This document shows, in pieces, positions 1 through 64,000 of a DNA stretch of 64,000 nt (position 1 is the stretch's first letter; each line of letters opens with the position of its first letter). The stretch is from the NCBI RefSeq assembly GCF_025231525.1, contig NZ_CP103057.1:682001-746000 (forward strand). Reading direction: 5' to 3'. Source of the stretch: Sphingomonas endolithica (GTDB taxonomy: Bacteria > Pseudomonadota > Alphaproteobacteria > Sphingomonadales > Sphingomonadaceae). The position numbers were made by a program, and so were the translations under genes. The notes under the pieces were generated by a model. That model worked only from the letters and a program-made list of their open reading frames with translations. It was not told the DNA's origin and did no database searches.

Positions 1-230
1 CGCGCTGGGAAGGCTTCGTGCAGGATGCCGTCAGGGACGGAAAGTTCGAGTCGGCTAGCGATGTGGTGAACGAGGGGCTTCGGCTCGTTGAGGAACGCGA
101 AGCCAAGTTGCAGGCGTTGCGGGATACGTTGGCGGCTTCAATGGCGCGCGGTGGGTCATACACCAGCGAGGAAGTCCGCAATCGAATTGCGTCTAGTTTG
201 GCAGAGCGTCGGACGGCCAAGGCTTCGTGA
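1..230 (+). CDS. parD: ParD-family antitoxin (5' end outside window)
   Basis: Antitoxin of a type II toxin-antitoxin pair. ParD proteins have a ribbon-helix-helix DNA-binding N-terminus that represses the operon and a C-terminal segment that wraps the ParE toxin. The frame is open from the first bases of the window and continues ahead of the GTG at 18, and the residues there (RWEGF) fit the usual ParD run-in, so the true start is upstream. The visible part has the family pattern: GKFESASDVVNEGLRL followed by EEREAKLQALR. The stop overlaps the start of the toxin gene by 4 nt (GTGA), so translation is probably coupled. Assignment is by family pattern and gene order. Confidence 0.85.
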   Translation, partial: RWEGFVQDAVRDGKFESASDVVNEGLRLVEEREAKLQALRDTLAASMARGGSYTSEEVRNRIASSLAERRTAKAS

Positions 231-550
231 CCAGGCGGCTGCGCTTCGTCGCATCTGCTTTTGAAAACCTTGATGATATCGCGCACTATGATGATATCGC
301 GCACTATATTGCCGAGCAGTCCAGCAGTATCGATGTGGCTATAGCTTTGGTCGATCGCATCACAGATCACTGCGAGCGCCTTGCCGCGTTGCCAGGCCTG
401 CTTGGTACAAAGCGATCGGACCTGCTGGCGGACATTCGCACCACCCCCTCGAATGGCTATGTGATCTACTTTCGCTACACCGCCGATGCCATCGAGGTGA
501 TCAACGTGCTTCATGCCAGCCGGGATGCCGAGGCGCATTTCCAGGGTTAA
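227..550 (+). CDS. parE: ParE/RelE-superfamily toxin
   Basis: Toxin partner of the upstream ParD-like antitoxin. ParE toxins poison DNA gyrase, while some RelE-fold relatives cleave mRNA, and the target here cannot be told from sequence. The 107-residue length, an early helix with LDDIAHYIAEQ and the C-terminal IEVINVLHASRD strand-helix are typical of the fold. The start is a GTG overlapping the antitoxin TGA. Near residues 16-27 the motif DDIAHY occurs twice in a row because of an 18-bp exact tandem duplication; normal relatives have one copy in the first helix. The gene converges on rmuC with only 7 bp between the two stops. Confidence 0.85.
   Translation: MTRRLRFVASAFENLDDIAHYDDIAHYIAEQSSSIDVAIALVDRITDHCERLAALPGLLGTKRSDLLADIRTTPSNGYVIYFRYTADAIEVINVLHASRDAEAHFQG
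272..307 (+). repeat. 18-bp perfect tandem duplication inside the parE toxin
   Basis: GATGATATCGCGCACTAT occurs twice back to back (272-289 and 290-307). It is a multiple of three, so it adds six residues (DDIAHY) without breaking the frame. It lies in the first helix of the toxin, so it may alter or abolish activity. Confidence 0.95.
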
Positions 551-557
551 CGCGCCG

Positions 558-1943
558 TCACTCGGCCCGTTCTCTCGATTCCTCCAGCAGCGCCGGCGCG
601 GTGCCCTGCCGGGCGAGTGTCTCGATCGCCGGCACGTCTTCCAGTTCGCGAGCGCCGGTTTCGACGTTGAGCGCCTTGAACTTGCGGCCGGTGACCATCA
701 GGCGGCCGTTAAATGAATTGCTGAAGGCGTTGAAGTTGCTCACCGCGCTGTTCAGCCCCGAACCGACCTTGCGCAGGTCGTCTGCCACCTTGGCGAGGCG
801 ATCGTGCATCTCCTTGCCGAGTTCGCCGATCTGGCGCGCTTCCTTGGCGAGCTTCTCCTGCCGCCATACGGCGGCGACAGTGCGGGCGATGGCGATCAGG
901 TTCGTCGGTGTCGCCAGCAGCACCCGCTTGTCGAACGCGAAATCCCACAAGGTCGGATCATGTTCGAGCGCGGCGGACAGGAAATGCTCGCCCGGCACGA
1001 ACATGATGACGTAATCAGGCGCATCGGCGAACTGGCTCCAATAAGCCTTGTTGCCGAGGCCGTTGACGTGCGCGCGCATTGCCGCGGCGTGCGCGCCGAG
1101 CGCGATCAGCTTCTCGGCATCGTCGGCGGCACCGAACGCGTCCTGATAGGCGTTGAGCGACACCTTGGCGTCGATAACGAGCGACTGGCCGCCGGGGATG
1201 TTGATGATGACGTCGGGACGCAGCCGGCCGCCATCCTCGCCGGCGACGCTGACCTCGGTCTGGAAATCGGCATGTTCGGACAGGCCACAGCTTTCGAGCA
1301 CGTTCTTCAGTTGCTGCTCGCCCCAGCGGCCGCGTGACTTTGGAGCGTTGCGCAGCGAGTTGACCAGTTTGGCCGCCTCGGTGGAGACCTTCTCCTGGCC
1401 GATGCGCATCTGTTCGATCTGGCCCTTGAGCTCGCTGAACGCGCCCTTGCGCTCGTTCTCGACCTTGCCGACCGCTTCCTCATATTTGAGCAGGCGATCG
1501 CTGACTGGCTGAAGCATGGACTTGAGGTTCTGCCCCGCCGTTTCTTCGGACTGCTTGAAGCGCTCGTCGGCTCTAGCGAGAAACGCCTTCTGTGCCTCGC
1601 TCAGCAGTTTTCCAGCAACCTCATTGAAGTGGCCGGTCATTGCTTCACGCGAATTCTTAAATTCTTCGAGCCGCGCCTCGAAGGCGCTGGAATGCGCCTT
1701 AAGGGTGGCGTTCTCCATCCGGGCAACGTCGCGCTCCTCGCGGATTAGGTCTAGCTGGTCGCGCAGATAGGCCGCGGCCTTGCCGCGCTCCTCCGCCGCG
1801 GCCAACTCGCCGATGGCGCGCTTGAATTCCTCGGTCCGCGCATCCCGCTCGGCGCGGGCTTGCGCGGCCGTGCGGCTGCCGAGCAGCCAGCCGAGCGCCA
1901 GCCCGACGAGGATGGCGATCAGCACGGCGAAGAGGATTTCCAT
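558..1943 (-). CDS. rmuC: RmuC-family DNA recombination protein
   Basis: RmuC proteins limit inversion at short inverted repeats and carry a PD-(D/E)XK nuclease-like core. This copy has 461 residues. There is an N-terminal membrane anchor (about residues 3-22, hydrophobic, ending GWLLGSR), then a long charged coiled coil to about residue 190. The conserved core follows, with SRGRWGEQQLKNVLE, the RPDVIINIPGG and VIDAKVSLNAY motifs, and VIMFVPGEHFLSAAL. The ATG at 1943 places the anchor at the extreme N-terminus as expected. The gene is transcribed alone toward the ParDE pair. The region ahead of it holds three spaced repeats that could bear on its control. Confidence 0.93.
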   Translation of the reverse strand: MEILFAVLIAILVGLALGWLLGSRTAAQARAERDARTEEFKRAIGELAAAEERGKAAAYLRDQLDLIREERDVARMENATLKAHSSAFEARLEEFKNSREAMTGHFNEVAGKLLSEAQKAFLARADERFKQSEETAGQNLKSMLQPVSDRLLKYEEAVGKVENERKGAFSELKGQIEQMRIGQEKVSTEAAKLVNSLRNAPKSRGRWGEQQLKNVLESCGLSEHADFQTEVSVAGEDGGRLRPDVIINIPGGQSLVIDAKVSLNAYQDAFGAADDAEKLIALGAHAAAMRAHVNGLGNKAYWSQFADAPDYVIMFVPGEHFLSAALEHDPTLWDFAFDKRVLLATPTNLIAIARTVAAVWRQEKLAKEARQIGELGKEMHDRLAKVADDLRKVGSGLNSAVSNFNAFSNSFNGRLMVTGRKFKALNVETGARELEDVPAIETLARQGTAPALLEESRERAE

Positions 1944-2296
1944 CAGCGGACACTCGCGAATGTTGAGGATATTGAACCGCGAACGGCATTTGGCAGCATC
2001 GTCACTCCGGTGGCTAGGCGAATGTTGAGAAGCTCGTCACGCCGGCGTGATGGAAGCGTGGAGCCCGGGCATCGGCGCGAACGTTGAGAATATTGAGGCG
2101 CGACGACCTGATCGACCGGCGGCAAGCAACTATCCCGCAAGAGTTCATCAGCGACAGCGAGCGAGACAAGACCATGCATGGCTAGAACATAGATTGAACA
2201 CGCCATGTAGGACAGCGTGAAATGGAGCGCACCGGGAGAAGCGGCCCGCTTTTGCACCGCCATGCCGTCATGCCGCCATGCCAGCGGGGGTCAGGG
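1944..2296. other. Intergenic region between def and rmuC with three spaced repeats
   Basis: This 353-bp gap holds no convincing gene. Its main feature is three copies of a motif related to GCGAATGTTGAGGATATTGA at 1956-1976, 2018-2030 (shorter) and 2077-2096, spaced about 60 bp apart. Because rmuC is read on the minus strand, all three lie in its upstream region. A 106-codon minus-strand frame here has no family resemblance and was left out. Confidence 0.7.
1956..2096. repeat. Three spaced copies of a ~20-bp motif upstream of rmuC
   Basis: Copies: 1956-1976 (GCGAATGTTGAGGATATTGA plus one A), 2018-2030 (GCGAATGTTGAGA) and 2077-2096 (GCGAACGTTGAGAATATTGA). Start-to-start distances are 62 and 59 bp, close to six helical turns. 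They could be operator sites on one face of the DNA or the remnant of a minisatellite. I do not recognise the motif. Confidence 0.7.
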
Positions 2297-2827
2297 TCAC
2301 CCCGCCTTGCGCATCTTCGTCAGCTTTTTCATCACCATGTCGCGCTTGAGCCGGCTGATGTGATCGATGAACAAGATGCCATTGAGGTGATCGATCTCGT
2401 GCTGGATCGCGGTGGCCATCAGGCCGTCGAAATCCTCTTCTTGGCGAGCGCCCTGATCGTCGAGCCAGGCCAGGCGACAGCGCGCCGGGCGCTCAACGTC
2501 GGCATATTGCTCGGGGATCGAGAGGCAGCCTTCGTTGTAGCTCGACATTTCGTCGCTGACCGAGACGAGTTCGGGATTGATGAACACGTGCGGGCGGCGG
2601 ACGGGCTTCGCGTCTTCCTCGTCCGATTCCGGTTCTTGCAGGTCGATCACGACGATGCGCTGGTCGATCGCGACCTGCGTTGCGGCCAGGCCGATGCCGC
2701 GGGCGTCGTACATCGTGTCGAACATGTCGGCGACGATCGCGCGCACGGCGTCGTTCACCGCTTCGACGGGCTCCGCCACGGCACGCAGACCGGGATGTGG
2801 TACTTCGAGTATGTCTAGGATTGCCAT
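2297..2827 (-). CDS. def: Peptide deformylase
   Basis: Removes the N-formyl group from nascent proteins; a metal enzyme acting at the ribosome exit. All three signature motifs are present: GIGLAATQ (residues 44-51), EGCLSIP with metal ligand C101, and HEIDH with ligands H143 and H147 and catalytic E144. Length (176 residues) is normal. There is a small acidic insertion around residues 65-74 (EPESDEEDAK) in a surface region. It lies just downstream of recR on the same strand. The formyltransferase gene fmt starts on the opposite strand only about 0.7 kb away, so the genes that add and remove the formyl group are neighbours. Confidence 0.97.
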   Translation of the reverse strand: MAILDILEVPHPGLRAVAEPVEAVNDAVRAIVADMFDTMYDARGIGLAATQVAIDQRIVVIDLQEPESDEEDAKPVRRPHVFINPELVSVSDEMSSYNEGCLSIPEQYADVERPARCRLAWLDDQGARQEEDFDGLMATAIQHEIDHLNGILFIDHISRLKRDMVMKKLTKMRKAG

Positions 2828-2858
2828 GCGCTTCGGCTAGGAAAGTGGGCGGTCGGCG

Positions 2859-3455
2859 TCAAGCCACCGGACGCCGTGCGCGCAGCGCCTGGGCGAGCGT
2901 GCCTTCGTCGAGATAGTCGAGTTCGCCGCCGACCGGCAGGCCGTGCGCCAGTTGGGTAACGCGGATCGGAAAGCGGTCGATGCGGTCGGCAATATAATGC
3001 GCGGTGGTCTGGCCTTCGAGCGTGGCGTTCATCGCGAGCACGACTTCGTCGATGCCACCGGCCTCGATGCGGCGAACCAGCGAATCGATCGTCAGATCCT
3101 CAGGCCGGACGCCTTCGAGCGCGGACAGGCGGCCGCCCAGCACGTGGAAGCGCCCCGGGAACAGGCGCGAGCGATCGAGCGCCCAGAGATCGGCGACTTC
3201 TTCCACCACGCACAGCGCACGCGCGTCGCGGCGGGGATCGGCGCAGATCGCGCACGGGTTGGTGGTATCGATATTCCCGCAATTCCCGCAGGTTGCGAGT
3301 GTTTCATCGACAGCGTTGAGAGCATCGAGCAAGGGCCCGAGTGCGGTTTCGCGTTTCTTGAGGAGGTGCAGGACCGCGCGGCGAGCCGATCTGGGGCCAA
3401 GGCCGGGAAGCCGCGCCAAGGCTTGCGTCAACGCTTCGATCTGTGGGGAGGCCAT
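2859..3455 (-). CDS. recR: Recombination mediator RecR
   Basis: RecR works with RecO (and RecF) to load RecA onto SSB-coated single-stranded gaps. The 198-residue form starting at MASPQIEAL matches the usual length. The open frame extends about 75 codons further upstream, but that extension has no RecR similarity and would run through the fmt start, so it was rejected. Visible parts are the helix-hairpin-helix ([17 protein letters not shown], about 16-32), a four-cysteine zinc finger (C56, C59, C68, C71) and a TOPRIM segment ([15 protein letters not shown] onward). It is divergent from fmt with a 55-bp gap, and upstream of def. Confidence 0.96.
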
Positions 3456-3510
3456 GGTGGAACAGATAGGGGGTTGCGCGGGGGAATGCCAAGCGGCCAG
3501 AGCATGCGCC

Positions 3511-4425
3511 ATGCGTATTGTCTTCATGGGAACGCCCGCATTTTCGGTGCCGGTGCTGCAGGCCTTGGTCGATGCCAGGCATGATGTGGCTGCGGTGTAC
3601 AGCCAGCCGGCGCGGCGTAGCGGGCGCGGCAAGGCAGTGACGCCCTCCCCCGTGCAAGCACGTGCCGAGGCCTTGGGCATTGCGGTACGGACGCCGGTAT
3701 CGCTGAAGGATGCGGCCGCCCAAGAGGAGTTTGCCGGGTTCGAGGCGGACGTGGCGGTGGTCGCCGCTTATGGGCTGATCCTGCCACGTGCCGTGCTGGC
3801 GGCGCCTCGGTTGGGGTGTCTCAACGTGCATGGCTCGTTGCTGCCGCGGTGGCGTGGGGCGGCGCCGATCCAGCGCGCGATCCTGGCGGGCGATGCCGAG
3901 ACCGGGGTCGGGATCATGCAGATGGAGGCGGGGCTGGATACCGGGCCGGTGCGGCTGGAGGGTCGGACGGCCGTCGGCGCCAAGACGGCCGGCGATCTGA
4001 CCGACGAACTGAGCCTGATGGGCGCGCGGTTGATGGTGGAGGTGCTGAGCGACATCGACGCATATCCGGCGGTCGCCCAGCCTGCGCAGGGCATCACTTA
4101 TGCGCCCAAGATCGACAAGGCGGAGACCCGGCTGGATTTCGCGAAGAGTGCGGTGGAGGTCGAGCGGCAGGTGCGCGGGTTCAATCCGCCGGGAGCCTGG
4201 TTCGAGGTTGGCGGTGAGCGGGTGCGGGTATTGGCGGCCGAGGTGTCGCCCGCTTCTGCCCGTGGCGTTGGTCGGGGTGACGGTGTCGTGATGGACGACG
4301 CATTGACCGTCCAATGCTCCGAAGGCTCGATCCGCCCTACCCTGCTGCAGCGCGCCGGGCGCGGCGTGATGAATGCGGGCGAATTGCTGCGTGGTTTTCC
4401 GATCCCGGCGGGGACGCAGCTTTGA
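3511..4425 (+). CDS. fmt: Methionyl-tRNA formyltransferase
   Basis: Formylates initiator Met-tRNA with 10-formyl-tetrahydrofolate. The 304-residue protein starts [16 protein letters not shown], the standard N-terminus; the longer upstream frame is a shadow of recR on the other strand. Catalytic pattern N105, H107 ([17 protein letters not shown]) and D143 (AGLDTGP) is intact. The C-terminal tRNA-binding domain starts near residue 205. The stop overlaps the TTG start of truA, so the two genes are probably translationally coupled. Confidence 0.97.
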
Positions 4426-5165
4426 CGCGCTTTGCGCTGACGATCGAGTATGACGGACGGCCGTTCGCCGGTTGGCAGCGGCAGACGCATAGCCCCAGCC
4501 TGCAGGCGGCGATCGAGGCGGCGGTGCTGGCGGTGACGGGCGAGACGGTGGCGGTGCATGCCGCGGGGCGCACCGACGCCGGGGTGCATGCGACGGCGAT
4601 GCGCGCGCATGTCGATGTCGCCAAGCCGCTGACGGAGTTTCGGCTGGCCGCGGCGATCAACGCCAAGCTGGCGCCGGCGCCGGTCGCGATCCTGGCGTGC
4701 GAGGAAGTGGCCGAGGATTGGCATGCGCGCTTCTCGTGCCTCGGCCGGCATTACGAGTATCGCATCGCCACGCGCCGGGCGCCGTTGACCTGGGAGCGCG
4801 GGTTGGCGTGGCGGGTACCGGTGGCGCTGGACACCGAGGCAATGGCGGCGGCGGCGGCGCGGTTGCTCGGGCGGCATGACTTCACGACATTTCGTTCGGC
4901 GCATTGTCAGGCGGATAGCGCGCTCCGGACGCTGGATCGCCTGGATGTGGTGGCGCGTGGCGACCGTATCAGCGTGTTCGCTTCGGCGCGGTCGTTCCTG
5001 CATCATCAGGTGCGGTCGATGGTCGGGTGCCTGGGGTTGGTCGGCCAGGGAAAATGGTCGGCAGATGACATGGCGGATGCGCTGGCGGCGCGGGATCGCA
5101 CACGCCTGGGCCTGAATGCGCCGCCTGACGGGTTGTTCTTTATCGGTGCGGATTATCCGCCTTAA
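4422..5165 (+). CDS. truA: tRNA pseudouridine synthase TruA
   Basis: Converts uridines 38-40 of the tRNA anticodon arm to pseudouridine. I chose the TTG at 4422, which overlaps the fmt stop (TTGA), because the protein then begins [21 protein letters not shown], the normal TruA N-terminus, and has 247 residues. An in-frame ATG at 4314 would add 36 residues with no family match. The catalytic aspartate D52 lies in [11 protein letters not shown]. The C-terminal [13 protein letters not shown] motif is present. The gene ends 4 nt inside the convergent methyltransferase gene. Confidence 0.96.
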
Positions 5166-6358
5166 CGGCTGAACTTTGCGGCCAGTTCGACGTGCGTGGA
5201 CCAGCGGAACTGGCCGACCGGCTGGATCCAGTCGAGCTTATAGCCGCCTTGGCACAATATCTCCGCATCACGCGCGAAGCTGCTGGGATTGCAAGAGACA
5301 TAGGCGATTGTCGGCACCTTGGACGTTGCCAGCAGCAGCGCCTGCTCGCGCGCACCGGCCCTGGGCGGATCGAGCACGATGGCGCCGAAGCGGTCGAGCT
5401 CTGCGGTGGTGAGCGGACGCCGATAAAGGTCGCGATGATCGGCGAAGACAGCGCGGCGGGCCTGAGCGGCGGCGCCCTTCAGCGACAGGATCGCGTCACG
5501 TGCCGCCTCGCCGGCATAGACCTTGCCGGGTAACGCGAAGGTAAAGGTGCCGAGGCCGGCGAACAGATCGGCGATCGTCGCCGCGCCGCTGGTGGCGGTG
5601 CGGACTGCGTCGATCAGCGCGGCCTCCCCGTCCCTTGTCGCCTGGAGAAACGCGGCGACGGGGAGCGGCACGGCGACGCCGCTCAGCGTGATCGTCACCG
5701 GCTCGGGTTCCCAGCGCACCTCGGGGCCGACGCCGCCATCGATGGCGAAGCGCGCGACGTTGTTGGCAAGCGCAAAGGCACTGATCGCTTCGGCGGCATC
5801 CAGGCCTTCGGCTTCGATGCCGTCGATCAGCAGGTCGATGCCTTGATCGGCCTGGGTCAGGTGCAGCCGGGCACGACGGTTCTTGCGCAGGAACCTGGCG
5901 AGCAGGGTGCGCAGCGGCGCGATGACCGCGAACAGTTCGGGGGTCAGCACCCAGCATTCGTGGATATCGACCAGCGTGTGGCTGGCATTCTCGCTGAAGC
6001 CGATCTGCACCTTGCCGTTCTTGAGTTCGGCTTGCAGCGCGGCGCGGCGGCGGGTCTTGGGCGGCGATAGCTTGGGCGGGCGGATCTCGGTGGTGAAGCT
6101 GTGCGCGGCAAGCGCGCCGTGGATGCGATCGGTGATGAACTGGGCATAGCTTTCGTCATCGAGATGCTGAAGCTGACAGCCGCCGCAGGTGGGGAAGTGG
6201 CGGCATGGCGGGACCTGATGGTGCGGGCCCGGGACGATCTCACCGCTGGAAGTGAGCGTGTCGCCGGGGGCAGCGAGGGCTGCGCTGCGGCCGTCGGCGG
6301 TGAGCCCCTCGCCGCGCGCGGCGACGCGGATGATGGTATCAGTCATGCGGTCGGTCAT
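5162..6358 (-). CDS. TrmA/RlmD-family 23S rRNA (uracil-5)-methyltransferase, Fe-S type
   Basis: SAM-dependent m5U RNA methyltransferase of the RumA/RlmD/RlmC class, probably acting on 23S rRNA. The 398-residue protein has the four [4Fe-4S] cysteines C52, C58, C61 and C135. The N-terminal TRAM-like domain is short. The SAM-binding motif is [14 protein letters not shown], followed by DPPRAGA and the nucleophilic cysteine in [12 protein letters not shown]. The family ending with a THVE motif ([13 protein letters not shown]) is present. Its start overlaps the nnrDE stop by 4 nt (ATGA), and an alternative ATG lies four codons in. Which uridine is modified (RlmC or RlmD type) cannot be decided here. 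Confidence 0.92.
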
Positions 6359-7800
6359 TGGGAGGCTCTAGCGGCACTCAGCGCTTGGGCAAGGTCGTCG
6401 GCGATGAAGGCCGGGCCACAGCGGCGGGCGGCCTCGGCATGGAGCCAGACGCCGGCAGCGGCGGCTTCGAGCGGGCTCAGACCAGCGGCGAGCATCGCGG
6501 CGATCGTACCGGCGAGAACGTCGCCGGTGCCGGCGGTGGAGAGCCAGGGACTGGCGCCCGTTGCGACGCGAACGTCGCCATCTGGGCTGGCGATGACGGT
6601 GTCGGCGCCTTTGAAGACGATCGTCGCGCCTGACTGCATGGCAGCGGCGCGGGCGCGCTCGACCTTGCTGGCGGCGTCGGTGCCGAACAAGGCGTCGAAC
6701 TCGCCGGCATGGGGGGTGAGGATCGCGGGTGCATTGCGCGTGGCGAGTTGCGAGAGGCGCGCTCCTTTGAGCAGATGGAGCGCGTCGCCATCGATGACGA
6801 GCGGGCGATCGGTCGCGAGGGTTGCGTCGAGCTTGTCCTCAGCGTCTGCATTCCGTCCCAGGCCAGGGCCGATCAGCAGCGCGTCGATGCGCCGTTCGGC
6901 AATCGCCTCGGCCGAGAAGGGTTTGTGGACCAGCGCGTCGGGGCCGCCTTGGTCGTCGGCGAGCAGCAGGACGTAGCCGGCACCGGCACGCATCGCGGCG
7001 ATGCTGGCGAGCCGGGCGGCGCCGGGCATGGTGCCGGCGACGATCGCGACCATGCCGCGGGTGTATTTGTGGGCGTCCGGGCCTGGCGCCGAGAGGATGG
7101 GCTTTGCGAGGACGTGGGCGCGCGAGGTGATCGGGACGCCGATGTCGAGGATGCGGACCGTGCCGCAATGGCTTGCGGCGGGCTGGAGAAGGTGGCTGGG
7201 TTTCGCGGCGCCTAGTGCGAGCGTGACGTCATAGTTGGGGATGGGGCTGATGACGCGTCCGTCGTCGGTGGTGACGCCACTGGGTAGATCGATGGCGATC
7301 CTGAGATTTGCGGATTGCGCAAGTTCGAGCAGTTTTGGGGCGATCGGGGTCGCGCCTTCGATGGTGCGTTCCGACTGGGCCCCGGCCTTCGCCGGGGAGC
7401 TGGTCGTGGGGGCGTCCAAACCGCGTGTCAGGCCGGTGCCGAACAGGGCGTCGATCAGGATCGGGGCGGGTTGTGCCGTGGCGAAGGGTTCGACCGGGCC
7501 CGGCCACCTTGCTTTGGCCGCCCGGGCAGGGTCGGTCTTGGGATCGCCGAGTGCTGCGACCCGGACCTTCAGACCGGCCTTGTGCAGCAGCCTGGCGGCG
7601 ACATAGCCGTCGCCACCATTGTTGCCGGGTCCGCACAGGATCAGGATCGGGTTGGAGCCGGCAAGCCGCCGGACGGCGGCGGCGATATGCTGTCCGGCGC
7701 GGTCCATCAGGCTTTCCACCGTTGTGCCGGCGGCGATCACCGCATCCTCCGCCGCGCGCATTTCGGCCGCGGTCAGGATCGGGCCGGCAAGTGGCGTCAT
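6355..7800 (-). CDS. nnrDE: Bifunctional NAD(P)H-hydrate epimerase / ADP-dependent dehydratase
   Basis: Repairs NAD(P)H damaged by hydration: the N-terminal YjeF domain interconverts the epimers and the C-terminal carbohydrate-kinase-like domain removes water using ADP. Visible motifs are CGPGNNGGDGYVAA (about residue 56), DALFGTGLTRG and IDLPSGV in the epimerase half. The dehydratase half has NAPAILTPHAGEF and STAGTGDVLAGTIAAML. Length (481) fits the fused form. Residues near 133-141 (SSPAKAGAQ) and their surroundings make an unusual loop encoded by a dispersed palindromic repeat. Overlaps its two neighbours by 4 nt each way, so it is part of a compact operon. Confidence 0.95.
   Translation of the reverse strand: MTPLAGPILTAAEMRAAEDAVIAAGTTVESLMDRAGQHIAAAVRRLAGSNPILILCGPGNNGGDGYVAARLLHKAGLKVRVAALGDPKTDPARAAKARWPGPVEPFATAQPAPILIDALFGTGLTRGLDAPTTSSPAKAGAQSERTIEGATPIAPKLLELAQSANLRIAIDLPSGVTTDDGRVISPIPNYDVTLALGAAKPSHLLQPAASHCGTVRILDIGVPITSRAHVLAKPILSAPGPDAHKYTRGMVAIVAGTMPGAARLASIAAMRAGAGYVLLLADDQGGPDALVHKPFSAEAIAERRIDALLIGPGLGRNADAEDKLDATLATDRPLVIDGDALHLLKGARLSQLATRNAPAILTPHAGEFDALFGTDAASKVERARAAAMQSGATIVFKGADTVIASPDGDVRVATGASPWLSTAGTGDVLAGTIAAMLAAGLSPLEAAAAGVWLHAEAARRCGPAFIADDLAQALSAARASQ
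7375..7401. repeat. REP-like palindrome embedded in nnrDE
   Basis: The segment contains CCCCGGCCTTCGCCGGGG, the core of the palindromic repeat family also seen at 16077-16102, 16152-16178 and 42753-42778. It is in frame within nnrDE and encodes the SSPAKAGAQ loop. Confidence 0.85.
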
Positions 7801-8192
7801 GAGGCTGGCTTGGCGGGCTTTACCGTGGCGGGCAGGCGATAGCGGCTGGTGCCGAGCGCGACCTCGATCTCATTATTGGCGAGCACGCTGACCTTGGCGC
7901 TCTCTGCACCATCGGCCGCGATCACGCCGCGACCATCCTTGGTGACCATCAGGCGGTGGAAGGCGCCGTCGGGATGGCGCACGGTGAGGATCAGCCCGGC
8001 ATCGCCTTGCTCGCGATCGACCGTGCAGCTGCGGGCGAAGCCACCCTGCCCTTGGGCGCACAGGATGCGGCCATCGTCCGCGTTTTGCGCATTGGCCTGA
8101 GCTTCGTATTTGGCCAGGGTGGCGTGATCGGTCTTCTGCTCGCCACAGGCAGCGAGCGCGAGCGGCAGCAGTACCGCGCTAGATATCCGCAT
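7797..8192 (-). CDS. Small hypothetical lipoprotein
   Basis: Function unknown. The 131-residue protein begins [20 protein letters not shown], a lipoprotein signal peptide with lipobox LAAC, so it should be lipid-anchored at the cell envelope. The mature part holds two cysteines ([14 protein letters not shown]) that could form a disulfide, and ends in a lysine/proline tail. I preferred the ATG at 8192; another at 8198 adds two residues and the longer frame is a shadow of ilvD. It overlaps the 3' end of ilvD and its stop overlaps the nnrDE start (ATGA), so all are likely co-transcribed. Confidence 0.8.
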
Positions 8193-9900
8193 AGACATGG
8201 GTTTCGGCGGCGGCTCCTGGGTGCGTGACCGCGCCCTTATAGGCCGGGCCGACGTTGCGGGCATAGCGCCACAATGCGCCGGATTGATAATCGTTGCTGC
8301 GGGGCACCCAGGCGGCGCGGCGCGTTGCCAGCACGTCCGCGGCAACCAGAAGGTCGATCGTACCCTGTTCGGCATCGATGCGGATCAGATCGCCATCCTC
8401 GACCAAGGCGATCGGGCCGCCATCGGCCGCTTCGGGGCCGACATGGCCGATACAGAAACCACGTGTACCGCCGGAAAAGCGACCATCGGTGACTAGTGCG
8501 ACCTTCTCGCCCAAGCCCAGCCCGTAGAGCGCGGCAGTGGTGGAGAGCATCTCGCGCATGCCCGGTCCGCCCTTGGGGCCCTCGTAGCGGATGACGATCA
8601 CTTCGCCGTCGTTGATCTCGCGCGCCTCGACCGCAGCGAACGTGTCCTCCTCGCAATCGAACACGCGGGCCGGACCTTCGAACACCAAGCGGTGCATGCC
8701 GGCGACCTTCACGATCGCCCCATCAGGCGCGAGCGAGCCGCGCAAGCCCACCACGCCGCCAGTGGGAGTGATCGGCGTGTTGATGTCGTAGATAACCTTC
8801 TGGTCGGGATTCCAGGTGACCTGATCGATGTTCTCGCCGAGCGTCTTGCCGGTCACCGTCAGGCAATTGCCATCGAGGAACCCGCCGCTCAGCATGGTCT
8901 TCATCAACATGTAGACGCCACCGGCTTCGTACATGTCCTTGGCGACGTACTTGCCGCCCGGCTTGAGGTCGGCGATGTAAGGCGTTGATTTGAAGGCTTC
9001 GGCGACATCGAACAGGTCGAAGTCGATACCCGCCTCGTGCGCCATGGCGGGCAGGTGCAGCGCGCCGTTGGTCGAACCGCCGGTGGCGGCCACGACGCGG
9101 GCGGCGTTGATGAAGGCTTCACGGGTGCAGATGTCGCGCGGACGCAGGTTGAGGTGGATGAGTTCCATCACCTGCGCGCCGGCGGCGATCGCGATCTGTT
9201 CCCGCGTGCTGTAAGGCGCCGGCACCATGTTGCTGTTCGGCAAGGACAATCCAATCGCCTCCCCGACGCAGGCCATGGTATTGGCGGTGAATTGCCCGCC
9301 GCACGCGCCGTGCCCGGGACAGGCGACTTTTTCCAGTTCGTGCAGGTCGGTGATCGGGCAATTGCCCGCGGCGTACTGGCCGACCGCCTCGAAAACGTCG
9401 ACGACGGTGACGTCCTTCTCCTGATAGCGGCCGGGCAGGATCGAGCCGCCATAGACGAAGATACTCGGCACGTTGAGGCGCAGCATGGCCATCATCATGC
9501 CAGGGAGCGATTTGTCACAACCGGCAAAGCCGACCAACGCATCGTAGCAATGGCCCCGCACGCTGAGCTCAACCGAGTCGGCAATCACCTCACGGCTGAC
9601 GAGTGAACTCTTCATTCCCTGATGACCCATGGCGATGCCATCGGTAACGGTGATGGTGTTGAAGCGGCGCGGCATGCCACCAGCAGCGTTGACTCCGGCT
9701 TGCGCGGCATCGGCTTGCGCGTCGAGCGTGGTGTTGCACGGCGCGCTGTTATTGCCGGCGGAAGCGAGCGCCACGAACGGGCGAGCGATCTCCTCTTCGC
9801 TGAGCCCCATGGCGTAATAGTAACTGCGGTGGGGGGCGCGTTCCGGCCCGACCGAGACGTGGCGGCTGGGGAGCGTGGATTTGTCGAAGGAGCGTGTCAT
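8179..9900 (-). CDS. ilvD: Dihydroxy-acid dehydratase
   Basis: Third common step of valine, isoleucine and leucine synthesis: dehydrates 2,3-dihydroxy acids to 2-oxo acids, using an Fe-S cluster. From the ATG at 9900 ([14 protein letters not shown]) the protein has 573 residues; upstream ATGs at 9906 and 9924 are possible but add nothing conserved. Cluster cysteines are visible in NNSAPCNTT (C55), AGCDKSLPG (C128) and PGHGACGG (C200). The C-terminal half has [21 protein letters not shown], the family signature. It heads an overlapping operon with a lipoprotein, nnrDE and an rRNA methyltransferase, which is not an obvious metabolic grouping. Confidence 0.96.
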
Positions 9901-9973
9901 GCGCATGCCTATGTCGCGAGACACCGGTTTGACGCAAGTGGGTTGCGCGTGCGCGTCGAACAGGCGTTCTGAA

Positions 9974-10002
9974 AAGGGCGGCGGTCACCGATCGCCGCCC
10001 TT
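9974..10002 (-). terminator. Rho-independent terminator downstream of ispE, ahead of ilvD
   Basis: Perfect 10-bp stem (AAGGGCGGCG / CGCCGCCCTT) with a 9-nt loop. On the minus strand it is followed by TTTTC, so it terminates transcripts arriving from ispE. It sits about 75 nt before the ilvD start. No Ile/Val/Leu-rich leader peptide was found that would make it an attenuator. Confidence 0.7.
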
Positions 10003-10013
10003 CAGGTTCGATG

Positions 10014-10037
10014 ATGCCCGCCTGCGCGGGGATCATC
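10014..10037. repeat. Dispersed short palindromic repeat between ispE and ilvD
   Basis: GATGCCCGCCTGCGCGGGGATCATC-like sequence, an imperfect palindrome related to the CCCCGGC...GCCGGGG family elsewhere in the window. It lies between ispE and the terminator hairpin. Confidence 0.5.
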
Positions 10038-10162
10038 AGCGGACGCAGCGCCATGCGCCGGATCCGTCCCTCCGGCTGTAGCAATAAAGGGGCCAATTGC
10101 TGTTTAGCGTGCTTGCGCCACAATGAGCGAGATGCCTCGTCCCGATCCGGGGCGGAAAAGTG

Positions 10163-10987
10163 TCACACGAGTGTCGATTCGAGACACCACCAATCCGTTC
10201 TGTCGGCACGGATGGCGCTCGCGGCGGCGGCACGATCGGCTTCGCTTGCGTATAGTGCGAAGCATGTTGCCCCTGAGCCGGACATGCGCGCCAACATCGG
10301 CTCAGTCGCCTCCAGCACACGGATTACCTCGTCGATCACCGGAGCCAGCAAGCGGGCGGGCGGCTCGAGATCGTTGCGACCGCGGTGCGCTAGTTCAAGG
10401 ATCGGCCCGGCACCGATGGGACCTCGGTCAATGCCGTCCCATCGCTGAAAGACGGCGCCGGTGGAAACGGCAACGCCTGGGTTGACCAGCAGGACGGCAA
10501 TGTCGCTCAGGCCATCGAGGGGCTGGAGCTGTTCACCCCTGCCCGTTCCGAGCGCGCTGCGTCCATACAGGCAGGCAGGGACATCGGAGCCGAGCGCATC
10601 GGCGCAGGCGAACAAAGTCGGATGGTCGAGCGGGATTTGGTGGAGCGTAGCAAGTGCGCGGAGCGTTGCGGCGGCATCGGCCGAACCGCCGCCGATGCCG
10701 GACGCAATAGGCAGGTTCTTGGTCAGCGCGATCACATAATCTGCCCGTATCGCAAAGCGTTGGGCGAAGATGCTGGCGGCGCGTGTGACGAGGTTGTCGG
10801 CCTCGGCGTCGAGCCCTGCGGCGAACGGACCGTCGATCCGGAAGCTGGCGGTGCCGGGTTCGGCGCTGATCTCATCGCCATCGCGCAGGAAGGCGAACAA
10901 TGTCTCGAGTTCGTGATAGCCGTCGGGGCGGCGGTGGCGGACGTGAAGTGCGAGGTTGATCTTGGCGGGCGCGCGTTCGGTGATCAT
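10163..10987 (-). CDS. ispE: 4-diphosphocytidyl-2-C-methyl-D-erythritol kinase
   Basis: GHMP kinase of the MEP isoprenoid pathway; phosphorylates CDP-methylerythritol at the 2-position. The 274-residue form starts MITERAPAKINLALHV, the normal IspE N-terminus; the open frame extends 31 codons upstream through a dispersed repeat and was trimmed. The ATP-binding GHMP motif LPIASGIGGGSADAAATL is intact, and the C-terminal MSGSGATCFALY motif is present. No other isoprenoid gene is nearby. Confidence 0.96.
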   Translation of the reverse strand: MITERAPAKINLALHVRHRRPDGYHELETLFAFLRDGDEISAEPGTASFRIDGPFAAGLDAEADNLVTRAASIFAQRFAIRADYVIALTKNLPIASGIGGGSADAAATLRALATLHQIPLDHPTLFACADALGSDVPACLYGRSALGTGRGEQLQPLDGLSDIAVLLVNPGVAVSTGAVFQRWDGIDRGPIGAGPILELAHRGRNDLEPPARLLAPVIDEVIRVLEATEPMLARMSGSGATCFALYASEADRAAAASAIRADRTDWWCLESTLV

Positions 10988-11005
10988 GCGCAGCCCGCAC
11001 CCTGC

Positions 11006-11037
11006 GTCACCCCGGACCTCTTCCGGGGTCCACCGCG
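11006..11037. repeat. Dispersed palindromic repeat (CCCCGGA...TCCGGGG type)
   Basis: Copy of the GTCACCCCGGA-(7 nt)-CCGGGGTCCACC family, also at 17377-17405, 17453-17481, 38149-38181 and 38211-38239. It lies between ispE and the ETF-QO gene. Confidence 0.8.
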
Positions 11038-11247
11038 CCACACACGAAATGCCGGGAGATGACGCGGCACGGTGGGCCATTGAGCTATTCCGGGGTAACG
11101 AACGAGGGGAAGTACGCGGTCAGTTATCATCGGTCGGTTCCATAAAGCGCGCCGCGGCAAAGCCGCGTCGTCGGTCGGCGCTTATGGCGCCGCCGGCCGG
11201 ACGCGCCTTGAGGCGCGATGCAGCAGCGCTGCATCTTGCCCGGCGCG

Positions 11248-12909
11248 TCACATGTTCGGATAATTCGGCCCGCCGCCGCCCTCGGGCACCACCCAATTGA
11301 TGTTCTGCGTCGGGTCCTTGATGTCGCACGTCTTGCAGTGGACGCAATTCTGCGCGTTGATGACGAACTTGGGATTGCCCGTTTCCTCGCCGACGATCTC
11401 GTACACGCCCGCCGGGCAGTAACGCTGCGCGGGTTCGTCGTACATCGGCAGGTCGTATTCGACCGGGATGTTGGGGTCCTTCAGCGTCAGGTGGACCGGC
11501 TGGTCCTCCTCGTGATTGGTGTTCGAGATGAACACCGAGGACAGGCGATCAAAGGTCAGCACGCCGTCCGCCTTGGGATAGTCGATCGGCTTGACCAGAT
11601 CCTTGCGCCACAGGCTCTCATGATCGGGATGATGCTTCATCGTGAACGGCATCTTGAGACCTAAATGTTCGAGCCACATCGTGATGCCCGACAGGCCCGA
11701 ACCCAGGAAATCGCCGAACTTCTTGACCAGCGGCACGACGTTGCGAACGATCGACAGCTCCTTCTTCACCCATGAGGTTTCGAAGGCGGCGGGATAGGCG
11801 GAAAGCTCGTCATGCTCGCGTTGCGACAGGATCGCGTCGACGGCGGCCTCGGCGGCCATCATGCCGGATTTCATCGCGGTGTGCGTGCCCTTGATCCGCG
11901 GCACGTTGAGGAAGCCGGCGCTGTCGCCGATCAGCGCAGCGCCGGGCATGACCAGCTTGGGGATCGACTGCAGCCCGCCATCGCTGATCGCGCGCGCGCC
12001 ATAGCTGACGCGCTTGCCGCCCTTGAGCACGGCGGCAATCTGGGGATGGGTCTTCCAGCGCTGCATCTCCTGGAAGGGCGAGAGATAGGGGTTCGTGTAG
12101 TTGAGCCAGGTGACGAAGCCGATCGACACCTGCCCGTTCGCCTGGTGGTAGATCCAGCCGCCGCCGTTGGTGCCGTCCACCTCGTTGATCGGCCAGCCCT
12201 GCGTGTGGATCACGCGGCCGGGCTGATGCAGAGCGGGATCGATGTCCCACAATTCCTTGACGCCAAGGCCGTAGACCTGCGGGTCGCTATCCTTGGCCAG
12301 ATCGAATTGGCGGATCAGCTCCTTCGACAGGTGCCCGCGCACGCCTTCCGAGAAGAAGGTGTATTTGGCGTGCAGCTCGAGGCCGGGGGTGTAATCACCC
12401 TTGTGCGTGCCGTCGCGCGCGACGCCCATGTCGCCAGTCGCGACGCCCTTGACCGAGCCATCCTCGTTGAACAGAATTTCGGCGGCGGCGAAACCGGGGA
12501 AGATTTCGACGCCGAGTTCCTCGGCCTTGCCCGCCAGCCAGCGGCACAGATTGCCCAGGCTGCCGGTATAGGTGCCCTTGTTGTGCAGGAATGGCGGGGT
12601 CCACAGATGCGGCAGGTTGAACTTTCCCTTGCGGGTCAGCACCCAATGCAGGTTCTCCGTCACCGGCACTTCCGCCAGCGGACAGCCATCATCGCGCCAG
12701 TTGGGCAGCAATTCGTCAAGCGTACGCGGATCGATCACCGCGCCCGACAGGATATGGGCACCGACTTCGGACCCCTTTTCGAGCACGCAGACGGAGAGTT
12801 CCGCGTCCTTTTCGGCCGCCACCTGTTTCAGCCGGATCGCCGCCGACAAGCCGGCAGGGCCGGCGCCGACGATCACGACGTCATAGGGCATGGATTCGCG
12901 TTCGCTCAC
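11248..12909 (-). CDS. Electron-transfer flavoprotein:ubiquinone oxidoreductase
   Basis: Membrane-associated flavoprotein that passes electrons from ETF (reduced by acyl-CoA and amino-acid dehydrogenases) to ubiquinone. The 553-residue protein has the FAD-binding VVIVGAGPAGLSAA near residue 12. The C-terminal ferredoxin-like end carries a [4Fe-4S] cluster (NCVHCKTCDIKDPTQ), and the final residues PNYPNM resemble other family members. An alternative start is the ATG six codons in (MPYDVV). It is divergent from the UDG-fold gene. The structural ETF subunit genes are not in the window. Confidence 0.96.
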   Translation of the reverse strand: MSERESMPYDVVIVGAGPAGLSAAIRLKQVAAEKDAELSVCVLEKGSEVGAHILSGAVIDPRTLDELLPNWRDDGCPLAEVPVTENLHWVLTRKGKFNLPHLWTPPFLHNKGTYTGSLGNLCRWLAGKAEELGVEIFPGFAAAEILFNEDGSVKGVATGDMGVARDGTHKGDYTPGLELHAKYTFFSEGVRGHLSKELIRQFDLAKDSDPQVYGLGVKELWDIDPALHQPGRVIHTQGWPINEVDGTNGGGWIYHQANGQVSIGFVTWLNYTNPYLSPFQEMQRWKTHPQIAAVLKGGKRVSYGARAISDGGLQSIPKLVMPGAALIGDSAGFLNVPRIKGTHTAMKSGMMAAEAAVDAILSQREHDELSAYPAAFETSWVKKELSIVRNVVPLVKKFGDFLGSGLSGITMWLEHLGLKMPFTMKHHPDHESLWRKDLVKPIDYPKADGVLTFDRLSSVFISNTNHEEDQPVHLTLKDPNIPVEYDLPMYDEPAQRYCPAGVYEIVGEETGNPKFVINAQNCVHCKTCDIKDPTQNINWVVPEGGGGPNYPNM

Positions 12910-13022
12910 ATCTCGTCTCCATCGTGGGCGGGCCTGCGCGCTCGTCGCGCAGCAGCAACGTCCTGTCCAAGTTGCGGTGCCAGCAAGTTGACCTTCACGT
13001 CAACATCCCGCCTAAGGGATAT

Positions 13023-13766
13023 ATGGGGGCCGACCAAAATTACGACTGGAATCAAGCGGCTGCGAGTGCGCTCGATTGGTGGCGTGATGCCGGTGTCGAT
13101 GTCGCGATCGACGACGAGCCGCGCAATTGGCTGGCGCGCCCTGCCCCTGCCGTGGAAGCACCAGCCCAGACATCCGTAACGTCGATTGCCGCGCCGGCGG
13201 TGCTGCCGACAACGCTGCCCGAGTTCACCGCCTGGCGTAGCGGGGGCGATGTTCCGGAAGCGGCCTGGCACGCCAGGCGGATCGAAGCACAAGGCGACCC
13301 TGCCGCCGACATCATGATCCTGATCGATATGCCCGAGCGCGAGGACGCGGACAGCGGCACGCTGATGGGCGGCGCGGCGGGCAAGCTGTTCGATCGCATG
13401 CTGGCGGCGATCGGGCGCGGCCGCAGCAGCATCTATCTCGTCGCGGTCTGCACATCCCGCCCAACTGCGGGGCGGATCGCGCCGGAGATCGAGGCGCGGT
13501 TGGCCGAGATCGCGTCGCATCACGTGGCGCTTGCCGGCCCCAAGCGGCTGTTATTGATGGGCAATGCGCCGAGCCGGGCATTGCTCGGGGCAGATGCCCT
13601 GCGAACGCGCGGTAGTTTACATTCTCTTAACCTTAAAGCTGGCACGGTGGAAATCGAGGTCGAGGCGGTGGCAAGCTTCCATCCCCGCTTCCTGCTCGAA
13701 AAACCAGCGGCCAAGGCCGAGGCTTGGAAAGACTTGCAGATGCTGATCGAGGGACTGGAATCGTGA
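13023..13766 (+). CDS. Uracil-DNA glycosylase superfamily protein (divergent, family 4-like)
   Basis: Has the layout of UDG-fold proteins: a variable proline/alanine-rich N-terminus to about residue 75, then ILIDMPEREDADSGTLMGG in the position of motif 1, a central SIYLVAVCTSRP strand, and SFHPRFLLEKP near the C-terminus in place of the HPA motif. It has only one cysteine, so it cannot hold the [4Fe-4S] cluster of family 4 enzymes, and the usual GEAPG motif 1 is altered. It may be a divergent or inactive glycosylase. Start chosen at the ATG at 13023 (247 residues). Its stop overlaps the GTG start of the transglycosylase gene. Confidence 0.72.
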   Translation: MGADQNYDWNQAAASALDWWRDAGVDVAIDDEPRNWLARPAPAVEAPAQTSVTSIAAPAVLPTTLPEFTAWRSGGDVPEAAWHARRIEAQGDPAADIMILIDMPEREDADSGTLMGGAAGKLFDRMLAAIGRGRSSIYLVAVCTSRPTAGRIAPEIEARLAEIASHHVALAGPKRLLLMGNAPSRALLGADALRTRGSLHSLNLKAGTVEIEVEAVASFHPRFLLEKPAAKAEAWKDLQMLIEGLES

Positions 13767-15550
13767 GCAAGAAAATGCTTGCCGCCGTGGTACTGTCGGC
13801 GACGACGTGCGGCACGGCAATGGCTGCCGAACCAATGGCAGCGGGCGAAGTGCAGGCAGCGCGCAGCGCGCCTAACGCCAAGGACGGTATTCCCGACCAA
13901 CTGGATGCGGCGCAGCGCGACGGATACCGAACCGTGTTCGCCAGCATCCGGGACCAACGCTGGCTGGATGCGCAGCTGCAGCTCGATTCGATGAAGCCGG
14001 GCCCGCTCCACGCCGTGGCGCGCGCGGAAATGCTGACGGCCAAGGGATCGCCCAAGGCCGAGCTGGACCCGCTCCTGAAGCTGCTGGCCGAGGCACCAGA
14101 ATTGCCGCAGGCGGCGCAGATCCTGGCAATGGCCAAGTCGCGCGGCGCGGTCGACCTGCCGCCCTTGCCCGAAACGAAGCGGCTTACCTGGCTGGGCGGC
14201 GCATCGGTGCGTACGCGGGCCAAGAGCATCAAGAGCGACATGTCGGCGGCCGAGCTGGCGATCAAGATGCAGCCCTTCGTCAAGGCCGACGACGGCGCGT
14301 CGGCACAGGCGCTGCTGGATTCGACCTCCGGCCTAACGCCCGAGGCACAGACCGAATGGCAGCAGAAGGTCGCGTGGATCTATTATCTGCAGGGCGACGA
14401 TCTGAACGCCCGGGCGATGGCGGCCAAGGCGGCACAAGGCTATGGCGACTGGGCGATCCAGGGCGATTGGGTTGCGGCGCTTGCGGCCTGGCGCCAGAAG
14501 GATTGCACCTCTGCCGGCCAGACCTTCGAGCGCGTGTCGGCGCGCGCCGGTGACGTCGAACTGCGTGCCGCCGGGCTATACTGGGCGGCGCGTGCCGACA
14601 TGGCGTGCGCCCGGCCCGACCGGATCGAGGCGCGGCTGAAAGGCGCGGCGCAATATCGAGAGACCTTCTACGGCCTGCTCGCGCGCCAGGCGCTCGGCAT
14701 TCGTGAGCCGCTGCCCAAGGCGGACAGCTATGTCGCTGGCGATTGGCAGGTACTCGGACGCAGGCCGAACGTACGCGTGGCTGCGGCTCTGGTCGAGATC
14801 GGCGAGACGGGCCTGGCTGACGAGGTGATGCGCCAGGAAGCCAAGCTCGGCGCGGCGAGCGAATATGCATCGCTTGTGCGGCTGGCGGGCACGTTCAACC
14901 TGCCGGGCACTTCGGTATGGCTGTCGCAGAACGGCCCGGTCGGCGCGCAGCCATCGCTTGCCGCGCGCTACCCGGCGCCGAACTGGACCCCGGATGGTGG
15001 CTGGCGGGTCGATAAGGCGCTGGTCTATGCGCACACGCTACAGGAATCGCGCTTCCGCACGGATGTGGTGAGCCCCGCCGGCGCCTATGGCCTGATGCAG
15101 GTGATGCCTGCCGCCGCGACCGATATCGCGCGCAAGCATGGCCGGTTGTACGACCGCGCGATGCTATCGCGGCCTTCGGTCAACATGGAAGTCGGCCAGA
15201 GCTATCTCGAGCAATTGCGCGACCTGCCGCTGACCGGCGGGCTGCTGCCCAAGGTGATCGCGGCGTACAATGCCGGCCCGGCGCCGGTGCAATTGTGGAA
15301 TGCGATGTCGCGCGATGGCGGCGATCCGCTGCTGTACATCGAATCGATCCCCTATTGGGAGACGCGTGGTTATGTCAGCACGGTGCTGCGTAACTATTGG
15401 ATGTACGAGAGCCAGAGCGGCAAGGCCGTGTCGCCAAGCCGCGCGGCGTTGACGCAGGGCATGTGGCCGCGCTTCCCCGGCATGCCCGGTGCGAGTGGCG
15501 TGCGGCTGTCCTCGATCGCGCCCAAGAGCATTATCTTCAATGCCAATTGA
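13763..15550 (+). CDS. Soluble lytic murein transglycosylase (Slt-type)
   Basis: Cleaves the MurNAc-GlcNAc bond of peptidoglycan with anhydro-MurNAc formation, in the periplasm. Starts at GTG 13763, overlapping the upstream TGA (GTGA); residues 2-22 form a signal peptide ([21 protein letters not shown]). A long alpha-superhelical region runs from about residue 45 to 400, followed by the SLT domain. The catalytic glutamate is E428 in TLQESRF, followed by [16 protein letters not shown] and [10 protein letters not shown]. At 595 residues it is close to the usual length. The moaB gene downstream overlaps its end by 11 nt. Confidence 0.93.
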
Positions 15551-16067
15551 CGAAAGTGCCGCGTTCCTGCCGGTCAGGATCGCGGTACTGACCATCTCCG
15601 ACAGCCGGCGACTGGCGGATGACCGGTCGGGGCAGACCTTGGTCGACCGGTTGATCGCCGCCGGGCATGTGCTGGCCGATCGCAGCATCGTCACCGACGA
15701 TGTGCCTGCTATCGTCGGCATATTGCATCGCTGGATCGATGACGATCAAGTGGATTGCATCATCACCACCGGTGGCACCGGGGTGACCGGGCGCGATGTC
15801 ACGCCCGAGGCGATCGAGCAGATCCAGGACAAGGCGATTCCCGGCTTCGGCGAACTGTTCCGCTGGCTCAGCTTCCAGACGATCGGTACCTCGACGATCC
15901 AGTCGCGCGCCTGCGCCTGCGTGACGCGCGGCACGTACATCTTTGCCCTGCCCGGCTCGACCGGAGCGGTGAAGGACGGATGGGACGGGATCCTGGTGCA
16001 CCAGCTGGATAGCCGGTTTCGGCCGTGCAATTTCGTCGAACTGATGCCGCGGTTGATGGAGCGCTGA
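15540..16067 (+). CDS. moaB: MoaB/MogA-family molybdopterin cofactor protein
   Basis: Belongs to the family that adenylylates molybdopterin before metal insertion, although the exact role of MoaB proteins varies. The 175-residue protein begins [23 protein letters not shown]; the start overlaps the upstream transglycosylase stop. The conserved [16 protein letters not shown] loop and [13 protein letters not shown] are present. No other molybdenum cofactor genes lie nearby, so its position after a cell-wall hydrolase looks coincidental. Two inverted dispersed repeats follow it. Confidence 0.92.
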
Positions 16068-16076
16068 ATCTGGGTT

Positions 16077-16178
16077 GTTCCCCGGCGGAGGCCGGGGCCC
16101 AGGCGGAAAGGTCGACGTAACAGAGCGCACACGCTCCTGCGATGTCCCGCTCCTGGGCCCCGGCCTTCGCCGGGGAGC
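16077..16178. repeat. Inverted pair of dispersed palindromic repeats
   Basis: Two copies of the CCCCGGC...GCCGGGG repeat at 16077-16102 and 16152-16178 lie in opposite orientation, each flanked by CCTGGGCC-like sequence. Together they could fold into a large hairpin after moaB and act as a transcript end. Confidence 0.8.
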
Positions 16179-16219
16179 ATCGATGTGTGAGCCGTGCTTT
16201 ACCCGGCAACACACCAAAT

Positions 16220-16234
16220 GTTCTTGCTATGTTC
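16220..16234 (+). promoter_or_regulatory. Putative LexA (SOS) box, GTTC-N7-GTTC
   Basis: GTTCTTGCTATGTTC matches exactly the direct-repeat LexA operator known for Alphaproteobacteria (GTTC, seven bases, GTTC). It lies 24 bp upstream of the radical SAM gene start, a position where a bound repressor would block transcription. Confidence 0.7.
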
Positions 16235-16258
16235 TGGCTGTATGGCTAAGCTGCTCTC

Positions 16259-17329
16259 ATGGCCAGCAATCGGGCAGTCCGCGGCGCAACGTTGAACGGC
16301 GAGAGCCGGCGCTTCAACCTGCCGCAAACGGAAGTGGATGGCGACTGGCTCGATGCGCGTGAGGAACTGGACGGGGCAGCGCCCAAGCTGCGCACGACAG
16401 TGACGGTGGAGACGCCGCGGACGATCATCACGCGCAATCAATCGCCGGACATCGGCTTCGACCGCTCGATCAATCCCTATCGCGGGTGCGAGCATGGCTG
16501 CATCTACTGCTTTGCCCGGCCGACCCATGCCTTCCACGATCTGTCGCCGGGACTGGATTTCGAGAGCCGGTTGTTCGCGAAGCCGGACGCGGCGGCCTTG
16601 TTGCGCGCCGAACTGACGACAAAGGGCTATGTCGCGCGGCCGATCGCGTTCGGCACCAACACCGATGCCTATCAGCCGATCGAAAGCGAATGGCAGATCA
16701 CCCGCGCCTGTATCGAGGTGCTGGCTGAACTGGATCACCCGCTGACGATCACCACCAAGTCGGACCGGGTGACGCGCGACATCGACTTGTTGGCATCGAT
16801 GGCCGCCAAGCAACTGACGGCAGTCGTCGTGTCGATCACGTCACTGGAACCGCGCGTGTCGATGACGGTCGAACCCCGCGCGCCCTCCCCAGCGCGGCGG
16901 CTGGCGGCCGTGCGGCGCCTGAGCGACGCCGGCATCCCGACCTATGTGTCGATCGCGCCAGTCATTCCGGCGATCACCGACCACGAGATGGAGCATATTC
17001 TGGAACAGGCGGCGGAGGCCGGGGCGCGGGCGGCATTCTTCCTTCCGGTGCGCTTACCGCACGAGGTCGCGCCGCTGTTCCGGGCTTGGCTCGACACGCA
17101 CTTTCCCGATCGCGCGGCCAAGGTGATGGCGACGATCCGCGACCTGCGCGGCGGCAGGGATAATGACCCGAACTTCCACACACGGATGCAGGGGCAAGGA
17201 CCATGGGCGGACCTGCTGCGCAAGCGCTTCCAGATTGCGTGCCGGAAATATGGGCTAAACCGCGAGCGGATCGTGTTGCGGAGCGACCTGTTTCGGCCGC
17301 CAGCGGGGCCACAGGGCGAGTTGTTCTAG
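16259..17329 (+). CDS. PA0069-family radical SAM protein (SplB-like)
   Basis: Radical SAM protein distantly related to spore photoproduct lyase; function not established. The 356-residue protein has the [4Fe-4S] motif with C77, C81 and C84 (RGCEHGCIYCFARPTHAF). Its pattern, DIGFDRSINPYRGCEHGCIY then ITTKSDRVTRDIDLL and the VSITSLEP strand, fits the PA0069 group. I chose the ATG at 16259. A GTTC-N7-GTTC box just upstream suggests LexA control and hence a DNA-damage role; from memory, the Pseudomonas aeruginosa homologue PA0069 was also reported in the LexA regulon. Confidence 0.88.
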   Translation: MASNRAVRGATLNGESRRFNLPQTEVDGDWLDAREELDGAAPKLRTTVTVETPRTIITRNQSPDIGFDRSINPYRGCEHGCIYCFARPTHAFHDLSPGLDFESRLFAKPDAAALLRAELTTKGYVARPIAFGTNTDAYQPIESEWQITRACIEVLAELDHPLTITTKSDRVTRDIDLLASMAAKQLTAVVVSITSLEPRVSMTVEPRAPSPARRLAAVRRLSDAGIPTYVSIAPVIPAITDHEMEHILEQAAEAGARAAFFLPVRLPHEVAPLFRAWLDTHFPDRAAKVMATIRDLRGGRDNDPNFHTRMQGQGPWADLLRKRFQIACRKYGLNRERIVLRSDLFRPPAGPQGELF

Positions 17330-17376
17330 GCGGCGCGAGCTGGGCGAGGGATCGGAGCGTTTGGCTCACCCGAGCC

Positions 17377-17481
17377 GTCATCCCGGACTTGTTCCGGGGT
17401 CCACCAAGCGGCTTGGGAGGGGCGTAATGATTGATCTGGAGCCGTGCGGCACGGTGGCCCCCGGAACAAGTTCGGGATGAC
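17377..17481. repeat. Inverted pair of dispersed repeats after the radical SAM gene
   Basis: Copies of the CCCGGACTTGTTCCGGGGTCCACC family at 17377-17405 and, inverted, 17453-17481. They fill most of the gap between two convergent genes (radical SAM, plus; EAL, minus) and could serve as a bidirectional hairpin terminator. Confidence 0.8.
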
Positions 17482-17495
17482 GTACAGTAGAACGT

Positions 17496-18281
17496 TCAAG
17501 CCGCGCAGGCGGTGCCGATATCCTGCCAATCTGCGATCGTCGGCAGCGCCTCGAACGCCGGCTTGGCTAGAAGATAGCCCTGGACAAGATCGATCCCGAT
17601 CGAGCGCACCGCATCGAGCTCACCGCGCGTTTCGATCCCCTCGGCGACGACGCGGACGCCCAAGCGAGCGGCCAAGCCGACCACTGCTTCGACGATCATC
17701 TGCCGCGGCATGCTGGTGTCGATACCGCGCAACAAATCCATGTCGAGCTTGATGACATTGGGCCGAAAGCGCGCGAGCAGGTTGAGACCGGCGTGGCCGG
17801 CACCGAAATCGTCCACCGCGGTGGTGAAGCCCATGGCGCGGTAGCTGTCGACGATGCCCTGCACATGCTCCGGATCGGCCATACGCTCGTTTTCGGTAAA
17901 CTCGAACATCAGCCGCTCGATCGGCATGCCGACGGCTTTGGCCGTCCGCAGCGTCAGCTGGATGCAGGCGGCGGGCGAGTAAACGGCGTTGGGCAGGAAA
18001 TTGATCGACAACAAAGCGTCGGTCTTCAGGATACCCGCCGCCACGGCATGTTCGATGGCGGCAACGCGGCAGCGCTGATCGAAGGCATAGCGATTCTCGT
18101 CGGTGACCTTGCCGAGCACCGATGCCGCGGACTCACCCGCCGGCCCGCGTACCAACGCCTCGTACGCCCAGGGGCGGCCGGTGGTCATGTCGACGATCGG
18201 CTGGAACGCCATCGACAGATCGAAATCGAGCGCAGCACCGTCGCGGCACCCCGCGCAGGGAGAAGAACGGTTTGTCATCAT
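17496..18281 (-). CDS. EAL-domain cyclic-di-GMP phosphodiesterase
   Basis: Stand-alone EAL domain predicted to hydrolyse c-di-GMP, lowering the signal that favours biofilm over motility. The 261-residue form starts at MMTNRSSPCAGC. The longer frame upstream is a shadow of the acyl-CoA synthetase. Catalytic and metal positions look intact: YEALVRG (E41), the N in SINFLPNAVY, FEFTENER, DDFGAGHAGL, K and D in VIKLDMDLL, AEGIET and QGYLLAKP. An N-terminal CAGC pair precedes the domain and could bind a metal or act as a redox switch. No sensor or GGDEF domain is attached. Confidence 0.92.
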   Translation of the reverse strand: MMTNRSSPCAGCRDGAALDFDLSMAFQPIVDMTTGRPWAYEALVRGPAGESAASVLGKVTDENRYAFDQRCRVAAIEHAVAAGILKTDALLSINFLPNAVYSPAACIQLTLRTAKAVGMPIERLMFEFTENERMADPEHVQGIVDSYRAMGFTTAVDDFGAGHAGLNLLARFRPNVIKLDMDLLRGIDTSMPRQMIVEAVVGLAARLGVRVVAEGIETRGELDAVRSIGIDLVQGYLLAKPAFEALPTIADWQDIGTACAA

Positions 18282-18325
18282 ACGCTTATCGCAGCAAGGG
18301 CTTAACAAGCAGTGCCTAACCCTGG

Positions 18326-19924
18326 TCAGGCCTCGGCCAGCCGGTGGTCCTTGTAGCGCGCGCGAAGCTCGGTCTTGAGCAGCTTGCCCGTGGCGGTGTG
18401 CGGCAGGCTGTCGACGAACAGTATCTCGTCGGGCAGCCACCATTTGGCGACGTGCCCGCCGAGGTGCGCCATGATCTCGCCCGGCGTCACCGTGCTGTCC
18501 GGCTTGCGCACCACAAGCAGCAACGGGCGTTCGTCCCACTTTGGGTGATGGATGCCGATCGCCGCCGCCTCGGCCACGCCCGGACACCCGACCGCGGCAT
18601 TCTCGAGATCGACCGAGCTGATCCACTCGCCGCCCGACTTGATCACGTCCTTGGCGCGATCTGTGATCTGCATCGTGCCGTCCGGGTGCAGCACCGCTAC
18701 GTCGCCGGTGTCGAACCAATTGTCGGCGTCCACCGCATCGTTGGCGGCACCGAAATAGCGTTTGACCACCCATGGCCCGCGCACCTGCAGCCGGCCGGAG
18801 GCGCGGCCATCGCGCGGCTGCTCGCGATCGTCGTCATCCAGCACGCGCAGCTCGATGCCGAAGGGTATGCGCCCCTGCTTGGAGACGAGGTCGAGCCGCT
18901 CGTCGGCGCTCATCGCATCCCATGCCGGGGGCAATGCGCCCGCGGTGCCGATCGGCGAGGTCTCGGTCATGCCCCACAGATGCTTCACCGCGGTGCCCAT
19001 GGCCATGATCCGCTCGATCATCGCACGAGGTGCCGCCGAGCCGCCGATTGTCACTTGCTGCAGGTGACGGGGGCTTTCCCCCGTGGCATCGATATGCCCG
19101 AACATGGCCAGCCACACGGTCGGCACGCCGGCCGAATGCGTCACCTTCTCGTCGTTCATCAGCCGGCACAAGACGGCCGGATCGTTGACCTGCGAGAAGA
19201 CGAACTTGGCGCCCGCCAAGGCGCAGGCGAAGGGCAGGCCCCAGGACGCGGCATGGAACATCGGCACGACCGGCAGCACCACGGCGCTCGACGACAGGTT
19301 GAAGATATCGGGCGATACCTCGGCCATGGCGTGGATCACGGTCGAGCGGTGCTGGTACAGCACGCCCTTGGGATTGCCCGTCGTGCCGCTGGTGTAGCAC
19401 AGCATGCAGGGGTCCCGTTCCGGCCCTTCCACCCAGGCATAGTCGCCGTCTTCGCGCGCGATCAATGCCTCGAAGCCGTCCGGGCCGGCATCGTCGAACG
19501 CGATATAATGTTCAATACTGGTCCACTGGCTTTTCAGGCGATCGACCAGCGGCTGGAACTGCTTGTCGTAGAGCAGCACGCGGTCTTGGGCATGGTTGGC
19601 GATATAGACCAGTTGCTCGTCGAACAGCCGCGGGTTGATCGTGTGGATCACCGCGCCCATGCCGATCGCGCCATACCAGGCGACGAGATGCCGGCTATGG
19701 TTCATCGCGAGCGTGGCGATCCGATCGCCGGGGTGCATGTCCAGCCGTTCGAGCGCCTGGGCAAGCTTCCTGGCATCCCGCGCGATGCCGGCCCAGTCGG
19801 TGCGCGTCTGCGTGCCATCGGCCCACTGGCTGACGATCTCGCGCGTGCCGTCTTCGCGTGCCGCATGGTCGATCAGCCGCGGCACGCGCAGCTCGAAATC
19901 CTGCATTCCACCCAGCATCGACAT
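18326..19924 (-). CDS. Acyl-CoA synthetase (long-chain fatty acid--CoA ligase-like)
   Basis: ANL-superfamily enzyme that activates a carboxylic acid as acyl-AMP and transfers it to CoA; the substrate is probably a medium- or long-chain fatty acid. Motifs are [18 protein letters not shown] (phosphate loop), WGMTETSP (A5), WFDTGDVA (A7), [17 protein letters not shown] (A8) and [14 protein letters not shown] with the catalytic lysine (A10). Start set at [10 protein letters not shown] (19924), preceded by a GGAGAG ribosome-binding site; the longer frame runs into the dnaE gene. 532 residues, normal length. It follows dnaE by 11 bp on the same strand. Confidence 0.93.
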
Positions 19925-19935
19925 GCACTCTCCGC

Positions 19936-22900
19936 TCAGCCGACGAGCGCCAGCCTCGTCTCCGCGGGCTTGAGCTCGACATTGTCGACATCCTGCAGGG
20001 TCTCGATCCGGCCTGCAAGCTCGCCGTCGAGCAGGAAGTCGCGGCCAAGCAGGAGGCGCGCCGCCCTGCCGTCGGGCAGCTCGGCATTGACCCATACTTC
20101 GCCGCGCGCGCCGCGGTGATCGGCGAGCATTTGCGCCAGCTGGCGCATCGCCGCGACGCTATGCACGTCGGCGACTAGGTTGAAGCGCGCGAGGCTGGCG
20201 AGTTGCTCGAACGGCTGGATGCGCTTGACGGTGACGCGCGGCGTATCCTCGCCCGGCCGGCGGTCGAGCTCGACGGTGATCACCCCGCAGCCGCCGTTGC
20301 GCGCCGCTTCCTCGAGATCGGCGGCGACCATGTCGTCGAAGCAGGTGGCGACGAACTGCCCCGACGGATCGGACAGCGTCGCCATCATGTAGCGCTTGCC
20401 GCGCGCCGAGGTACGCCACTTCGCATCCTCGACCAACGCCGCCATCGTCGCGCCGGCGCGCGTACCGTCGTCCGGTATCTGCAGGTCGGCAAGCGCGGCG
20501 AAGTGCCGGACGCCGTGCGCCTTGGCGAGATGCGCGTGGCGATCGACCGGATGCGCGGAGAAATAGAAGCCGAACGCTTCCTTTTCCTGGTCCATCCGCT
20601 GCGCCATCGTCCAGCGTGCCGACAGCGGCAGCTTGATCGCCGGTTCCGCGGCCTCGCCTTCGCCGAACAGGCCGCCCTGCCCGCTGGTCTTCATGTCCTG
20701 CGTGCGGGCGGCGGTGGCGAGCAGGGTTTCGGCCACGGCAAAGATGCCGGCGCGGTTGGCGTCCATCGCATCGAACGCACCGGCACCGGCCAGCCCCTCC
20801 AGCTGTCGCTTGTTGAGCAGCCGCGGATCGACGCGGCGGGCGAAATCGTCGATCGTGTCGAACGGGCCGTTCTGCGCGCGCTCGTCAACCAATTTCTCCA
20901 TCGCGCCCTCGCCGACACCCTTCAGTGCCGCCAGTGCGTACCGGACGACTAGCCCATCCTCGACGGCCTCCACGCTGAATTCGGCCTCGCTGGCATTCAC
21001 GCATGGCGGCACGCAGGTCACGCCCAGCCGGCGCATGTCGTCGGCGAAGATCGCCAGCTTGTCGGTCAGATGCAGGTCGTAGCACATCGATGCCGCGAAG
21101 AATTCGTGCGGATAATGCGCCTTTAGATAAGCGGTCTGGTACGTCAGCAGCGCATAGGCGGCCGAGTGGCTCTTGTTGAAGCCATAGCCGGCGAACTTGT
21201 CGATCAAGTCGAACAGCTCGTTGGCCTTGGCCGGGGTGATGCCGTGCGCCGTGGCGCAGCCCTCGACGAAGGTAGCGCGCTGGTCGTCCATCTCCTTCTT
21301 GATCTTCTTGCCCATCGCGCGGCGCAACAGATCGGCGCCTCCCAGGCTGTAGCCGGCGAGGATCTGCGCCGCCTGCATGACCTGTTCCTGATAGACGAAG
21401 ATGCCGTACGTCTCTTTCAGGATGCCTTCGAGCAACGGATGCGGATATTCGATCGCCTCCTCGCCATTCTTGCGGCGGCCGAACATCGGGATGTTGTCCA
21501 TCGGCCCGGGGCGATACAATGCGTTGAGCGCGATAATGTCTTCGAACACCGTCGGCTTCACCGCGGTCAGCGTGCGACGCATGCCTTCAGACTCGATCTG
21601 GAACACGCCGACGGTGTTGCCGCTCTGGATCAGCTTGAAGGTTTTTTCGTCGGTCCATTCCAGGCCGTCGAGGTCGAGCGTGATGCCGCGCTTGGCGAGC
21701 AGCTGCACTGCCTTCTTGAGCACGGACAGCGTCTTCAGACCCAGGAAGTCGAACTTCACCAGCCCGGCCGCCTCGACATATTTCATGTCGAACTGGGTGA
21801 CGGGCATGTCCGAGCGCGGATCGCGGTAAAGCGGCACGAGTTGCGCGAGCGGACGATCGCCGATCACCACGCCGGCGGCGTGCGTGGAGGAGTGCCGCGG
21901 CAGGCCCTCCAGCTTCATCGCCAGATCGATCAGATGGCGGACGTTGCTGTCCGATTTGTATTCGTTGTGAAACTCGCTGACGCCGTTCAGCGTGCGCTCG
22001 AGCGTCCAGGGATCGGTCGGGTGATTGGGGATCAGCTTGGCCAGGCGGTCGATCTGGCCATAGCTCATCTGCAGCACGCGGCCGGTATCCTTGAGCACCG
22101 CGCGTGCCTTCAATCGCCCGAAGGTGATGATCTGCGCGACGTGATCGCTGCCATATTTGGTCTGGACGTATCGGATCACTTCCTCGCGCCGCGTTTCGCA
22201 GAAATCGATGTCGAAATCCGGCATCGAGACGCGTTCCGGGTTGAGGAAGCGTTCGAACAGCAGACCCAATTTCATCGGGTCGAGATCGGTGATGGTCAGC
22301 GCCCAGGCGACGACCGAGCCCGCGCCCGAACCACGGCCCGGGCCGACCGGGATATCGTGATCCTTGGCCCATTTGATGAAGTCGGCGACAATCAGGAAGT
22401 AGCCGGGGAACCCCATCTGGATGATGACGTCGAGCTCGAAATCGAGCCGCGCGATATAATCGGCCTCGCTGGTATCGGGTGCCAGACCTTTCTTGAGCCG
22501 TTCGGCGAGGCCGGCATGCGCATCACGGCGCAGTGCCGCGGATTCGGCATCGCGGTCGCCGGCCAGGCTCGGCAGGATCGGCTTGCGCGCAGGCGCGGCG
22601 ACGGCGCAGCGCTGTGCCACGACCAACGTGTTGGCGATCGCCTCGGGCAAATCCGCGAACAAGGCGCGCATGTCCTGGGCCGGCTTCATCCACGCATCGG
22701 GCGAGGTGCGCGGCCGCTCCTCACTGGCGATATAAGTGGAATTGGCGATGCACAGCATCGCATCGTGCGCCTCGCTGAAATCCTCGTCGGCAAAGCAGCA
22801 CGGGTTGGTGGCGACGATCGGCAGGTTCCGCGCATAAGCGAGGTCGAGCAGCGGCGCCTCCGCTTTGCCTTCGACCTCGTCGTTCCGGCGGGTCAGTTCG

Positions 22901-23415
22901 ATATAGAGCCGGTCGGGGAACAGCGCCTCCAGTCGATCGGCATAAGCCTCGGCGCGATCGACTTGGCCCTCGGCGAGCAAGCGGGTGAGGCCGCCTTCCC
23001 GCCCGGCGGTGAGCGCGATCAATCCATCGGCATGCTTGGCCAGCGTTTCGAAGCTGACATGAGGGGATAGTTCGAGCGGCCGGCCGAGATGCGCATGGCT
23101 GACCAGCGCGCACAGGTTTTCATATCCCGCCTCGTCCTGCGCATGGAGCGCGATCCAGTCGAGCGGCACGTCAATGCCATCGGGCATGTCGGGGCGGCAC
23201 AGCCCCAACATCGTGCCGATCAGCGGCTGCACGCCCGCGCCCTTGCAGGCGTCCGAATAGGCCATGGCGGCATACAGGCCGTTGCGATCAGTGAGCGCCG
23301 CAGCCGGAAAACCGAGCGCCGCCGCGTGCTTGGCGATCGCCTTCGGTTCGATCGCACCATCCAGCATCGTGTAGGAGGAGAAGATGCGGAGCGGCACGAA
23401 AGCGGAATGCGACAT
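19936..23415 (-). CDS. dnaE: DNA polymerase III alpha subunit
   Basis: Main replicative DNA polymerase (DnaE1 type), 1159 residues. Begins with a PHP domain (SYTMLDGAIEPKAIAKHAAALGF) whose metal-binding histidines appear replaced, as is common when proofreading is by a separate epsilon subunit. The polymerase core holds the catalytic aspartates in PDFDIDFCE around residue 400 and GPGRGSGAGSVVAWAL. A helix-hairpin-helix and an OB-fold follow toward the C-terminus. It is followed by a CoA ligase gene and preceded, across a repeat-filled gap, by gpx and the lolCD genes. Confidence 0.97.
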   Translation of the reverse strand: MSHSAFVPLRIFSSYTMLDGAIEPKAIAKHAAALGFPAAALTDRNGLYAAMAYSDACKGAGVQPLIGTMLGLCRPDMPDGIDVPLDWIALHAQDEAGYENLCALVSHAHLGRPLELSPHVSFETLAKHADGLIALTAGREGGLTRLLAEGQVDRAEAYADRLEALFPDRLYIELTRRNDEVEGKAEAPLLDLAYARNLPIVATNPCCFADEDFSEAHDAMLCIANSTYIASEERPRTSPDAWMKPAQDMRALFADLPEAIANTLVVAQRCAVAAPARKPILPSLAGDRDAESAALRRDAHAGLAERLKKGLAPDTSEADYIARLDFELDVIIQMGFPGYFLIVADFIKWAKDHDIPVGPGRGSGAGSVVAWALTITDLDPMKLGLLFERFLNPERVSMPDFDIDFCETRREEVIRYVQTKYGSDHVAQIITFGRLKARAVLKDTGRVLQMSYGQIDRLAKLIPNHPTDPWTLERTLNGVSEFHNEYKSDSNVRHLIDLAMKLEGLPRHSSTHAAGVVIGDRPLAQLVPLYRDPRSDMPVTQFDMKYVEAAGLVKFDFLGLKTLSVLKKAVQLLAKRGITLDLDGLEWTDEKTFKLIQSGNTVGVFQIESEGMRRTLTAVKPTVFEDIIALNALYRPGPMDNIPMFGRRKNGEEAIEYPHPLLEGILKETYGIFVYQEQVMQAAQILAGYSLGGADLLRRAMGKKIKKEMDDQRATFVEGCATAHGITPAKANELFDLIDKFAGYGFNKSHSAAYALLTYQTAYLKAHYPHEFFAASMCYDLHLTDKLAIFADDMRRLGVTCVPPCVNASEAEFSVEAVEDGLVVRYALAALKGVGEGAMEKLVDERAQNGPFDTIDDFARRVDPRLLNKRQLEGLAGAGAFDAMDANRAGIFAVAETLLATAARTQDMKTSGQGGLFGEGEAAEPAIKLPLSARWTMAQRMDQEKEAFGFYFSAHPVDRHAHLAKAHGVRHFAALADLQIPDDGTRAGATMAALVEDAKWRTSARGKRYMMATLSDPSGQFVATCFDDMVAADLEEAARNGGCGVITVELDRRPGEDTPRVTVKRIQPFEQLASLARFNLVADVHSVAAMRQLAQMLADHRGARGEVWVNAELPDGRAARLLLGRDFLLDGELAGRIETLQDVDNVELKPAETRLALVG

Positions 23416-23505
23416 ACGTGTGACTATGGCGGTTGGGGCTTGATTCGGGAAGCGGCGTTCGGCGGGTTACCAACACCTTCTATCCGCTTGAGCGCGCAGA
23501 AGAAT

Positions 23506-23630
23506 GGTTCGCGCAGAGGGCGCAAAGGACGCAGAGATGGTGCGCCGCAGGTAACAATTTCCTCCACAGCGGGTGACTTAGCGCGCTGCCGCCACCCTTC
23601 TACTCCGCGTCCTCAGCGCCTTTGCGCGAA
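23506..23630. repeat. Inverted pair of the 30-bp GGTTCGCGCAGAG repeat
   Basis: Left copy at 23506-23536 and right inverted copy at 23601-23630, separated by 64 bp and close to the repeats that bracket the GxxExxY gene at 45360-45804. Here no gene lies between the arms. They fill the gap between dnaE and the glutathione peroxidase gene. Confidence 0.85.
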
Positions 23631-23654
23631 CCCATGCTTCCTTTCGTTTATCGC

Positions 23655-24134
23655 TCAAAGGAGCTTTTCGATGTCGGCCTTTATGTCCGCCGGCTTGGTT
23701 GTGGGGGCATAGCGTTCGACGACGCGGCCATCCTTGCCGACGAGGAACTTGGTGAAGTTCCACTTGATACCCTCGGTGCCGAGCAGGCCCGGCGCCTGCT
23801 TCTTGAGTTCGACAAACAACGGATCGGCATTAGCGCCGTTCACGTCCACCTTGGCGAACAGCGGAAACGTCACGTCGTAGGTGAGCGAACAAAAATTGGC
23901 GATTTCCGCTGCGTCGCCGGGCTCCTGCGCGCCGAACTGGTTGCACGGAAAGCCGAGAACTTCGAAGCCGCGAGCGGCATAGTCGCGGTGCAGTGCTTCC
24001 AGCCCCTCATATTGCGGGGTGAAGCCGCATTTGGAGGCGGTGTTGACGATCAACAGGACCTTGCCGGCATAAGCGGACAGGTCGGCGGTGCTGCCATCGG
24101 CGTTCTTGACGGCGATGTCGGTGATGGCGGTCAT
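23655..24134 (-). CDS. Glutathione peroxidase (cysteine type)
   Basis: Reduces organic or hydrogen peroxides with glutathione or, as in many bacterial Cys-type members, thioredoxin. The 159-residue thioredoxin-fold protein has the peroxidatic cysteine C36 in NTASKCGFTPQY, with the GFPCNQFGAQEPG motif carrying the catalytic glutamine, and WNFTKFLV near the C-terminus, giving the Cys-Gln-Trp-Asn set. No signal peptide, so cytoplasmic. Its start overlaps the stop of the upstream acetyltransferase gene by 4 nt (ATGA). Confidence 0.94.
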   Translation of the reverse strand: MTAITDIAVKNADGSTADLSAYAGKVLLIVNTASKCGFTPQYEGLEALHRDYAARGFEVLGFPCNQFGAQEPGDAAEIANFCSLTYDVTFPLFAKVDVNGANADPLFVELKKQAPGLLGTEGIKWNFTKFLVGKDGRVVERYAPTTKPADIKADIEKLL

Positions 24135-24733
24135 GTGGCGGCTCTTTCATGTCGAGCGAGCAGGAAGGCGAGGTTCTGGCGGACACCGGGCCATTCATGC
24201 GCCAGGATCGAATAGACCATCGTGTCGCGGGCTTCACCTTGCGGCGTGATCATATGGCCGCGCAGCACACCATCGAGACGTGCCCCGAGCCGCTCGATCG
24301 CAGCGCGCGACTGGCGGTTGAACCAGTTGGTGCGCAGTTGCACGCACTGGCACCCCATTGCATCGAAGGCATGGGCCAATAGCAGCGCCTTGGCTTCGGT
24401 GTTTAGGCCGGTGCGCTGGACATGAGGAGCATAGACGGTGCCGCCGATCTCCAGCCGGCGATGCGCCTCGGCCATGCGCATGAACCGGGTGACTCCGGCT
24501 ACCGCTCCAGTGGCATCGAGCACGGTAAACGGCATTGCCCGCCCGGCTGCGGCTTCCTGCTCCAGCCGATCGTACCAGTCGTCGACCGTCATTTCGGTAG
24601 GCACCATCGTCGCGAAAACGTGATCCAGGCCGGTTGCGAAGGCGGCGACGATCGCGTCGCGGTCGCCTCGCTCCAGCGGCCGCAGCGTGACGTGGCGGCC
24701 AATGAGCGTCGGCGCCTCGCGCCAGGCGCTCAT
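24131..24733 (-). CDS. GNAT-family N-acetyltransferase (RimJ/RimL-like)
   Basis: Acetyl-CoA-dependent acetyltransferase of unknown substrate. The pattern [20 protein letters not shown] at the N-terminus, [21 protein letters not shown] as the acetyl-CoA binding region, and [20 protein letters not shown] is that of the RimJ/RimL branch; 200 residues. Overlaps lolD upstream by 4 nt and gpx downstream by 4 nt, so it belongs to a lolC-lolD-GNAT-gpx transcription unit. Confidence 0.9.
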
Positions 24734-25404
24734 GCGAGCCGCCCTTCGTGCAACCTCACGACGCGGTCCATTTTGGCAGCGATACGTTCGTTGTGCGTGG
24801 CGACCAAGGCCGCCGATCCTTCGTCGCGGACGAGCCGCAGGAACTCGGCCAGCACGATGTCGGCGGTTGCCTCGTCGAGATTGCCGGTGGGTTCGTCGGC
24901 CAGCACCAAAGCCGGGCGGTTGGCGAGCGCGCGGGCGACCGCAACGCGCTGCTGCTCGCCGCCCGACAACTGGCTCGGGCGGTGCGTCAGGCGGTGGCCG
25001 AGGCCAAGTGCGGTGAGCAAGGAGGCGGCACGTTCGTCGGCTTGATCGCGGGTAACGTCGCGGATCAGCTGCGGCAGGACCACGTTCTCGGTCGCGTTAA
25101 AATCCGGCAGCAGGTGGTGGAACTGATAGACGAAGCCGAGCTGTTCGCGGCGCACCAAGGTGCGGCCATGCGAGTCCAGCTTGGCGGCTTCGCTGCCAGC
25201 GATACGGATCGACCCGGCAAAGCCACCTTCCAGCAGGCCGACCGCCTGCAGCAACGTCGACTTGCCCGACCCGGAAGCACCGAGCAGCGCGACGATCTCG
25301 CCCTGGCCGACCGTAAGATCCACCCCGCGCAGGACTTCGATCGTGACACCACCCTGGACGAAGCTGCGTTGCAGCCCGGCGACGTGGAGGATGGGGTCAT
25401 TCAT
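24730..25404 (-). CDS. lolD: Lipoprotein-releasing ABC transporter ATPase LolD
   Basis: ATPase of the LolCDE-type complex that extracts lipoproteins from the inner membrane for transfer to LolA. Walker A is [11 protein letters not shown], the signature is [15 protein letters not shown], and Walker B is [12 protein letters not shown], 224 residues. It overlaps the permease gene lolC by 8 nt, which fixes its partner. Confidence 0.95.
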
Positions 25405-26647
25405 AGCGCAGCACCTGTACGGGGTCGGTGCTCGCCGCCTTGAAGGCGGGGTAGAGCGTGGCGAGGAAGCTGAACACCAAAGCCATCAGCGCGATCACGA
25501 TGATCTCGACCGGGTCGGTCTTGGAGGGAAGCTCGGTCAGGTAGCGGATCGAGGGATCCCACAAATTCTGGCCCGTCACCAGCTGCACGAAGTTCACAAC
25601 GCCCTGCCGGTAGAACAGGAAGATGAAGCCGAGGATCAGCCCGGCGAGCACGCCCAGCGCGCCGATCGTGGTGCCGACAGTCATGAAGATCCGGATCAGC
25701 CCCACCCGTGTCGCGCCCATCGTGCGTAGGATGGCGATGTCGCGCGTCTTGGCGCGCACCAGCATGATCAGCGACGACAGGATGTTGAACACCGCCACCA
25801 GGATGATGATCGACAGCACGGTGAACATCGCCACCCGCTCGACTGCCAGCGCTTCGAACAATTGCGCGTTCATCTGCCGCCAGTCGGCAATCACCGCCCT
25901 GCCCTGAACCTTCTCGTTGAGCGGTGCGAGGATCTGCTCGACGCGATCGGCATTCTCGGTCTGCAGTTCGACCATGCCGACATCGTCGCCCATCAGCAGC
26001 AATGTCTGCGCATCCTGCAGTGGCATGATCACATAAGCCTTGTCGTAATCGTACACCCCGATCTCGAAGATCGCGCCCACGGTGTAGGATACGATCCGCG
26101 GCACCGTGCCGAATGGCGTCGCCTGCCCCTGCGGGCTGATCAGCGATATCTCGCTGCCAACCGTCGCGCCGAGCGCCTCGGCCAGGCGCGAGCCGATCGC
26201 GATCTTGTTGCTGCCGACGTTGAGGCTGGACAGTGAGCCGAGCACGACCTTACCGTTGATCGTGGCATTGCTGCGGATGTCCTCCACCCGCATGCCACGG
26301 ATCAGCACTGCCTCGACGCGACCGTTATAGCTCGTCATCAGCGGCTGATCGATCAGCGGGGTGGCGGAGGTGACACCCGGTGTCGCTTGCGCGGCCTTCA
26401 CGATATCCTGCCAATCGGGCAGGCGCCCGCCAATACCCTGCACCACGGCATGGCCGTTCAGCCCGACGATCTTGTCGAACAGTTCGGCACGGAAGCCGTT
26501 CATCACGCTCATCACGATGACGAGCGCGGCGACGCCGAGCATCACCGCGACGAGGCTGATGCCGGCGACGAGAAAGATGAACGCCTCGCCCTTGCCCGGC
26601 AGCAGATAGCGGCGGGCGATCATGCGTTCGTAGCGAGACAGGATCAT
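25397..26647 (-). CDS. lolC: Lipoprotein-releasing system permease LolC/E
   Basis: Inner-membrane permease of the lipoprotein export system, 416 residues. It has an N-terminal membrane helix after [19 protein letters not shown], a periplasmic MacB-type domain from about residue 50 to 260, then three C-terminal membrane helices in an FtsX domain with [23 protein letters not shown] before the second of them. Only one permease gene is present, consistent with the single LolC/E homodimer or LolF arrangement of some Alphaproteobacteria. Confidence 0.94.
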
Positions 26648-27126
26648 GGGATGGGGGTGACGCTTTGTGCCCGAGGGAAAGACGCGGTTGCTCTAGGACG
26701 GCGGGCGATGACTGGCAATGCACCGCACGGGGCGGTGCTGTGTTGCGGATTCACCACACAATCGCCGCAATCTGTTTCCGCCAGACACATAGCCGGTGAC
26801 AAAGTGGAGGCGCAGACCTAGCAAGATCATATCGAGACACAGGCAATGGCCGTGGTTCGGGGAACAAGCTTTCAGCGCGGCCCTACGGGCGTGCAGCGAG
26901 AGCGGGAAATGGGGGCTGACGAGCGATCGTCACGCAGGACGCCCGGGCTGGTAACGGCCCGGGCGTTTGCTTTTTGGGCGAAGGCGCGACGACGTCGCGC
27001 CGGTCCGCGCCAGCGCGGATCGCCCGAAACGGCCGGCGAACGGTATCTCCGCCGATCCGGGCGACGGCTTTGCCGCCGGCCCCAAAACACCCTCTCCAGC
27101 CGGCCAGACTCCAGCCGGCCGGACGA
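26648..27126. other. Gene-poor gap with an orphan plus-strand terminator
   Basis: The 479-bp gap separates lolC (minus, start) from the TonB receptor (minus, end). No credible protein gene was found: the longest plus-strand frame runs through the terminator hairpin at 26941-26975. That terminator is oriented for a plus-strand transcript although both flanking genes are on the minus strand. The 26800-26975 stretch is therefore a candidate small RNA. CCGGCC-rich repeats lie at 27090-27122 just after the receptor gene. Confidence 0.6.
26941..26975 (+). terminator. Orphan rho-independent terminator
   Basis: Stem GCCCGGGC / GCCCGGGC with an 8-nt loop at 26941-26964, followed by GTTTGCTTTTT. It has no annotated gene upstream on its strand for about 300 bp, which points to an unannotated short transcript. 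Confidence 0.7.
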
Positions 27127-29556
27127 TCAGAACGACTTGCTGATTGTCAAACCATAGGTCCGCGGATCACCCGGCTGCCCCACGATCAATCCCGTGCTGC
27201 CCGACTGGGTCGAGAGCAGTTCGAAATAGTTCTGGTCGAACACATTGCGTACCCAGCCGAACACGTTGAAATCGTCCTTGCGATAGCCGGCGCGCACGTT
27301 CGACAGCGAGTAGCCGTTGATCCAGGTATATGCCGATGGCGACGGGTTGGACGAGAAGCGCGACCGGTAATTACCGTCATACCCGAGATAGACCTCGCCC
27401 CCCGCCCCACCGACCGGCAGGTTATACTCGCCGCCATAGGAGAGAGACCATTTCGAGATGCCGGGAAGCCGCTGGCCCGAAATGTCGCAAGCCACGGGGC
27501 TGAGGCCCCCCGGCGCGCCCGCTCCACCGGGGGTCCCGGTCGTGACCGTGCCACCAGAAAGTTCGGGCGGGCACGGCGCGTTGGTGAACTTCTCGTAGGT
27601 CGAATCGGTGTAGGCGCCGTTGACGTAGAAGTTGAGGCGGCGGCTCGGGCGGAAGCTCGAATCGAATTCGAACCCGCGCGATCGCACCTTGGCGGCATTG
27701 GCGAGATAGCCGCGTATCACGGTCAGCTGCCCGTTATTCACCGTCGCCTGATAATCGCGCACTTCGGTCCAGAAGCCGGCGAGGTTCAGCGTGACGCGGC
27801 GATCGAAGAACTGCGTCTTGAGCCCGATCTCGTAATTGTCGACTTTCTCGGGCTTCACCGTCTGCGTGGTAAGATCGACGCCGGTACCCGCGGCATTGAG
27901 CGGCAACCCCGACAGGTTGATCCCACCCGATTTGAAGCTCTTGGCATAGGTTGCGTAGCCGTGGATGTCGGACGAGAAATCGTAGGACAGCGTGATATCG
28001 CCCGACACGTTCCAGTCGCTGAACTTGGGCGCATAGCTCTGCGGCGCGAGCGTTGCGGCCTGATCCGCATTCAAGGTCGTGCTGCCACTGCCGGTGGTCA
28101 CGACGGAGACGTAGGAGCCGCTTTTCTTGTCGTAATTGACGCGCAGGCCCGGCTGGATGTGAAAGCCCTCGAACAGCTCGTAATTCACTTTGCCGAAGAC
28201 GGCGAAGCTGGTGTTGTCGAAGCTGATCGTGTTGGTGGACGTGAGTCCGTTCAGGACCGCGGGATTGCACGCATTTGCCGTCGCCGTGGCGCAACCGCTG
28301 GCGCCGACCGCCACGTTGCCGGGGTTGAGCAGATAGCGGCTCGCCGCGCTGCCCTGTACCTGCGACCCTTGCGTGTCGATCGTCTGGTGGAAGAAGAACG
28401 CGCCCACCGTATAATCGAGCCGGTTGGCACCATTCGAGGCAAGACGCAGCTCCTGCGAGACCTGCTTTTGCTGCGATGGATTCTGCGACACGGTGGTGAT
28501 CGGCAGGCCGATGAAATCGCGGTCGTTCTGCGGCTGCCAGTCCCAATAGCGCCAGGCACTGACCGAGGTCAGCGTCGCCGGCCCGAGATCCCAATTGGCG
28601 ACCAGCGAGGCGCCACCGATCTCCTGGCGGGAATTGATGCTCGCATCCAGATCGGTCACCCGGTCGAATGGGTTCTTGCTCGGTGGGGAATAGCCGAAGG
28701 CTGCGGCAAGCGCATCGTATTGCCGGTTGAGTGGGCGCTGCGTGCGGCCGACGCGGGCATAATATTGCACGCAGCAATTGGGACTTTGCACGTTGAAATC
28801 GCCGGACAAGGTCAGGTCGATCGCGTCGCTCGCCTTCCACAATAACTGGCCGCGCACGCCCAGGTTGCGCTGGCGGTGCAGGTGTTCATCGGAGGCGACG
28901 TTGTAGATCGTGCCGTCGCGTGTCGTGGCCGAGGTAGAGAGGCGTACCGCGAGATTGTCGCTGAGTGGACCCGAGGCGGATGCCTTGGCCTGGACGAAAT
29001 CGTAATTGCCGCCGCTCAGCTCGACCCGCGCCTCGGGCGTGAAGCTGGGCGGGCGAGTGGTGATGTTGAGCGCGCCCGCCGTCGTGTTCTTGCCGTACAA
29101 CGTACCCTGCGGCCCGCGCAGTACCTCGACCTGCGCCACGTCGACGAAATCGAACGTCGAGGCGCCGATGCGCCCGATATAGACCTGGTCGACATAGAAG
29201 CCGACGCCCTGCTCGATGCCGTCATTGGTCAGGCCGAACGGCGCGCCAAGGCCGCGAATGTTGATCGCCGAGTTGCGCGGATTACTTGAATAGAATTGCA
29301 GCGATGGCTGCTGCTGCTGAAGCCGGTTGACGTTGAACGCGCCCGTGCGCTCGATCTCCGCGCCGCCGATTACCGAGATGGCGATCGGCACTTCCTGCAC
29401 GCGTTCCTCGCGGCGCCGCGCGGTGACGACCACATCGCCACTGCCCTGCTGTTCGGCAGCAGGCGCCGCATCGGCCAGCGGCGCGGCGGCCTGATCGGTC
29501 GTCGTCGTTCCAGCGGCGGCTTGCAGCGCCAATAATAAGGACAGCGTCGTGGACAT
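27127..29556 (-). CDS. TonB-dependent outer-membrane receptor
   Basis: Outer-membrane beta-barrel importer energised by TonB; ligand unknown. The 809-residue form starts MSTTLSLLLALQAA, a signal peptide, with a GGGAG ribosome-binding site ahead of 29556; the longer frame upstream has no signal. A low-complexity linker (about 20-45) is followed by a TonB-box-like stretch (DVVVTARRREE). The plug domain runs to about residue 175 with SAINIRGLGAPF and QVEVLRGPQGTLYGKNTTAG, then the barrel ends YGLTISKSF with the terminal aromatic. The barrel has many FVYVN/TYAKSF-type motifs of the sphingomonad receptor class (IPR000531-type). No dedicated uptake genes are adjacent. Confidence 0.93.
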   Translation of the reverse strand: MSTTLSLLLALQAAAGTTTTDQAAAPLADAAPAAEQQGSGDVVVTARRREERVQEVPIAISVIGGAEIERTGAFNVNRLQQQQPSLQFYSSNPRNSAINIRGLGAPFGLTNDGIEQGVGFYVDQVYIGRIGASTFDFVDVAQVEVLRGPQGTLYGKNTTAGALNITTRPPSFTPEARVELSGGNYDFVQAKASASGPLSDNLAVRLSTSATTRDGTIYNVASDEHLHRQRNLGVRGQLLWKASDAIDLTLSGDFNVQSPNCCVQYYARVGRTQRPLNRQYDALAAAFGYSPPSKNPFDRVTDLDASINSRQEIGGASLVANWDLGPATLTSVSAWRYWDWQPQNDRDFIGLPITTVSQNPSQQKQVSQELRLASNGANRLDYTVGAFFFHQTIDTQGSQVQGSAASRYLLNPGNVAVGASGCATATANACNPAVLNGLTSTNTISFDNTSFAVFGKVNYELFEGFHIQPGLRVNYDKKSGSYVSVVTTGSGSTTLNADQAATLAPQSYAPKFSDWNVSGDITLSYDFSSDIHGYATYAKSFKSGGINLSGLPLNAAGTGVDLTTQTVKPEKVDNYEIGLKTQFFDRRVTLNLAGFWTEVRDYQATVNNGQLTVIRGYLANAAKVRSRGFEFDSSFRPSRRLNFYVNGAYTDSTYEKFTNAPCPPELSGGTVTTGTPGGAGAPGGLSPVACDISGQRLPGISKWSLSYGGEYNLPVGGAGGEVYLGYDGNYRSRFSSNPSPSAYTWINGYSLSNVRAGYRKDDFNVFGWVRNVFDQNYFELLSTQSGSTGLIVGQPGDPRTYGLTISKSF

Positions 29557-29594
29557 GGTAGCTCCCTGTTTAGTTGCGCGTATAGTCCACGCGA

Positions 29595-29609
29595 TTGATG
29601 GGAGATCAA
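29595..29609 (-). promoter_or_regulatory. Palindrome upstream of the TonB receptor
   Basis: TTGAT-GGGAG-ATCAA, an inverted repeat with 5-bp arms and 5-bp spacer, lies about 40 bp before the receptor start. It could be an operator. The binding protein is unknown and the short arms make chance possible. Confidence 0.35.
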
Positions 29610-29674
29610 CAAGCTCCCGCTTTGCCACCGCGAAGTTCAGCTTTCGCCATTGTAAATTTTCCCGCGCGCATCCT

Positions 29675-29702
29675 CTTGACGCTGTTGGCGGCGTTCCCAA
29701 AT
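29675..29702 (+). promoter_or_regulatory. Putative heat-shock promoter of hsp20
   Basis: CTTGAC at 29675-29680 and CCAAAT at 29697-29702, with a 16-bp spacer, resemble the alphaproteobacterial RpoH consensus (CTTGA, then CC-AT). The next gene is an hsp20, which fits. Confidence 0.45.
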
Positions 29703-29707
29703 TGCCG

Positions 29708-29797
29708 GCGCGCGGTGCCTCCGGGGCCGCGCGGATCGGGCGCCGCGCCATGCCGGCGGGCGCCCAGACACTCGTCAATTGCTCAATGGAGAATATG
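29708..29797 (+). promoter_or_regulatory. Possible ROSE-like RNA thermometer in the hsp20 leader
   Basis: The leader between the putative promoter and the start codon is about 90 nt, very GC-rich and full of complementary GGCGCGC/GCGCC blocks. Just before the GGAG ribosome-binding site (29788-29791) lies TTGCT (29779-29783), which resembles the UYGCU element that masks the ribosome-binding site in ROSE thermometers of alphaproteobacterial small heat-shock genes. The fold was not computed. Confidence 0.35.
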
Positions 29798-30268
29798 ATG
29801 CGTCAGTTCGATTTGACTCCCTACCGCCGCTCCACCGTCGGTTTCGATCGCCTGTTCGACATGCTGGAGACCAGCACGCGCCAGGCCACGGCGGACAATT
29901 ACCCACCCTTCAATCTCGAGCGTCTCGCAGACGATCGCTACCGCATCACGCTCGCGGTGGCCGGCTTTGCCCGCGACGAGATCGAGATCGTCGCGCAGCA
30001 GAACCTGCTGCAGGTGAAGGGCAAGAAAGAAGAAAAGGAAGGCGGCAACGCTTCCTTCCTGCACCTCGGCATCGCCAATCGCAGTTTCGAGCGTCGCTTC
30101 GAACTCGCCGACTTCGTGCGCGTCGATGACGCGCGGCTGAATGACGGCCTGTTGACGATCGAACTTGTGCGCGAAGTGCCCGAGGCAATGAAGCCGAAGA
30201 CGGTCGCGATCAAGACGGGCGCACCGCTTGCCGCCGTCGAGGATCGTAGTGCGGTCGAAGCGGCCTAA
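29798..30268 (+). CDS. Small heat shock protein (Hsp20 / alpha-crystallin)
   Basis: ATP-independent holdase chaperone that binds unfolding proteins. 156 residues from the ATG at 29798 (MRQFDLTPYRRSTVGFDRLF), preceded at a suitable distance by GGAGA; another ATG lies one codon upstream (29795). The alpha-crystallin domain runs from about residue 38 to 130, with YRITLAVAGFARDEIEIV, ERRFELADFVRVDDARLNDGLLTIELVRE and the conserved LxI-like tail. A strong terminator follows. Heat control is likely through the promoter and leader described separately. Confidence 0.95.
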   Translation: MRQFDLTPYRRSTVGFDRLFDMLETSTRQATADNYPPFNLERLADDRYRITLAVAGFARDEIEIVAQQNLLQVKGKKEEKEGGNASFLHLGIANRSFERRFELADFVRVDDARLNDGLLTIELVREVPEAMKPKTVAIKTGAPLAAVEDRSAVEAA

Positions 30269-30302
30269 GCTGTTTCGCCACCAAACCGCGTAATGCATGA
30301 TC

Positions 30303-30340
30303 GGGTGCTCCGGCCGTACGGCTGGGGCGCCCCTTTTTTT
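30303..30340 (+). terminator. Rho-independent terminator after hsp20
   Basis: A 14-bp stem with G-U pairs (30303-30316 with 30319-30332) is followed by C and seven T residues (30334-30340). It ends the hsp20 transcript about 35 bp after its stop. Confidence 0.9.
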
Positions 30341-30447
30341 GTGTGGCCGCGGCGGCGGGAATTGTATCCTTTTTGAACGTTGATGGTGTTGCCACGCCCT
30401 CATGCAATCCTAGCATCCCTTGTGCAACGACAGCCCAGGAGGAGGCG

Positions 30448-30978
30448 ATGGTTTCCGGTTCGACGCAGGCGTGGCTCTCGACGGCCTTGATCGGCAGTCT
30501 AGCTCTGACGGGGTGCACTACGCTGACCAAGATCCAGTATCAGCAGCGTTACTCCTGCTTCCAGGTGGTTGAGAACGTGCCGGGGCAGCCGGCGCAGACC
30601 AAGACGTCCTCGCTGGGGTATTTTTCAGTGTTCCGGATCGTCAACATCGACAATACGGCGAAGGACGCCGCGGCGTTCAGCTTCGATCCGCGCAAGCTTT
30701 ACGTCACGGGCATGCGTGGCGGCGCCAACCAGAACGGCTTTGCCGATCATCAGAGCGGTGCAGGGCTGCTGGACACGGCCAAGGCCGTCACGGTCTATCA
30801 GGGCACCTCCAGCGGTCCGCTTGGCCGGGTCGGCATCGTCGTTCCGTCGGACGTGCCGAAAACCGCGCCGGTCACCGAGGACGTTCCACTGCGCTACGAT
30901 GGCAAGAACGTGATGATGCTGCGCGAGGGCGCGTCGCCGCAATTCCTCCCGCAATGCGACGTAAATGCCATCGAGTGA
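30448..30978 (+). CDS. Hypothetical lipoprotein
   Basis: Function unknown. The 176-residue protein starts at ATG 30448 behind a strong ribosome-binding site (CAGGAGGAGG), with a signal peptide ending in lipobox LTGC, so it is anchored in the envelope. The mature part contains YFSVFRIVNIDNTAKDAAAFSF and many beta-strand-like stretches. It converges with another small lipoprotein gene 23 bp away, and both have beta-rich mature parts of similar size, suggesting related roles. I do not recognise a family. Confidence 0.85.
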   Translation: MVSGSTQAWLSTALIGSLALTGCTTLTKIQYQQRYSCFQVVENVPGQPAQTKTSSLGYFSVFRIVNIDNTAKDAAAFSFDPRKLYVTGMRGGANQNGFADHQSGAGLLDTAKAVTVYQGTSSGPLGRVGIVVPSDVPKTAPVTEDVPLRYDGKNVMMLREGASPQFLPQCDVNAIE

Positions 30979-31001
30979 ACGCATGGCCGGCGGCGCTGGT
31001 G

Positions 31002-31517
31002 CTACGAGATGTCAAACACGTAGGGCTTGTTGTCCTTGGTAGACCAGCTAACGGTCTGCGATTGCTGCTTGCCCTGCGGATCGGTCATGGTCAGCGTGGC
31101 GGTGCCGGTGCAGTCGCGCGTTCGGTCGGTGCCACGCACGCAGCGCTCATCCGGCGCCGTACCGCCCACCGTCTGCTCGGCATAGGTGCTATTGCCAGGC
31201 GGCACGTCGGTGAAGACGCTGCTCACGTCGCGGGTCACCTTATGATCGCACACGTAGCCGACCAGCGTGAAGCCGCAAACCGCGCCGTTGACCGTCTTGC
31301 CGACATTGGTGGTCTGGAAGACAAAATGCACCTTCACCGTGCGCGTCACGGGCGCATTGGACAGGTTGAACACGCCAAACCTCAGCACATAAGGTGCCTC
31401 GTCATAGGCCGAGCTCATCGTGGGGTTCTTTGCCAGCCCAACCTCGGGAAGATTGCACGACGTCAGCATCGCCGTTGCCAGTAACGCCGCGCCCTTCCGC
31501 ATCGTCATACGCCGCAT
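31002..31517 (-). CDS. Hypothetical lipoprotein
   Basis: Function unknown. 171 residues with an N-terminal signal MRRMTMRKGAALLATAML and lipobox LTSC. The mature part has four cysteines (CGF, VCDH, RCVRG, DCTG) that may form disulfides, with repeated V-T-V strand patterns (VTRTVKVHFVFQTTN, SQTVSWSTKD). In-frame ATGs at codons 4 and 6 are alternative starts. It converges with the lipoprotein gene at 30448-30978. Confidence 0.82.
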   Translation of the reverse strand: MRRMTMRKGAALLATAMLTSCNLPEVGLAKNPTMSSAYDEAPYVLRFGVFNLSNAPVTRTVKVHFVFQTTNVGKTVNGAVCGFTLVGYVCDHKVTRDVSSVFTDVPPGNSTYAEQTVGGTAPDERCVRGTDRTRDCTGTATLTMTDPQGKQQSQTVSWSTKDNKPYVFDIS

Positions 31518-31706
31518 GAGGCTCTTTCCCTTGCCAATCCGCCACGGTGGTATGATCGTGAGCGGATAGCTGGGGGGGCAACGGCCATCGGGACCATTTT
31601 GGCGGTTATCGACCCACCGGAGCAGTGTCCCGGATTGCCATCACTCCCGCATCGCGCAGCGTATCGATCTTGGCGAATGGCACGCGTTGCGGAAATGCCT
31701 CAGGCG

Positions 31707-33341
<1,635 letters not shown>

Positions 33342-33425
33342 GGGAGCAAACGCCTAGCGTCAATCGGGGCCGTACGACAAGCGCACGACTCCGGGATTGT
33401 CAGGAATAAACGAAAACGAGGTGCG

Positions 33426-33800
33426 TTACTGCGCGAGCGGTACCGCGTTGTTGCCGACCGGGGCCGTCAGGTTGGCCGCCACCGCTGCTGCATCCGGCTG
33501 ATTGCCGGCGGCAGGCGCCGGTGCCGCTGCTGCTGGCGTGCGCCTAGCCAGCGTCGGATCGATCGTTGCCGCCTGGCGGGTCGCCGCGAGCACCGCAAGC
33601 ACGATGCTGAGCCCGACGAACACGCTGGCAAGGACCGCGGTCGAACGGGTCAGGAAATCCGCCGCGCCGCGGGCCGACATGAGGCCCGAGGGGCTACCGC
33701 CCGTGCCCAGACCGCCGCCTTCCGACCGCTGCATCAGGATCACCGTGACCAGAATGGCCGCGACGATGGCGTGAACGACGAGCAGGAAGGTGAACAACAT
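33426..33800 (-). CDS. secG: Preprotein translocase subunit SecG
   Basis: Small subunit of the SecYEG channel. 124 residues with an N-terminal helix (LFTFLLVVHAIVAAILVTVILMQRSEGGGLG), the SecG signature with GSPSGLMSARGAADFLTRSTAVLA, a second helix, then a proline/alanine-rich C-terminal tail. Adjacent to pyrG on the same strand. In many relatives tpiA precedes secG, but here there is no gene immediately upstream. Confidence 0.93.
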   Translation of the reverse strand: MLFTFLLVVHAIVAAILVTVILMQRSEGGGLGTGGSPSGLMSARGAADFLTRSTAVLASVFVGLSIVLAVLAATRQAATIDPTLARRTPAAAAPAPAAGNQPDAAAVAANLTAPVGNNAVPLAQ

Positions 33801-34138
33801 AATGCGGGGAACGATCTCTGACTTTGGGCGACAGCGGCCACATAGGGGAGGTAGGCCCGGCGATCAACTGCCGCGCTCCTCTCAGCGAGCCTCGTTACGG
33901 ACCGATGGACTTTATCCGCTCCGTTGCCATTCACGACCGTCACCCCGGAACAGGTCCTGAAGCCTCGGTGATGCAAACGCATCGGAGCAGACGAGCAACG
34001 CGCCCAGATCCTGATGTCGATCAACAAGGTCAGCACTTATTAACATTTCGGCCCCGCACTGAAACTACAAGGGTTTGCGTACGTTATGAAGCCGGGTGCC
34101 TCTTCGATGCGGGCATCGGGTCAGACGGAAGCGATGCA
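33801..34138. other. Intergenic region between divergent secG and the regulator gene
   Basis: The 338-bp gap has no convincing gene. It contains a degenerate copy of the CCCCGGA repeat near 33939-33960 (GTCACCCCGGAACAGG...) and must hold promoters for secG and the MarR-like gene, but none stands out. Confidence 0.5.
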
Positions 34139-34510
34139 GTGGCAACAGTCATGGAAAAGCCGAGCCTGGGATCGACCCTTGGTTCCTGGATGCAGGCGTT
34201 GGTCGATTATGTTCGCTCGGGCGAGCCTGATCTCACCAACCGGCAGATGGCGTTGCTGATGGTCGTCTACCTCCGCCCTGGGCCGCATACGGTGCGTGGA
34301 TTGGCCCGCGCGCTGAACGTTTCCAAGCCCGTCGTGACGCGCGCCTTGAATAGGCTCGGCAGCCTGGGCTATCTGCGGCGACAACGCGACGATAGCGACA
34401 AGCGCAATATCTTCGTCGCACGCACCACTGAAGGGGCAGAGTTTCTTGAAGAGTTCGGCCAATTTCTCGGCGACGCCGACCAGCCCGTCGCACGCCGGGA
34501 CGCCGCATAG
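34139..34510 (+). CDS. MarR-family / winged-helix transcriptional regulator
   Basis: Small DNA-binding regulator, 123 residues from GTG 34139, which follows GACGGAAG at a good distance; an ATG four codons later (34151) is an alternative. A winged helix-turn-helix is visible: NRQMALLMVVYLRPGPHTVRGLARALNVSKPVVTRALNRLGSLGYLRRQRDDSDKRN, the MarR pattern with the beta-hairpin wing DDSDKR. No effector site is evident. It precedes an SH3 gene and argC on the same strand. Confidence 0.85.
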   Translation: MATVMEKPSLGSTLGSWMQALVDYVRSGEPDLTNRQMALLMVVYLRPGPHTVRGLARALNVSKPVVTRALNRLGSLGYLRRQRDDSDKRNIFVARTTEGAEFLEEFGQFLGDADQPVARRDAA

Positions 34511-34535
34511 ACGATTTGCGCTCACCGGTCGTTCG

Positions 34536-34823
34536 ATGGAACTCGACCCGCGGACCCATGCCGTGCGCGGCGATCTGGCAGATCTGCGCCTCGCCGACCG
34601 CGTCTTTGCTCCACATTATGCCGCCCCCATGGCAGTCCAGGTGATGAGCGACGTGCCGCTGCGCAGTGCCGCGTCGCCCGACGCGGATGTCATCGCCGAA
34701 TTGTCGGCGGGCGACACGTTCGAGATATTGGAATTGGCCGGCATCAATGCCTGGGGCGTGGCACCGGCACAGGAGTTGGTCGGCTACATCACGGCCGCCG
34801 CGATCGCAGGGGTCGGCCAATGA
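34536..34823 (+). CDS. SH3-domain protein, resembling the N-terminus of C40 (NlpC/P60) peptidases
   Basis: 95 residues from the ATG at 34536; a TTG at 34446 would give 125 residues but overlap the regulator gene by 65 nt. The part from MELDPRTHAVRGDLADLRLADRVFAPHYA onward resembles the opening of sphingomonad C40 peptidases, followed by one bacterial SH3 domain (VPLRSAASPDADVIAELSAGDTFEIL). It stops there, with no NlpC/P60 catalytic domain. It may be a free-standing SH3 module or a truncated peptidase. The stop overlaps the argC start (ATGA), implying coupling. Confidence 0.72.
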   Translation: MELDPRTHAVRGDLADLRLADRVFAPHYAAPMAVQVMSDVPLRSAASPDADVIAELSAGDTFEILELAGINAWGVAPAQELVGYITAAAIAGVGQ

Positions 34824-35749
34824 CGATCAATGTCTTCATCGATGGCGCCGTCGGTACGACGGGATTGGAGATCGGCGAAAGGCTCGCCGGTCGCGGCGAA
34901 ATTGCGTTGATCCAACTCGATGACACGAAGCGCAAGGATGCCTCCGCTCGCGCCGAAGCGCTCAACGACGCCGATGTCGTGATCCTGTGTCTGCCCGACG
35001 ATGCGGCCCGGGAAGCCGTCGCGCTGATCGACAATGATCGCACGCGCGTGATCGACGCATCGAGCGCACATCGCGTTGCCGAAGGCTGGACCTATGGCTT
35101 TGCCGAGCTGGAGCCAGGCCAGCAGGCTGCCATCGCCGAGGCCAAGCGGGTGAGCAATCCCGGCTGCTATCCCACCGGCTTTCTGGCGCTGGTTCGCCCA
35201 TTGGTGCGTGCCGGCCTGGTACCGGTCGATTGGCCGCTGACCGTCAACGCCGTGTCCGGTTATTCCGGCGGCGGCAAGTCGATGATAGCGGAGTATCGTG
35301 GCGCAGCGACGCCGGCTGCCGCACGCGCTTATGGTCTGGGCCTCGCGCACAAGCATGTCGCCGAGATGCAGAAACACGCGCGGATCGAACATGCGCCGAT
35401 CTTTGCGCCCTCGGTCGCCAACACCTACCGCGGCATGATCGTCGAGGTGCCGCTGCCGTTGCACGCTTTCTCGCGCCGGCCGAGCCTGCACGTGTGCGAA
35501 GCGGTGCTCGGCGAAGCGTATCGCGATTCTACGTTGATCAGGATCGGCGACGCTGACGCAACGACGGTGACCATCGAAGCGGATGCCGGCACCGATCGGC
35601 TGACGCTGCGCGTGTGCGGCAATCCCGACACCGGGCAGGCGCGCCTGATCGCGACGCTCGACAATCTCGGCAAGGGAGCGGCCGGCGCCGCGGTGCAGAA
35701 CCTCAACATCATGGCGGGGCTCGATCCTGTCGCCGGTCTCACCTTATAG
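34820..35749 (+). CDS. argC: N-acetyl-gamma-glutamyl-phosphate reductase (type 2)
   Basis: Reduces N-acetylglutamyl-phosphate to the semialdehyde in arginine synthesis. The 309-residue size and FIDGAVGTTGLEIGERL start mark the short type 2 form. The catalytic cysteine is C116 in VSNPGCYPTGF, followed by VNAVSGYSGGGKSMI. Start overlaps the upstream SH3 gene stop by 4 nt. No other arg genes are close by. Confidence 0.95.
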   Translation: MTINVFIDGAVGTTGLEIGERLAGRGEIALIQLDDTKRKDASARAEALNDADVVILCLPDDAAREAVALIDNDRTRVIDASSAHRVAEGWTYGFAELEPGQQAAIAEAKRVSNPGCYPTGFLALVRPLVRAGLVPVDWPLTVNAVSGYSGGGKSMIAEYRGAATPAAARAYGLGLAHKHVAEMQKHARIEHAPIFAPSVANTYRGMIVEVPLPLHAFSRRPSLHVCEAVLGEAYRDSTLIRIGDADATTVTIEADAGTDRLTLRVCGNPDTGQARLIATLDNLGKGAAGAAVQNLNIMAGLDPVAGLTL

Positions 35750-35843
35750 CCGCTATGGCCGATTTATTGTCCTACGTTGTCGTGACACATTGACGGACCG
35801 GTCGAGGCGTGTTTCTCGGCCATCCACAACTGGAAGAGCGTGA

Positions 35844-37313
35844 ATGGCCAACACTCGTAATCCCGTGGGAAAATTGCTGCTTTTCGGTGCGACCGGCGAT
35901 CTGGCGCAGCGTATGCTGCTGCCGTCGCTATACGGCCTGCATGCCGACAATCTGCTGCCCGAAGGCCTGACCATCACGGGCACGGCACGCTCCGAGCATG
36001 ACGATGCCAGCTTCCGCACCTTTGCCAGGGCGGCGCTGGACAAGTTCCTGCCCGACGATCGCAAGGACGAGAAGGCGATCGGCAGCTTCCTCGAACGCCT
36101 GGGCTATCAGGCGCTCGATGCGACCGACCTGTCGCACTATCAGGATTTGGCGACGAAGGTGGGTGACGTCTCCGGCGGCCTGGCCATCTTCCTGTCGACC
36201 GCCCCCTCCTTGTTCAAGCCGGTGATCAACGGCCTGGCGTCGGCAGGGCTCGCCGGCCCCACCGTCCGCATCGGTCTGGAAAAGCCGCTCGGCTACGATC
36301 TGGCGTCCAGCCGCGAGATCAATGATACCGTCGCAACGGCCTTCCCCGAGGAGCGCACGTTCCGCATCGACCATTATCTCGGCAAGGAGACGGTGCAGAA
36401 CATCCTGGCTTTGCGCTTCGGCAACAGCTTCTTCGAGCCGGTGTGGAATGCGCGCGGGATCGACAACGTGCAGATCACCATCGCCGAGACGGTCGGCCTG
36501 GAGGATCGCGCCTCCTATTACGAGACCGCCGGCGCGCTGCGCGACATGGTGACCAATCATATGCTGCAGCTGCTGGCGCTGATCGCGATGGAGCCCCCTG
36601 CCCGCTTCGACGGCACCGCAATCCGCGATGAGAAGGCCAAGGTTTTCCGCTCGCTGCGCAAGATCACGCCTGAAGATGCACCGCACAACACGGTTACCGG
36701 CCAGTATGGCGAAGGCGCGGTGAACGGCGCGATCGTCAAGAGCTATACCGACGAGCTCGGCAAGCCATCGACCACCGAGACCTTCGTCGCGATCAAGGCG
36801 CATGTCGACAATTGGCGCTGGCAGGGCGTGCCCTTCTACCTGCGCACCGGCAAGCGCATGACCACGCGCCGCAGCGAGATCGCGATCCAGTTCAAGCCCG
36901 TGCCACACTCGATGTTCGCCGGCCGCGGCGGCCTGCTCCAGCCCAACGTGCTGGTCATCCGGCTGCAACCCGAGGAATATGTCCAGTTGCTGGTCATGGC
37001 CAAGGAACCCGGCCTCGACCGCGACGGCATCCGCCTGCGCGAGGTGCCGCTCAACCTCAGCATGGACAGCGCGTTTGCGGGAACCCGGCGGCGCATCGCC
37101 TATGAACGCCTGCTGCTCGACCTGATCGAAGGCGATCCGACATTGTTCGTGCGCCGCGACGAGGTAGAGGCGCAATGGGAATGGACCGACGCCATCCGCG
37201 CCGGCTGGGATGCCAATGGGGTCAAGCCGAAAAGCTATGGTTCGGGCACCTGGGGCCCATCGGCTGCCGTTGCGCTCACCGAGCGTGACGGCGTGACGTG
37301 GCAGGACGACTGA
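35844..37313 (+). CDS. zwf: Glucose-6-phosphate 1-dehydrogenase
   Basis: First enzyme of the Entner-Doudoroff and oxidative pentose phosphate routes: oxidises glucose-6-phosphate to 6-phosphogluconolactone with NAD(P)+. 489 residues. The N-terminal dinucleotide motif is LLLFGATGDLAQRMLLPSLY and the active-site signature is RIDHYLGKETVQNI, with FGNSFFEPVWNARGIDNVQITIAE. It opens the zwf-pgl-edd-glk-eda operon. A large inverted repeat sits between it and pgl. Confidence 0.97.
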   Translation: MANTRNPVGKLLLFGATGDLAQRMLLPSLYGLHADNLLPEGLTITGTARSEHDDASFRTFARAALDKFLPDDRKDEKAIGSFLERLGYQALDATDLSHYQDLATKVGDVSGGLAIFLSTAPSLFKPVINGLASAGLAGPTVRIGLEKPLGYDLASSREINDTVATAFPEERTFRIDHYLGKETVQNILALRFGNSFFEPVWNARGIDNVQITIAETVGLEDRASYYETAGALRDMVTNHMLQLLALIAMEPPARFDGTAIRDEKAKVFRSLRKITPEDAPHNTVTGQYGEGAVNGAIVKSYTDELGKPSTTETFVAIKAHVDNWRWQGVPFYLRTGKRMTTRRSEIAIQFKPVPHSMFAGRGGLLQPNVLVIRLQPEEYVQLLVMAKEPGLDRDGIRLREVPLNLSMDSAFAGTRRRIAYERLLLDLIEGDPTLFVRRDEVEAQWEWTDAIRAGWDANGVKPKSYGSGTWGPSAAVALTERDGVTWQDD

Positions 37314-37317
37314 TCCA

Positions 37318-37385
37318 CCGTTCGCCCTCAGCCTGTCGAAGGGCGGGTCACTGTGCACGTGCTTCGACAGGCTCAGCACGAACGG
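37318..37385. repeat. Inverted repeat of the TTCGACAGGCTCAG family between zwf and pgl
   Basis: Arms CCGTTCGCCCTCAGCCTGTCG... at 37318-37341 and ...CTTCGACAGGCTCAGCACGA... at 37362-37385, complementary at about 21 of 24 positions, separated by 20 bp. It is a strong hairpin between two operon genes and may adjust relative expression. Confidence 0.85.
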
Positions 37386-37409
37386 AATTGTTTTCATACG
37401 GGAAGTATC

Positions 37410-38123
37410 ATGAGCGACGAACACGAAATCGAATGGTGGGATTATGACGATGCCGAGGAGATGGCCGCGGCCGTCGCCGGCGACATCGCGTTCGTGATCG
37501 AAAGCGCGATCGATGCGCGCGGTGCCGCGGTGATCGCGCTGTCCGGCGGCAAGACGCCGATCCCGATCTATGCCAAGCTGGCCGAGGCCAAGATCGACTG
37601 GAAGCGCGTCACGATCATCCCGACCGACGACCGCATCGTGCCGCTCGGCGATCCCTTGAGCAACGTGACGATGATCGCCAAGACCTTCCTGCCGAAGGGC
37701 GCTCGGGTGATGCCGATCGTCAGCGACAAGGCCGCCGACTACAAGGCCGCGGGCCGCTCGGCCGATGCGCTGATGCAGGACCTGCACTGGCCGCTCGATC
37801 TGTGCCTGCTTGGCGTCGGCGCCGACGGGCATACCGCCTCGATCTTCCCGGGCCCAGATTTCGACGAAGCGATTGCCGGTCCCAAGGAACGCCGCGGCCT
37901 GGGCGTGATGCCCAATCCGCTGCCCAAGGACGCGCCGGTGCCGCGCGTGACGCTCAGCCGTGCGGCGATCGTCTCGGCCAAGGCGCTGCTCATCGCGGTC
38001 ACGGGCGCGGAAAAGCGCAAGGTAATCGAAGCGGCGATCAAGCAGGGGCCATCGTCCAATTATCCGATCGGCCGCGTGCTGGCGGATGCCGAACTGCCGG
38101 TCGATATTCACTGGAGCGAATAA
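37410..38123 (+). CDS. pgl: 6-phosphogluconolactonase
   Basis: Hydrolyses 6-phosphogluconolactone to 6-phosphogluconate. 237 residues from MSDEHEIEWWDYDD; the frame upstream runs into the inverted repeat and was trimmed. NagB-like fold with LSGGKTPIPIYAKLAE, TDDRIVPLGDPLSN and the GVGADGHTASIFPGPDF signature. It follows zwf and precedes edd, the normal order of the pathway. Confidence 0.95.
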   Translation: MSDEHEIEWWDYDDAEEMAAAVAGDIAFVIESAIDARGAAVIALSGGKTPIPIYAKLAEAKIDWKRVTIIPTDDRIVPLGDPLSNVTMIAKTFLPKGARVMPIVSDKAADYKAAGRSADALMQDLHWPLDLCLLGVGADGHTASIFPGPDFDEAIAGPKERRGLGVMPNPLPKDAPVPRVTLSRAAIVSAKALLIAVTGAEKRKVIEAAIKQGPSSNYPIGRVLADAELPVDIHWSE

Positions 38124-38148
38124 GGTGATCCGCCCGCCTCTCCCATCC

Positions 38149-38239
38149 CGTCACCCCGGACGCGTTCCGGGGTCCACCGCGCCTCAGACATGCGGCATGG
38201 TGTGGACGAGTGGCCCCCGGAACAAGTCCGGAGTGACGG
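38149..38239. repeat. Inverted pair of dispersed repeats between pgl and edd
   Basis: Copies of the CCCCGGA...TCCGGGG family in opposite orientation at 38149-38181 and 38211-38239. They occupy nearly all of the pgl-edd gap, just ahead of the edd ribosome-binding site. Confidence 0.85.
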
Positions 38240-38252
38240 AGGCGTGTGGGAT

Positions 38253-40070
38253 ATGACACTCCATCCGGAAATCGCGACCGTCACCGACCGCATCATCACC
38301 CGCTCGAAACTGACGCGTGACGCCTATCTCGCGCTGATCCGGCACGAGCGCGACAACCGCCTGCACCGGCCGAGTCTCGGCTGCGCAAATTTGGCGCACG
38401 GTTATGCCGGCACCGACGAAGACCGCGACGTGATGAAGCCGGGTGATGCGATGAACATCGGCATCGTCACCGCCTATAACGACATGCTCTCGGCGCATGC
38501 GGTCTATTACCGCTATCCCGAGCAGATGAAGGTCTGGGCACGCGAAGCCGGTGTAACGGCGCAGGTGGCAGGCGGCGTGCCGGCCATGTGCGACGGGGTG
38601 ACGCAGGGCTATCCCGGCATGGAGCTGTCGCTGTTCAGCCGCGACACGATCGCGATGAGCACCGGCATAGCGCTCAGCCACGGGTTGTTCGAAGGCGCTG
38701 CCCTGCTTGGCATTTGCGACAAGATCGTGCCCGGCCTGTTGATGGGCGCGCTGCGCTTCGGGCATCTGCCGATGCTGCTGATCCCAGGCGGACCGATGCG
38801 CACCGGCCTTGCCAACAAGGCCAAGGCCGCGGTGCGCGAGCGCTATGCGGTGGGCGATGCCGGCCGCGAGGAACTGCTCGAGGCGGAGATCGCTGCCTAT
38901 CACGGCAAGGGTACCTGCACTTTCTTCGGCACTGCCAATTCCAACCAGATGATGATGGAGATGATGGGCCTCCACATCCCCGGCGCGGCGTTCGCCAATC
39001 CGGGTACCAAGCTGCGCCAGGAGCTCACGCGGGCGGCGGTACACCGTATCGCCGCGATCGGATGGGAGGGCGACGACTATCGGCCGATCGGTGCCTGTGT
39101 CGACGAACGTGCGATCGTCAACGCCGCGATCGGCCTGCTCGCAACCGGCGGGTCGACCAATCACCTCATCCACCTGCCGGCGATCGCCGCCTGCGCCGGG
39201 ATCGTGATCGACTGGGAGGATTTCGATCGCCTGTCGAAAGCCGTGCCGCTGATTGCGCGTGTCTATCCCAACGGTTCGGCCGACGTGAACCAGTTCGAGG
39301 ATGCCGGCGGCATGCCTTACGTGATCCGCGAACTGCTCTCGGCCGGGCTGATGCACGGCGACGTGCTGACCGCCGGCGGTGGCAGCATGGCCGATTTCGG
39401 CACCAAGCCGGAGCTGCAGGGCGAAACGCTCACCTGGTCCGATCCCGGTGCCAGCAAGGACGACACGATCGTGCGTCCTGCCACCTCTCCCTTCTCGGCC
39501 GAAGGCGGTTTCCGCATCCTCTCGGGCAATCTCGGCCGCGCCTGCATCAAGGTCAGCGCGGTGGAGCGAGACCGCTGGACGATCGAGGCGCCGGCCCGCG
39601 TCTTCTCCACGCAGCAGGAAGTACAGGACGCGTTTCAGGCCGGCGAGCTCGACCGCGACGTGGTCGTCGTGGTGCGTTTCCAGGGGCCACGCGCGAATGG
39701 CATGCCCGAGTTGCACAAGCTGACCCCGCCCTTGGGCGTGCTCCAGAACCGCGGCTACCGCGTCGCGCTGGTGACCGATGGCCGCATGTCGGGCGCGAGC
39801 GGCAAGGTGCCGTGCGCGATCCATTCCAGCCCCGAGGCGCTGGGCGGCGGCCCCCTGGGCAAGGTGCGCGACGGCGACGTGATCCGGGTGAGCGCCGAGA
39901 CGGGTGAGCTCGTCGCGTTGGTCGATCCGGCCGAATGGGAAGCGCGTGGCTTTGCCGAAGCGCCGGCACCGGCAGTCGGCATGGGGCGCGAACTGTTCGC
40001 CATCATGCGCACGCAGGCAAACGAAGCGGAGCGCGGCGGATCGGCGATGCTCGCGGCAATGGGGTGGTGA
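38253..40070 (+). CDS. edd: Phosphogluconate dehydratase
   Basis: Dehydrates 6-phosphogluconate to KDPG, the committed Entner-Doudoroff step, using an Fe-S cluster. 605 residues from the ATG at 38253 ([14 protein letters not shown]) with GGAGG upstream; the frame ahead of it is repeat-derived. IlvD/Edd family with [54 protein letters not shown] and [19 protein letters not shown]. It abuts glk, whose start overlaps its stop by one base. Confidence 0.97.
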
Positions 40071-41038
40071 TGGAAGTAGTTTCGGCCGATATCGGCGGCA
40101 CACATGCGCGCTTCGCGATCGCCGAGGTGGAAAACGGCCGCGTCGTCTCGCTCGGCGAGGCGGTGACGCTGAAGACCTCGGAATATGCCAGCCTGCAGAC
40201 CGCCTGGCAGGCGTTCGGCACGCAGCTTGGCCGGCCCTTGCCGCACATGGCCGGGATCGCGGTGGCGTCGCCGGTCGGCGGCGAGGTGATCAAGCTGACC
40301 AACAATCCCTGGATCATTCGCCCGGCGTTGATCCAGGACCGGCTCGGCGTCGACACCTACAGCCTGATCAACGATTTCGGCGCGGTCGGCCATGCCGTCG
40401 CACAGGCGCCGGAGAGCGATTTCCTGCACCTGTGTGGGCCTGACGAACCGTTCCCGGATACCGGCGTGATCACCGTGTGCGGGCCCGGCACCGGTCTCGG
40501 TGTCGCGCAGGTATTCTCGACCGCCGATCGCTACTACGTGCTCGAAACGGAGGGTGGCCATATCGACTTCGCGCCGCTCGACCGTATCGAAGACGCCTTC
40601 GTCAAGCATCTCAGGCAGAAGTTCACGCGCGTCTCGACCGAGCGCATCGTCGCCGGGCCGGCGATCGTAGGCATCTACGGCACGCTGGCCGAGATCGAAG
40701 GACGCGCGGTGCAGCGGATGGACGACAAGACGATCTGGCAGATGGCACTGGAGGGCAGCGACAGCTTGGCGCTCGCCGCGCTCGACCGCTTCTGTCTCAG
40801 CCTGGGTGCTGTTGCCGGCGATCTGGCGCTGGCGCACGGTGCAAAGGGCGTGGTGATCGCCGGCGGCCTCGGCCTCAGGCTCAAGGATCATTTCGGCCGC
40901 AGCGGCTTCGCCGAGCGTTTTGCCGCCAAGGGCCGCTTCCAGCAGCGGATGGCCGCCATCCCGGTCAAGCTGATCACCCACCCCCAACCAGGCCTGTTTG
41001 GCGCCGCCGCGGCCTTTGCGCAGGAGCATACGCGATGA
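40070..41038 (+). CDS. glk: Glucokinase
   Basis: ATP-dependent phosphorylation of glucose to glucose-6-phosphate, feeding Zwf. 322 residues of the E. coli-type (non-ROK) group: DIGGTHARFAIAEV at the N-terminus, INDFGAVGHAV, TVCGPGTGLGVAQVF, ETEGGHIDFAPLD and VVIAGGLGLRLKDHF. The start ATG at 40070 shares one base with the edd stop (TGATG), and its stop overlaps the eda start. Confidence 0.96.
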   Translation: MEVVSADIGGTHARFAIAEVENGRVVSLGEAVTLKTSEYASLQTAWQAFGTQLGRPLPHMAGIAVASPVGGEVIKLTNNPWIIRPALIQDRLGVDTYSLINDFGAVGHAVAQAPESDFLHLCGPDEPFPDTGVITVCGPGTGLGVAQVFSTADRYYVLETEGGHIDFAPLDRIEDAFVKHLRQKFTRVSTERIVAGPAIVGIYGTLAEIEGRAVQRMDDKTIWQMALEGSDSLALAALDRFCLSLGAVAGDLALAHGAKGVVIAGGLGLRLKDHFGRSGFAERFAAKGRFQQRMAAIPVKLITHPQPGLFGAAAAFAQEHTR

Positions 41039-41640
41039 GCGGGATCGAACGGATCATGCGGACGAGCGCGGTCATCCCCGTGCTGGTGATCGACGACGCG
41101 GCAACCGCCCGCCCCCTGGCCGAAGCGCTCGTCGCCGGAGGCTTGCGCGTGCTGGAAGTGACGATGCGCACGCCCGCGGCGCTCGACGCGATCCGCGAGA
41201 TGAAGCAGGTGCCCGGCGCGATTGTCGGCGCGGGCACGGTGGTCGATACCGAGCAGTTCGAGCAGGTCATGGATGCCGGCGCCGAATTCATCGTCTCCCC
41301 CGGCCTCACCAACCGGCTCGGCCGCGCGATCGTGGATAGCGGCGTGCCGTACCTCCCCGGCATCGCCAACGCGGGCGACATCATGCGTGGCCTGGAGTTG
41401 GGCCTGACGCACTTCAAATTCTTCCCAGCCGAAGCGTCGGGCGGGTTGAAGGCGCTGAAGGCGCTTGCGGCGCCGTTCTACCAGTGCAAATTCTGCCCGA
41501 CCGGCGGCATCACCGAAGCGAGCGCGCCCGAGTGGCTGGCGTTTGCGCCGGTTCTGTGCGTCGGCGGCAGCTGGGTGACCGGCGGCACAATGGCAGAGGT
41601 CGAAGCGAAGGCGCGGGCGGCAAGCGAGTTACGCCGCTAA
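41035..41640 (+). CDS. eda: KDPG aldolase (2-dehydro-3-deoxy-phosphogluconate aldolase)
   Basis: Splits KDPG to pyruvate and glyceraldehyde-3-phosphate. 201 residues, (beta/alpha)8 class I aldolase: LEVTMRT with the catalytic glutamate, VGAGTVVDTEQFEQVMDAGAEFIVSPG, and the Schiff-base lysine in THFKFFPAEASGG. The ATG overlaps the glk stop by 4 nt. It ends the operon; repeats follow. Confidence 0.97.
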   Translation: MSGIERIMRTSAVIPVLVIDDAATARPLAEALVAGGLRVLEVTMRTPAALDAIREMKQVPGAIVGAGTVVDTEQFEQVMDAGAEFIVSPGLTNRLGRAIVDSGVPYLPGIANAGDIMRGLELGLTHFKFFPAEASGGLKALKALAAPFYQCKFCPTGGITEASAPEWLAFAPVLCVGGSWVTGGTMAEVEAKARAASELRR

Positions 41641-41775
41641 CTCCTCCCCGGAGCGGGGAGGTGTCAGCCAAAGGCTGATGGAAGGGGGTGGGCCAGCAAC
41701 GCAACGGTTGCGCACGCGGAGGCCCCCTCCACCATTCGCGTAAAGAACGCGAACGCCCCCCTACCGGGGAGGATT
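41641..41775. repeat. Long dispersed inverted repeat after eda
   Basis: Contains CCTCCCCGGAGCGGGGAGG at the eda end and CCCCCTACCGGGGAGG at the mltG end, with GGAAGGGGGTGGG and GGCCCCCTCCACC inside. The two halves are inverted relative to each other and lie between convergent eda and mltG, so they could act as a bidirectional terminator. The same family sits inside mutL at 49825-49933. Confidence 0.85.
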
Positions 41776-42745
41776 ACATCTCTCCCCGCGCCCGTCTGAT
41801 TGCATACCATTTCTGCACATTGGCGTTGTGCTGCTCCAGCGTATCCGCGAACACATGCCCGCCCGTTCCATCTGCAACGAAATATAGCGCGCTGGACGGC
41901 GCCGGATCGAGCACCGCGTCGATGCTCGCCCGCCCCGGATTGGCGATCGGCCCGATCGGCAGCCCGGTCTTGGCATAGGTATTGTAGCCATTATCCGCCT
42001 GCAGCTCGGACCGCAGGATGCGCCGCCCGAGCGGACGGCCCTTGGTCACCGGATAGATCACCGTCGGATCGGCCTGTAGCGGCATGCCGCGCTTCAGGCG
42101 GTTGGAGTAAACCGCAGCAACGGTGCGGCGCTCGGATTCCTTGCCCGTCTCTTTCTCGACGATCGAGGCCAGGATCAGCGCATCGCGCGGTGTGGTCACC
42201 GCAATGCCCGGCTTCCGCTTGGTCCAGGCCGTGGCGAGGTACGAGGTCATGGCGCGCTGCATGCGCTGAACCATGGCAGGCCGCGCATCACCGCGCTGGA
42301 AGCTGTAGCTGTCGGGCAGGATCGAGCCCTCGGCAGGCGCGTCGATCTTGCCGGTCATGCCCTTGGCATTCATGATCGCATCGCGGGCCATGATCGAGGG
42401 CCAGCCTTCGGGAATGGTGACGAAGCGCTGCAGCGTACGACCACCCTGCAGCAGTTTCAGAATATCGGCCTGGCTGAGATGCGCGGGAATGCGGTACTCA
42501 CCCGCCTTGATCCCCGCACCACCACCAAAGACCCGCGCGAGCAGCTTGAACGTGCTGGCGGACGAGATCGCGCCGGCCTTTTCCAATTCGGCGGCCGCGC
42601 CGGCCATGCTCGTCCCAGGCGCGATCTCGACCGTGATGTTGCGATCGAGCGGCCCGCTGCCGCCCCAGCGTTGCAGGACGACGAAGAAGGCGAGCACGAC
42701 GAGCGCAGCGACGATCAGGCCGGCACAACCGAGTTTCTTCACCAC
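41774..42745 (-). CDS. mltG: Endolytic murein transglycosylase MltG
   Basis: Membrane-bound endolytic transglycosylase that ends growing glycan strands. 323 residues with an N-terminal membrane helix (about 4-24) and a YceG-like domain. The catalytic glutamate lies in LILASIVEKETGK, and PLQADPTVIYPVTKG, YNTYAKTGLPIGPIANPGRASIDAVLDP are family hallmarks. It follows fabF on the same strand; the mltG-fabF neighbourhood is common. Confidence 0.95.
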   Translation of the reverse strand: MVKKLGCAGLIVAALVVLAFFVVLQRWGGSGPLDRNITVEIAPGTSMAGAAAELEKAGAISSASTFKLLARVFGGGAGIKAGEYRIPAHLSQADILKLLQGGRTLQRFVTIPEGWPSIMARDAIMNAKGMTGKIDAPAEGSILPDSYSFQRGDARPAMVQRMQRAMTSYLATAWTKRKPGIAVTTPRDALILASIVEKETGKESERRTVAAVYSNRLKRGMPLQADPTVIYPVTKGRPLGRRILRSELQADNGYNTYAKTGLPIGPIANPGRASIDAVLDPAPSSALYFVADGTGGHVFADTLEQHNANVQKWYAIRRARGEM

Positions 42746-42752
42746 GGCTGCA

Positions 42753-42856
42753 CCACCCCGGCGAACGCCGGGGTCCAGTCGCGATGGCAGATGTAACGTT
42801 GTGCAGCGCTCATCGACGACTGTTCCTCGGCTGAGCCCCGACGTCCGCCGGGGTGT
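42753..42856. repeat. Inverted pair of palindromic repeats between mltG and fabF
   Basis: Copies of the CCCCGGCGAACGCCGGGG family at 42753-42778 and, inverted, 42831-42856, fill the gap between fabF and mltG. Confidence 0.75.
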
Positions 42857-42868
42857 AGTAAAAGCGGG

Positions 42869-44131
42869 TTATGACACCGCCTTCATGACGAGGCTGGCAT
42901 TGGTCCCGCCAAAGCCGAAGCTGTTGTTCAGCACCGCCTTCACCGTCCGCTCCTTGGCCTTGTGCGGCACGAGATCGACGCCGGCGCAATTCTCGCTCGG
43001 ATTGTCGAGGTTGAGCGTCGGCGGCACGATCTGGTCGCGCAGCGCCAGGATGCAGAAGATGCTCTCCACCGCGCCGGCGCCGCCGAGCAAATGGCCGATC
43101 GCCGACTTGGTCGACGACATCGACATGGTCTCGATATTGTTGCCGAACAGCCGGCGCACCGCGTTCAGTTCGAGCTCGTCGCCGAGCGGCGTCGAGGTGC
43201 CGTGGGCATTGATGTAATCAATGTCGGCAAGGTCGAGCCCGGACCTCTTCACCGCCATCTGCATCGAGCGGAACGCGCCCGAGCCTTCCGGATGCGGCGC
43301 CGTCACGTGATAGGCGTCGCCCGACATGCCGTAACCGATCACCTCGGCATAGATCTTCGCACCGCGCGCCTTGGCGTGCTCATATTCCTCAAGGCAGACG
43401 ACGCCGGCGCCTTCGCCCATCACGAAGCCGTCACGATCCTTGTCCCAAGGGCGACTTGCGCGGAACGGCTCGTCGCGGAAGTTCGTCGAAAGCGCCCGGG
43501 CCTGGCCGAAGCCGGCAATGCCGATCGGGCAGATCGTGCCCTCGGCGCCGCCCGCGAGCATCACGTCGGCATCGTCCATCGCGATCATCCGTGCGGCATC
43601 GCCGATCGAATGCGCACCGGTCGAGCAGGCGGTGACGACGGCATGGTTGGGGCCCATCAGGCCGTATTTGATCTGCACCTGGCCGGTGATTAGGTTGATC
43701 AGGCGGCCATGGACGAAGTGCGGCGAGACGCGACGCGGACCCTTCTGATGCAGGACGATCGATTCGCTCTCGATCCCCGGCAGCCCGCCGATGCCCGATC
43801 CGATCGAACAGCCGGCGCGGTATCTCTCCTCCTCGGTCATGTCGAGCAAGCCGGCATCCTCGAGCGCCTGGCCGGCGGCATCGATGCCGTAGATGATGAA
43901 GGGATCGACCTGGCGCTGCACCTTGTGGTCGACGCGCTTGTTCGGATCGAAGCCGTAGGCGTGATCCGCCGGCTTCACTTCACAGGCATAATTGCTGTGA
44001 TAATCGGTCGCGTCGAAACGTGTGATCGTCTCCGCGCCGGATTTGGCGGCGAGGATGTTCGCCCAGGCGGTTTCGACATCGGCGCCAAGTGGCGTGACGA
44101 GTCCAAGTCCGGTTACGACAACGCGGCGCAT
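42869..44131 (-). CDS. fabF: Beta-ketoacyl-ACP synthase II
   Basis: Elongates acyl-ACP with malonyl-ACP in type II fatty-acid synthesis. 420 residues. The Cys-His-His triad is visible in VTACSTGAHSIGDA, NAHGTSTPLGDELE and TKSAIGHLLGGAGAVE. It is downstream of acpP on the same strand, within the fab cluster. Confidence 0.97.
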   Translation of the reverse strand: MRRVVVTGLGLVTPLGADVETAWANILAAKSGAETITRFDATDYHSNYACEVKPADHAYGFDPNKRVDHKVQRQVDPFIIYGIDAAGQALEDAGLLDMTEEERYRAGCSIGSGIGGLPGIESESIVLHQKGPRRVSPHFVHGRLINLITGQVQIKYGLMGPNHAVVTACSTGAHSIGDAARMIAMDDADVMLAGGAEGTICPIGIAGFGQARALSTNFRDEPFRASRPWDKDRDGFVMGEGAGVVCLEEYEHAKARGAKIYAEVIGYGMSGDAYHVTAPHPEGSGAFRSMQMAVKRSGLDLADIDYINAHGTSTPLGDELELNAVRRLFGNNIETMSMSSTKSAIGHLLGGAGAVESIFCILALRDQIVPPTLNLDNPSENCAGVDLVPHKAKERTVKAVLNNSFGFGGTNASLVMKAVS

Positions 44132-44263
44132 GGGCGTTCTCCGTTAAGTCTTAAAATGCGAACGGCCCCCCACCCCTGGGCACTATGCCGGGACGGAGAG
44201 CCGATCATATGGTCGTCTCGACTGGGCGCCGCCGATGCCATGGGCAACAGCGACGACCGGCGA

Positions 44264-44500
44264 TTAGGCCTTGTTCTCGTCGATGAAGGTGATCGCGTCC
44301 TTGACGGTCGTGATCTTCTCGGCGGCATCGTCGGGGATTTCGACGCCGAACTCTTCCTCGAATGCCATAACCAGCTCGACGATGTCGAGGCTGTCTGCCC
44401 CCAGATCGTCGATGAAGCTCGCGTCCTCGGTGACCTTGTCGGCTTCGACGCCGAGATGCTCGACGACAATCTTCTTAACGCGGTCTGCGGTCTCGCTCAT
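44264..44500 (-). CDS. acpP: Acyl carrier protein
   Basis: Small acidic carrier of growing acyl chains. 78 residues from [10 protein letters not shown]. The serine that receives 4'-phosphopantetheine is S37 in [13 protein letters not shown]. The frame extends 16 codons upstream but the ATG at 44500 is the family start. It sits between fabG and fabF. Confidence 0.97.
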
Positions 44501-44599
44501 GGGTATCGTCCCTCTATCGCTGGGGGTTTGGGTAATTCCTGAACGCACCTAGAGCGGGGTTGGTGCCCTTGCAAGGGGGCGTGGCCGCCTAGATCGGGA

Positions 44600-45337
44600 T
44601 CAAATCATCGCCATCCCACCATTTACGTGCACGGTTTGTCCCGTCACGTAGCCGGCTTCGCGGCTGGCGAGATAGACAACGGCGGCACCGATATCGGCAC
44701 CCTGACCGATCTTGCCGGCCGGAATGCGCGCGTTGAGCGCCTCCTTCTGCGCATCGGGCAGCGCATCGGTCATCGGGGAGGTGATGAAGCCCGGCGCAAC
44801 GCAATTGACGGTGATGCCGCGGCTGGCGAGTTCCTGCGCCAGTGCCTTTGACATGCCAACCAAGCCCGCTTTGGAAGCGGCATAATTCGCTTGCCCTGCG
44901 TTGCCGGTGGTGCCGACTACCGACGTAACCGAAATAATGCGACCGAACCGCGCCTTCATCATCGGCCGTGCGGCGGCGCGGGCCAGGCGGAACGCAGCCT
45001 CCAGATTGACACGGATAACTGTATCCCATTCCTCGTCCTTCATCCGCATGACGAGATTGTCGCGCGTCACGCCGGCATTGTTGACGAGGATATCGAGCTT
45101 ACCGAGCGCAGCGACCGCCGAGGGCACCAGCGCATCGACCGCCGCACCATCGGACAGATCGCACGGCAACGCGACATGATCACCGCCAAGGCCATCCTTG
45201 AACGCTTCGAGCTTGTCGAGGTTGGAGCCGGATACGGCCAGCCGAGCCCCCTGCGCCGCAAGCGCCTGGGCGACGGCAGAACCGATCCCGCCTGACGCAC
45301 CAGTGACGAGGGCGGTCATGCCTATGAGGTCGAACAT
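44600..45337 (-). CDS. fabG: 3-oxoacyl-ACP reductase
   Basis: NADPH-dependent reduction of beta-ketoacyl-ACP. 245 residues, SDR family: TGASGGIGSAVAQ, NNAGVTRDNLVMRM, catalytic YxxxK in QANYAASKAG, and the TGQTVHVNGGMAMI end. Its start lies only 3 bp after the stop of the GxxExxY gene, and its ribosome-binding site (GGAG) lies inside the end of that gene. Confidence 0.97.
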   Translation of the reverse strand: MFDLIGMTALVTGASGGIGSAVAQALAAQGARLAVSGSNLDKLEAFKDGLGGDHVALPCDLSDGAAVDALVPSAVAALGKLDILVNNAGVTRDNLVMRMKDEEWDTVIRVNLEAAFRLARAAARPMMKARFGRIISVTSVVGTTGNAGQANYAASKAGLVGMSKALAQELASRGITVNCVAPGFITSPMTDALPDAQKEALNARIPAGKIGQGADIGAAVVYLASREAGYVTGQTVHVNGGMAMI

Positions 45338-45340
45338 CTC

Positions 45341-45769
45341 TTAATCTCCGAGGTTGATTGGTTCGCGCAGAGGCGCGGAGGACGCAGAGACGTGGTTATT
45401 CACTAACCTGCGTATGCCTTCTTTCAGCGTGTCACCGCCGAAATTTAAGAGCAGCCCAACGGGCTGCTTTGTCAGTCGAAGATATGTCAGCAATTGCTTG
45501 GCATGGACCGGCAAGAGCCGTTCGATCGACTTTATCTCAATGATCAGACGCTCTTCGACCAGCAGATCGATCTTGAACGCTCCTTCGAAGCGCATTCCAT
45601 CGAAGTCGATGTTGATCGGCTGTTGGCGGGCTACGGCGTAGCCCATCCGCACTAATCTGCCCGCCAATACCGCCTCGTAAACGCTTTCTAGTAGGCCTGG
45701 GCCAAGTTCACGGTGCAGCCGCAAAGCGACATTGAGCACATCGCCGGTGATCTCGTCGATGTCCTTCAC
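45341..45769 (-). CDS. GxxExxY-family protein (PD-(D/E)XK-like)
   Basis: Function unknown. The 142-residue protein has the defining GLLESVYE motif (GxxExxY) and a nuclease-like FKIDLLVEERLIIEIKS (D, then E-x-K). Family members are thought to have a PD-(D/E)XK fold. GC content is visibly lower than in neighbouring genes. It splits the fabD-fabG cluster, and its last residues (SASSAPLREPI) are encoded by the left inverted repeat. The arrangement suggests insertion of a small cassette. I find no partner gene. Confidence 0.85.
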   Translation of the reverse strand: MKDIDEITGDVLNVALRLHRELGPGLLESVYEAVLAGRLVRMGYAVARQQPINIDFDGMRFEGAFKIDLLVEERLIIEIKSIERLLPVHAKQLLTYLRLTKQPVGLLLNFGGDTLKEGIRRLVNNHVSASSAPLREPINLGD

Positions 45770-45804
45770 TTCTTCTCCGCGTCCTCCGCGCCTCTGCGCG
45801 AACC
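45360..45804. repeat. Inverted 30-bp repeats bracketing the GxxExxY gene
   Basis: Left arm 45360-45389 and right arm 45775-45804 are inverted copies matching at 29 of 30 positions (GGTTCGCGCAGAGGCGCGGA...). They enclose the GxxExxY start and nearly all of its coding sequence. The same family occurs as an empty pair at 23506-23630. Confidence 0.9.
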
Positions 45805-45811
45805 AATCTTC

Positions 45812-46747
45812 TTAAAGCGTCTTAGCCAAAGCCTCGATGTCGTCCATCGAGATCACGCTGGTCGCCTCGGCATCGGGGGAGATGCGTTTGACCATCGGGC
45901 CTAGCACCTTGCCGCCGAACTCGACGTACCGCTCCACGCCAATCTCAGTCATTGCCAGGATCGACTCGCGCCAGCGGACCATGCCGGTGACTTGCTCGAC
46001 GAGCAGGCGGCGGATCGTGTCGGGATCGCTTACCGCTTGCGCAGTGACGTTGGCGAAGACCGGGATGAGCGGCGCGGCGATGCGGACGTCGGCTAACGCG
46101 CGTTCCATCGCATTGGCGGCGGGTTGCATCAGCGGGCAATGGAACGGCGCGGACACGGGCAGCAGGATGCCGCGCTTGGTACCCATTTCCTTGGCGAGGG
46201 CGATCGCGCGTTCGATCGCGCCGCGATGACCGGAAATGACCACCTGGCCCGGATCATTGTCGTTGGCGACGGTGCACACCTCGCCTTCGGCCGCGGCATC
46301 GGCGATCGCCTGCGCCTTGGCGAGATCGGCACCGAGCAGAGCCGCCATGGCGCCCTCGCCGACGGGTACGGCCGCCTGCATCGCTTGCCCGCGATGCTTG
46401 AGCAGGCGCGCGGTCGTCGCGAGGTCGAACGCCCCGGAGGCGCACAGCGCAGTATATTCCCCGAGTGAGTGACCGGCGACGTAATCGGCCTTATCGGCTA
46501 GACGGATGCCGCCTTCCTGTTCGAGCACGCGAAGCGTGGCGATGGCATTGGCCATGATTGCCGGCTGCGCGTTCTCGGTCAGCAGAAGCTGATCCTCCGG
46601 CCCCTGGGTCATGAGGCGATAGAGATGCTGGCCGAGCGCGTCGTCCACTTCCTGGAACACCGCCATGGCGACCGGGCTTGCCTCGGCAAGCGCTTTGCCC
46701 ATGCCGACGGACTGGCTGCCCTGCCCTGGAAAAATGAATGCACGCAT
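45812..46747 (-). CDS. fabD: Malonyl-CoA:ACP transacylase
   Basis: Loads malonyl groups onto ACP. 311 residues. MRAFIFPGQGSQSVGMGKAL opens the family, with the catalytic serine in YVAGHSLGEYTALCASGA and the histidine in LPVSAPFHCPLMQPA. Upstream of the GxxExxY gene and fabG on the same strand, and divergent from the RcnB-like gene. Confidence 0.96.
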   Translation of the reverse strand: MRAFIFPGQGSQSVGMGKALAEASPVAMAVFQEVDDALGQHLYRLMTQGPEDQLLLTENAQPAIMANAIATLRVLEQEGGIRLADKADYVAGHSLGEYTALCASGAFDLATTARLLKHRGQAMQAAVPVGEGAMAALLGADLAKAQAIADAAAEGEVCTVANDNDPGQVVISGHRGAIERAIALAKEMGTKRGILLPVSAPFHCPLMQPAANAMERALADVRIAAPLIPVFANVTAQAVSDPDTIRRLLVEQVTGMVRWRESILAMTEIGVERYVEFGGKVLGPMVKRISPDAEATSVISMDDIEALAKTL

Positions 46748-46918
46748 CGCTGGTCGCTCCTGATTTCGGAGGGCGGCCTAGAAAAGCGCAGCCATTCTGG
46801 CAAGCTTGCGACACTTTGCGACGCTTTCGTGCGTTAGACGGCACAGGGCTGCGACATCTGCGCCCTAGATAGATATGCGACGCCAAGCACGGCGCCGATA
46901 ATGTTCGGGAGTTTTACC

Positions 46919-47278
46919 ATGAAGAAGTTCATCCTCGCCGCCCTTGCCGCATCGGTTGCGCTCAGCCCGATGGCCGCTTCCGTCGCCAGCGCGCAAGGCC
47001 GCCAGCAGGAACGCCATACGACGATTGTGAAGCGTAACGGCAACGTCGTGCAGAAGACCGTCGTGCGCCAGCGCGCACCGCAGTATCGCAGCGACTGGCG
47101 CCGCGGCCAGCGCTTCGACCAGCGCCAGGCACGCAATTATCGCCAGATCGACTATCGCCAGTATCGCGGCCTGCGCGCCCCTCCGCGCGGATACCGCTAC
47201 GTCCAGTCGGACCGCAACGTCATCTTGGTCAGCAACGGTGGGATCATCTCGCAGATCTTCAGCGGCCTGATCCGGTAA
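46919..47278 (+). CDS. RcnB-family periplasmic protein
   Basis: 119 residues with a signal peptide (MKKFILAALAASVALSPMAASVASAQG). The mature part is arginine/tyrosine/glutamine-rich (RQRAPQYRSDWRRGQRF) and ends GYRYVQSDRNVILVSNGGIISQIFSGLIR, the C-terminal pattern of the RcnB family, named for a nickel/cobalt homeostasis factor. The exact job here is unproven. A strong terminator follows, so it is monocistronic. Confidence 0.85.
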   Translation: MKKFILAALAASVALSPMAASVASAQGRQQERHTTIVKRNGNVVQKTVVRQRAPQYRSDWRRGQRFDQRQARNYRQIDYRQYRGLRAPPRGYRYVQSDRNVILVSNGGIISQIFSGLIR

Positions 47279-47304
47279 GCTATTGCTTTTTGTGAACCGC
47301 AAGG

Positions 47305-47335
47305 GGCGACGGGACTTCGGTCCCGTCGCCTTTTT
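47305..47335 (+). terminator. Rho-independent terminator after the RcnB-like gene
   Basis: Perfect 11-bp stem GGCGACGGGAC / GTCCCGTCGCC with a TTCG tetraloop, followed by TTTTT. It lies 26 bp after the stop. Confidence 0.92.
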
Positions 47336-47399
47336 GTACGTGCCGCCCCTCACCGCGTCATCCGGACTCGGTCCGGGAAGACGGCAGGTGCATGATTCC

Positions 47400-47427
47400 T
47401 TGCCTTCTCGCGCGTTTGCGCTATGGC
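47400..47427 (+). promoter_or_regulatory. Possible promoter of the rpsF operon
   Basis: TTGCCT at 47400-47405 and TATGGC at 47422-47427, 16 bp apart, lie about 115 bp before rpsF in the gap after the upstream terminator. A weak match to the housekeeping consensus, so low confidence. The leader that follows may hold the S6:S18 autoregulatory site, which I could not locate. Confidence 0.35.
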
Positions 47428-47542
47428 CGCCGCTTCGGGATGGAAGGCACGCGCTTTCCGCCTCGTTACAGTGAAGACGATAGCCGGAGGGGCGTCACGC
47501 ATGGTGCGGGCGTCAGCGATCGGCCAAGACGAAGGACAAGAC

Positions 47543-47977
47543 ATGGCTCTTTACGAGCACGTATTCCTTGCGCGCCAGGATCTGGCGCAAGCGCAAGTGG
47601 ATGCACTGGCGGAAACCGCCACCAGAATCATCAACGACAACAATGGCCGGGTCGTAAAGACCGAGAATTGGGGCCTGCGCAGCCTGGCGTACAAGATCGC
47701 CAAGAACCGCAAGGCGCATTACGTGATGCTCGAAATCGACGCCCCCGGCGACGTGGTGGCCGAGCTCGAGCGCCAGACGCAGATCAACGAGGACATCATC
47801 CGCTACATGACCGTTAAGGTCGATGCGCTGGAAGAAGGCCCGACCGTGATGATGCGCAAGTCCGATCGTGACCGCGAGCGTCGTGGCGATCGTGAAGGCG
47901 GCCGTCCCGACCGTGGTGACCGCCCCGAGCGCGGCGACCGCGAGGATCGTCCCCGTCGCAACTTTGACGCAGAATAA
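47543..47977 (+). CDS. rpsF: 30S ribosomal protein S6
   Basis: Binds S18 on the platform of the small subunit. 144 residues from [18 protein letters not shown]. The ferredoxin-like core runs to about residue 95. The rest is an Arg/Asp/Gly-rich tail ([32 protein letters not shown]), common in sphingomonads but of unknown function. It heads rpsF-rpsR-rplI, as in most bacteria. Confidence 0.96.
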
Positions 47978-47990
47978 GGAGGACTAGCAT

Positions 47991-48215
47991 ATGGCACGCC
48001 CATTTTTCCGCCGCCGCAAGTCCTGCCCGTTTTCGGCCAAGGACGCCCCACGGATCGATTACAAAGACGTCCGGTTGCTGCAGGGCTTCGTGTCCGAGCG
48101 CGGCAAGATCGTCCCGAGCCGCATCACTTCGGTGAGCGGCAAGAAGCAGCGCGAACTCGCCCAGGCGATCAAGCGCGCCCGTCATCTGGGCCTGCTGCCC
48201 TATATCGTTAAGTAA
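47991..48215 (+). CDS. rpsR: 30S ribosomal protein S18
   Basis: 74 residues: [67 protein letters not shown], the conserved S18 body. Forms a heterodimer with S6. Located 13 bp after rpsF with a GGAGG-type ribosome-binding site. Confidence 0.97.
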
Positions 48216-48229
48216 GGAAGGACTGACCC

Positions 48230-48847
48230 ATGCAAGTCATCCTGCTTGAGCGCGTCGAGAAGCTCGGCGCCATCGGCGACGTCGTCACCGTGAAGGACGG
48301 GTTCGCCCGCAACTTCCTGCTGCCGAACAAGAAGGCGCTTCGTTCCAACGAAGCCAACCGTAAGGTGTTCGAAAAGAACCGCGAATCGATCGTGGCGACC
48401 AACGCGGCACGCCGCGGTGAAGCCGAGATCGAGGCCAAGACCATCGACGGCATCACGCTGACGTTGATCCGACAGGCATCGAACACCGGCCAGCTGTACG
48501 GCTCGGTCGCGGTGCGCGATCTGCTCGACCTGCTTGAGACCGAGGGCCACAAGGTGCCCAAGTCGTCGATCGTGCTCAACAAGCCGATCAAGGCGATCGG
48601 CCTGTACGAAGTCAAGGTCGCGTTGCATCCTGAAGTGTCGGTGACCGTTAAGGTCAACGTCGCGCGTTCGCCGGAGGAAGCAGAAATGCAGGCTTCGGGC
48701 GTGAACGTGATGGAAGCGATGTTCGAAAAGGACGAAGCGGGCTTCGTCGAGGATTACGATCCCAACGCCGAGCCTGGTGCGACTGCCGAAGTATCGTCGA
48801 ACGACGATGCGCCGGCCGAGCGCGACGAGGCAACGACCGAAGGCTGA
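48230..48847 (+). CDS. rplI: 50S ribosomal protein L9
   Basis: Binds 23S rRNA at the base of the L1 stalk. 205 residues, longer than the usual ~150. The N-terminal domain MQVILLERVEKLGAIGDVVTVKDGFARNFLLPNKKAL is canonical. After the C-terminal domain there is an acidic/alanine-rich extension of about 50 residues (EDYDPNAEPGATAEVSSNDDAPAERDEATTEG), often seen in Alphaproteobacteria. Ends the operon at a strong terminator. Confidence 0.97.
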   Translation: MQVILLERVEKLGAIGDVVTVKDGFARNFLLPNKKALRSNEANRKVFEKNRESIVATNAARRGEAEIEAKTIDGITLTLIRQASNTGQLYGSVAVRDLLDLLETEGHKVPKSSIVLNKPIKAIGLYEVKVALHPEVSVTVKVNVARSPEEAEMQASGVNVMEAMFEKDEAGFVEDYDPNAEPGATAEVSSNDDAPAERDEATTEG

Positions 48848-48876
48848 TCCGTTCAGCACGCGATTGTCAAAGAAAA

Positions 48877-48909
48877 GGCCCGTCCGGAGCGATCCGGGCG
48901 GGCCTTTTT
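48877..48909 (+). terminator. Rho-independent terminator after rplI
   Basis: 12-bp stem GGCCCGTCCGGA / TCCGGGCGGGCC (one mismatched pair) with a GCGA loop, followed by TTTTT. It lies 30 bp after the rplI stop. Confidence 0.9.
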
Positions 48910-48956
48910 CTTGTTCGGCTTTTTGTCGGCTTGGGGCCCTTGGGAGCCCGCTCAGC

Positions 48957-49034
48957 TCACGGGCAGGTGAGGCAGGCGCCGATAACGGCGGTCAAGGGGA
49001 TCAGCGCGAATAAGAGGGGGAGTATCTGCTTCAT
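48957..49034 (-). CDS. Possible 25-residue hydrophobic peptide
   Basis: The minus-strand frame MKQILPLLFALIPLTAVIGACL... has 25 residues, starts with two charged residues, then a membrane-helix-length hydrophobic run, and ends LTCP. It lies in the gap between rplI and mutL. The start lacks a good ribosome-binding site, so this is a weak candidate; a conserved match in relatives would be needed. Confidence 0.35.
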   Translation of the reverse strand: MKQILPLLFALIPLTAVIGACLTCP

Positions 49035-49133
49035 GATAGTTCGCTTTTCGTGAACTGAGGACCTGACGCTAGAATGCGCGACAGGCGAAAAGGTTTCCAG
49101 AAGGTGAACGGCACCCAAGGCCCGCAGCCGCAA

Positions 49134-50984
49134 TCACTTCCGGCCGAACAGTTTCTCCACGTCGCCCATCTGCAGCTTCACCCAGGTCGGACGACCGTGA
49201 TTGCACTGTCCCGAATGTGGCGTGACTTCCATCTCACGCAGCAACGCGTTCATCTCGGCGACCGACAGCACGCGCCCTGCCCTGACCGAGCCGTGGCATG
49301 CCATCGTGCCGGCTACCGCGTCGAGCCGTTCCTTTAGCGATAGCGCTTCATCGAACGCGGCAAGTTCGTCGGCCAGATCGGTGACCAGCCCGAGAACATC
49401 GCTCTGCCCGAGCAAGGCGGGCACCGCGCGCACCAGCATCGCGCGCGGGCCGAAGCGTTCGAGGTCCAGCCCGAACTCGCTCAATTCGGCGGCGCGGCCT
49501 TCGAGGCGATCGCAGGCTGGTTCGTCGAGCTCGATCACTTCCGGCAGCAACAGCGCCTGGGCCGCAACGCCGCCCGTCGCCATCGCCTTGCGCATGCGTT
49601 CCAGCACCAATCGCTCATGCGCGGCGTGCTGATCGACCAGCACGAGCCCATCTTCGGCCTCGGCGACGATATAGGTCTTGGCGACTTGGCCCCGAGCAAC
49701 GCCGAGCGGATGGGAGATCGTTTCCGGCGGGGGAGCGTAGGACGGTTCGGCACGGCCTTGTGGGCCCGGGGTGATGAAGGTTTGGCGACGGTCGAACACC
49801 GAGTGCTGCCGCTCCCACAAACTCAGCCCCTCCCCTTCAGCGGAGGGGTAAGGGGTGGGGGATGTCTCATCGAAAGCGATGCCTGCATAGGCCGCACTGC
49901 CCCACCCCAACCCCTCCCCTGCAGGAGAGGGGCTTTCTTGTGTCCAGGCCGCCATCGCATCCTCGGCCGGCCGCTGCACGCTGCGATGGCCCGCTTCATC
50001 GAGCGCGCGGCGTAGCCCGCTGACGATCAACCCGCGGACCATTGCCGGTTCGCGAAACCGCACCTCGGTCTTGGCCGGGTGTACGTTCACATCCACCGCG
50101 TCGGCCGGCACCTGCAGAAACAGCGCGACCATGGCGTGCCGATCACGCGGCATCATCTCGGCATAGGCGCCGCGGATCGCGCCGATCAGCAGGCGGTCCT
50201 TCACCGGACGCCCGTTGACGAACAGATATTGATGGTCGGCCACGCCGCGATTGAACGTCGGCAGCCCGGCAACGCCGCCGAGGTGCAAGCCCTCGCGTTC
50301 GAGGTCGATCGGCACGCCATTGTCGATCATGCCGCGATCGGTAAGTGCGGCCACGCGCGCCGGCAGCGTGTCGCCGCCCGCCACCTGCAAGGCACGGCGC
50401 CCGTCATGCTCGACCGAAAAGGCGATGTCGGGCCGCGCCATGGCGAGCCGCTTCACGACATCCAGGCAGGCGGCATATTCGGCGCGCGGGCTGCGCAGGA
50501 ACTTGCGCCGTGCCGGCACCCGCTCGAACAATCCCTCCACCCGCACCCGCGTACCCGTCGGCACGCCCGCCGGGCCTTCCGAAACCAGGATGCCGTTATC
50601 GATCAGGCGCGACCACCCTTCCGCATCCCGCACACGGCTCTCCAGCATCATGCGGGCGACGCTGGCGATCGACGGCAATGCCTCGCCGCGAAAGCCCAAT
50701 GTCGTGACCTGTTCGATGGCCCCATCCCGCAACAGATGGTCGGGGAGCTTGGAGGTGGCATGCCGCTCCAGCGCCAGCGCCATATCGGCGGGCGTCATGC
50801 CGCAGCCGTCATCGATCACTTCCAGCAGATCGACGCCGCCCCCGCCAAGGCGCACGTCGACCCGGCTCGCGCCGGCGTCGATCGCGTTTTCCACCAGCTC
50901 CTTCAACGCGCTGGCTGGTCGTTCCACCACTTCACCGGCAGCGATGCGATTGACGAGATGTTCGGGCAGGCGCCGTATTGACAT
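49134..50984 (-). CDS. mutL: DNA mismatch repair protein MutL
   Basis: Coordinates mismatch repair between MutS and the strand-nicking step. 616 residues. GHKL ATPase motifs: ELVENAIDAGASRVDV, DDGCGM and TLGFRGEALPSI. The C-terminal dimerisation domain holds DQHAAHERLVLERMRK and ACHGSVRAGRVLSVAEMNALLREME. The linker (about residues 350-386) contains repeat-derived sequence such as SPSPAGEGLGWGSAAYAG and SPTPYPSAEGEGLSLWE. The gene starts 62 bp from the mreB-side region on the opposite strand. Confidence 0.96.
   Translation of the reverse strand: MSIRRLPEHLVNRIAAGEVVERPASALKELVENAIDAGASRVDVRLGGGGVDLLEVIDDGCGMTPADMALALERHATSKLPDHLLRDGAIEQVTTLGFRGEALPSIASVARMMLESRVRDAEGWSRLIDNGILVSEGPAGVPTGTRVRVEGLFERVPARRKFLRSPRAEYAACLDVVKRLAMARPDIAFSVEHDGRRALQVAGGDTLPARVAALTDRGMIDNGVPIDLEREGLHLGGVAGLPTFNRGVADHQYLFVNGRPVKDRLLIGAIRGAYAEMMPRDRHAMVALFLQVPADAVDVNVHPAKTEVRFREPAMVRGLIVSGLRRALDEAGHRSVQRPAEDAMAAWTQESPSPAGEGLGWGSAAYAGIAFDETSPTPYPSAEGEGLSLWERQHSVFDRRQTFITPGPQGRAEPSYAPPPETISHPLGVARGQVAKTYIVAEAEDGLVLVDQHAAHERLVLERMRKAMATGGVAAQALLLPEVIELDEPACDRLEGRAAELSEFGLDLERFGPRAMLVRAVPALLGQSDVLGLVTDLADELAAFDEALSLKERLDAVAGTMACHGSVRAGRVLSVAEMNALLREMEVTPHSGQCNHGRPTWVKLQMGDVEKLFGRK
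49825..49933. repeat. Inverted repeat pair embedded in the mutL linker
   Basis: Arms at 49825-49862 (AGCCCCTCCCC...GGGGTGGGGGA) and 49900-49933 (CCCCACCCC...GAGAGGGGCT) face each other. Same family as at 41641-41775. The whole element is in frame and encodes part of the poorly conserved MutL linker. Confidence 0.85.
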
Positions 50985-50998
50985 AGGTCAGCCTCTAG

Positions 50999-52192
<1,194 letters not shown>

Positions 52193-52252
52193 GTGGAACG
52201 GACTAGATGACGTTGCCGGTCGGCATTCGCCGGCCGGTGCGACCCCGGGGGA

Positions 52253-53134
52253 ATGATGGCGCCGTCTCGAAACCGTCGCGCGGGTTTTTCGCGACGCGCG
52301 CAATACGGCCTTTTCATGGGCTATGTGATCGCCATTGCCGGTGCTTTGGTGGCGGCGGTGTTGCTTGCGCTTGCCACACTCAACCCGCCGGCCTTCGCCG
52401 CCTTCCGCGCTGCGCTGGCCGAGATCACCACGCCAATCTCCACGGGAATGGCCGGCATCGGCCGCGGCATCGCATCGGCGCCGTCGGCCATATCCGAGCA
52501 TTTCCTAGTCAAGTCGCGCAATGCCGAACTGCGCAAGGAATTGCAGGACGCACAATCCCTGCTGCAGCGGGCGCGGACCCTCACCTACGACAATCGTCGC
52601 CTGAAGGCCTTGCTGCGGCTGCGCGAGCGCGCCGCCACGCCGATCGTGGCTGCCCGCTTGGTCAGTTCCTCCATGTCGAGCACGCGCCGCGTCGCCATCC
52701 TGAACGCCGGATCCTGGCAGAACGTGCGCGTCGGCCAGCCGGTGAGCGGGCCCGAGGGCCTGATCGGCCGCATCCTGGAAACTGGCCCAAACACTGCACG
52801 CGTGTTGCTGCTGACCGATCCCGAAAGCATCGTGCCTGTACGCCGCACGCGCGACGGGCTGGCCGCTTTGGTATCGGGTCGCGGCGACGGCATGCTCGAT
52901 ATCCGCTCGGCCAATCTGGCCAATGTCGCGTTCAAGGCTGGTGACGTGTTCGTAACATCGGGCACCGGTGGTATCTATCCACCCGACATCACCGTTGCAC
53001 GTATCATGCGCCATGGGCGTGACACCGCGTTGGCGCGTCCCTTTGCGCAACCCGACACGCTCGATTTCGCGCTCGTCCAGCAAGCCTATATGCCCGCCCC
53101 GCCGCCCGCCGCTCCGCCGGTCACGCAGCCGTGA
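52253..53134 (+). CDS. mreC: Rod shape-determining protein MreC
   Basis: Periplasmic scaffold anchored by one membrane helix, linking MreB to wall synthases. 293 residues: a basic N-terminus (MMAPSRNRRAGFSRRAQYG), the helix (about 20-42), a coiled coil (about 85-125) and the beta-barrel with NAGSWQNVRVGQPVSGPEGLIGRI and TSGTGGIYPPDITVARI. Ends in a proline/alanine-rich tail. The stop overlaps the mreD start (GTGA). Confidence 0.95.
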   Translation: MMAPSRNRRAGFSRRAQYGLFMGYVIAIAGALVAAVLLALATLNPPAFAAFRAALAEITTPISTGMAGIGRGIASAPSAISEHFLVKSRNAELRKELQDAQSLLQRARTLTYDNRRLKALLRLRERAATPIVAARLVSSSMSSTRRVAILNAGSWQNVRVGQPVSGPEGLIGRILETGPNTARVLLLTDPESIVPVRRTRDGLAALVSGRGDGMLDIRSANLANVAFKAGDVFVTSGTGGIYPPDITVARIMRHGRDTALARPFAQPDTLDFALVQQAYMPAPPPAAPPVTQP

Positions 53135-53643
53135 GCGCACCGGTCCGCGGACCGTTCGACGAAGCGCCGCCACGCAGCGTTTCCGTTGCCCTACCGGCAG
53201 CCTCGGTCATGCTGGGCTCGCTGGTCACGATCGTACCGGTGGTTGCGCACTTCCCGATCCTGCCGCCGTTCGGCCTGCTGGTCCTGCTTGGCTGGCGGTT
53301 ACGGCGCACCGACATCTTTCCGATCTGGGCTGCCTTGCCGCTTGGCTTCTTCGACGATCTGGTCAGCGGGCAGCCGCTCGGCAGCGCGATGCTGCTCTGG
53401 ACCTTGTGCTTCTTCATGATCGACCTGATCGATCAGCGCCTAGTGTTCCGCGATTTCTGGCAGGACTGGCTGATCGCGGCGGGCGCCGTTGGTTTCTGCC
53501 TGATCGCCGGACGCCTGTTCGCCACGCCGATCGGGGCGCACGTCGATACGATGCTGCTGCTGCAGGCGGTGATATCTGTCCTGCTGTTCCCGCTCGTGTC
53601 GCAGCTATGTGCATGGCTTGATGGGAAGCGCGAAGGCGCATAG
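53131..53643 (+). CDS. mreD: Rod shape-determining protein MreD
   Basis: Inner-membrane protein of the elongasome. 170 residues, with about five membrane helices (around residues 25-45, 47-62, 70-90, 103-120 and 130-155). GTG start overlaps the mreC stop. Identification rests on hydrophobicity, length and operon position more than on sharp motifs. Confidence 0.9.
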   Translation: MSAPVRGPFDEAPPRSVSVALPAASVMLGSLVTIVPVVAHFPILPPFGLLVLLGWRLRRTDIFPIWAALPLGFFDDLVSGQPLGSAMLLWTLCFFMIDLIDQRLVFRDFWQDWLIAAGAVGFCLIAGRLFATPIGAHVDTMLLLQAVISVLLFPLVSQLCAWLDGKREGA

Positions 53644-53651
53644 ATCGCCCC

Positions 53652-55736
53652 ATGCGGATCACCACCGAGGCATCGCAATCTTACAGTTTCACCCGCCGCG
53701 CGATCATGCTCGGCGGGGCGCAGGGCGTGGTCGGCTTGCTGCTCGCCGGGCGCATGGCGTGGCTCGCGGTGGCGGAAAACGAACGCTATCGCCTGTTGTC
53801 GGAAAGCAACCGGGTCAACATGACGTTGATCCCACCGCGCCGCGGCTGGATAGTCGATCGGCATGGCGCGCCGATCGCCAACAACCGCACCGATTTCCGC
53901 GTCGATATTATTCCGGACCGGCTGGATGCCAAAGACAAGGACAGGGTCCTGGCGCTGCTGAAATCCATCCTGCGCCTGCCGCCAGAGGAAATGGTGCGGG
54001 TCGCGACCGACCTCAAACATGCCGCCGGCTTCCAGCCGGTTCAGGTGGCGGAAAATCTCGATTGGGAGCGGTTTGCGGCGGTCAGCGTACGCTTGCCAGA
54101 ATTGCCCGGCGTAGCGCCGACGCGCGGCTTCTCGCGCCATTATCCTGCGGCCTCCGCGGTGGCGCATCTGACCGGCTATGTCGGCGCCGCATCGGCCGCC
54201 CAGTATCAGAAGACCAAGGACCAGCTGATGGTCACCCCGGGCTTCAAGCTCGGCAAGGACGGGCTCGAAAAGACGCTGGAGAAGCAATTGCGCGGCGATC
54301 CCGGCGCCAAGCGGGTCGAGGTAACCGCGCGCGGCAAATTGGTGCGCGAGCTCGAAACCAAGCCCGATGCACCGGGCCAGACGATCCGATTGACGATCGA
54401 TGCGGGCCTGCAGGAATACACCGCACGGCGGCTGGGCACCAATAGCGGCTCGGCAGTGATGATCGACTGCGAGACCGGCGACATCCTCGCCATGGTATCG
54501 GTGCCTGCCTACGATCCGAACAGCTTTTCGGACGGGATCAGCCATCTCGAATGGAAGATGCTCTCCGACGACGATCACGTGCCGCTGATGAACAAGACGC
54601 TTCAGGGACTTTATCCGCCGGGCTCGACGGTCAAGCCGATGAACGCGCTGGCATTGCTGCATGCCGGCGTCGATCCGCACGCCAGGGTCAATTGCTCGGG
54701 TGCGATGCGGGTCGGCACCGGCGTGTTCCACTGCCACAAACGCGGCGGGCATGGGGCGCTCGATATGAAGAATGCCGTGATGCAGAGCTGCGACATCTAT
54801 TTCTACGAGATGATCCGCCGCGTCGGCTATGATGCCATCGCGCCGATCGCGCGCGAGGTCGGGCTGGGCCAGAAGTTCGACCTGCCGTTCGATTCGCAGC
54901 GTTACGGCACCGTGCCCGACAGCGCCTGGAAGCTGAAGAAGTACAAGAACGCCTGGACCGTGGCCGACGGTCTCAATGCCTCGATCGGCCAGGGCTATGT
55001 CTTGGCCAATCCGTTCCAGCTGGCCGTGATGACGGCGCGGATCGGATCGGGGCTGCTGTTGAAGCCTCGTTTGGTGATGAACGGGAAACCGCCGCCCGCC
55101 CAGCCCCTGTCGACCACGCCCGAACAACTCGCGATCGTGCGCGATGCGATGTTCGGCGTGATCAACCAGGGCGGCACGGGTGGCCGCGCCCGGTTGCTCG
55201 TGCCCGGAGTTGCCATGGCCGGCAAGACGGGTACCGCGCAGGTGCGCCGCATCACCATGGCGGAGCGTGCTGGCGGCGTGCTCAAGAACGGGCAGTTGCC
55301 GTTCAAGATGCGCGATCACGCGCTGCTGGTAGCGTTCGCTCCGGCGGACAAGCCGAAATACGCGCTGGCCGTGGTGCTCGAACATAACGGCCATACTGTC
55401 GCCAATCTCGATACGCCGCTCACCGGGCGCGATATCATGACCTATATGTTCGACCGAGACCGGGCGCTGAAGTCGCTGGCAGAGATCGAGCCGACCTGGG
55501 GCGGCGACATCGCCGCGCGCAGTGCCGCCCAGTCCGCCGCCTACCGCGCCGCGGCGAGCGCACCGCCGCCCGTCGTCGCGGCAGCGACCGAGACCAACGC
55601 CACCGCTCCCACTGCGGCTCCCGCGGTCGAGGCAGCGACCGACGCTGCCAATGCCAATGCCGAGGCTTTGGCGCACGATGCCGCGACCGGAAACGGCGTG
55701 GCCCAGATCACCGGATCGCCGGAGCGCGAACAATGA
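53652..55736 (+). CDS. mrdA: Penicillin-binding protein 2
   Basis: Class B transpeptidase that crosslinks peptidoglycan in elongation, partnered by RodA. 694 residues. N-terminal membrane helix, dimerisation region with RRGWIVDRHGAPIANNRTDFRVDI, then the transpeptidase domain with the active-site serine in YPPGSTVKPMNALALL, SxN in MQSCDIYFYEM region and KTGTAQ. A 70-residue alanine/proline-rich C-terminal tail is disordered. Its end overlaps rodA by 4 nt (ATGA). Confidence 0.96.
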   Translation: MRITTEASQSYSFTRRAIMLGGAQGVVGLLLAGRMAWLAVAENERYRLLSESNRVNMTLIPPRRGWIVDRHGAPIANNRTDFRVDIIPDRLDAKDKDRVLALLKSILRLPPEEMVRVATDLKHAAGFQPVQVAENLDWERFAAVSVRLPELPGVAPTRGFSRHYPAASAVAHLTGYVGAASAAQYQKTKDQLMVTPGFKLGKDGLEKTLEKQLRGDPGAKRVEVTARGKLVRELETKPDAPGQTIRLTIDAGLQEYTARRLGTNSGSAVMIDCETGDILAMVSVPAYDPNSFSDGISHLEWKMLSDDDHVPLMNKTLQGLYPPGSTVKPMNALALLHAGVDPHARVNCSGAMRVGTGVFHCHKRGGHGALDMKNAVMQSCDIYFYEMIRRVGYDAIAPIAREVGLGQKFDLPFDSQRYGTVPDSAWKLKKYKNAWTVADGLNASIGQGYVLANPFQLAVMTARIGSGLLLKPRLVMNGKPPPAQPLSTTPEQLAIVRDAMFGVINQGGTGGRARLLVPGVAMAGKTGTAQVRRITMAERAGGVLKNGQLPFKMRDHALLVAFAPADKPKYALAVVLEHNGHTVANLDTPLTGRDIMTYMFDRDRALKSLAEIEPTWGGDIAARSAAQSAAYRAAASAPPPVVAAATETNATAPTAAPAVEAATDAANANAEALAHDAATGNGVAQITGSPEREQ

Positions 55737-56845
55737 ACGGCCTCAGCTTCGTCCCAGCACCGCTGGCACAACTGCCCTGGCGCGTGATCCTGCTCGTCAC
55801 CGCGATCGGCTGCTTCGGCCTGGTCGTGCTCTACTCCGCCGCCGGCGGGTCGGTGCGGCCTTGGGCGCTCAGCCAGGGCATCCGCTTCTTCGTCCTGCTC
55901 TGCGGCGCCATCGCGCTGTCGCGGCTGCGCGAATCGATCTGGGGCACGATCGCGCTGCCGATCTATGGCGGGTTGGTCATCGCCCTCATCCTGGTCGAAC
56001 TGCTGGGGGCGGTCAGCGGCGGCAGCCAGCGCTGGCTGGATCTCGGGCTGATCCGGCTCCAGCCCTCCGAATTTATGAAGCCGTTCATCGTGCTCGCCTG
56101 CGCCAAATTCTACGACATGTTGCCGCCCAACGAGACCCGGCGCTTCGGGGCAATCTGGCCGGCTGCGCTGTTGATCGGTTTCCCCGCCGCCCTGGTGATG
56201 CTGCAGCCCGATCTCGGCACCGCGCTGATGATCTGCGCGGGCGGGGTAACGGTGGTGTTCCTGGCCGGCGTCCCGCTACGGCTGTTCATCGGTGGCGCGC
56301 TGGCCATGGGAGCGGCCATCCCGGTCGCGATCAATTTCGTGCTGCACGATTATCAGCGCAATCGCATTCTGATCTTCCTCGACCCCGAAAGCGACCCGCT
56401 CGGCACCGGCTATCATATCAGCCAGTCGAAGATCGCGATCGGATCGGGCGGCGTGTTCGGCAAGGGCTTCCTCAACGGCACGCAGAGCCATCTGGATTAC
56501 CTGCCCGAGGGCCATACCGACTTCGCGCTGGCGACGATGATGGAGGAATGGGGCCTTGTCGGTGGCGTGGCAGTGATCATCGCCTTCTTCTGCCTGATCT
56601 TCTGGGGCATCAACGTCGCGCTCAACGCACAGACCCGGTTCGGCAAACTGACCGCGGCGGGCCTGTCGGCCACGATCTTCTTCTACGTCGCCATCAACAT
56701 GTCGATGGTGATGGGTCTCGCCCCCGTCGTCGGCATCCCCCTGCCCTTCATCAGCTTCGGCAGCTCGGCGCAGCTGACCGTTTTGCTCTGCCTGGGCATC
56801 CTGATGTCGATCGATCGGCAGAACCGCCAGACGAGCGGCTGGTAA
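55733..56845 (+). CDS. rodA: Rod shape-determining protein RodA (SEDS glycosyltransferase)
   Basis: Peptidoglycan polymerase of the elongasome, 370 residues with about ten membrane helices. SEDS hallmarks: GSQRWLDLGLIRLQPSEFMK, LQPDLGTALMI, and near the C-terminus NMSMVMGLAPVVGIPLPFISFGSSA. The start overlaps the mrdA stop, so PBP2 and RodA are made together. Confidence 0.96.
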   Translation: MNGLSFVPAPLAQLPWRVILLVTAIGCFGLVVLYSAAGGSVRPWALSQGIRFFVLLCGAIALSRLRESIWGTIALPIYGGLVIALILVELLGAVSGGSQRWLDLGLIRLQPSEFMKPFIVLACAKFYDMLPPNETRRFGAIWPAALLIGFPAALVMLQPDLGTALMICAGGVTVVFLAGVPLRLFIGGALAMGAAIPVAINFVLHDYQRNRILIFLDPESDPLGTGYHISQSKIAIGSGGVFGKGFLNGTQSHLDYLPEGHTDFALATMMEEWGLVGGVAVIIAFFCLIFWGINVALNAQTRFGKLTAAGLSATIFFYVAINMSMVMGLAPVVGIPLPFISFGSSAQLTVLLCLGILMSIDRQNRQTSGW

Positions 56846-56859
56846 TCTGCAAAAAGGGT

Positions 56860-56887
56860 TTGCATTCCCCGGGCACGATGCTAGTTC
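56860..56887 (+). promoter_or_regulatory. Possible promoter of tRNA-Lys
   Basis: TTGCAT at 56860-56865 and TAGTTC at 56882-56887, 16 bp apart, lie about 60 bp before the tRNA. Weak consensus match; plausible because a separate promoter is expected after rodA. Confidence 0.35.
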
Positions 56888-56945
56888 GCGCCCTCCCTGT
56901 TCGCGGCGGTGCCTCCAACGCACCTTCGATGTCGCCCACGGATAT

Positions 56946-57021
<76 letters not shown>

Positions 57022-57027
57022 TCACTT

Positions 57028-59451
57028 TCAGTCACGGCGTAATGCCCAGGCCGGCGCAGCGCGGCTGGCGCGGAGTGATTGTGCCAACACCGTCAGCACG
57101 GCGATGGCAGTTGCGACGATGCTCGCTGCGATGAAGTAAAGCGGCGACAGCGCGATCGGGTCGTCGAACCCCGCCAGCCACGTCCGCATCGCGACAAATG
57201 CCAGCGGCCAGGCAATGACGTTGGCGATCAGCACCGGGCGCAGGAACTGCCCGACCAGCAACGTCACGATGTCGCGCGCCGATGCGCCCAGCACTTTGCG
57301 GATGCCGATCTCCTTCACCCGCCGTGCGGTGTTGAATGAGGCCAGCCCCCACAGCCCGACACAGCCGATCATCACCGCCAACCCCGCGCCGATCGCGAAC
57401 AATCGTGTGGCGCGGTCGTCTGCGACATAGAATTCGGCGAGCCGCTGGTCCGCCGTGCCCCCGACGAACGGCACCTGCGGCACCATCCGCTGCCACACGC
57501 CGCGTACTGCCGCCAACATCGCCCGGGGATCGCCGGTGAACCGTATCGATGCCACCGCCGCGTCCAGCGCCTCCGGTCGGCGGCTATAGATGTAGTAGGT
57601 CGCGCTATGCGGTTGGCGCGGACTGAAGAACCGCATGTCGTCGACCACCCCGATGATCGTGCGCGGTCGGTCGCCGCCCACCGTCTTACCGATCGCATCG
57701 TCCGGCGAAGCGAAGCCGAGCGTCGGCACGGCACGACGATTGATGACGATCGCGGTCGGCATACCCTTGCCGCCCACGTCCCCATCGTCGGCGCGGTGCG
57801 CCTCGTCGAAGAAACGGCCGGCGACCAGGCGGCTGCCATAGACCTGGAAGAAACGCGGCCCCACGACGATCCAGCGCAATGACGGGCCTGGGCCGGCAAC
57901 GCCGGGCAGCGGCACGTTATCGCTACTGTCGTTGCCGCTACCGCCGGCCGCGCTGTTGCCCAGTGCAACCCCGGTCACCCCCGGCAAGGCGCGGATCGCG
58001 TCCGCCACCGCGCGCCGGCGCGCGGCGGGAAGGAGGCTGTCGGCGAACGAGCGCACCACCAGCAATCCATCGCGTTGGAACCCGAGATCGGCCTGCCGCA
58101 CGTGTCGCGTTTGCACGACGAGCACGCAGGTGCCGATGATGAAGGCGATGGCGAGCCCGAACTGGAACACCACCAGCGCCTCGCGCGTGCGGGTGCCGGC
58201 ACGCCCACCGCCCGGGGCGCGGGCCGAGGACAGCACTGCCGCTGCCGGAAAGCGCGACAGCAGCAATGCCGGATAGGAGCCGGCCGTCACCCCGACAATC
58301 ACGACCAGCACGATCAAGGCCAGTGCGACGATCGCATAGGGGATCGTCAGCGAGAGCCCGCCCGCCGCGTTGACCAGCGGCAGGCTCAGTTCCGCCAACA
58401 TCAAACCGAGGATCGCGGCGAGCGCGACGGTCAGCACCGCTTCACCCAGGAACTGGCGGATCAGCGCGCGGCGATCCGCCCCCAGCACCTTGCGCATCGC
58501 CACCTCGCGGGCGCGCAGCCCCGCCCGAGCGGTGGCGAGGTTCACGTAATTGACGATCGCGATCAGCAACGTCAGCACCCCGACCAGGCCCAGCGTCACA
58601 ACGGTCATCTTTTGGCTAGCGCTCTGTTTGCCCTGCGGCTCGAGGTGCATGTCGGCAATCGGCAGCAGTGCCAGCTGCTGGGTTTTCGACGCGTCCTTGC
58701 CCATATCCTTCAACCCGCGACGATCGACGAACGGGTCGAGCTTTTGCTCGAAGGCATGCGCCGCACTGGCCGTGGGGAAGCGGAGGAACGTCTGCAGCTG
58801 CGAACTGCCCCAATGATACCAATTCTCGCTTGGCGGCGTCCTGGGCAACGGGATCAGGATCGACAGCTTGAAATCGCTGTTCTTGGGCAGGTCGCGGAAC
58901 ACGCCAGCGACACGATAGACATTGGCACTATCCATGGCGACGGTCAGGTTCTGGCCGATCGGGTCGCTTGATCCGAAATACTTGCGGGCGGCGCTCTCGC
59001 TGATGATCGTGCTGGCGGGATCGCGCAGCGCACGCCGTGCGTCCCCGCGCGTCAGCGGCAGATCGATCACCTCGAAAAAGGATGGGTCGACTTGCGCCAC
59101 GTCGTCCCTAGTGGCGACGCCGCCGCGCACCACGCTACCTGCCCCCTCCCCACCGCGCACCCGGGTACCGACGGTGCCGGGGAAATCCTCGCGCATCTGG
59201 TCGAGCAGCCCGCCCATCGTGAACGGATAGGCGCCGTTGAACGGGCTCCCCGGCAGGTTCCACACCGTCTGCACGACGTAGATCTCGTCATGGCGCGGCA
59301 GCCACTTTTCGTAGCTGGTCTCGAAGCGCACGTAGAGCGACAGGACGAGGAACACGGCAATGCCCACGGCCAGCCCCCCGATGTTGAGCGCGGCGTAAAG
59401 CTTGTGGCGGGCAAGCGAGCGATACAGGGTGAGGAGCGCGAAGCGGTTCAT
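57028..59451 (-). CDS. MacB/FtsX-family ABC transporter permease
   Basis: Inner-membrane permease of a tripartite-like exporter; substrate unknown. 807 residues, with two MacB-type halves: an N-terminal helix and periplasmic domain (SLYVRFETSYEKWLPRHDEI; AARKYFGSSDPIGQNL), an FtsX core (about 280-395, RAREVAMRKVLGADRRALIRQFLGEA), a second periplasmic domain, and a second FtsX core (RRVKEIGIRKVLGASARDIVTLLVGQF). It ends convergent with tRNA-Lys. The ATPase and adaptor genes lie directly upstream on the same strand. Confidence 0.94.
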   Translation of the reverse strand: MNRFALLTLYRSLARHKLYAALNIGGLAVGIAVFLVLSLYVRFETSYEKWLPRHDEIYVVQTVWNLPGSPFNGAYPFTMGGLLDQMREDFPGTVGTRVRGGEGAGSVVRGGVATRDDVAQVDPSFFEVIDLPLTRGDARRALRDPASTIISESAARKYFGSSDPIGQNLTVAMDSANVYRVAGVFRDLPKNSDFKLSILIPLPRTPPSENWYHWGSSQLQTFLRFPTASAAHAFEQKLDPFVDRRGLKDMGKDASKTQQLALLPIADMHLEPQGKQSASQKMTVVTLGLVGVLTLLIAIVNYVNLATARAGLRAREVAMRKVLGADRRALIRQFLGEAVLTVALAAILGLMLAELSLPLVNAAGGLSLTIPYAIVALALIVLVVIVGVTAGSYPALLLSRFPAAAVLSSARAPGGGRAGTRTREALVVFQFGLAIAFIIGTCVLVVQTRHVRQADLGFQRDGLLVVRSFADSLLPAARRRAVADAIRALPGVTGVALGNSAAGGSGNDSSDNVPLPGVAGPGPSLRWIVVGPRFFQVYGSRLVAGRFFDEAHRADDGDVGGKGMPTAIVINRRAVPTLGFASPDDAIGKTVGGDRPRTIIGVVDDMRFFSPRQPHSATYYIYSRRPEALDAAVASIRFTGDPRAMLAAVRGVWQRMVPQVPFVGGTADQRLAEFYVADDRATRLFAIGAGLAVMIGCVGLWGLASFNTARRVKEIGIRKVLGASARDIVTLLVGQFLRPVLIANVIAWPLAFVAMRTWLAGFDDPIALSPLYFIAASIVATAIAVLTVLAQSLRASRAAPAWALRRD

Positions 59452-59498
59452 TGGCTGAAATCCGTTTGGGCAAGACGCGTGGTTGGCGGCGCGCGCGT

Positions 59499-60179
59499 TC
59501 AGAGTGCGCGGGCGACCGAGGCGACGATGCGGCCGTCGAGCATGTCGATGCGGCGCCGCGCCATGTCGGCGTGCGAGGGCGAGTGCGTGACCATCACGAT
59601 CGTCGCTCCTTCCTGGTTGAGGCCGGTCAGGATGTTCATCACCTGCGCGCCGTTCTCGCTATCCAGATTGCCGGTCGGCTCGTCCGCCAGGATCAGCTTC
59701 GGGTCGCCGACGATCGCGCGGGCGATGGCGGCGCGCTGCTGCTGGCCGCCCGACAATTGGTGCGGATAGTGGCGGGCCCGATGGGCGATGCCGACCTTGT
59801 CCATCGCCGCGGTGACGCGCGTGCGCCGGTCGCCCGTCTTGTCCTTTCGATAGGCAAGGCCAAGTTCGACGTTCTCGGCGATGGTCAGCTCGTCGATCAG
59901 GTTGAAGCTCTGGAACACGAACCCCAGAGTCTCCCCCCTGAACCGCGCCAGCGCCGCTTCGTCGAGTGCGGCAAGGTCGCGCTCGCCGAACAGATATCTG
60001 CCGCCGCTCGGCCGATCGACCGTGCCCAGAGTGTTGAGCAGGGTCGATTTGCCGCACCCCGACGGGCCCATCACGGCAACGAACTCGCCCGCCTCGACAT
60101 GCAGGTCGATGTCGTGGAGCGCGGTCGTTTCGACCTCATCGGAGACGTAGCGGCGCTGGATATTCTCTAGGCGGATCAT
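59499..60179 (-). CDS. ABC transporter ATPase (MacB/LolD class)
   Basis: ATPase partner of the FtsX-type permease. 226 residues with Walker A GPSGCGKSTLL, signature LSGGQQQRAAIARAI and Walker [14 protein letters not shown]. It lies between the adaptor gene (10 bp upstream) and the permease gene, giving adaptor-ATPase-permease order. Confidence 0.95.
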   Translation of the reverse strand: MIRLENIQRRYVSDEVETTALHDIDLHVEAGEFVAVMGPSGCGKSTLLNTLGTVDRPSGGRYLFGERDLAALDEAALARFRGETLGFVFQSFNLIDELTIAENVELGLAYRKDKTGDRRTRVTAAMDKVGIAHRARHYPHQLSGGQQQRAAIARAIVGDPKLILADEPTGNLDSENGAQVMNILTGLNQEGATIVMVTHSPSHADMARRRIDMLDGRIVASVARAL

Positions 60180-60189
60180 GGCGGGCCTT

Positions 60190-61473
60190 TCAGCGAAGGT
60201 TGAGGATGGCGCCCTTCACGGACGCCGTATTGGAGGTGACGAGACGCTCGCCGGGCTGGAGGCCGGACAGGATCTCGACCTGCTCCGGGTTACGGCGGCC
60301 GACCGTCACGGCGCGCCGGCGTGCGTGACGCCCGTCGGCATCGATGACGAAAGCGCTGGTCCCGCCGCCCGCATCTAGCCACCCGCCGACCGGCGCGACC
60401 AAGGCGGGCGCGGTACTGCCGAGTGTGATGCGGGTGTCGAGCGTCTGACCGCGGTTCAGCCCTGCCGGCGGGCTGCCCTCGAACGTCAGTTCGATGCGGA
60501 AACGCCCGTCCTTCACCGCCGGCAGTACCTTGGACACGGTCAGCCGCGCACCATTGATCGACGCCTTTTGACCCAGCGCAACACGACCGAGATAATATTC
60601 GTCGACATCGGCCTCCAGCTTCCAAGATCCCTCGCTGTCGATCTGCCCCGCCGGGTCGCCGGGCTTTAGCGTCTGCCCCGGTTGCAGCACGAAGTTGGTC
60701 AGCCGCCCACCCGTGGGCGCCCGCACCACCAGTGCATCGAGCCCGGCACGCACCGCTGCCAGATTGCCCGACAGCCGCCCCCGCGTATCGGCAAGCCGCG
60801 CCTCCTGCAGCGCGGTGATTCGCGCCTCCGCGGCATTGCCCGATTGCAGCTGGGCGAGGCGCTTCTCCTGATAGGCGGCTTCCTCGACATAGCTGCGCAC
60901 GCCGGCATCGGAGACGATGCCCTTTGCGTGCAGTTGCTGCCGGATGCCGAGTTCGCGGCGCGCCTTGATCAAATCGTAATTCGCCTGCGCGATCTGGCTG
61001 GCACGGTCGAGCCGGTTGCGCTCGATACTGAGATCCTGCCCAGACACGTCGCCGAGCTGTCCCGCAATTTGTGCTTCGCGGGTGAGCACCTCCAGCCGGA
61101 GCTCAGGGTTGCCCAAGTGGGCGAGCGGCTGGCCAGCGGCGACCATCGCGCCATCCTGTACCGACAGCGTTTCGACCTGCCCGCCAGACAGCACGCCGAC
61201 CAGGGTTGTCAGCCGCGGTGCGACGGTCGCACGGACCGGCAGATAATCGGCAAACGGCGCGCGGACCACCGCCCCGGTATCGATATCAGCAACGGCAATA
61301 TCGGTCGATCCGCTCGCCGGCAGGACGCGCCAAACGACGACGACAGCCAGCACCAATGCGACCGCGACCAGCATCGTGCGATGCCGCCACCATGGCAGCG
61401 CCTTCTTCGCCACGCGTCGATCCATGCCCGCGCCGGGAGAAGCTGTTGCGTGTACGGGTCGATCGGTCATCAT
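60190..61473 (-). CDS. Periplasmic adaptor (HlyD/MFP family) of the ABC exporter
   Basis: Membrane-fusion protein that bridges the permease to an outer-membrane channel. 427 residues: basic N-terminus, membrane helix about residues 34-52 (TMLVAVALVLAVVVVWRV), lipoyl halves around VETLSVQDGAMVAAGQPLAHLGNPEL and VRAPTGGRLTNFVLQPGQTLKPGDPAG, a coiled-coil hairpin between them, and a beta-barrel toward the C-terminus. An alternative start (MDRRVAKK, 61425) is equally reasonable. Divergent from the response regulator gene, with a palindrome between. Confidence 0.93.
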   Translation of the reverse strand: MMTDRPVHATASPGAGMDRRVAKKALPWWRHRTMLVAVALVLAVVVVWRVLPASGSTDIAVADIDTGAVVRAPFADYLPVRATVAPRLTTLVGVLSGGQVETLSVQDGAMVAAGQPLAHLGNPELRLEVLTREAQIAGQLGDVSGQDLSIERNRLDRASQIAQANYDLIKARRELGIRQQLHAKGIVSDAGVRSYVEEAAYQEKRLAQLQSGNAAEARITALQEARLADTRGRLSGNLAAVRAGLDALVVRAPTGGRLTNFVLQPGQTLKPGDPAGQIDSEGSWKLEADVDEYYLGRVALGQKASINGARLTVSKVLPAVKDGRFRIELTFEGSPPAGLNRGQTLDTRITLGSTAPALVAPVGGWLDAGGGTSAFVIDADGRHARRRAVTVGRRNPEQVEILSGLQPGERLVTSNTASVKGAILNLR

Positions 61474-61552
61474 GGTGCAGTGTCACCCAGGATCGCCGAA
61501 ATGCCCAAAGCACTAGATTTCAATGACTAAGCGCGACGTAACCGCACCGCCA

Positions 61553-61589
61553 CTGTCCGTGTCCGGACACACTGTCCGGACACGGACAG
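61553..61589. promoter_or_regulatory. Perfect 37-bp palindrome between exporter and regulator genes
   Basis: 17-bp arms (CTGTCCGTGTCCGGACA and its exact complement) flank a 3-bp CAC centre. Inside are two TGTCCGGACA decamers, 13 bp apart, each with a further TGTCCG or CGGACA half-site outside. This is the layout of a multi-dimer operator, and it lies 80 bp from the adaptor start and 8 bp from the preferred regulator start. Most likely bound by the adjacent Fis-type response regulator. Confidence 0.8.
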
Positions 61590-61597
61590 CTGGCAAC

Positions 61598-62818
61598 GTG
61601 TCAAGCGCGGCGATTCTGCTGATCGACGACAATCCCGATGTCGCGCGGGCGATCGCGCTGGCGTTCGACTGCGTCGGCCACGCCGTCGATGTGGCGCATG
61701 CGCCGGAGGAAGCCTTCTCGATGCTGGCACAGCGGCACTATGAGGCGATCCTGCTCGATCTCAACTTCACCCAAGGGCAGACCAGTGGCGCCGAGGGCTT
61801 TGCCTGCCTGGCGCGTATCGTCGCTGAGGATCCACAGGCTACGGTTGTCGTCATCACCGCGCATAGCGGCATCCGCATTGCCGTTGCGGCGATGCAGGCG
61901 GGCGCGCTCGATTTCGTGATCAAGCCGTGGCGGAATGCCGATCTGATCGCGCGGGTAGAGGCCGCGATTGCCAAACGCGCGCGGCACCCGCTTGTCGGCG
62001 CCAGCATGCCGGCCCCGCCGCATCGCCTGCTCGGCGACAGTGCGCCAATAGTCGCCGCGCGCGACCTGATCCGCCGGATCGCGCCGACATCTGCAAGCGT
62101 CCTGGTTTCTGGCCTAGCCGGCACGGGGCGCAGTCTCGCCGCCGCCCTGATCCATGAGGGCTCGGCTTATGCCGATGATCGCCCGAGCACGATCGACGTC
62201 CGCGACGAAGCAGCCTGGCCCCGGGTCGATGCTGCGGTCGGCACGCTGATCCTCCGCCATGTCGATCAGATCGACGCCGTGCGTCAAGCGCGGCTGATCG
62301 ATCGACTTCCGGACGAGGTGCGCACGATCACCATCGTGGACTTGCCCGAGCGCCTGTCGCCGAGACTGCGCGCCCGGCTCGGCACGATCATCCTGCCGCT
62401 GCCGCCACTCGCGGCGCGCGGGGCGGACGCGGTGCTGCTCGCGCGTCATTTCGCCCGTGTCGCGGCCGAACGCCACGGCAAGCCGGTTCCGCCACTCACC
62501 GCTTCCGCCGAAGCCCTGATCCTCGCGCACAATCTGCCTGACGAGGTCCGGGGACTGGCCCAGGCGGTCGAACGTGCGGTGCTGCTGGACGATGATGGCG
62601 TGATCGATGCCGGCGCACTAGTCCCCAAGCTGGTTCAGGCGATCGCCGCCGCAGCGCCCAGTCCGGTGACGCCGCTCGAATTATCGCTTTCCGGCTCCGA
62701 ACGGGTGATGATCGAGGCGGCACTGCGCCAGCATCACCACAATGTCAGCCACGCCGCCGCGTCGCTCGGGCTTAGCCGGCAGGCGCTCTATCGGCGGATG
62801 ACACGCCATGGCCTCTGA
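61598..62818 (+). CDS. NtrC-like response regulator with degenerate AAA+ domain
   Basis: Receiver domain with an acidic pair (LLIDDNPD) and phospho-aspartate in AILLDLNF, a central AAA+-like domain and a C-terminal Fis-type helix-turn-helix (LRQHHHNVSHAAASLGLSRQALYRRM). The AAA+ part is damaged: Walker A is GLAGTGRS (R for K), the GAFTGA loop that contacts sigma-54 is absent, and the Walker B acidic pair is replaced (LILRHVDQ). Start at GTG 61598 puts the receiver at the N-terminus. An upstream in-frame ATG (61523) would translate the palindrome. Coupled to the kinase gene by an 11-nt overlap. Confidence 0.88.
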   Translation: MSSAAILLIDDNPDVARAIALAFDCVGHAVDVAHAPEEAFSMLAQRHYEAILLDLNFTQGQTSGAEGFACLARIVAEDPQATVVVITAHSGIRIAVAAMQAGALDFVIKPWRNADLIARVEAAIAKRARHPLVGASMPAPPHRLLGDSAPIVAARDLIRRIAPTSASVLVSGLAGTGRSLAAALIHEGSAYADDRPSTIDVRDEAAWPRVDAAVGTLILRHVDQIDAVRQARLIDRLPDEVRTITIVDLPERLSPRLRARLGTIILPLPPLAARGADAVLLARHFARVAAERHGKPVPPLTASAEALILAHNLPDEVRGLAQAVERAVLLDDDGVIDAGALVPKLVQAIAAAAPSPVTPLELSLSGSERVMIEAALRQHHHNVSHAAASLGLSRQALYRRMTRHGL

Positions 62819-63962
62819 GCGCACCCCCAATCTCCACGGCTTCGGCGCGATCGCTGTCGGGGCCGGGCTGGTTGCGATCGGGGCGATCTTGGTGTGGGCG
62901 CTGCGCCATGGCTTCTATGGCACGATGCTGGTGGCCGTGTTGGTCGCGGTCTGGTTGACCGCCATGCTGTGGTGGACTGCCGTTCACCCGCGCGACGTGC
63001 CGATCGTCTCCGTCAGCACGGATGACAGCGAAGACGAGCGCATCATGCTGCGCGCATTGCTGGATCAGACCCCCGGCGCGCTGCTCGCGATCGATGGCGC
63101 GCGCGTTCGTACGCTCAACCGTGCCGCGCGGTCGCTATTTGCCACCGACGATCTGGTGCTGCCCGCCCCACCTTCCCTGCTCTCCCATGATGCGGTGCGA
63201 CTGCGCCTTGGGGGACGTGGCTGGCGGATCGATCGCGTCGCTGTTCAGGGGCTCGGCGCGCCGCGTACGTTGGTGGCGTTGGTCGACGTCGAGACCGAGG
63301 AACATGCCGCCGAAGCACGCGCCACGCGCGACCTGCTGCGCGTGCTCGGCCATGAGGTGATGAACGCGATGGCGCCGATCACCTCGCTCGCCGAAAGCGC
63401 ACTCGCGGTCATGGCCGTACCTGAACGGCGCGATCGGTTGCTGCCGGAAATCCTCGCCACACTCGCCCGCCGTGCCGATGGCCTGCGCCGCTTTACCGAA
63501 GCCTACCGAGAGGTAGCGCGCCTGCCCGACCCCCTGCTCGCCCCTGTCACGCTCGCCGACCTGTTCGCCGATCTCGCCCGATTGTTCGACGCGCAATGGG
63601 GGAACCAAGCGACGCTGGTCATAGCCGATCCGGCCGGAGCGATCGCCTCGCTCGATCGCGGCCAGATCGTGCAGGCACTACTGGCTTTGCTACGCAACGG
63701 CGTCGAGGCGAGCGGTGCGCAGGGAACCGTGCATTTATCGGCCACAGCATCGGCCGACCGCATCGTCTTCCACGTCACCGATCCCGGCCCCGGCGTCGAT
63801 CCCACCCACCGCGCCTCGATCTTTACACCGTTCTTTACCACCAAACCCAAAGGCACCGGCATCGGCCTCGCTGCTGCTCGGCAGATCGCACAATCCCACG
63901 GCGGCGACGTGACCCTGCGCGCCGTTTCGCCAACGACGTTCGACTTGGCGGTGCCGCAATAG
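62808..63962 (+). CDS. Sensor histidine kinase
   Basis: Cognate kinase of the upstream regulator. 384 residues with two N-terminal membrane helices (about 13-31 and 38-57) and almost no periplasmic loop, then a short PAS-like cytoplasmic region (ALLDQTPGALLAIDGARVRTLNRAARSLF). The phospho-acceptor is H182 in RVLGHEVMNAMAPI. The catalytic domain has the N-box ALLRNGVEAS, G1 DPGPGVDP and TKPKGTGIGLAAARQIAQSHGG. The small sensor region suggests it detects a membrane or envelope signal directly, perhaps the exporter's activity. The gene ends just before the window edge. Confidence 0.94.
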   Translation: MASERTPNLHGFGAIAVGAGLVAIGAILVWALRHGFYGTMLVAVLVAVWLTAMLWWTAVHPRDVPIVSVSTDDSEDERIMLRALLDQTPGALLAIDGARVRTLNRAARSLFATDDLVLPAPPSLLSHDAVRLRLGGRGWRIDRVAVQGLGAPRTLVALVDVETEEHAAEARATRDLLRVLGHEVMNAMAPITSLAESALAVMAVPERRDRLLPEILATLARRADGLRRFTEAYREVARLPDPLLAPVTLADLFADLARLFDAQWGNQATLVIADPAGAIASLDRGQIVQALLALLRNGVEASGAQGTVHLSATASADRIVFHVTDPGPGVDPTHRASIFTPFFTTKPKGTGIGLAAARQIAQSHGGDVTLRAVSPTTFDLAVPQ

Positions 63963-64000
63963 CCAACGCGAGTAGGCGTGTGCGGACCAGCCTGCTTACT

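Follow-up and report, generated by a model that had tools for sequence, protein, structure and literature searches.

A perfect 37-bp palindrome between a divergently transcribed ABC exporter operon and a two-component operon is very probably, as judged from orthologous loci, the operator of the adjoining response regulator. Comparison of these loci resolves it into a pair of 16-bp dyads. The regulator is, by its sequence features, a former sigma-54 enhancer-binding protein and most likely serves as a dedicated activator acting through sigma-70. The following features lie in the window, by which we mean the whole 64-kb stretch of DNA that was analysed.

57028 to 59451, minus strand: MacB/FtsX permease, ADOP-like (match below the ADOP cut-off)
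59499 to 60179, minus strand: ABC ATPase of the MacB/LolD/DarD type (profile matches)
60190 to 61473, minus strand: HlyD-type periplasmic adaptor (best NCBIfam match DarC, below cut-off; RND_mfp over cut-off)
61479 to 61484, minus strand: GACACT block, candidate exporter -10 or part of a ribosome-binding site GGTGA (proposed from conservation)
61504 to 61509, minus strand: TTTAGG-type block (TTTGGG in the window), candidate exporter -35 (proposed from conservation)
61523 to 62818, plus strand: response regulator with receiver, degenerate AAA+ domain without GAFTGA loop, and Fis-type HTH (ORFs, Pfam, orthologues, AlphaFold)
61553 to 61589, no strand assigned: 37-bp perfect palindrome with 17-bp arms and 3-bp centre, candidate operator (repeat search, shuffles, orthologues)
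61554 to 61569, no strand assigned: site 1, 16-bp dyad TGTCCG-N4-CGGACA, nearer the exporter (orthologue comparison)
61573 to 61588, no strand assigned: site 2, 16-bp dyad TGTCCG-N4-CGGACA, starting 19 bp from site 1
62808 to 63962, plus strand: histidine kinase (Pfam, hydropathy)

The gene order given in the first-pass annotation, with adaptor, ATPase and FtsX permease on the minus strand and response regulator and kinase on the plus strand, agrees with both the open reading frames and the Pfam matches. Synteny was examined in 20 regions of 12–13 kb, six further fetched stretches not entering the exporter-gene count; all 20 contained regulator and kinase matches together with at least one exporter gene, and 18 contained adaptor, ATPase and permease together. 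The L079 region has the permease, with adaptor and ATPase undetected, and in the L077 region the adaptor is accompanied by partial ATPase and kinase matches, the permease being without a match.

The arms of the palindrome (61553–61569 and 61573–61589) are 17 nt each, 100% complementary and separated by 3 nt, exactly as had been claimed. Among the exact inverted repeats of the 64-kb window with gaps of up to 8, this one is the longest, and in 40 dinucleotide-preserving shuffles of the entire window the longest arm was only 9–13; the palindrome is real and far beyond chance. In the 4.09-Mb genome, the decamer TGTCCGGACA is found twice, each time inside the palindrome, and a genome-wide search for TGTCCG-N4-CGGACA without mismatch returned the same two places only. 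With regard to a regulon beyond this locus, the genome contains no further exact dyad. When up to two mismatches were allowed, 226 genome places per strand were obtained compared to 228 for the reversed-pattern control, and therefore no statement on a wider regulon is made at that level.

Related loci were collected through regulator matches, which were obtained in 57 of 100 relatives (E 1e-30), 102 of 295 genomes of the genus (E 1e-60) and 12 of 296 genomes of the order (E 1e-45), the window's own genome being counted each time. Loci were classed as T (window type), S (sister) or C (distant) and are counted as rows, each representing one place, with some genomes giving two or three. T comprises 74 rows including the window, 40 from the searches and 34 fetched, and thereby includes every genus-search place above 360 bits; not counted are G520, a partial place with 280 bits and 59% identity, and the loci L036–L038, which had been found by pattern. 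S comprises 20 rows, namely 19 of the 46 genus-search places below 310 bits (G520 omitted, 27 unscored) and L105 from the order search, and for the last 40 rows assignment to T or S followed the score, not the tree. C comprises 13 rows, with 28 more places of similar score from the E 1e-30 search outside the set.

At least one strong dyad was found in each of the 74 T rows at the equivalent place, lying between the divergent genes for exporter and regulator or overlapping them, which bears out the operator expected at orthologous loci. The dyads are paired at an offset of exactly 19 bp in 58 T rows (49 distinct 35-mers), and the other 16 have one strong dyad and no full second. S rows carry a single strong dyad in 20 of 20 cases and a pair in none. 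Among the first 40 T rows, 37 had the 19-bp pair, compared to none in 10 shuffles of each. In the relatives, the dyad has the consensus YGTYCR-N4-YGRACR, and 3 bp separate the two members of a pair. Across the 58 pairs, eleven of the half-site positions show no variation and the others mostly take two letters; site 1 begins with C in 57 pairs and with T in the window alone. The inner four bases vary, being mixed in site 1 and mostly AA-ending in site 2, and the mirror match over 35 bp reaches 16 of 17 in the window, compared to 8–14 of 17 in the other 57 pairs. Since the half-sites are conserved while N4 varies and mirror symmetry is poor elsewhere, the binding unit appears to be the 16-bp dyad, and the decamers and the near-perfect palindrome seem to belong to the window's genome alone.

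The decamer register proposed in the first-pass annotation was not upheld: among the 94 T and S rows, TGTCCGGACA occurs between -150 and +20 of the match start only in the window's own and is absent from the 93 others, and the decamer was rejected as binding unit. The idea of several Fis-type dimers fared better, as the window offers two dimer-sized candidate sites suited to HTH_8 and its genome no further exact copy; inverted half-sites of ~16 bp, of the Fis-type (HTH_8) dyad kind, lie at conserved positions in the 58 paired sites. At orthologous loci, where a missing palindrome was to speak against a shared operator, the perfect palindrome is indeed absent but the operator is present. A family-wide pattern search found the pair in 5 of 199 genomes, that is, besides the window in four genomes of three other genera (2–3 mismatches), in all four between adaptor and regulator; the reversed-pattern control gave no pair in the 199 family genomes.

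The regulator consists of a receiver, in which the acidic residues and the phospho-acceptor are retained, an NtrC-like AAA+ remnant and an HTH_8 domain, with the loop deleted. A GAFTGA-type loop was found in none of 39 T rows (window included) and 14 S rows (0 of 53); all 13 C rows have it. All 66 T, S and C rows of this loop and helix comparison, from which L015 was omitted as a partial sequence, share the recognition helix LGxxRxxLYRRM. In the window, Walker A reads GLAGTGRS and the Walker B region LILRHV, and the Walker A/B and sensor residues of an active enhancer-binding protein are not found. The Walker A lysine is kept in the S forms inspected and is replaced by arginine in the commonest T forms, the window's included; FLDE is lost in the T forms inspected, the commonest having an ILRH-type Walker B. 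The Pfam sigma-54 domain matches residues 145–195 only of the window regulator (26.8 bits), compared to 207 bits across nearly the whole profile in the C-type regulator L025. In a tree of the 66 rows, T, S and C each form one side of a branch, with modest support for the S branch (93/71), an arbitrary root and a warning by the tool of long branches meeting. A fold search with the regulator returned Brucella NtrX and NtrC1 first and VpsR at positions 12, 13 and 19 (full-length TM-scores 0.4–0.5). The window's genome encodes rpoN (396 bits, over cut-off), so sigma-54 is not absent from it, and a missing rpoN was ruled out as the cause of loop loss.

The C rows resemble the window in their surroundings. 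An adaptor is nearby in 13 of 13 (L025–L035, L111 and L024), a kinase match in 12, the short stretch of L035 having none, and all 13 have at least one strong dyad, often as pairs 20–21 bp apart. Promoters were scored against the generally known -24/-12 consensus of sigma-54. The best sigma-54-like promoter facing the exporter scored 26–29 of 29 in all 13 C rows, and nine also have one towards the regulator that scores at least 25. Coding controls score up to 27, which makes 26–27 by itself a weak value. In 54 T and S rows, no sigma-54-like promoter above background was found (up to 25 facing the exporter and up to 26 facing the regulator); the best exporter-facing score in the window, 25 of 29 at -462, is inside the coding-control range of 20–27. 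In row L027, the regulator is of the C type and the adaptor shares 63% identity with that of the window across 311 residues, so types of exporter and regulator can be combined anew. When a second copy of the module, of the sigma-54 type, was sought in the window's genome, matches of the C-type L025 regulator, the window's own regulator aside, were 36–42% identical, and a scan of the genome's contigs gave three distant loci only (20–25% identical).

The position of the sites relative to the exporter is nearly fixed. Counted from where the TCATCAT-type block of the exporter start ends, site 1 is 80–82 bp away in all 57 paired rows measured: the distance is 81 bp in 35 of the first 37 paired rows (L061 among them) and 80 bp in 2, and among the 21 further rows it is 81 bp in 18, 80 in 1 and 82 in 1, with one unmeasured. 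In the window, the site centres are 88.5 bp (site 1) and 107.5 bp (site 2) upstream of the exporter ATG, and by hand count the single site of L016, the only S row so treated, is centred 107.5 bp from the exporter ATG, like site 2. Between the two starts, the minus strand of T rows has a conserved TTTAGG followed 19 bp on by GACACTG; in the window, the GACACT block ends 5 nt before the exporter ATG. By visual reading, S rows have TACACT (8 of 14) or, more generally, TANACT (10 of 14) shortly before the ATG. These conserved blocks may constitute a weak and perhaps leaderless exporter promoter, although in T rows GG.GA could alternatively be a ribosome-binding site. A sigma-70 consensus promoter scan found none, which could be expected for an activator-dependent promoter; regulatory polarity therefore rests on the position of the sites.

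The first-pass annotation was right in locating the palindrome at the exporter/regulator divide, but the clean placement between the operons does not hold, since the regulator reading frame from ATG 61523 traverses it. This ATG is the likelier start of the regulator, GTG 61598 being possible. With a start at ATG 61523, codons 11–22 contain the operator, which thus appears to lie within the regulator's own coding sequence, and the start codons of the divergent operons are just 49 bp apart. An in-frame ATG, GTG or TTG is found within 60 bp upstream of the operator in all 58 paired rows, most commonly an ATG 39 bp before it or, where this is lost, a GTG a few bases off. The alternative is that translation begins at GTG 61598 (or, in relatives, at some uncommon start codon) and that the palindrome is a promoter-proximal leader element. 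GTG 61598 is in frame, and a possible start codon past the operator occurs in 10 of the first 37 and 4 of the 21 further paired rows, the window included. Such a codon is found in 8 of 8 S rows inspected, at -12 in 6 of them, so T seems to have shifted its start upstream past the site. GC3 from the upstream start codon to site 1 is 0.49, compared to 0.85 in the receiver region, a composition unlike coding sequence that makes the intragenic placement less secure, although atypical composition is frequent at gene starts. AlphaFold pLDDT is below 50 at regulator residues 1–5 and 7–22. Against a leader element, 44 of the 58 paired rows have no ATG, GTG or TTG from the operator to the receiver domain, and the universal upstream start speaks in the same direction. 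In 55 of 58 rows, moreover, operator and receiver share phase 0 despite a varying distance. Another phase is seen in three rows, those of the window and of its two closest relatives, L041 and L042, in which the ATG is 31 and not 39 bp upstream; L041 retains the GTG past the operator, which favours the leader element, and L042 has no start codon there, which does not. We regard a leader element as unlikely. Under the preferred intragenic placement, the different phase in the window's sub-clade means that the operator DNA is read in two frames, so DNA rather than peptide seems to be conserved.

Comparison of the loci establishes the register, pairing, conservation and fixed spacing of the sites and the lack of both the loop and sigma-54 promoters. 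We infer that the regulator binds the operator, activates rather than represses, regulates its own gene and uses sigma-70, and we consider it reasonably probable that operator pair and loop-less regulator together provide sigma-70 activation of the exporter and a self-limiting regulator gene. The regulator would share ancestry with sigma-54 enhancer-binding proteins adjoining like exporters; the receiver and the helix that binds DNA, and hence the operator motif, would have been retained, and the sigma-54-contacting loop and the ATPase residues would have been lost, at a locus without a sigma-54 promoter. The adjacent kinase would phosphorylate the regulator encoded alongside, and two of its dimers would bind side by side at the two 16-bp sites of the palindrome, whose centres precede the exporter start codon by ~89 and ~108 bp, so that sigma-70 RNA polymerase would transcribe the exporter more strongly. 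Binding at these sites, situated in the 5' coding sequence of the regulator, would also limit (or tune) transcription of the regulator gene.

Alternatively, the regulator may be a repressor whose dimers occupy the pair and keep the two divergent promoters shut until the kinase signal lifts the repression. The degenerate enhancer-binding protein TyrR can repress, and this reading would suit the 49-bp distance between the divergent starts, the position of the operator as a roadblock downstream of the promoter of any transcript for ATG 61523, and the loss of ATPase residues, which removes the classical activating function. However, the sites precede the candidate exporter -35 by ~44 bp, with little variation in distance, which fits activation better, and the C relatives combine the dyads with sigma-54-like promoters, which require an activator; on balance we consider repression rather unlikely, if slightly less so than the leader element. 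That the inverted repeat works as RNA, as an attenuator hairpin or terminator, and not as a protein site is highly improbable. A perfect repeat with 17-bp arms would give a strong hairpin in the regulator mRNA, but its mirror symmetry is unconserved in the 57 other rows, no Rfam match was found in 61300–61800 and no terminator-like site in 61400–61650, and an RNA hairpin or terminator was rejected on these three counts. The confinement of the near-perfect palindrome to the window is the only point in favour of chance or a mobile-element remnant, to which we assign a negligible probability given the dyad at the equivalent place in every T row and the pairs in three other genera.

Loss of sigma-54 dependence is already known for several enhancer-binding proteins, and one source names HupR of Rhodobacter capsulatus, TyrR, DhaR and VpsR as former sigma-54 enhancer-binding proteins (PMC3162934). 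Unlike these, the window regulator lacks the whole loop region, its ATPase motifs have decayed too, and it adjoins an exporter and a kinase; in addition, relatives that have the loop, the same dyads, an adaptor nearby and sigma-54-like promoters persist in the same genus. Thus, within one genus, regulators with and without the loop and loci with and without sigma-54-like promoters share the operator motif and the kind of neighbourhood, so the order of losses and the minimal needs of a sigma-54-independent NtrC-type regulator are directly testable. NtrC of R. capsulatus reportedly acts on the housekeeping polymerase (work attributed to Bowman and Kranz, 1998), is said to use tandem sites ~100 bp upstream of a sigma-70 promoter, and reportedly requires ATP binding. 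The window regulator is likewise of the NtrC family with tandem candidate sites ~100 bp upstream, but it has, like the commonest T forms, arginine for the Walker A lysine.

The exporter resembles MacAB/ADOP exporters and DarBCD in combining an adaptor, an ATPase and an FtsX/MacB_PCD permease, and the DarC, DarD and DarB models match; however, all three Dar matches (NCBIfam; DarC 161.6 of 450, DarD 243.6 of 375 and DarB 80.5 of 700 bits) and the ADOP match are below their cut-offs. The operator sites offer a well-defined starting point from which the signal and the substrate of the exporter can be sought. A further paper places FtsX-like permeases under sigma-54 polymerase in other taxa (PMC12316311). 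An open-licence literature search found no description of the operator. Bce-type modules of Firmicutes comprise an FtsX-type transporter, an intramembrane-sensing kinase and an OmpR-type regulator. Here, too, an FtsX-type exporter adjoins a kinase, one whose N-terminus may form a helical hairpin lacking a periplasmic sensor, but the exporter is of the adaptor-containing, Gram-negative type and the regulator is NtrC-type, not OmpR-type. As a speculation that we hold to be doubtful in its entirety, one genus may display the complete evolutionary change of a regulatory module from sigma-54 to sigma-70 control: helix and motif would stay, the AAA+ motor and the -24/-12 promoters would go, and the operator would be swallowed by the regulator frame, read in two frames with DNA and not peptide conserved, while the kinase hairpin would sense exporter activity, as a Gram-negative counterpart of the flux sensing of Bce-type modules. 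By crude hydropathy, the window kinase has peaks at 14–32 and 41–59, with no space between them for a periplasmic sensor domain; the same crude measure applied to the kinases of 24 relatives gave two or more N-terminal peaks in many and one or none in others.

Upstream of the regulator in the distant relatives' loci L024, L031 and L035, whose regulators come from other families of the same order, three dyads (16-bp candidate sites of the regulator) are present, of the type TGTTCG-N4-CGAACA and variants of it. At another relative's locus (L079:3511-7350), the permease lies directly divergent from the regulator, and neither adaptor nor ATPase was detectable beside the permease. The operator region of this locus (L141) contains one strong dyad, without the full pair.

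The number of permeases was one in the window, and tandem permease matches, two each, were found in the relatives L073, L076, L082, L083 and L085-L088. Just past the window permease lie two ORFs, with the following putative labels:

53652-56845, window: penicillin-binding-protein-like ORF and RodA/FtsW-like ORF

The RodA-like ORF had no match among the searched loci of 24 relatives.

In one relative, an additional gene was identified between ATPase and permease:

L074:6777-7514: protein matching PF10988 (DUF2807, head GIN domain) with 126 bits

No such gap separates ATPase from permease in the window; an ATPase-permease gap similar in size to that of L074 also occurs in L073, L075, L076 and L080.
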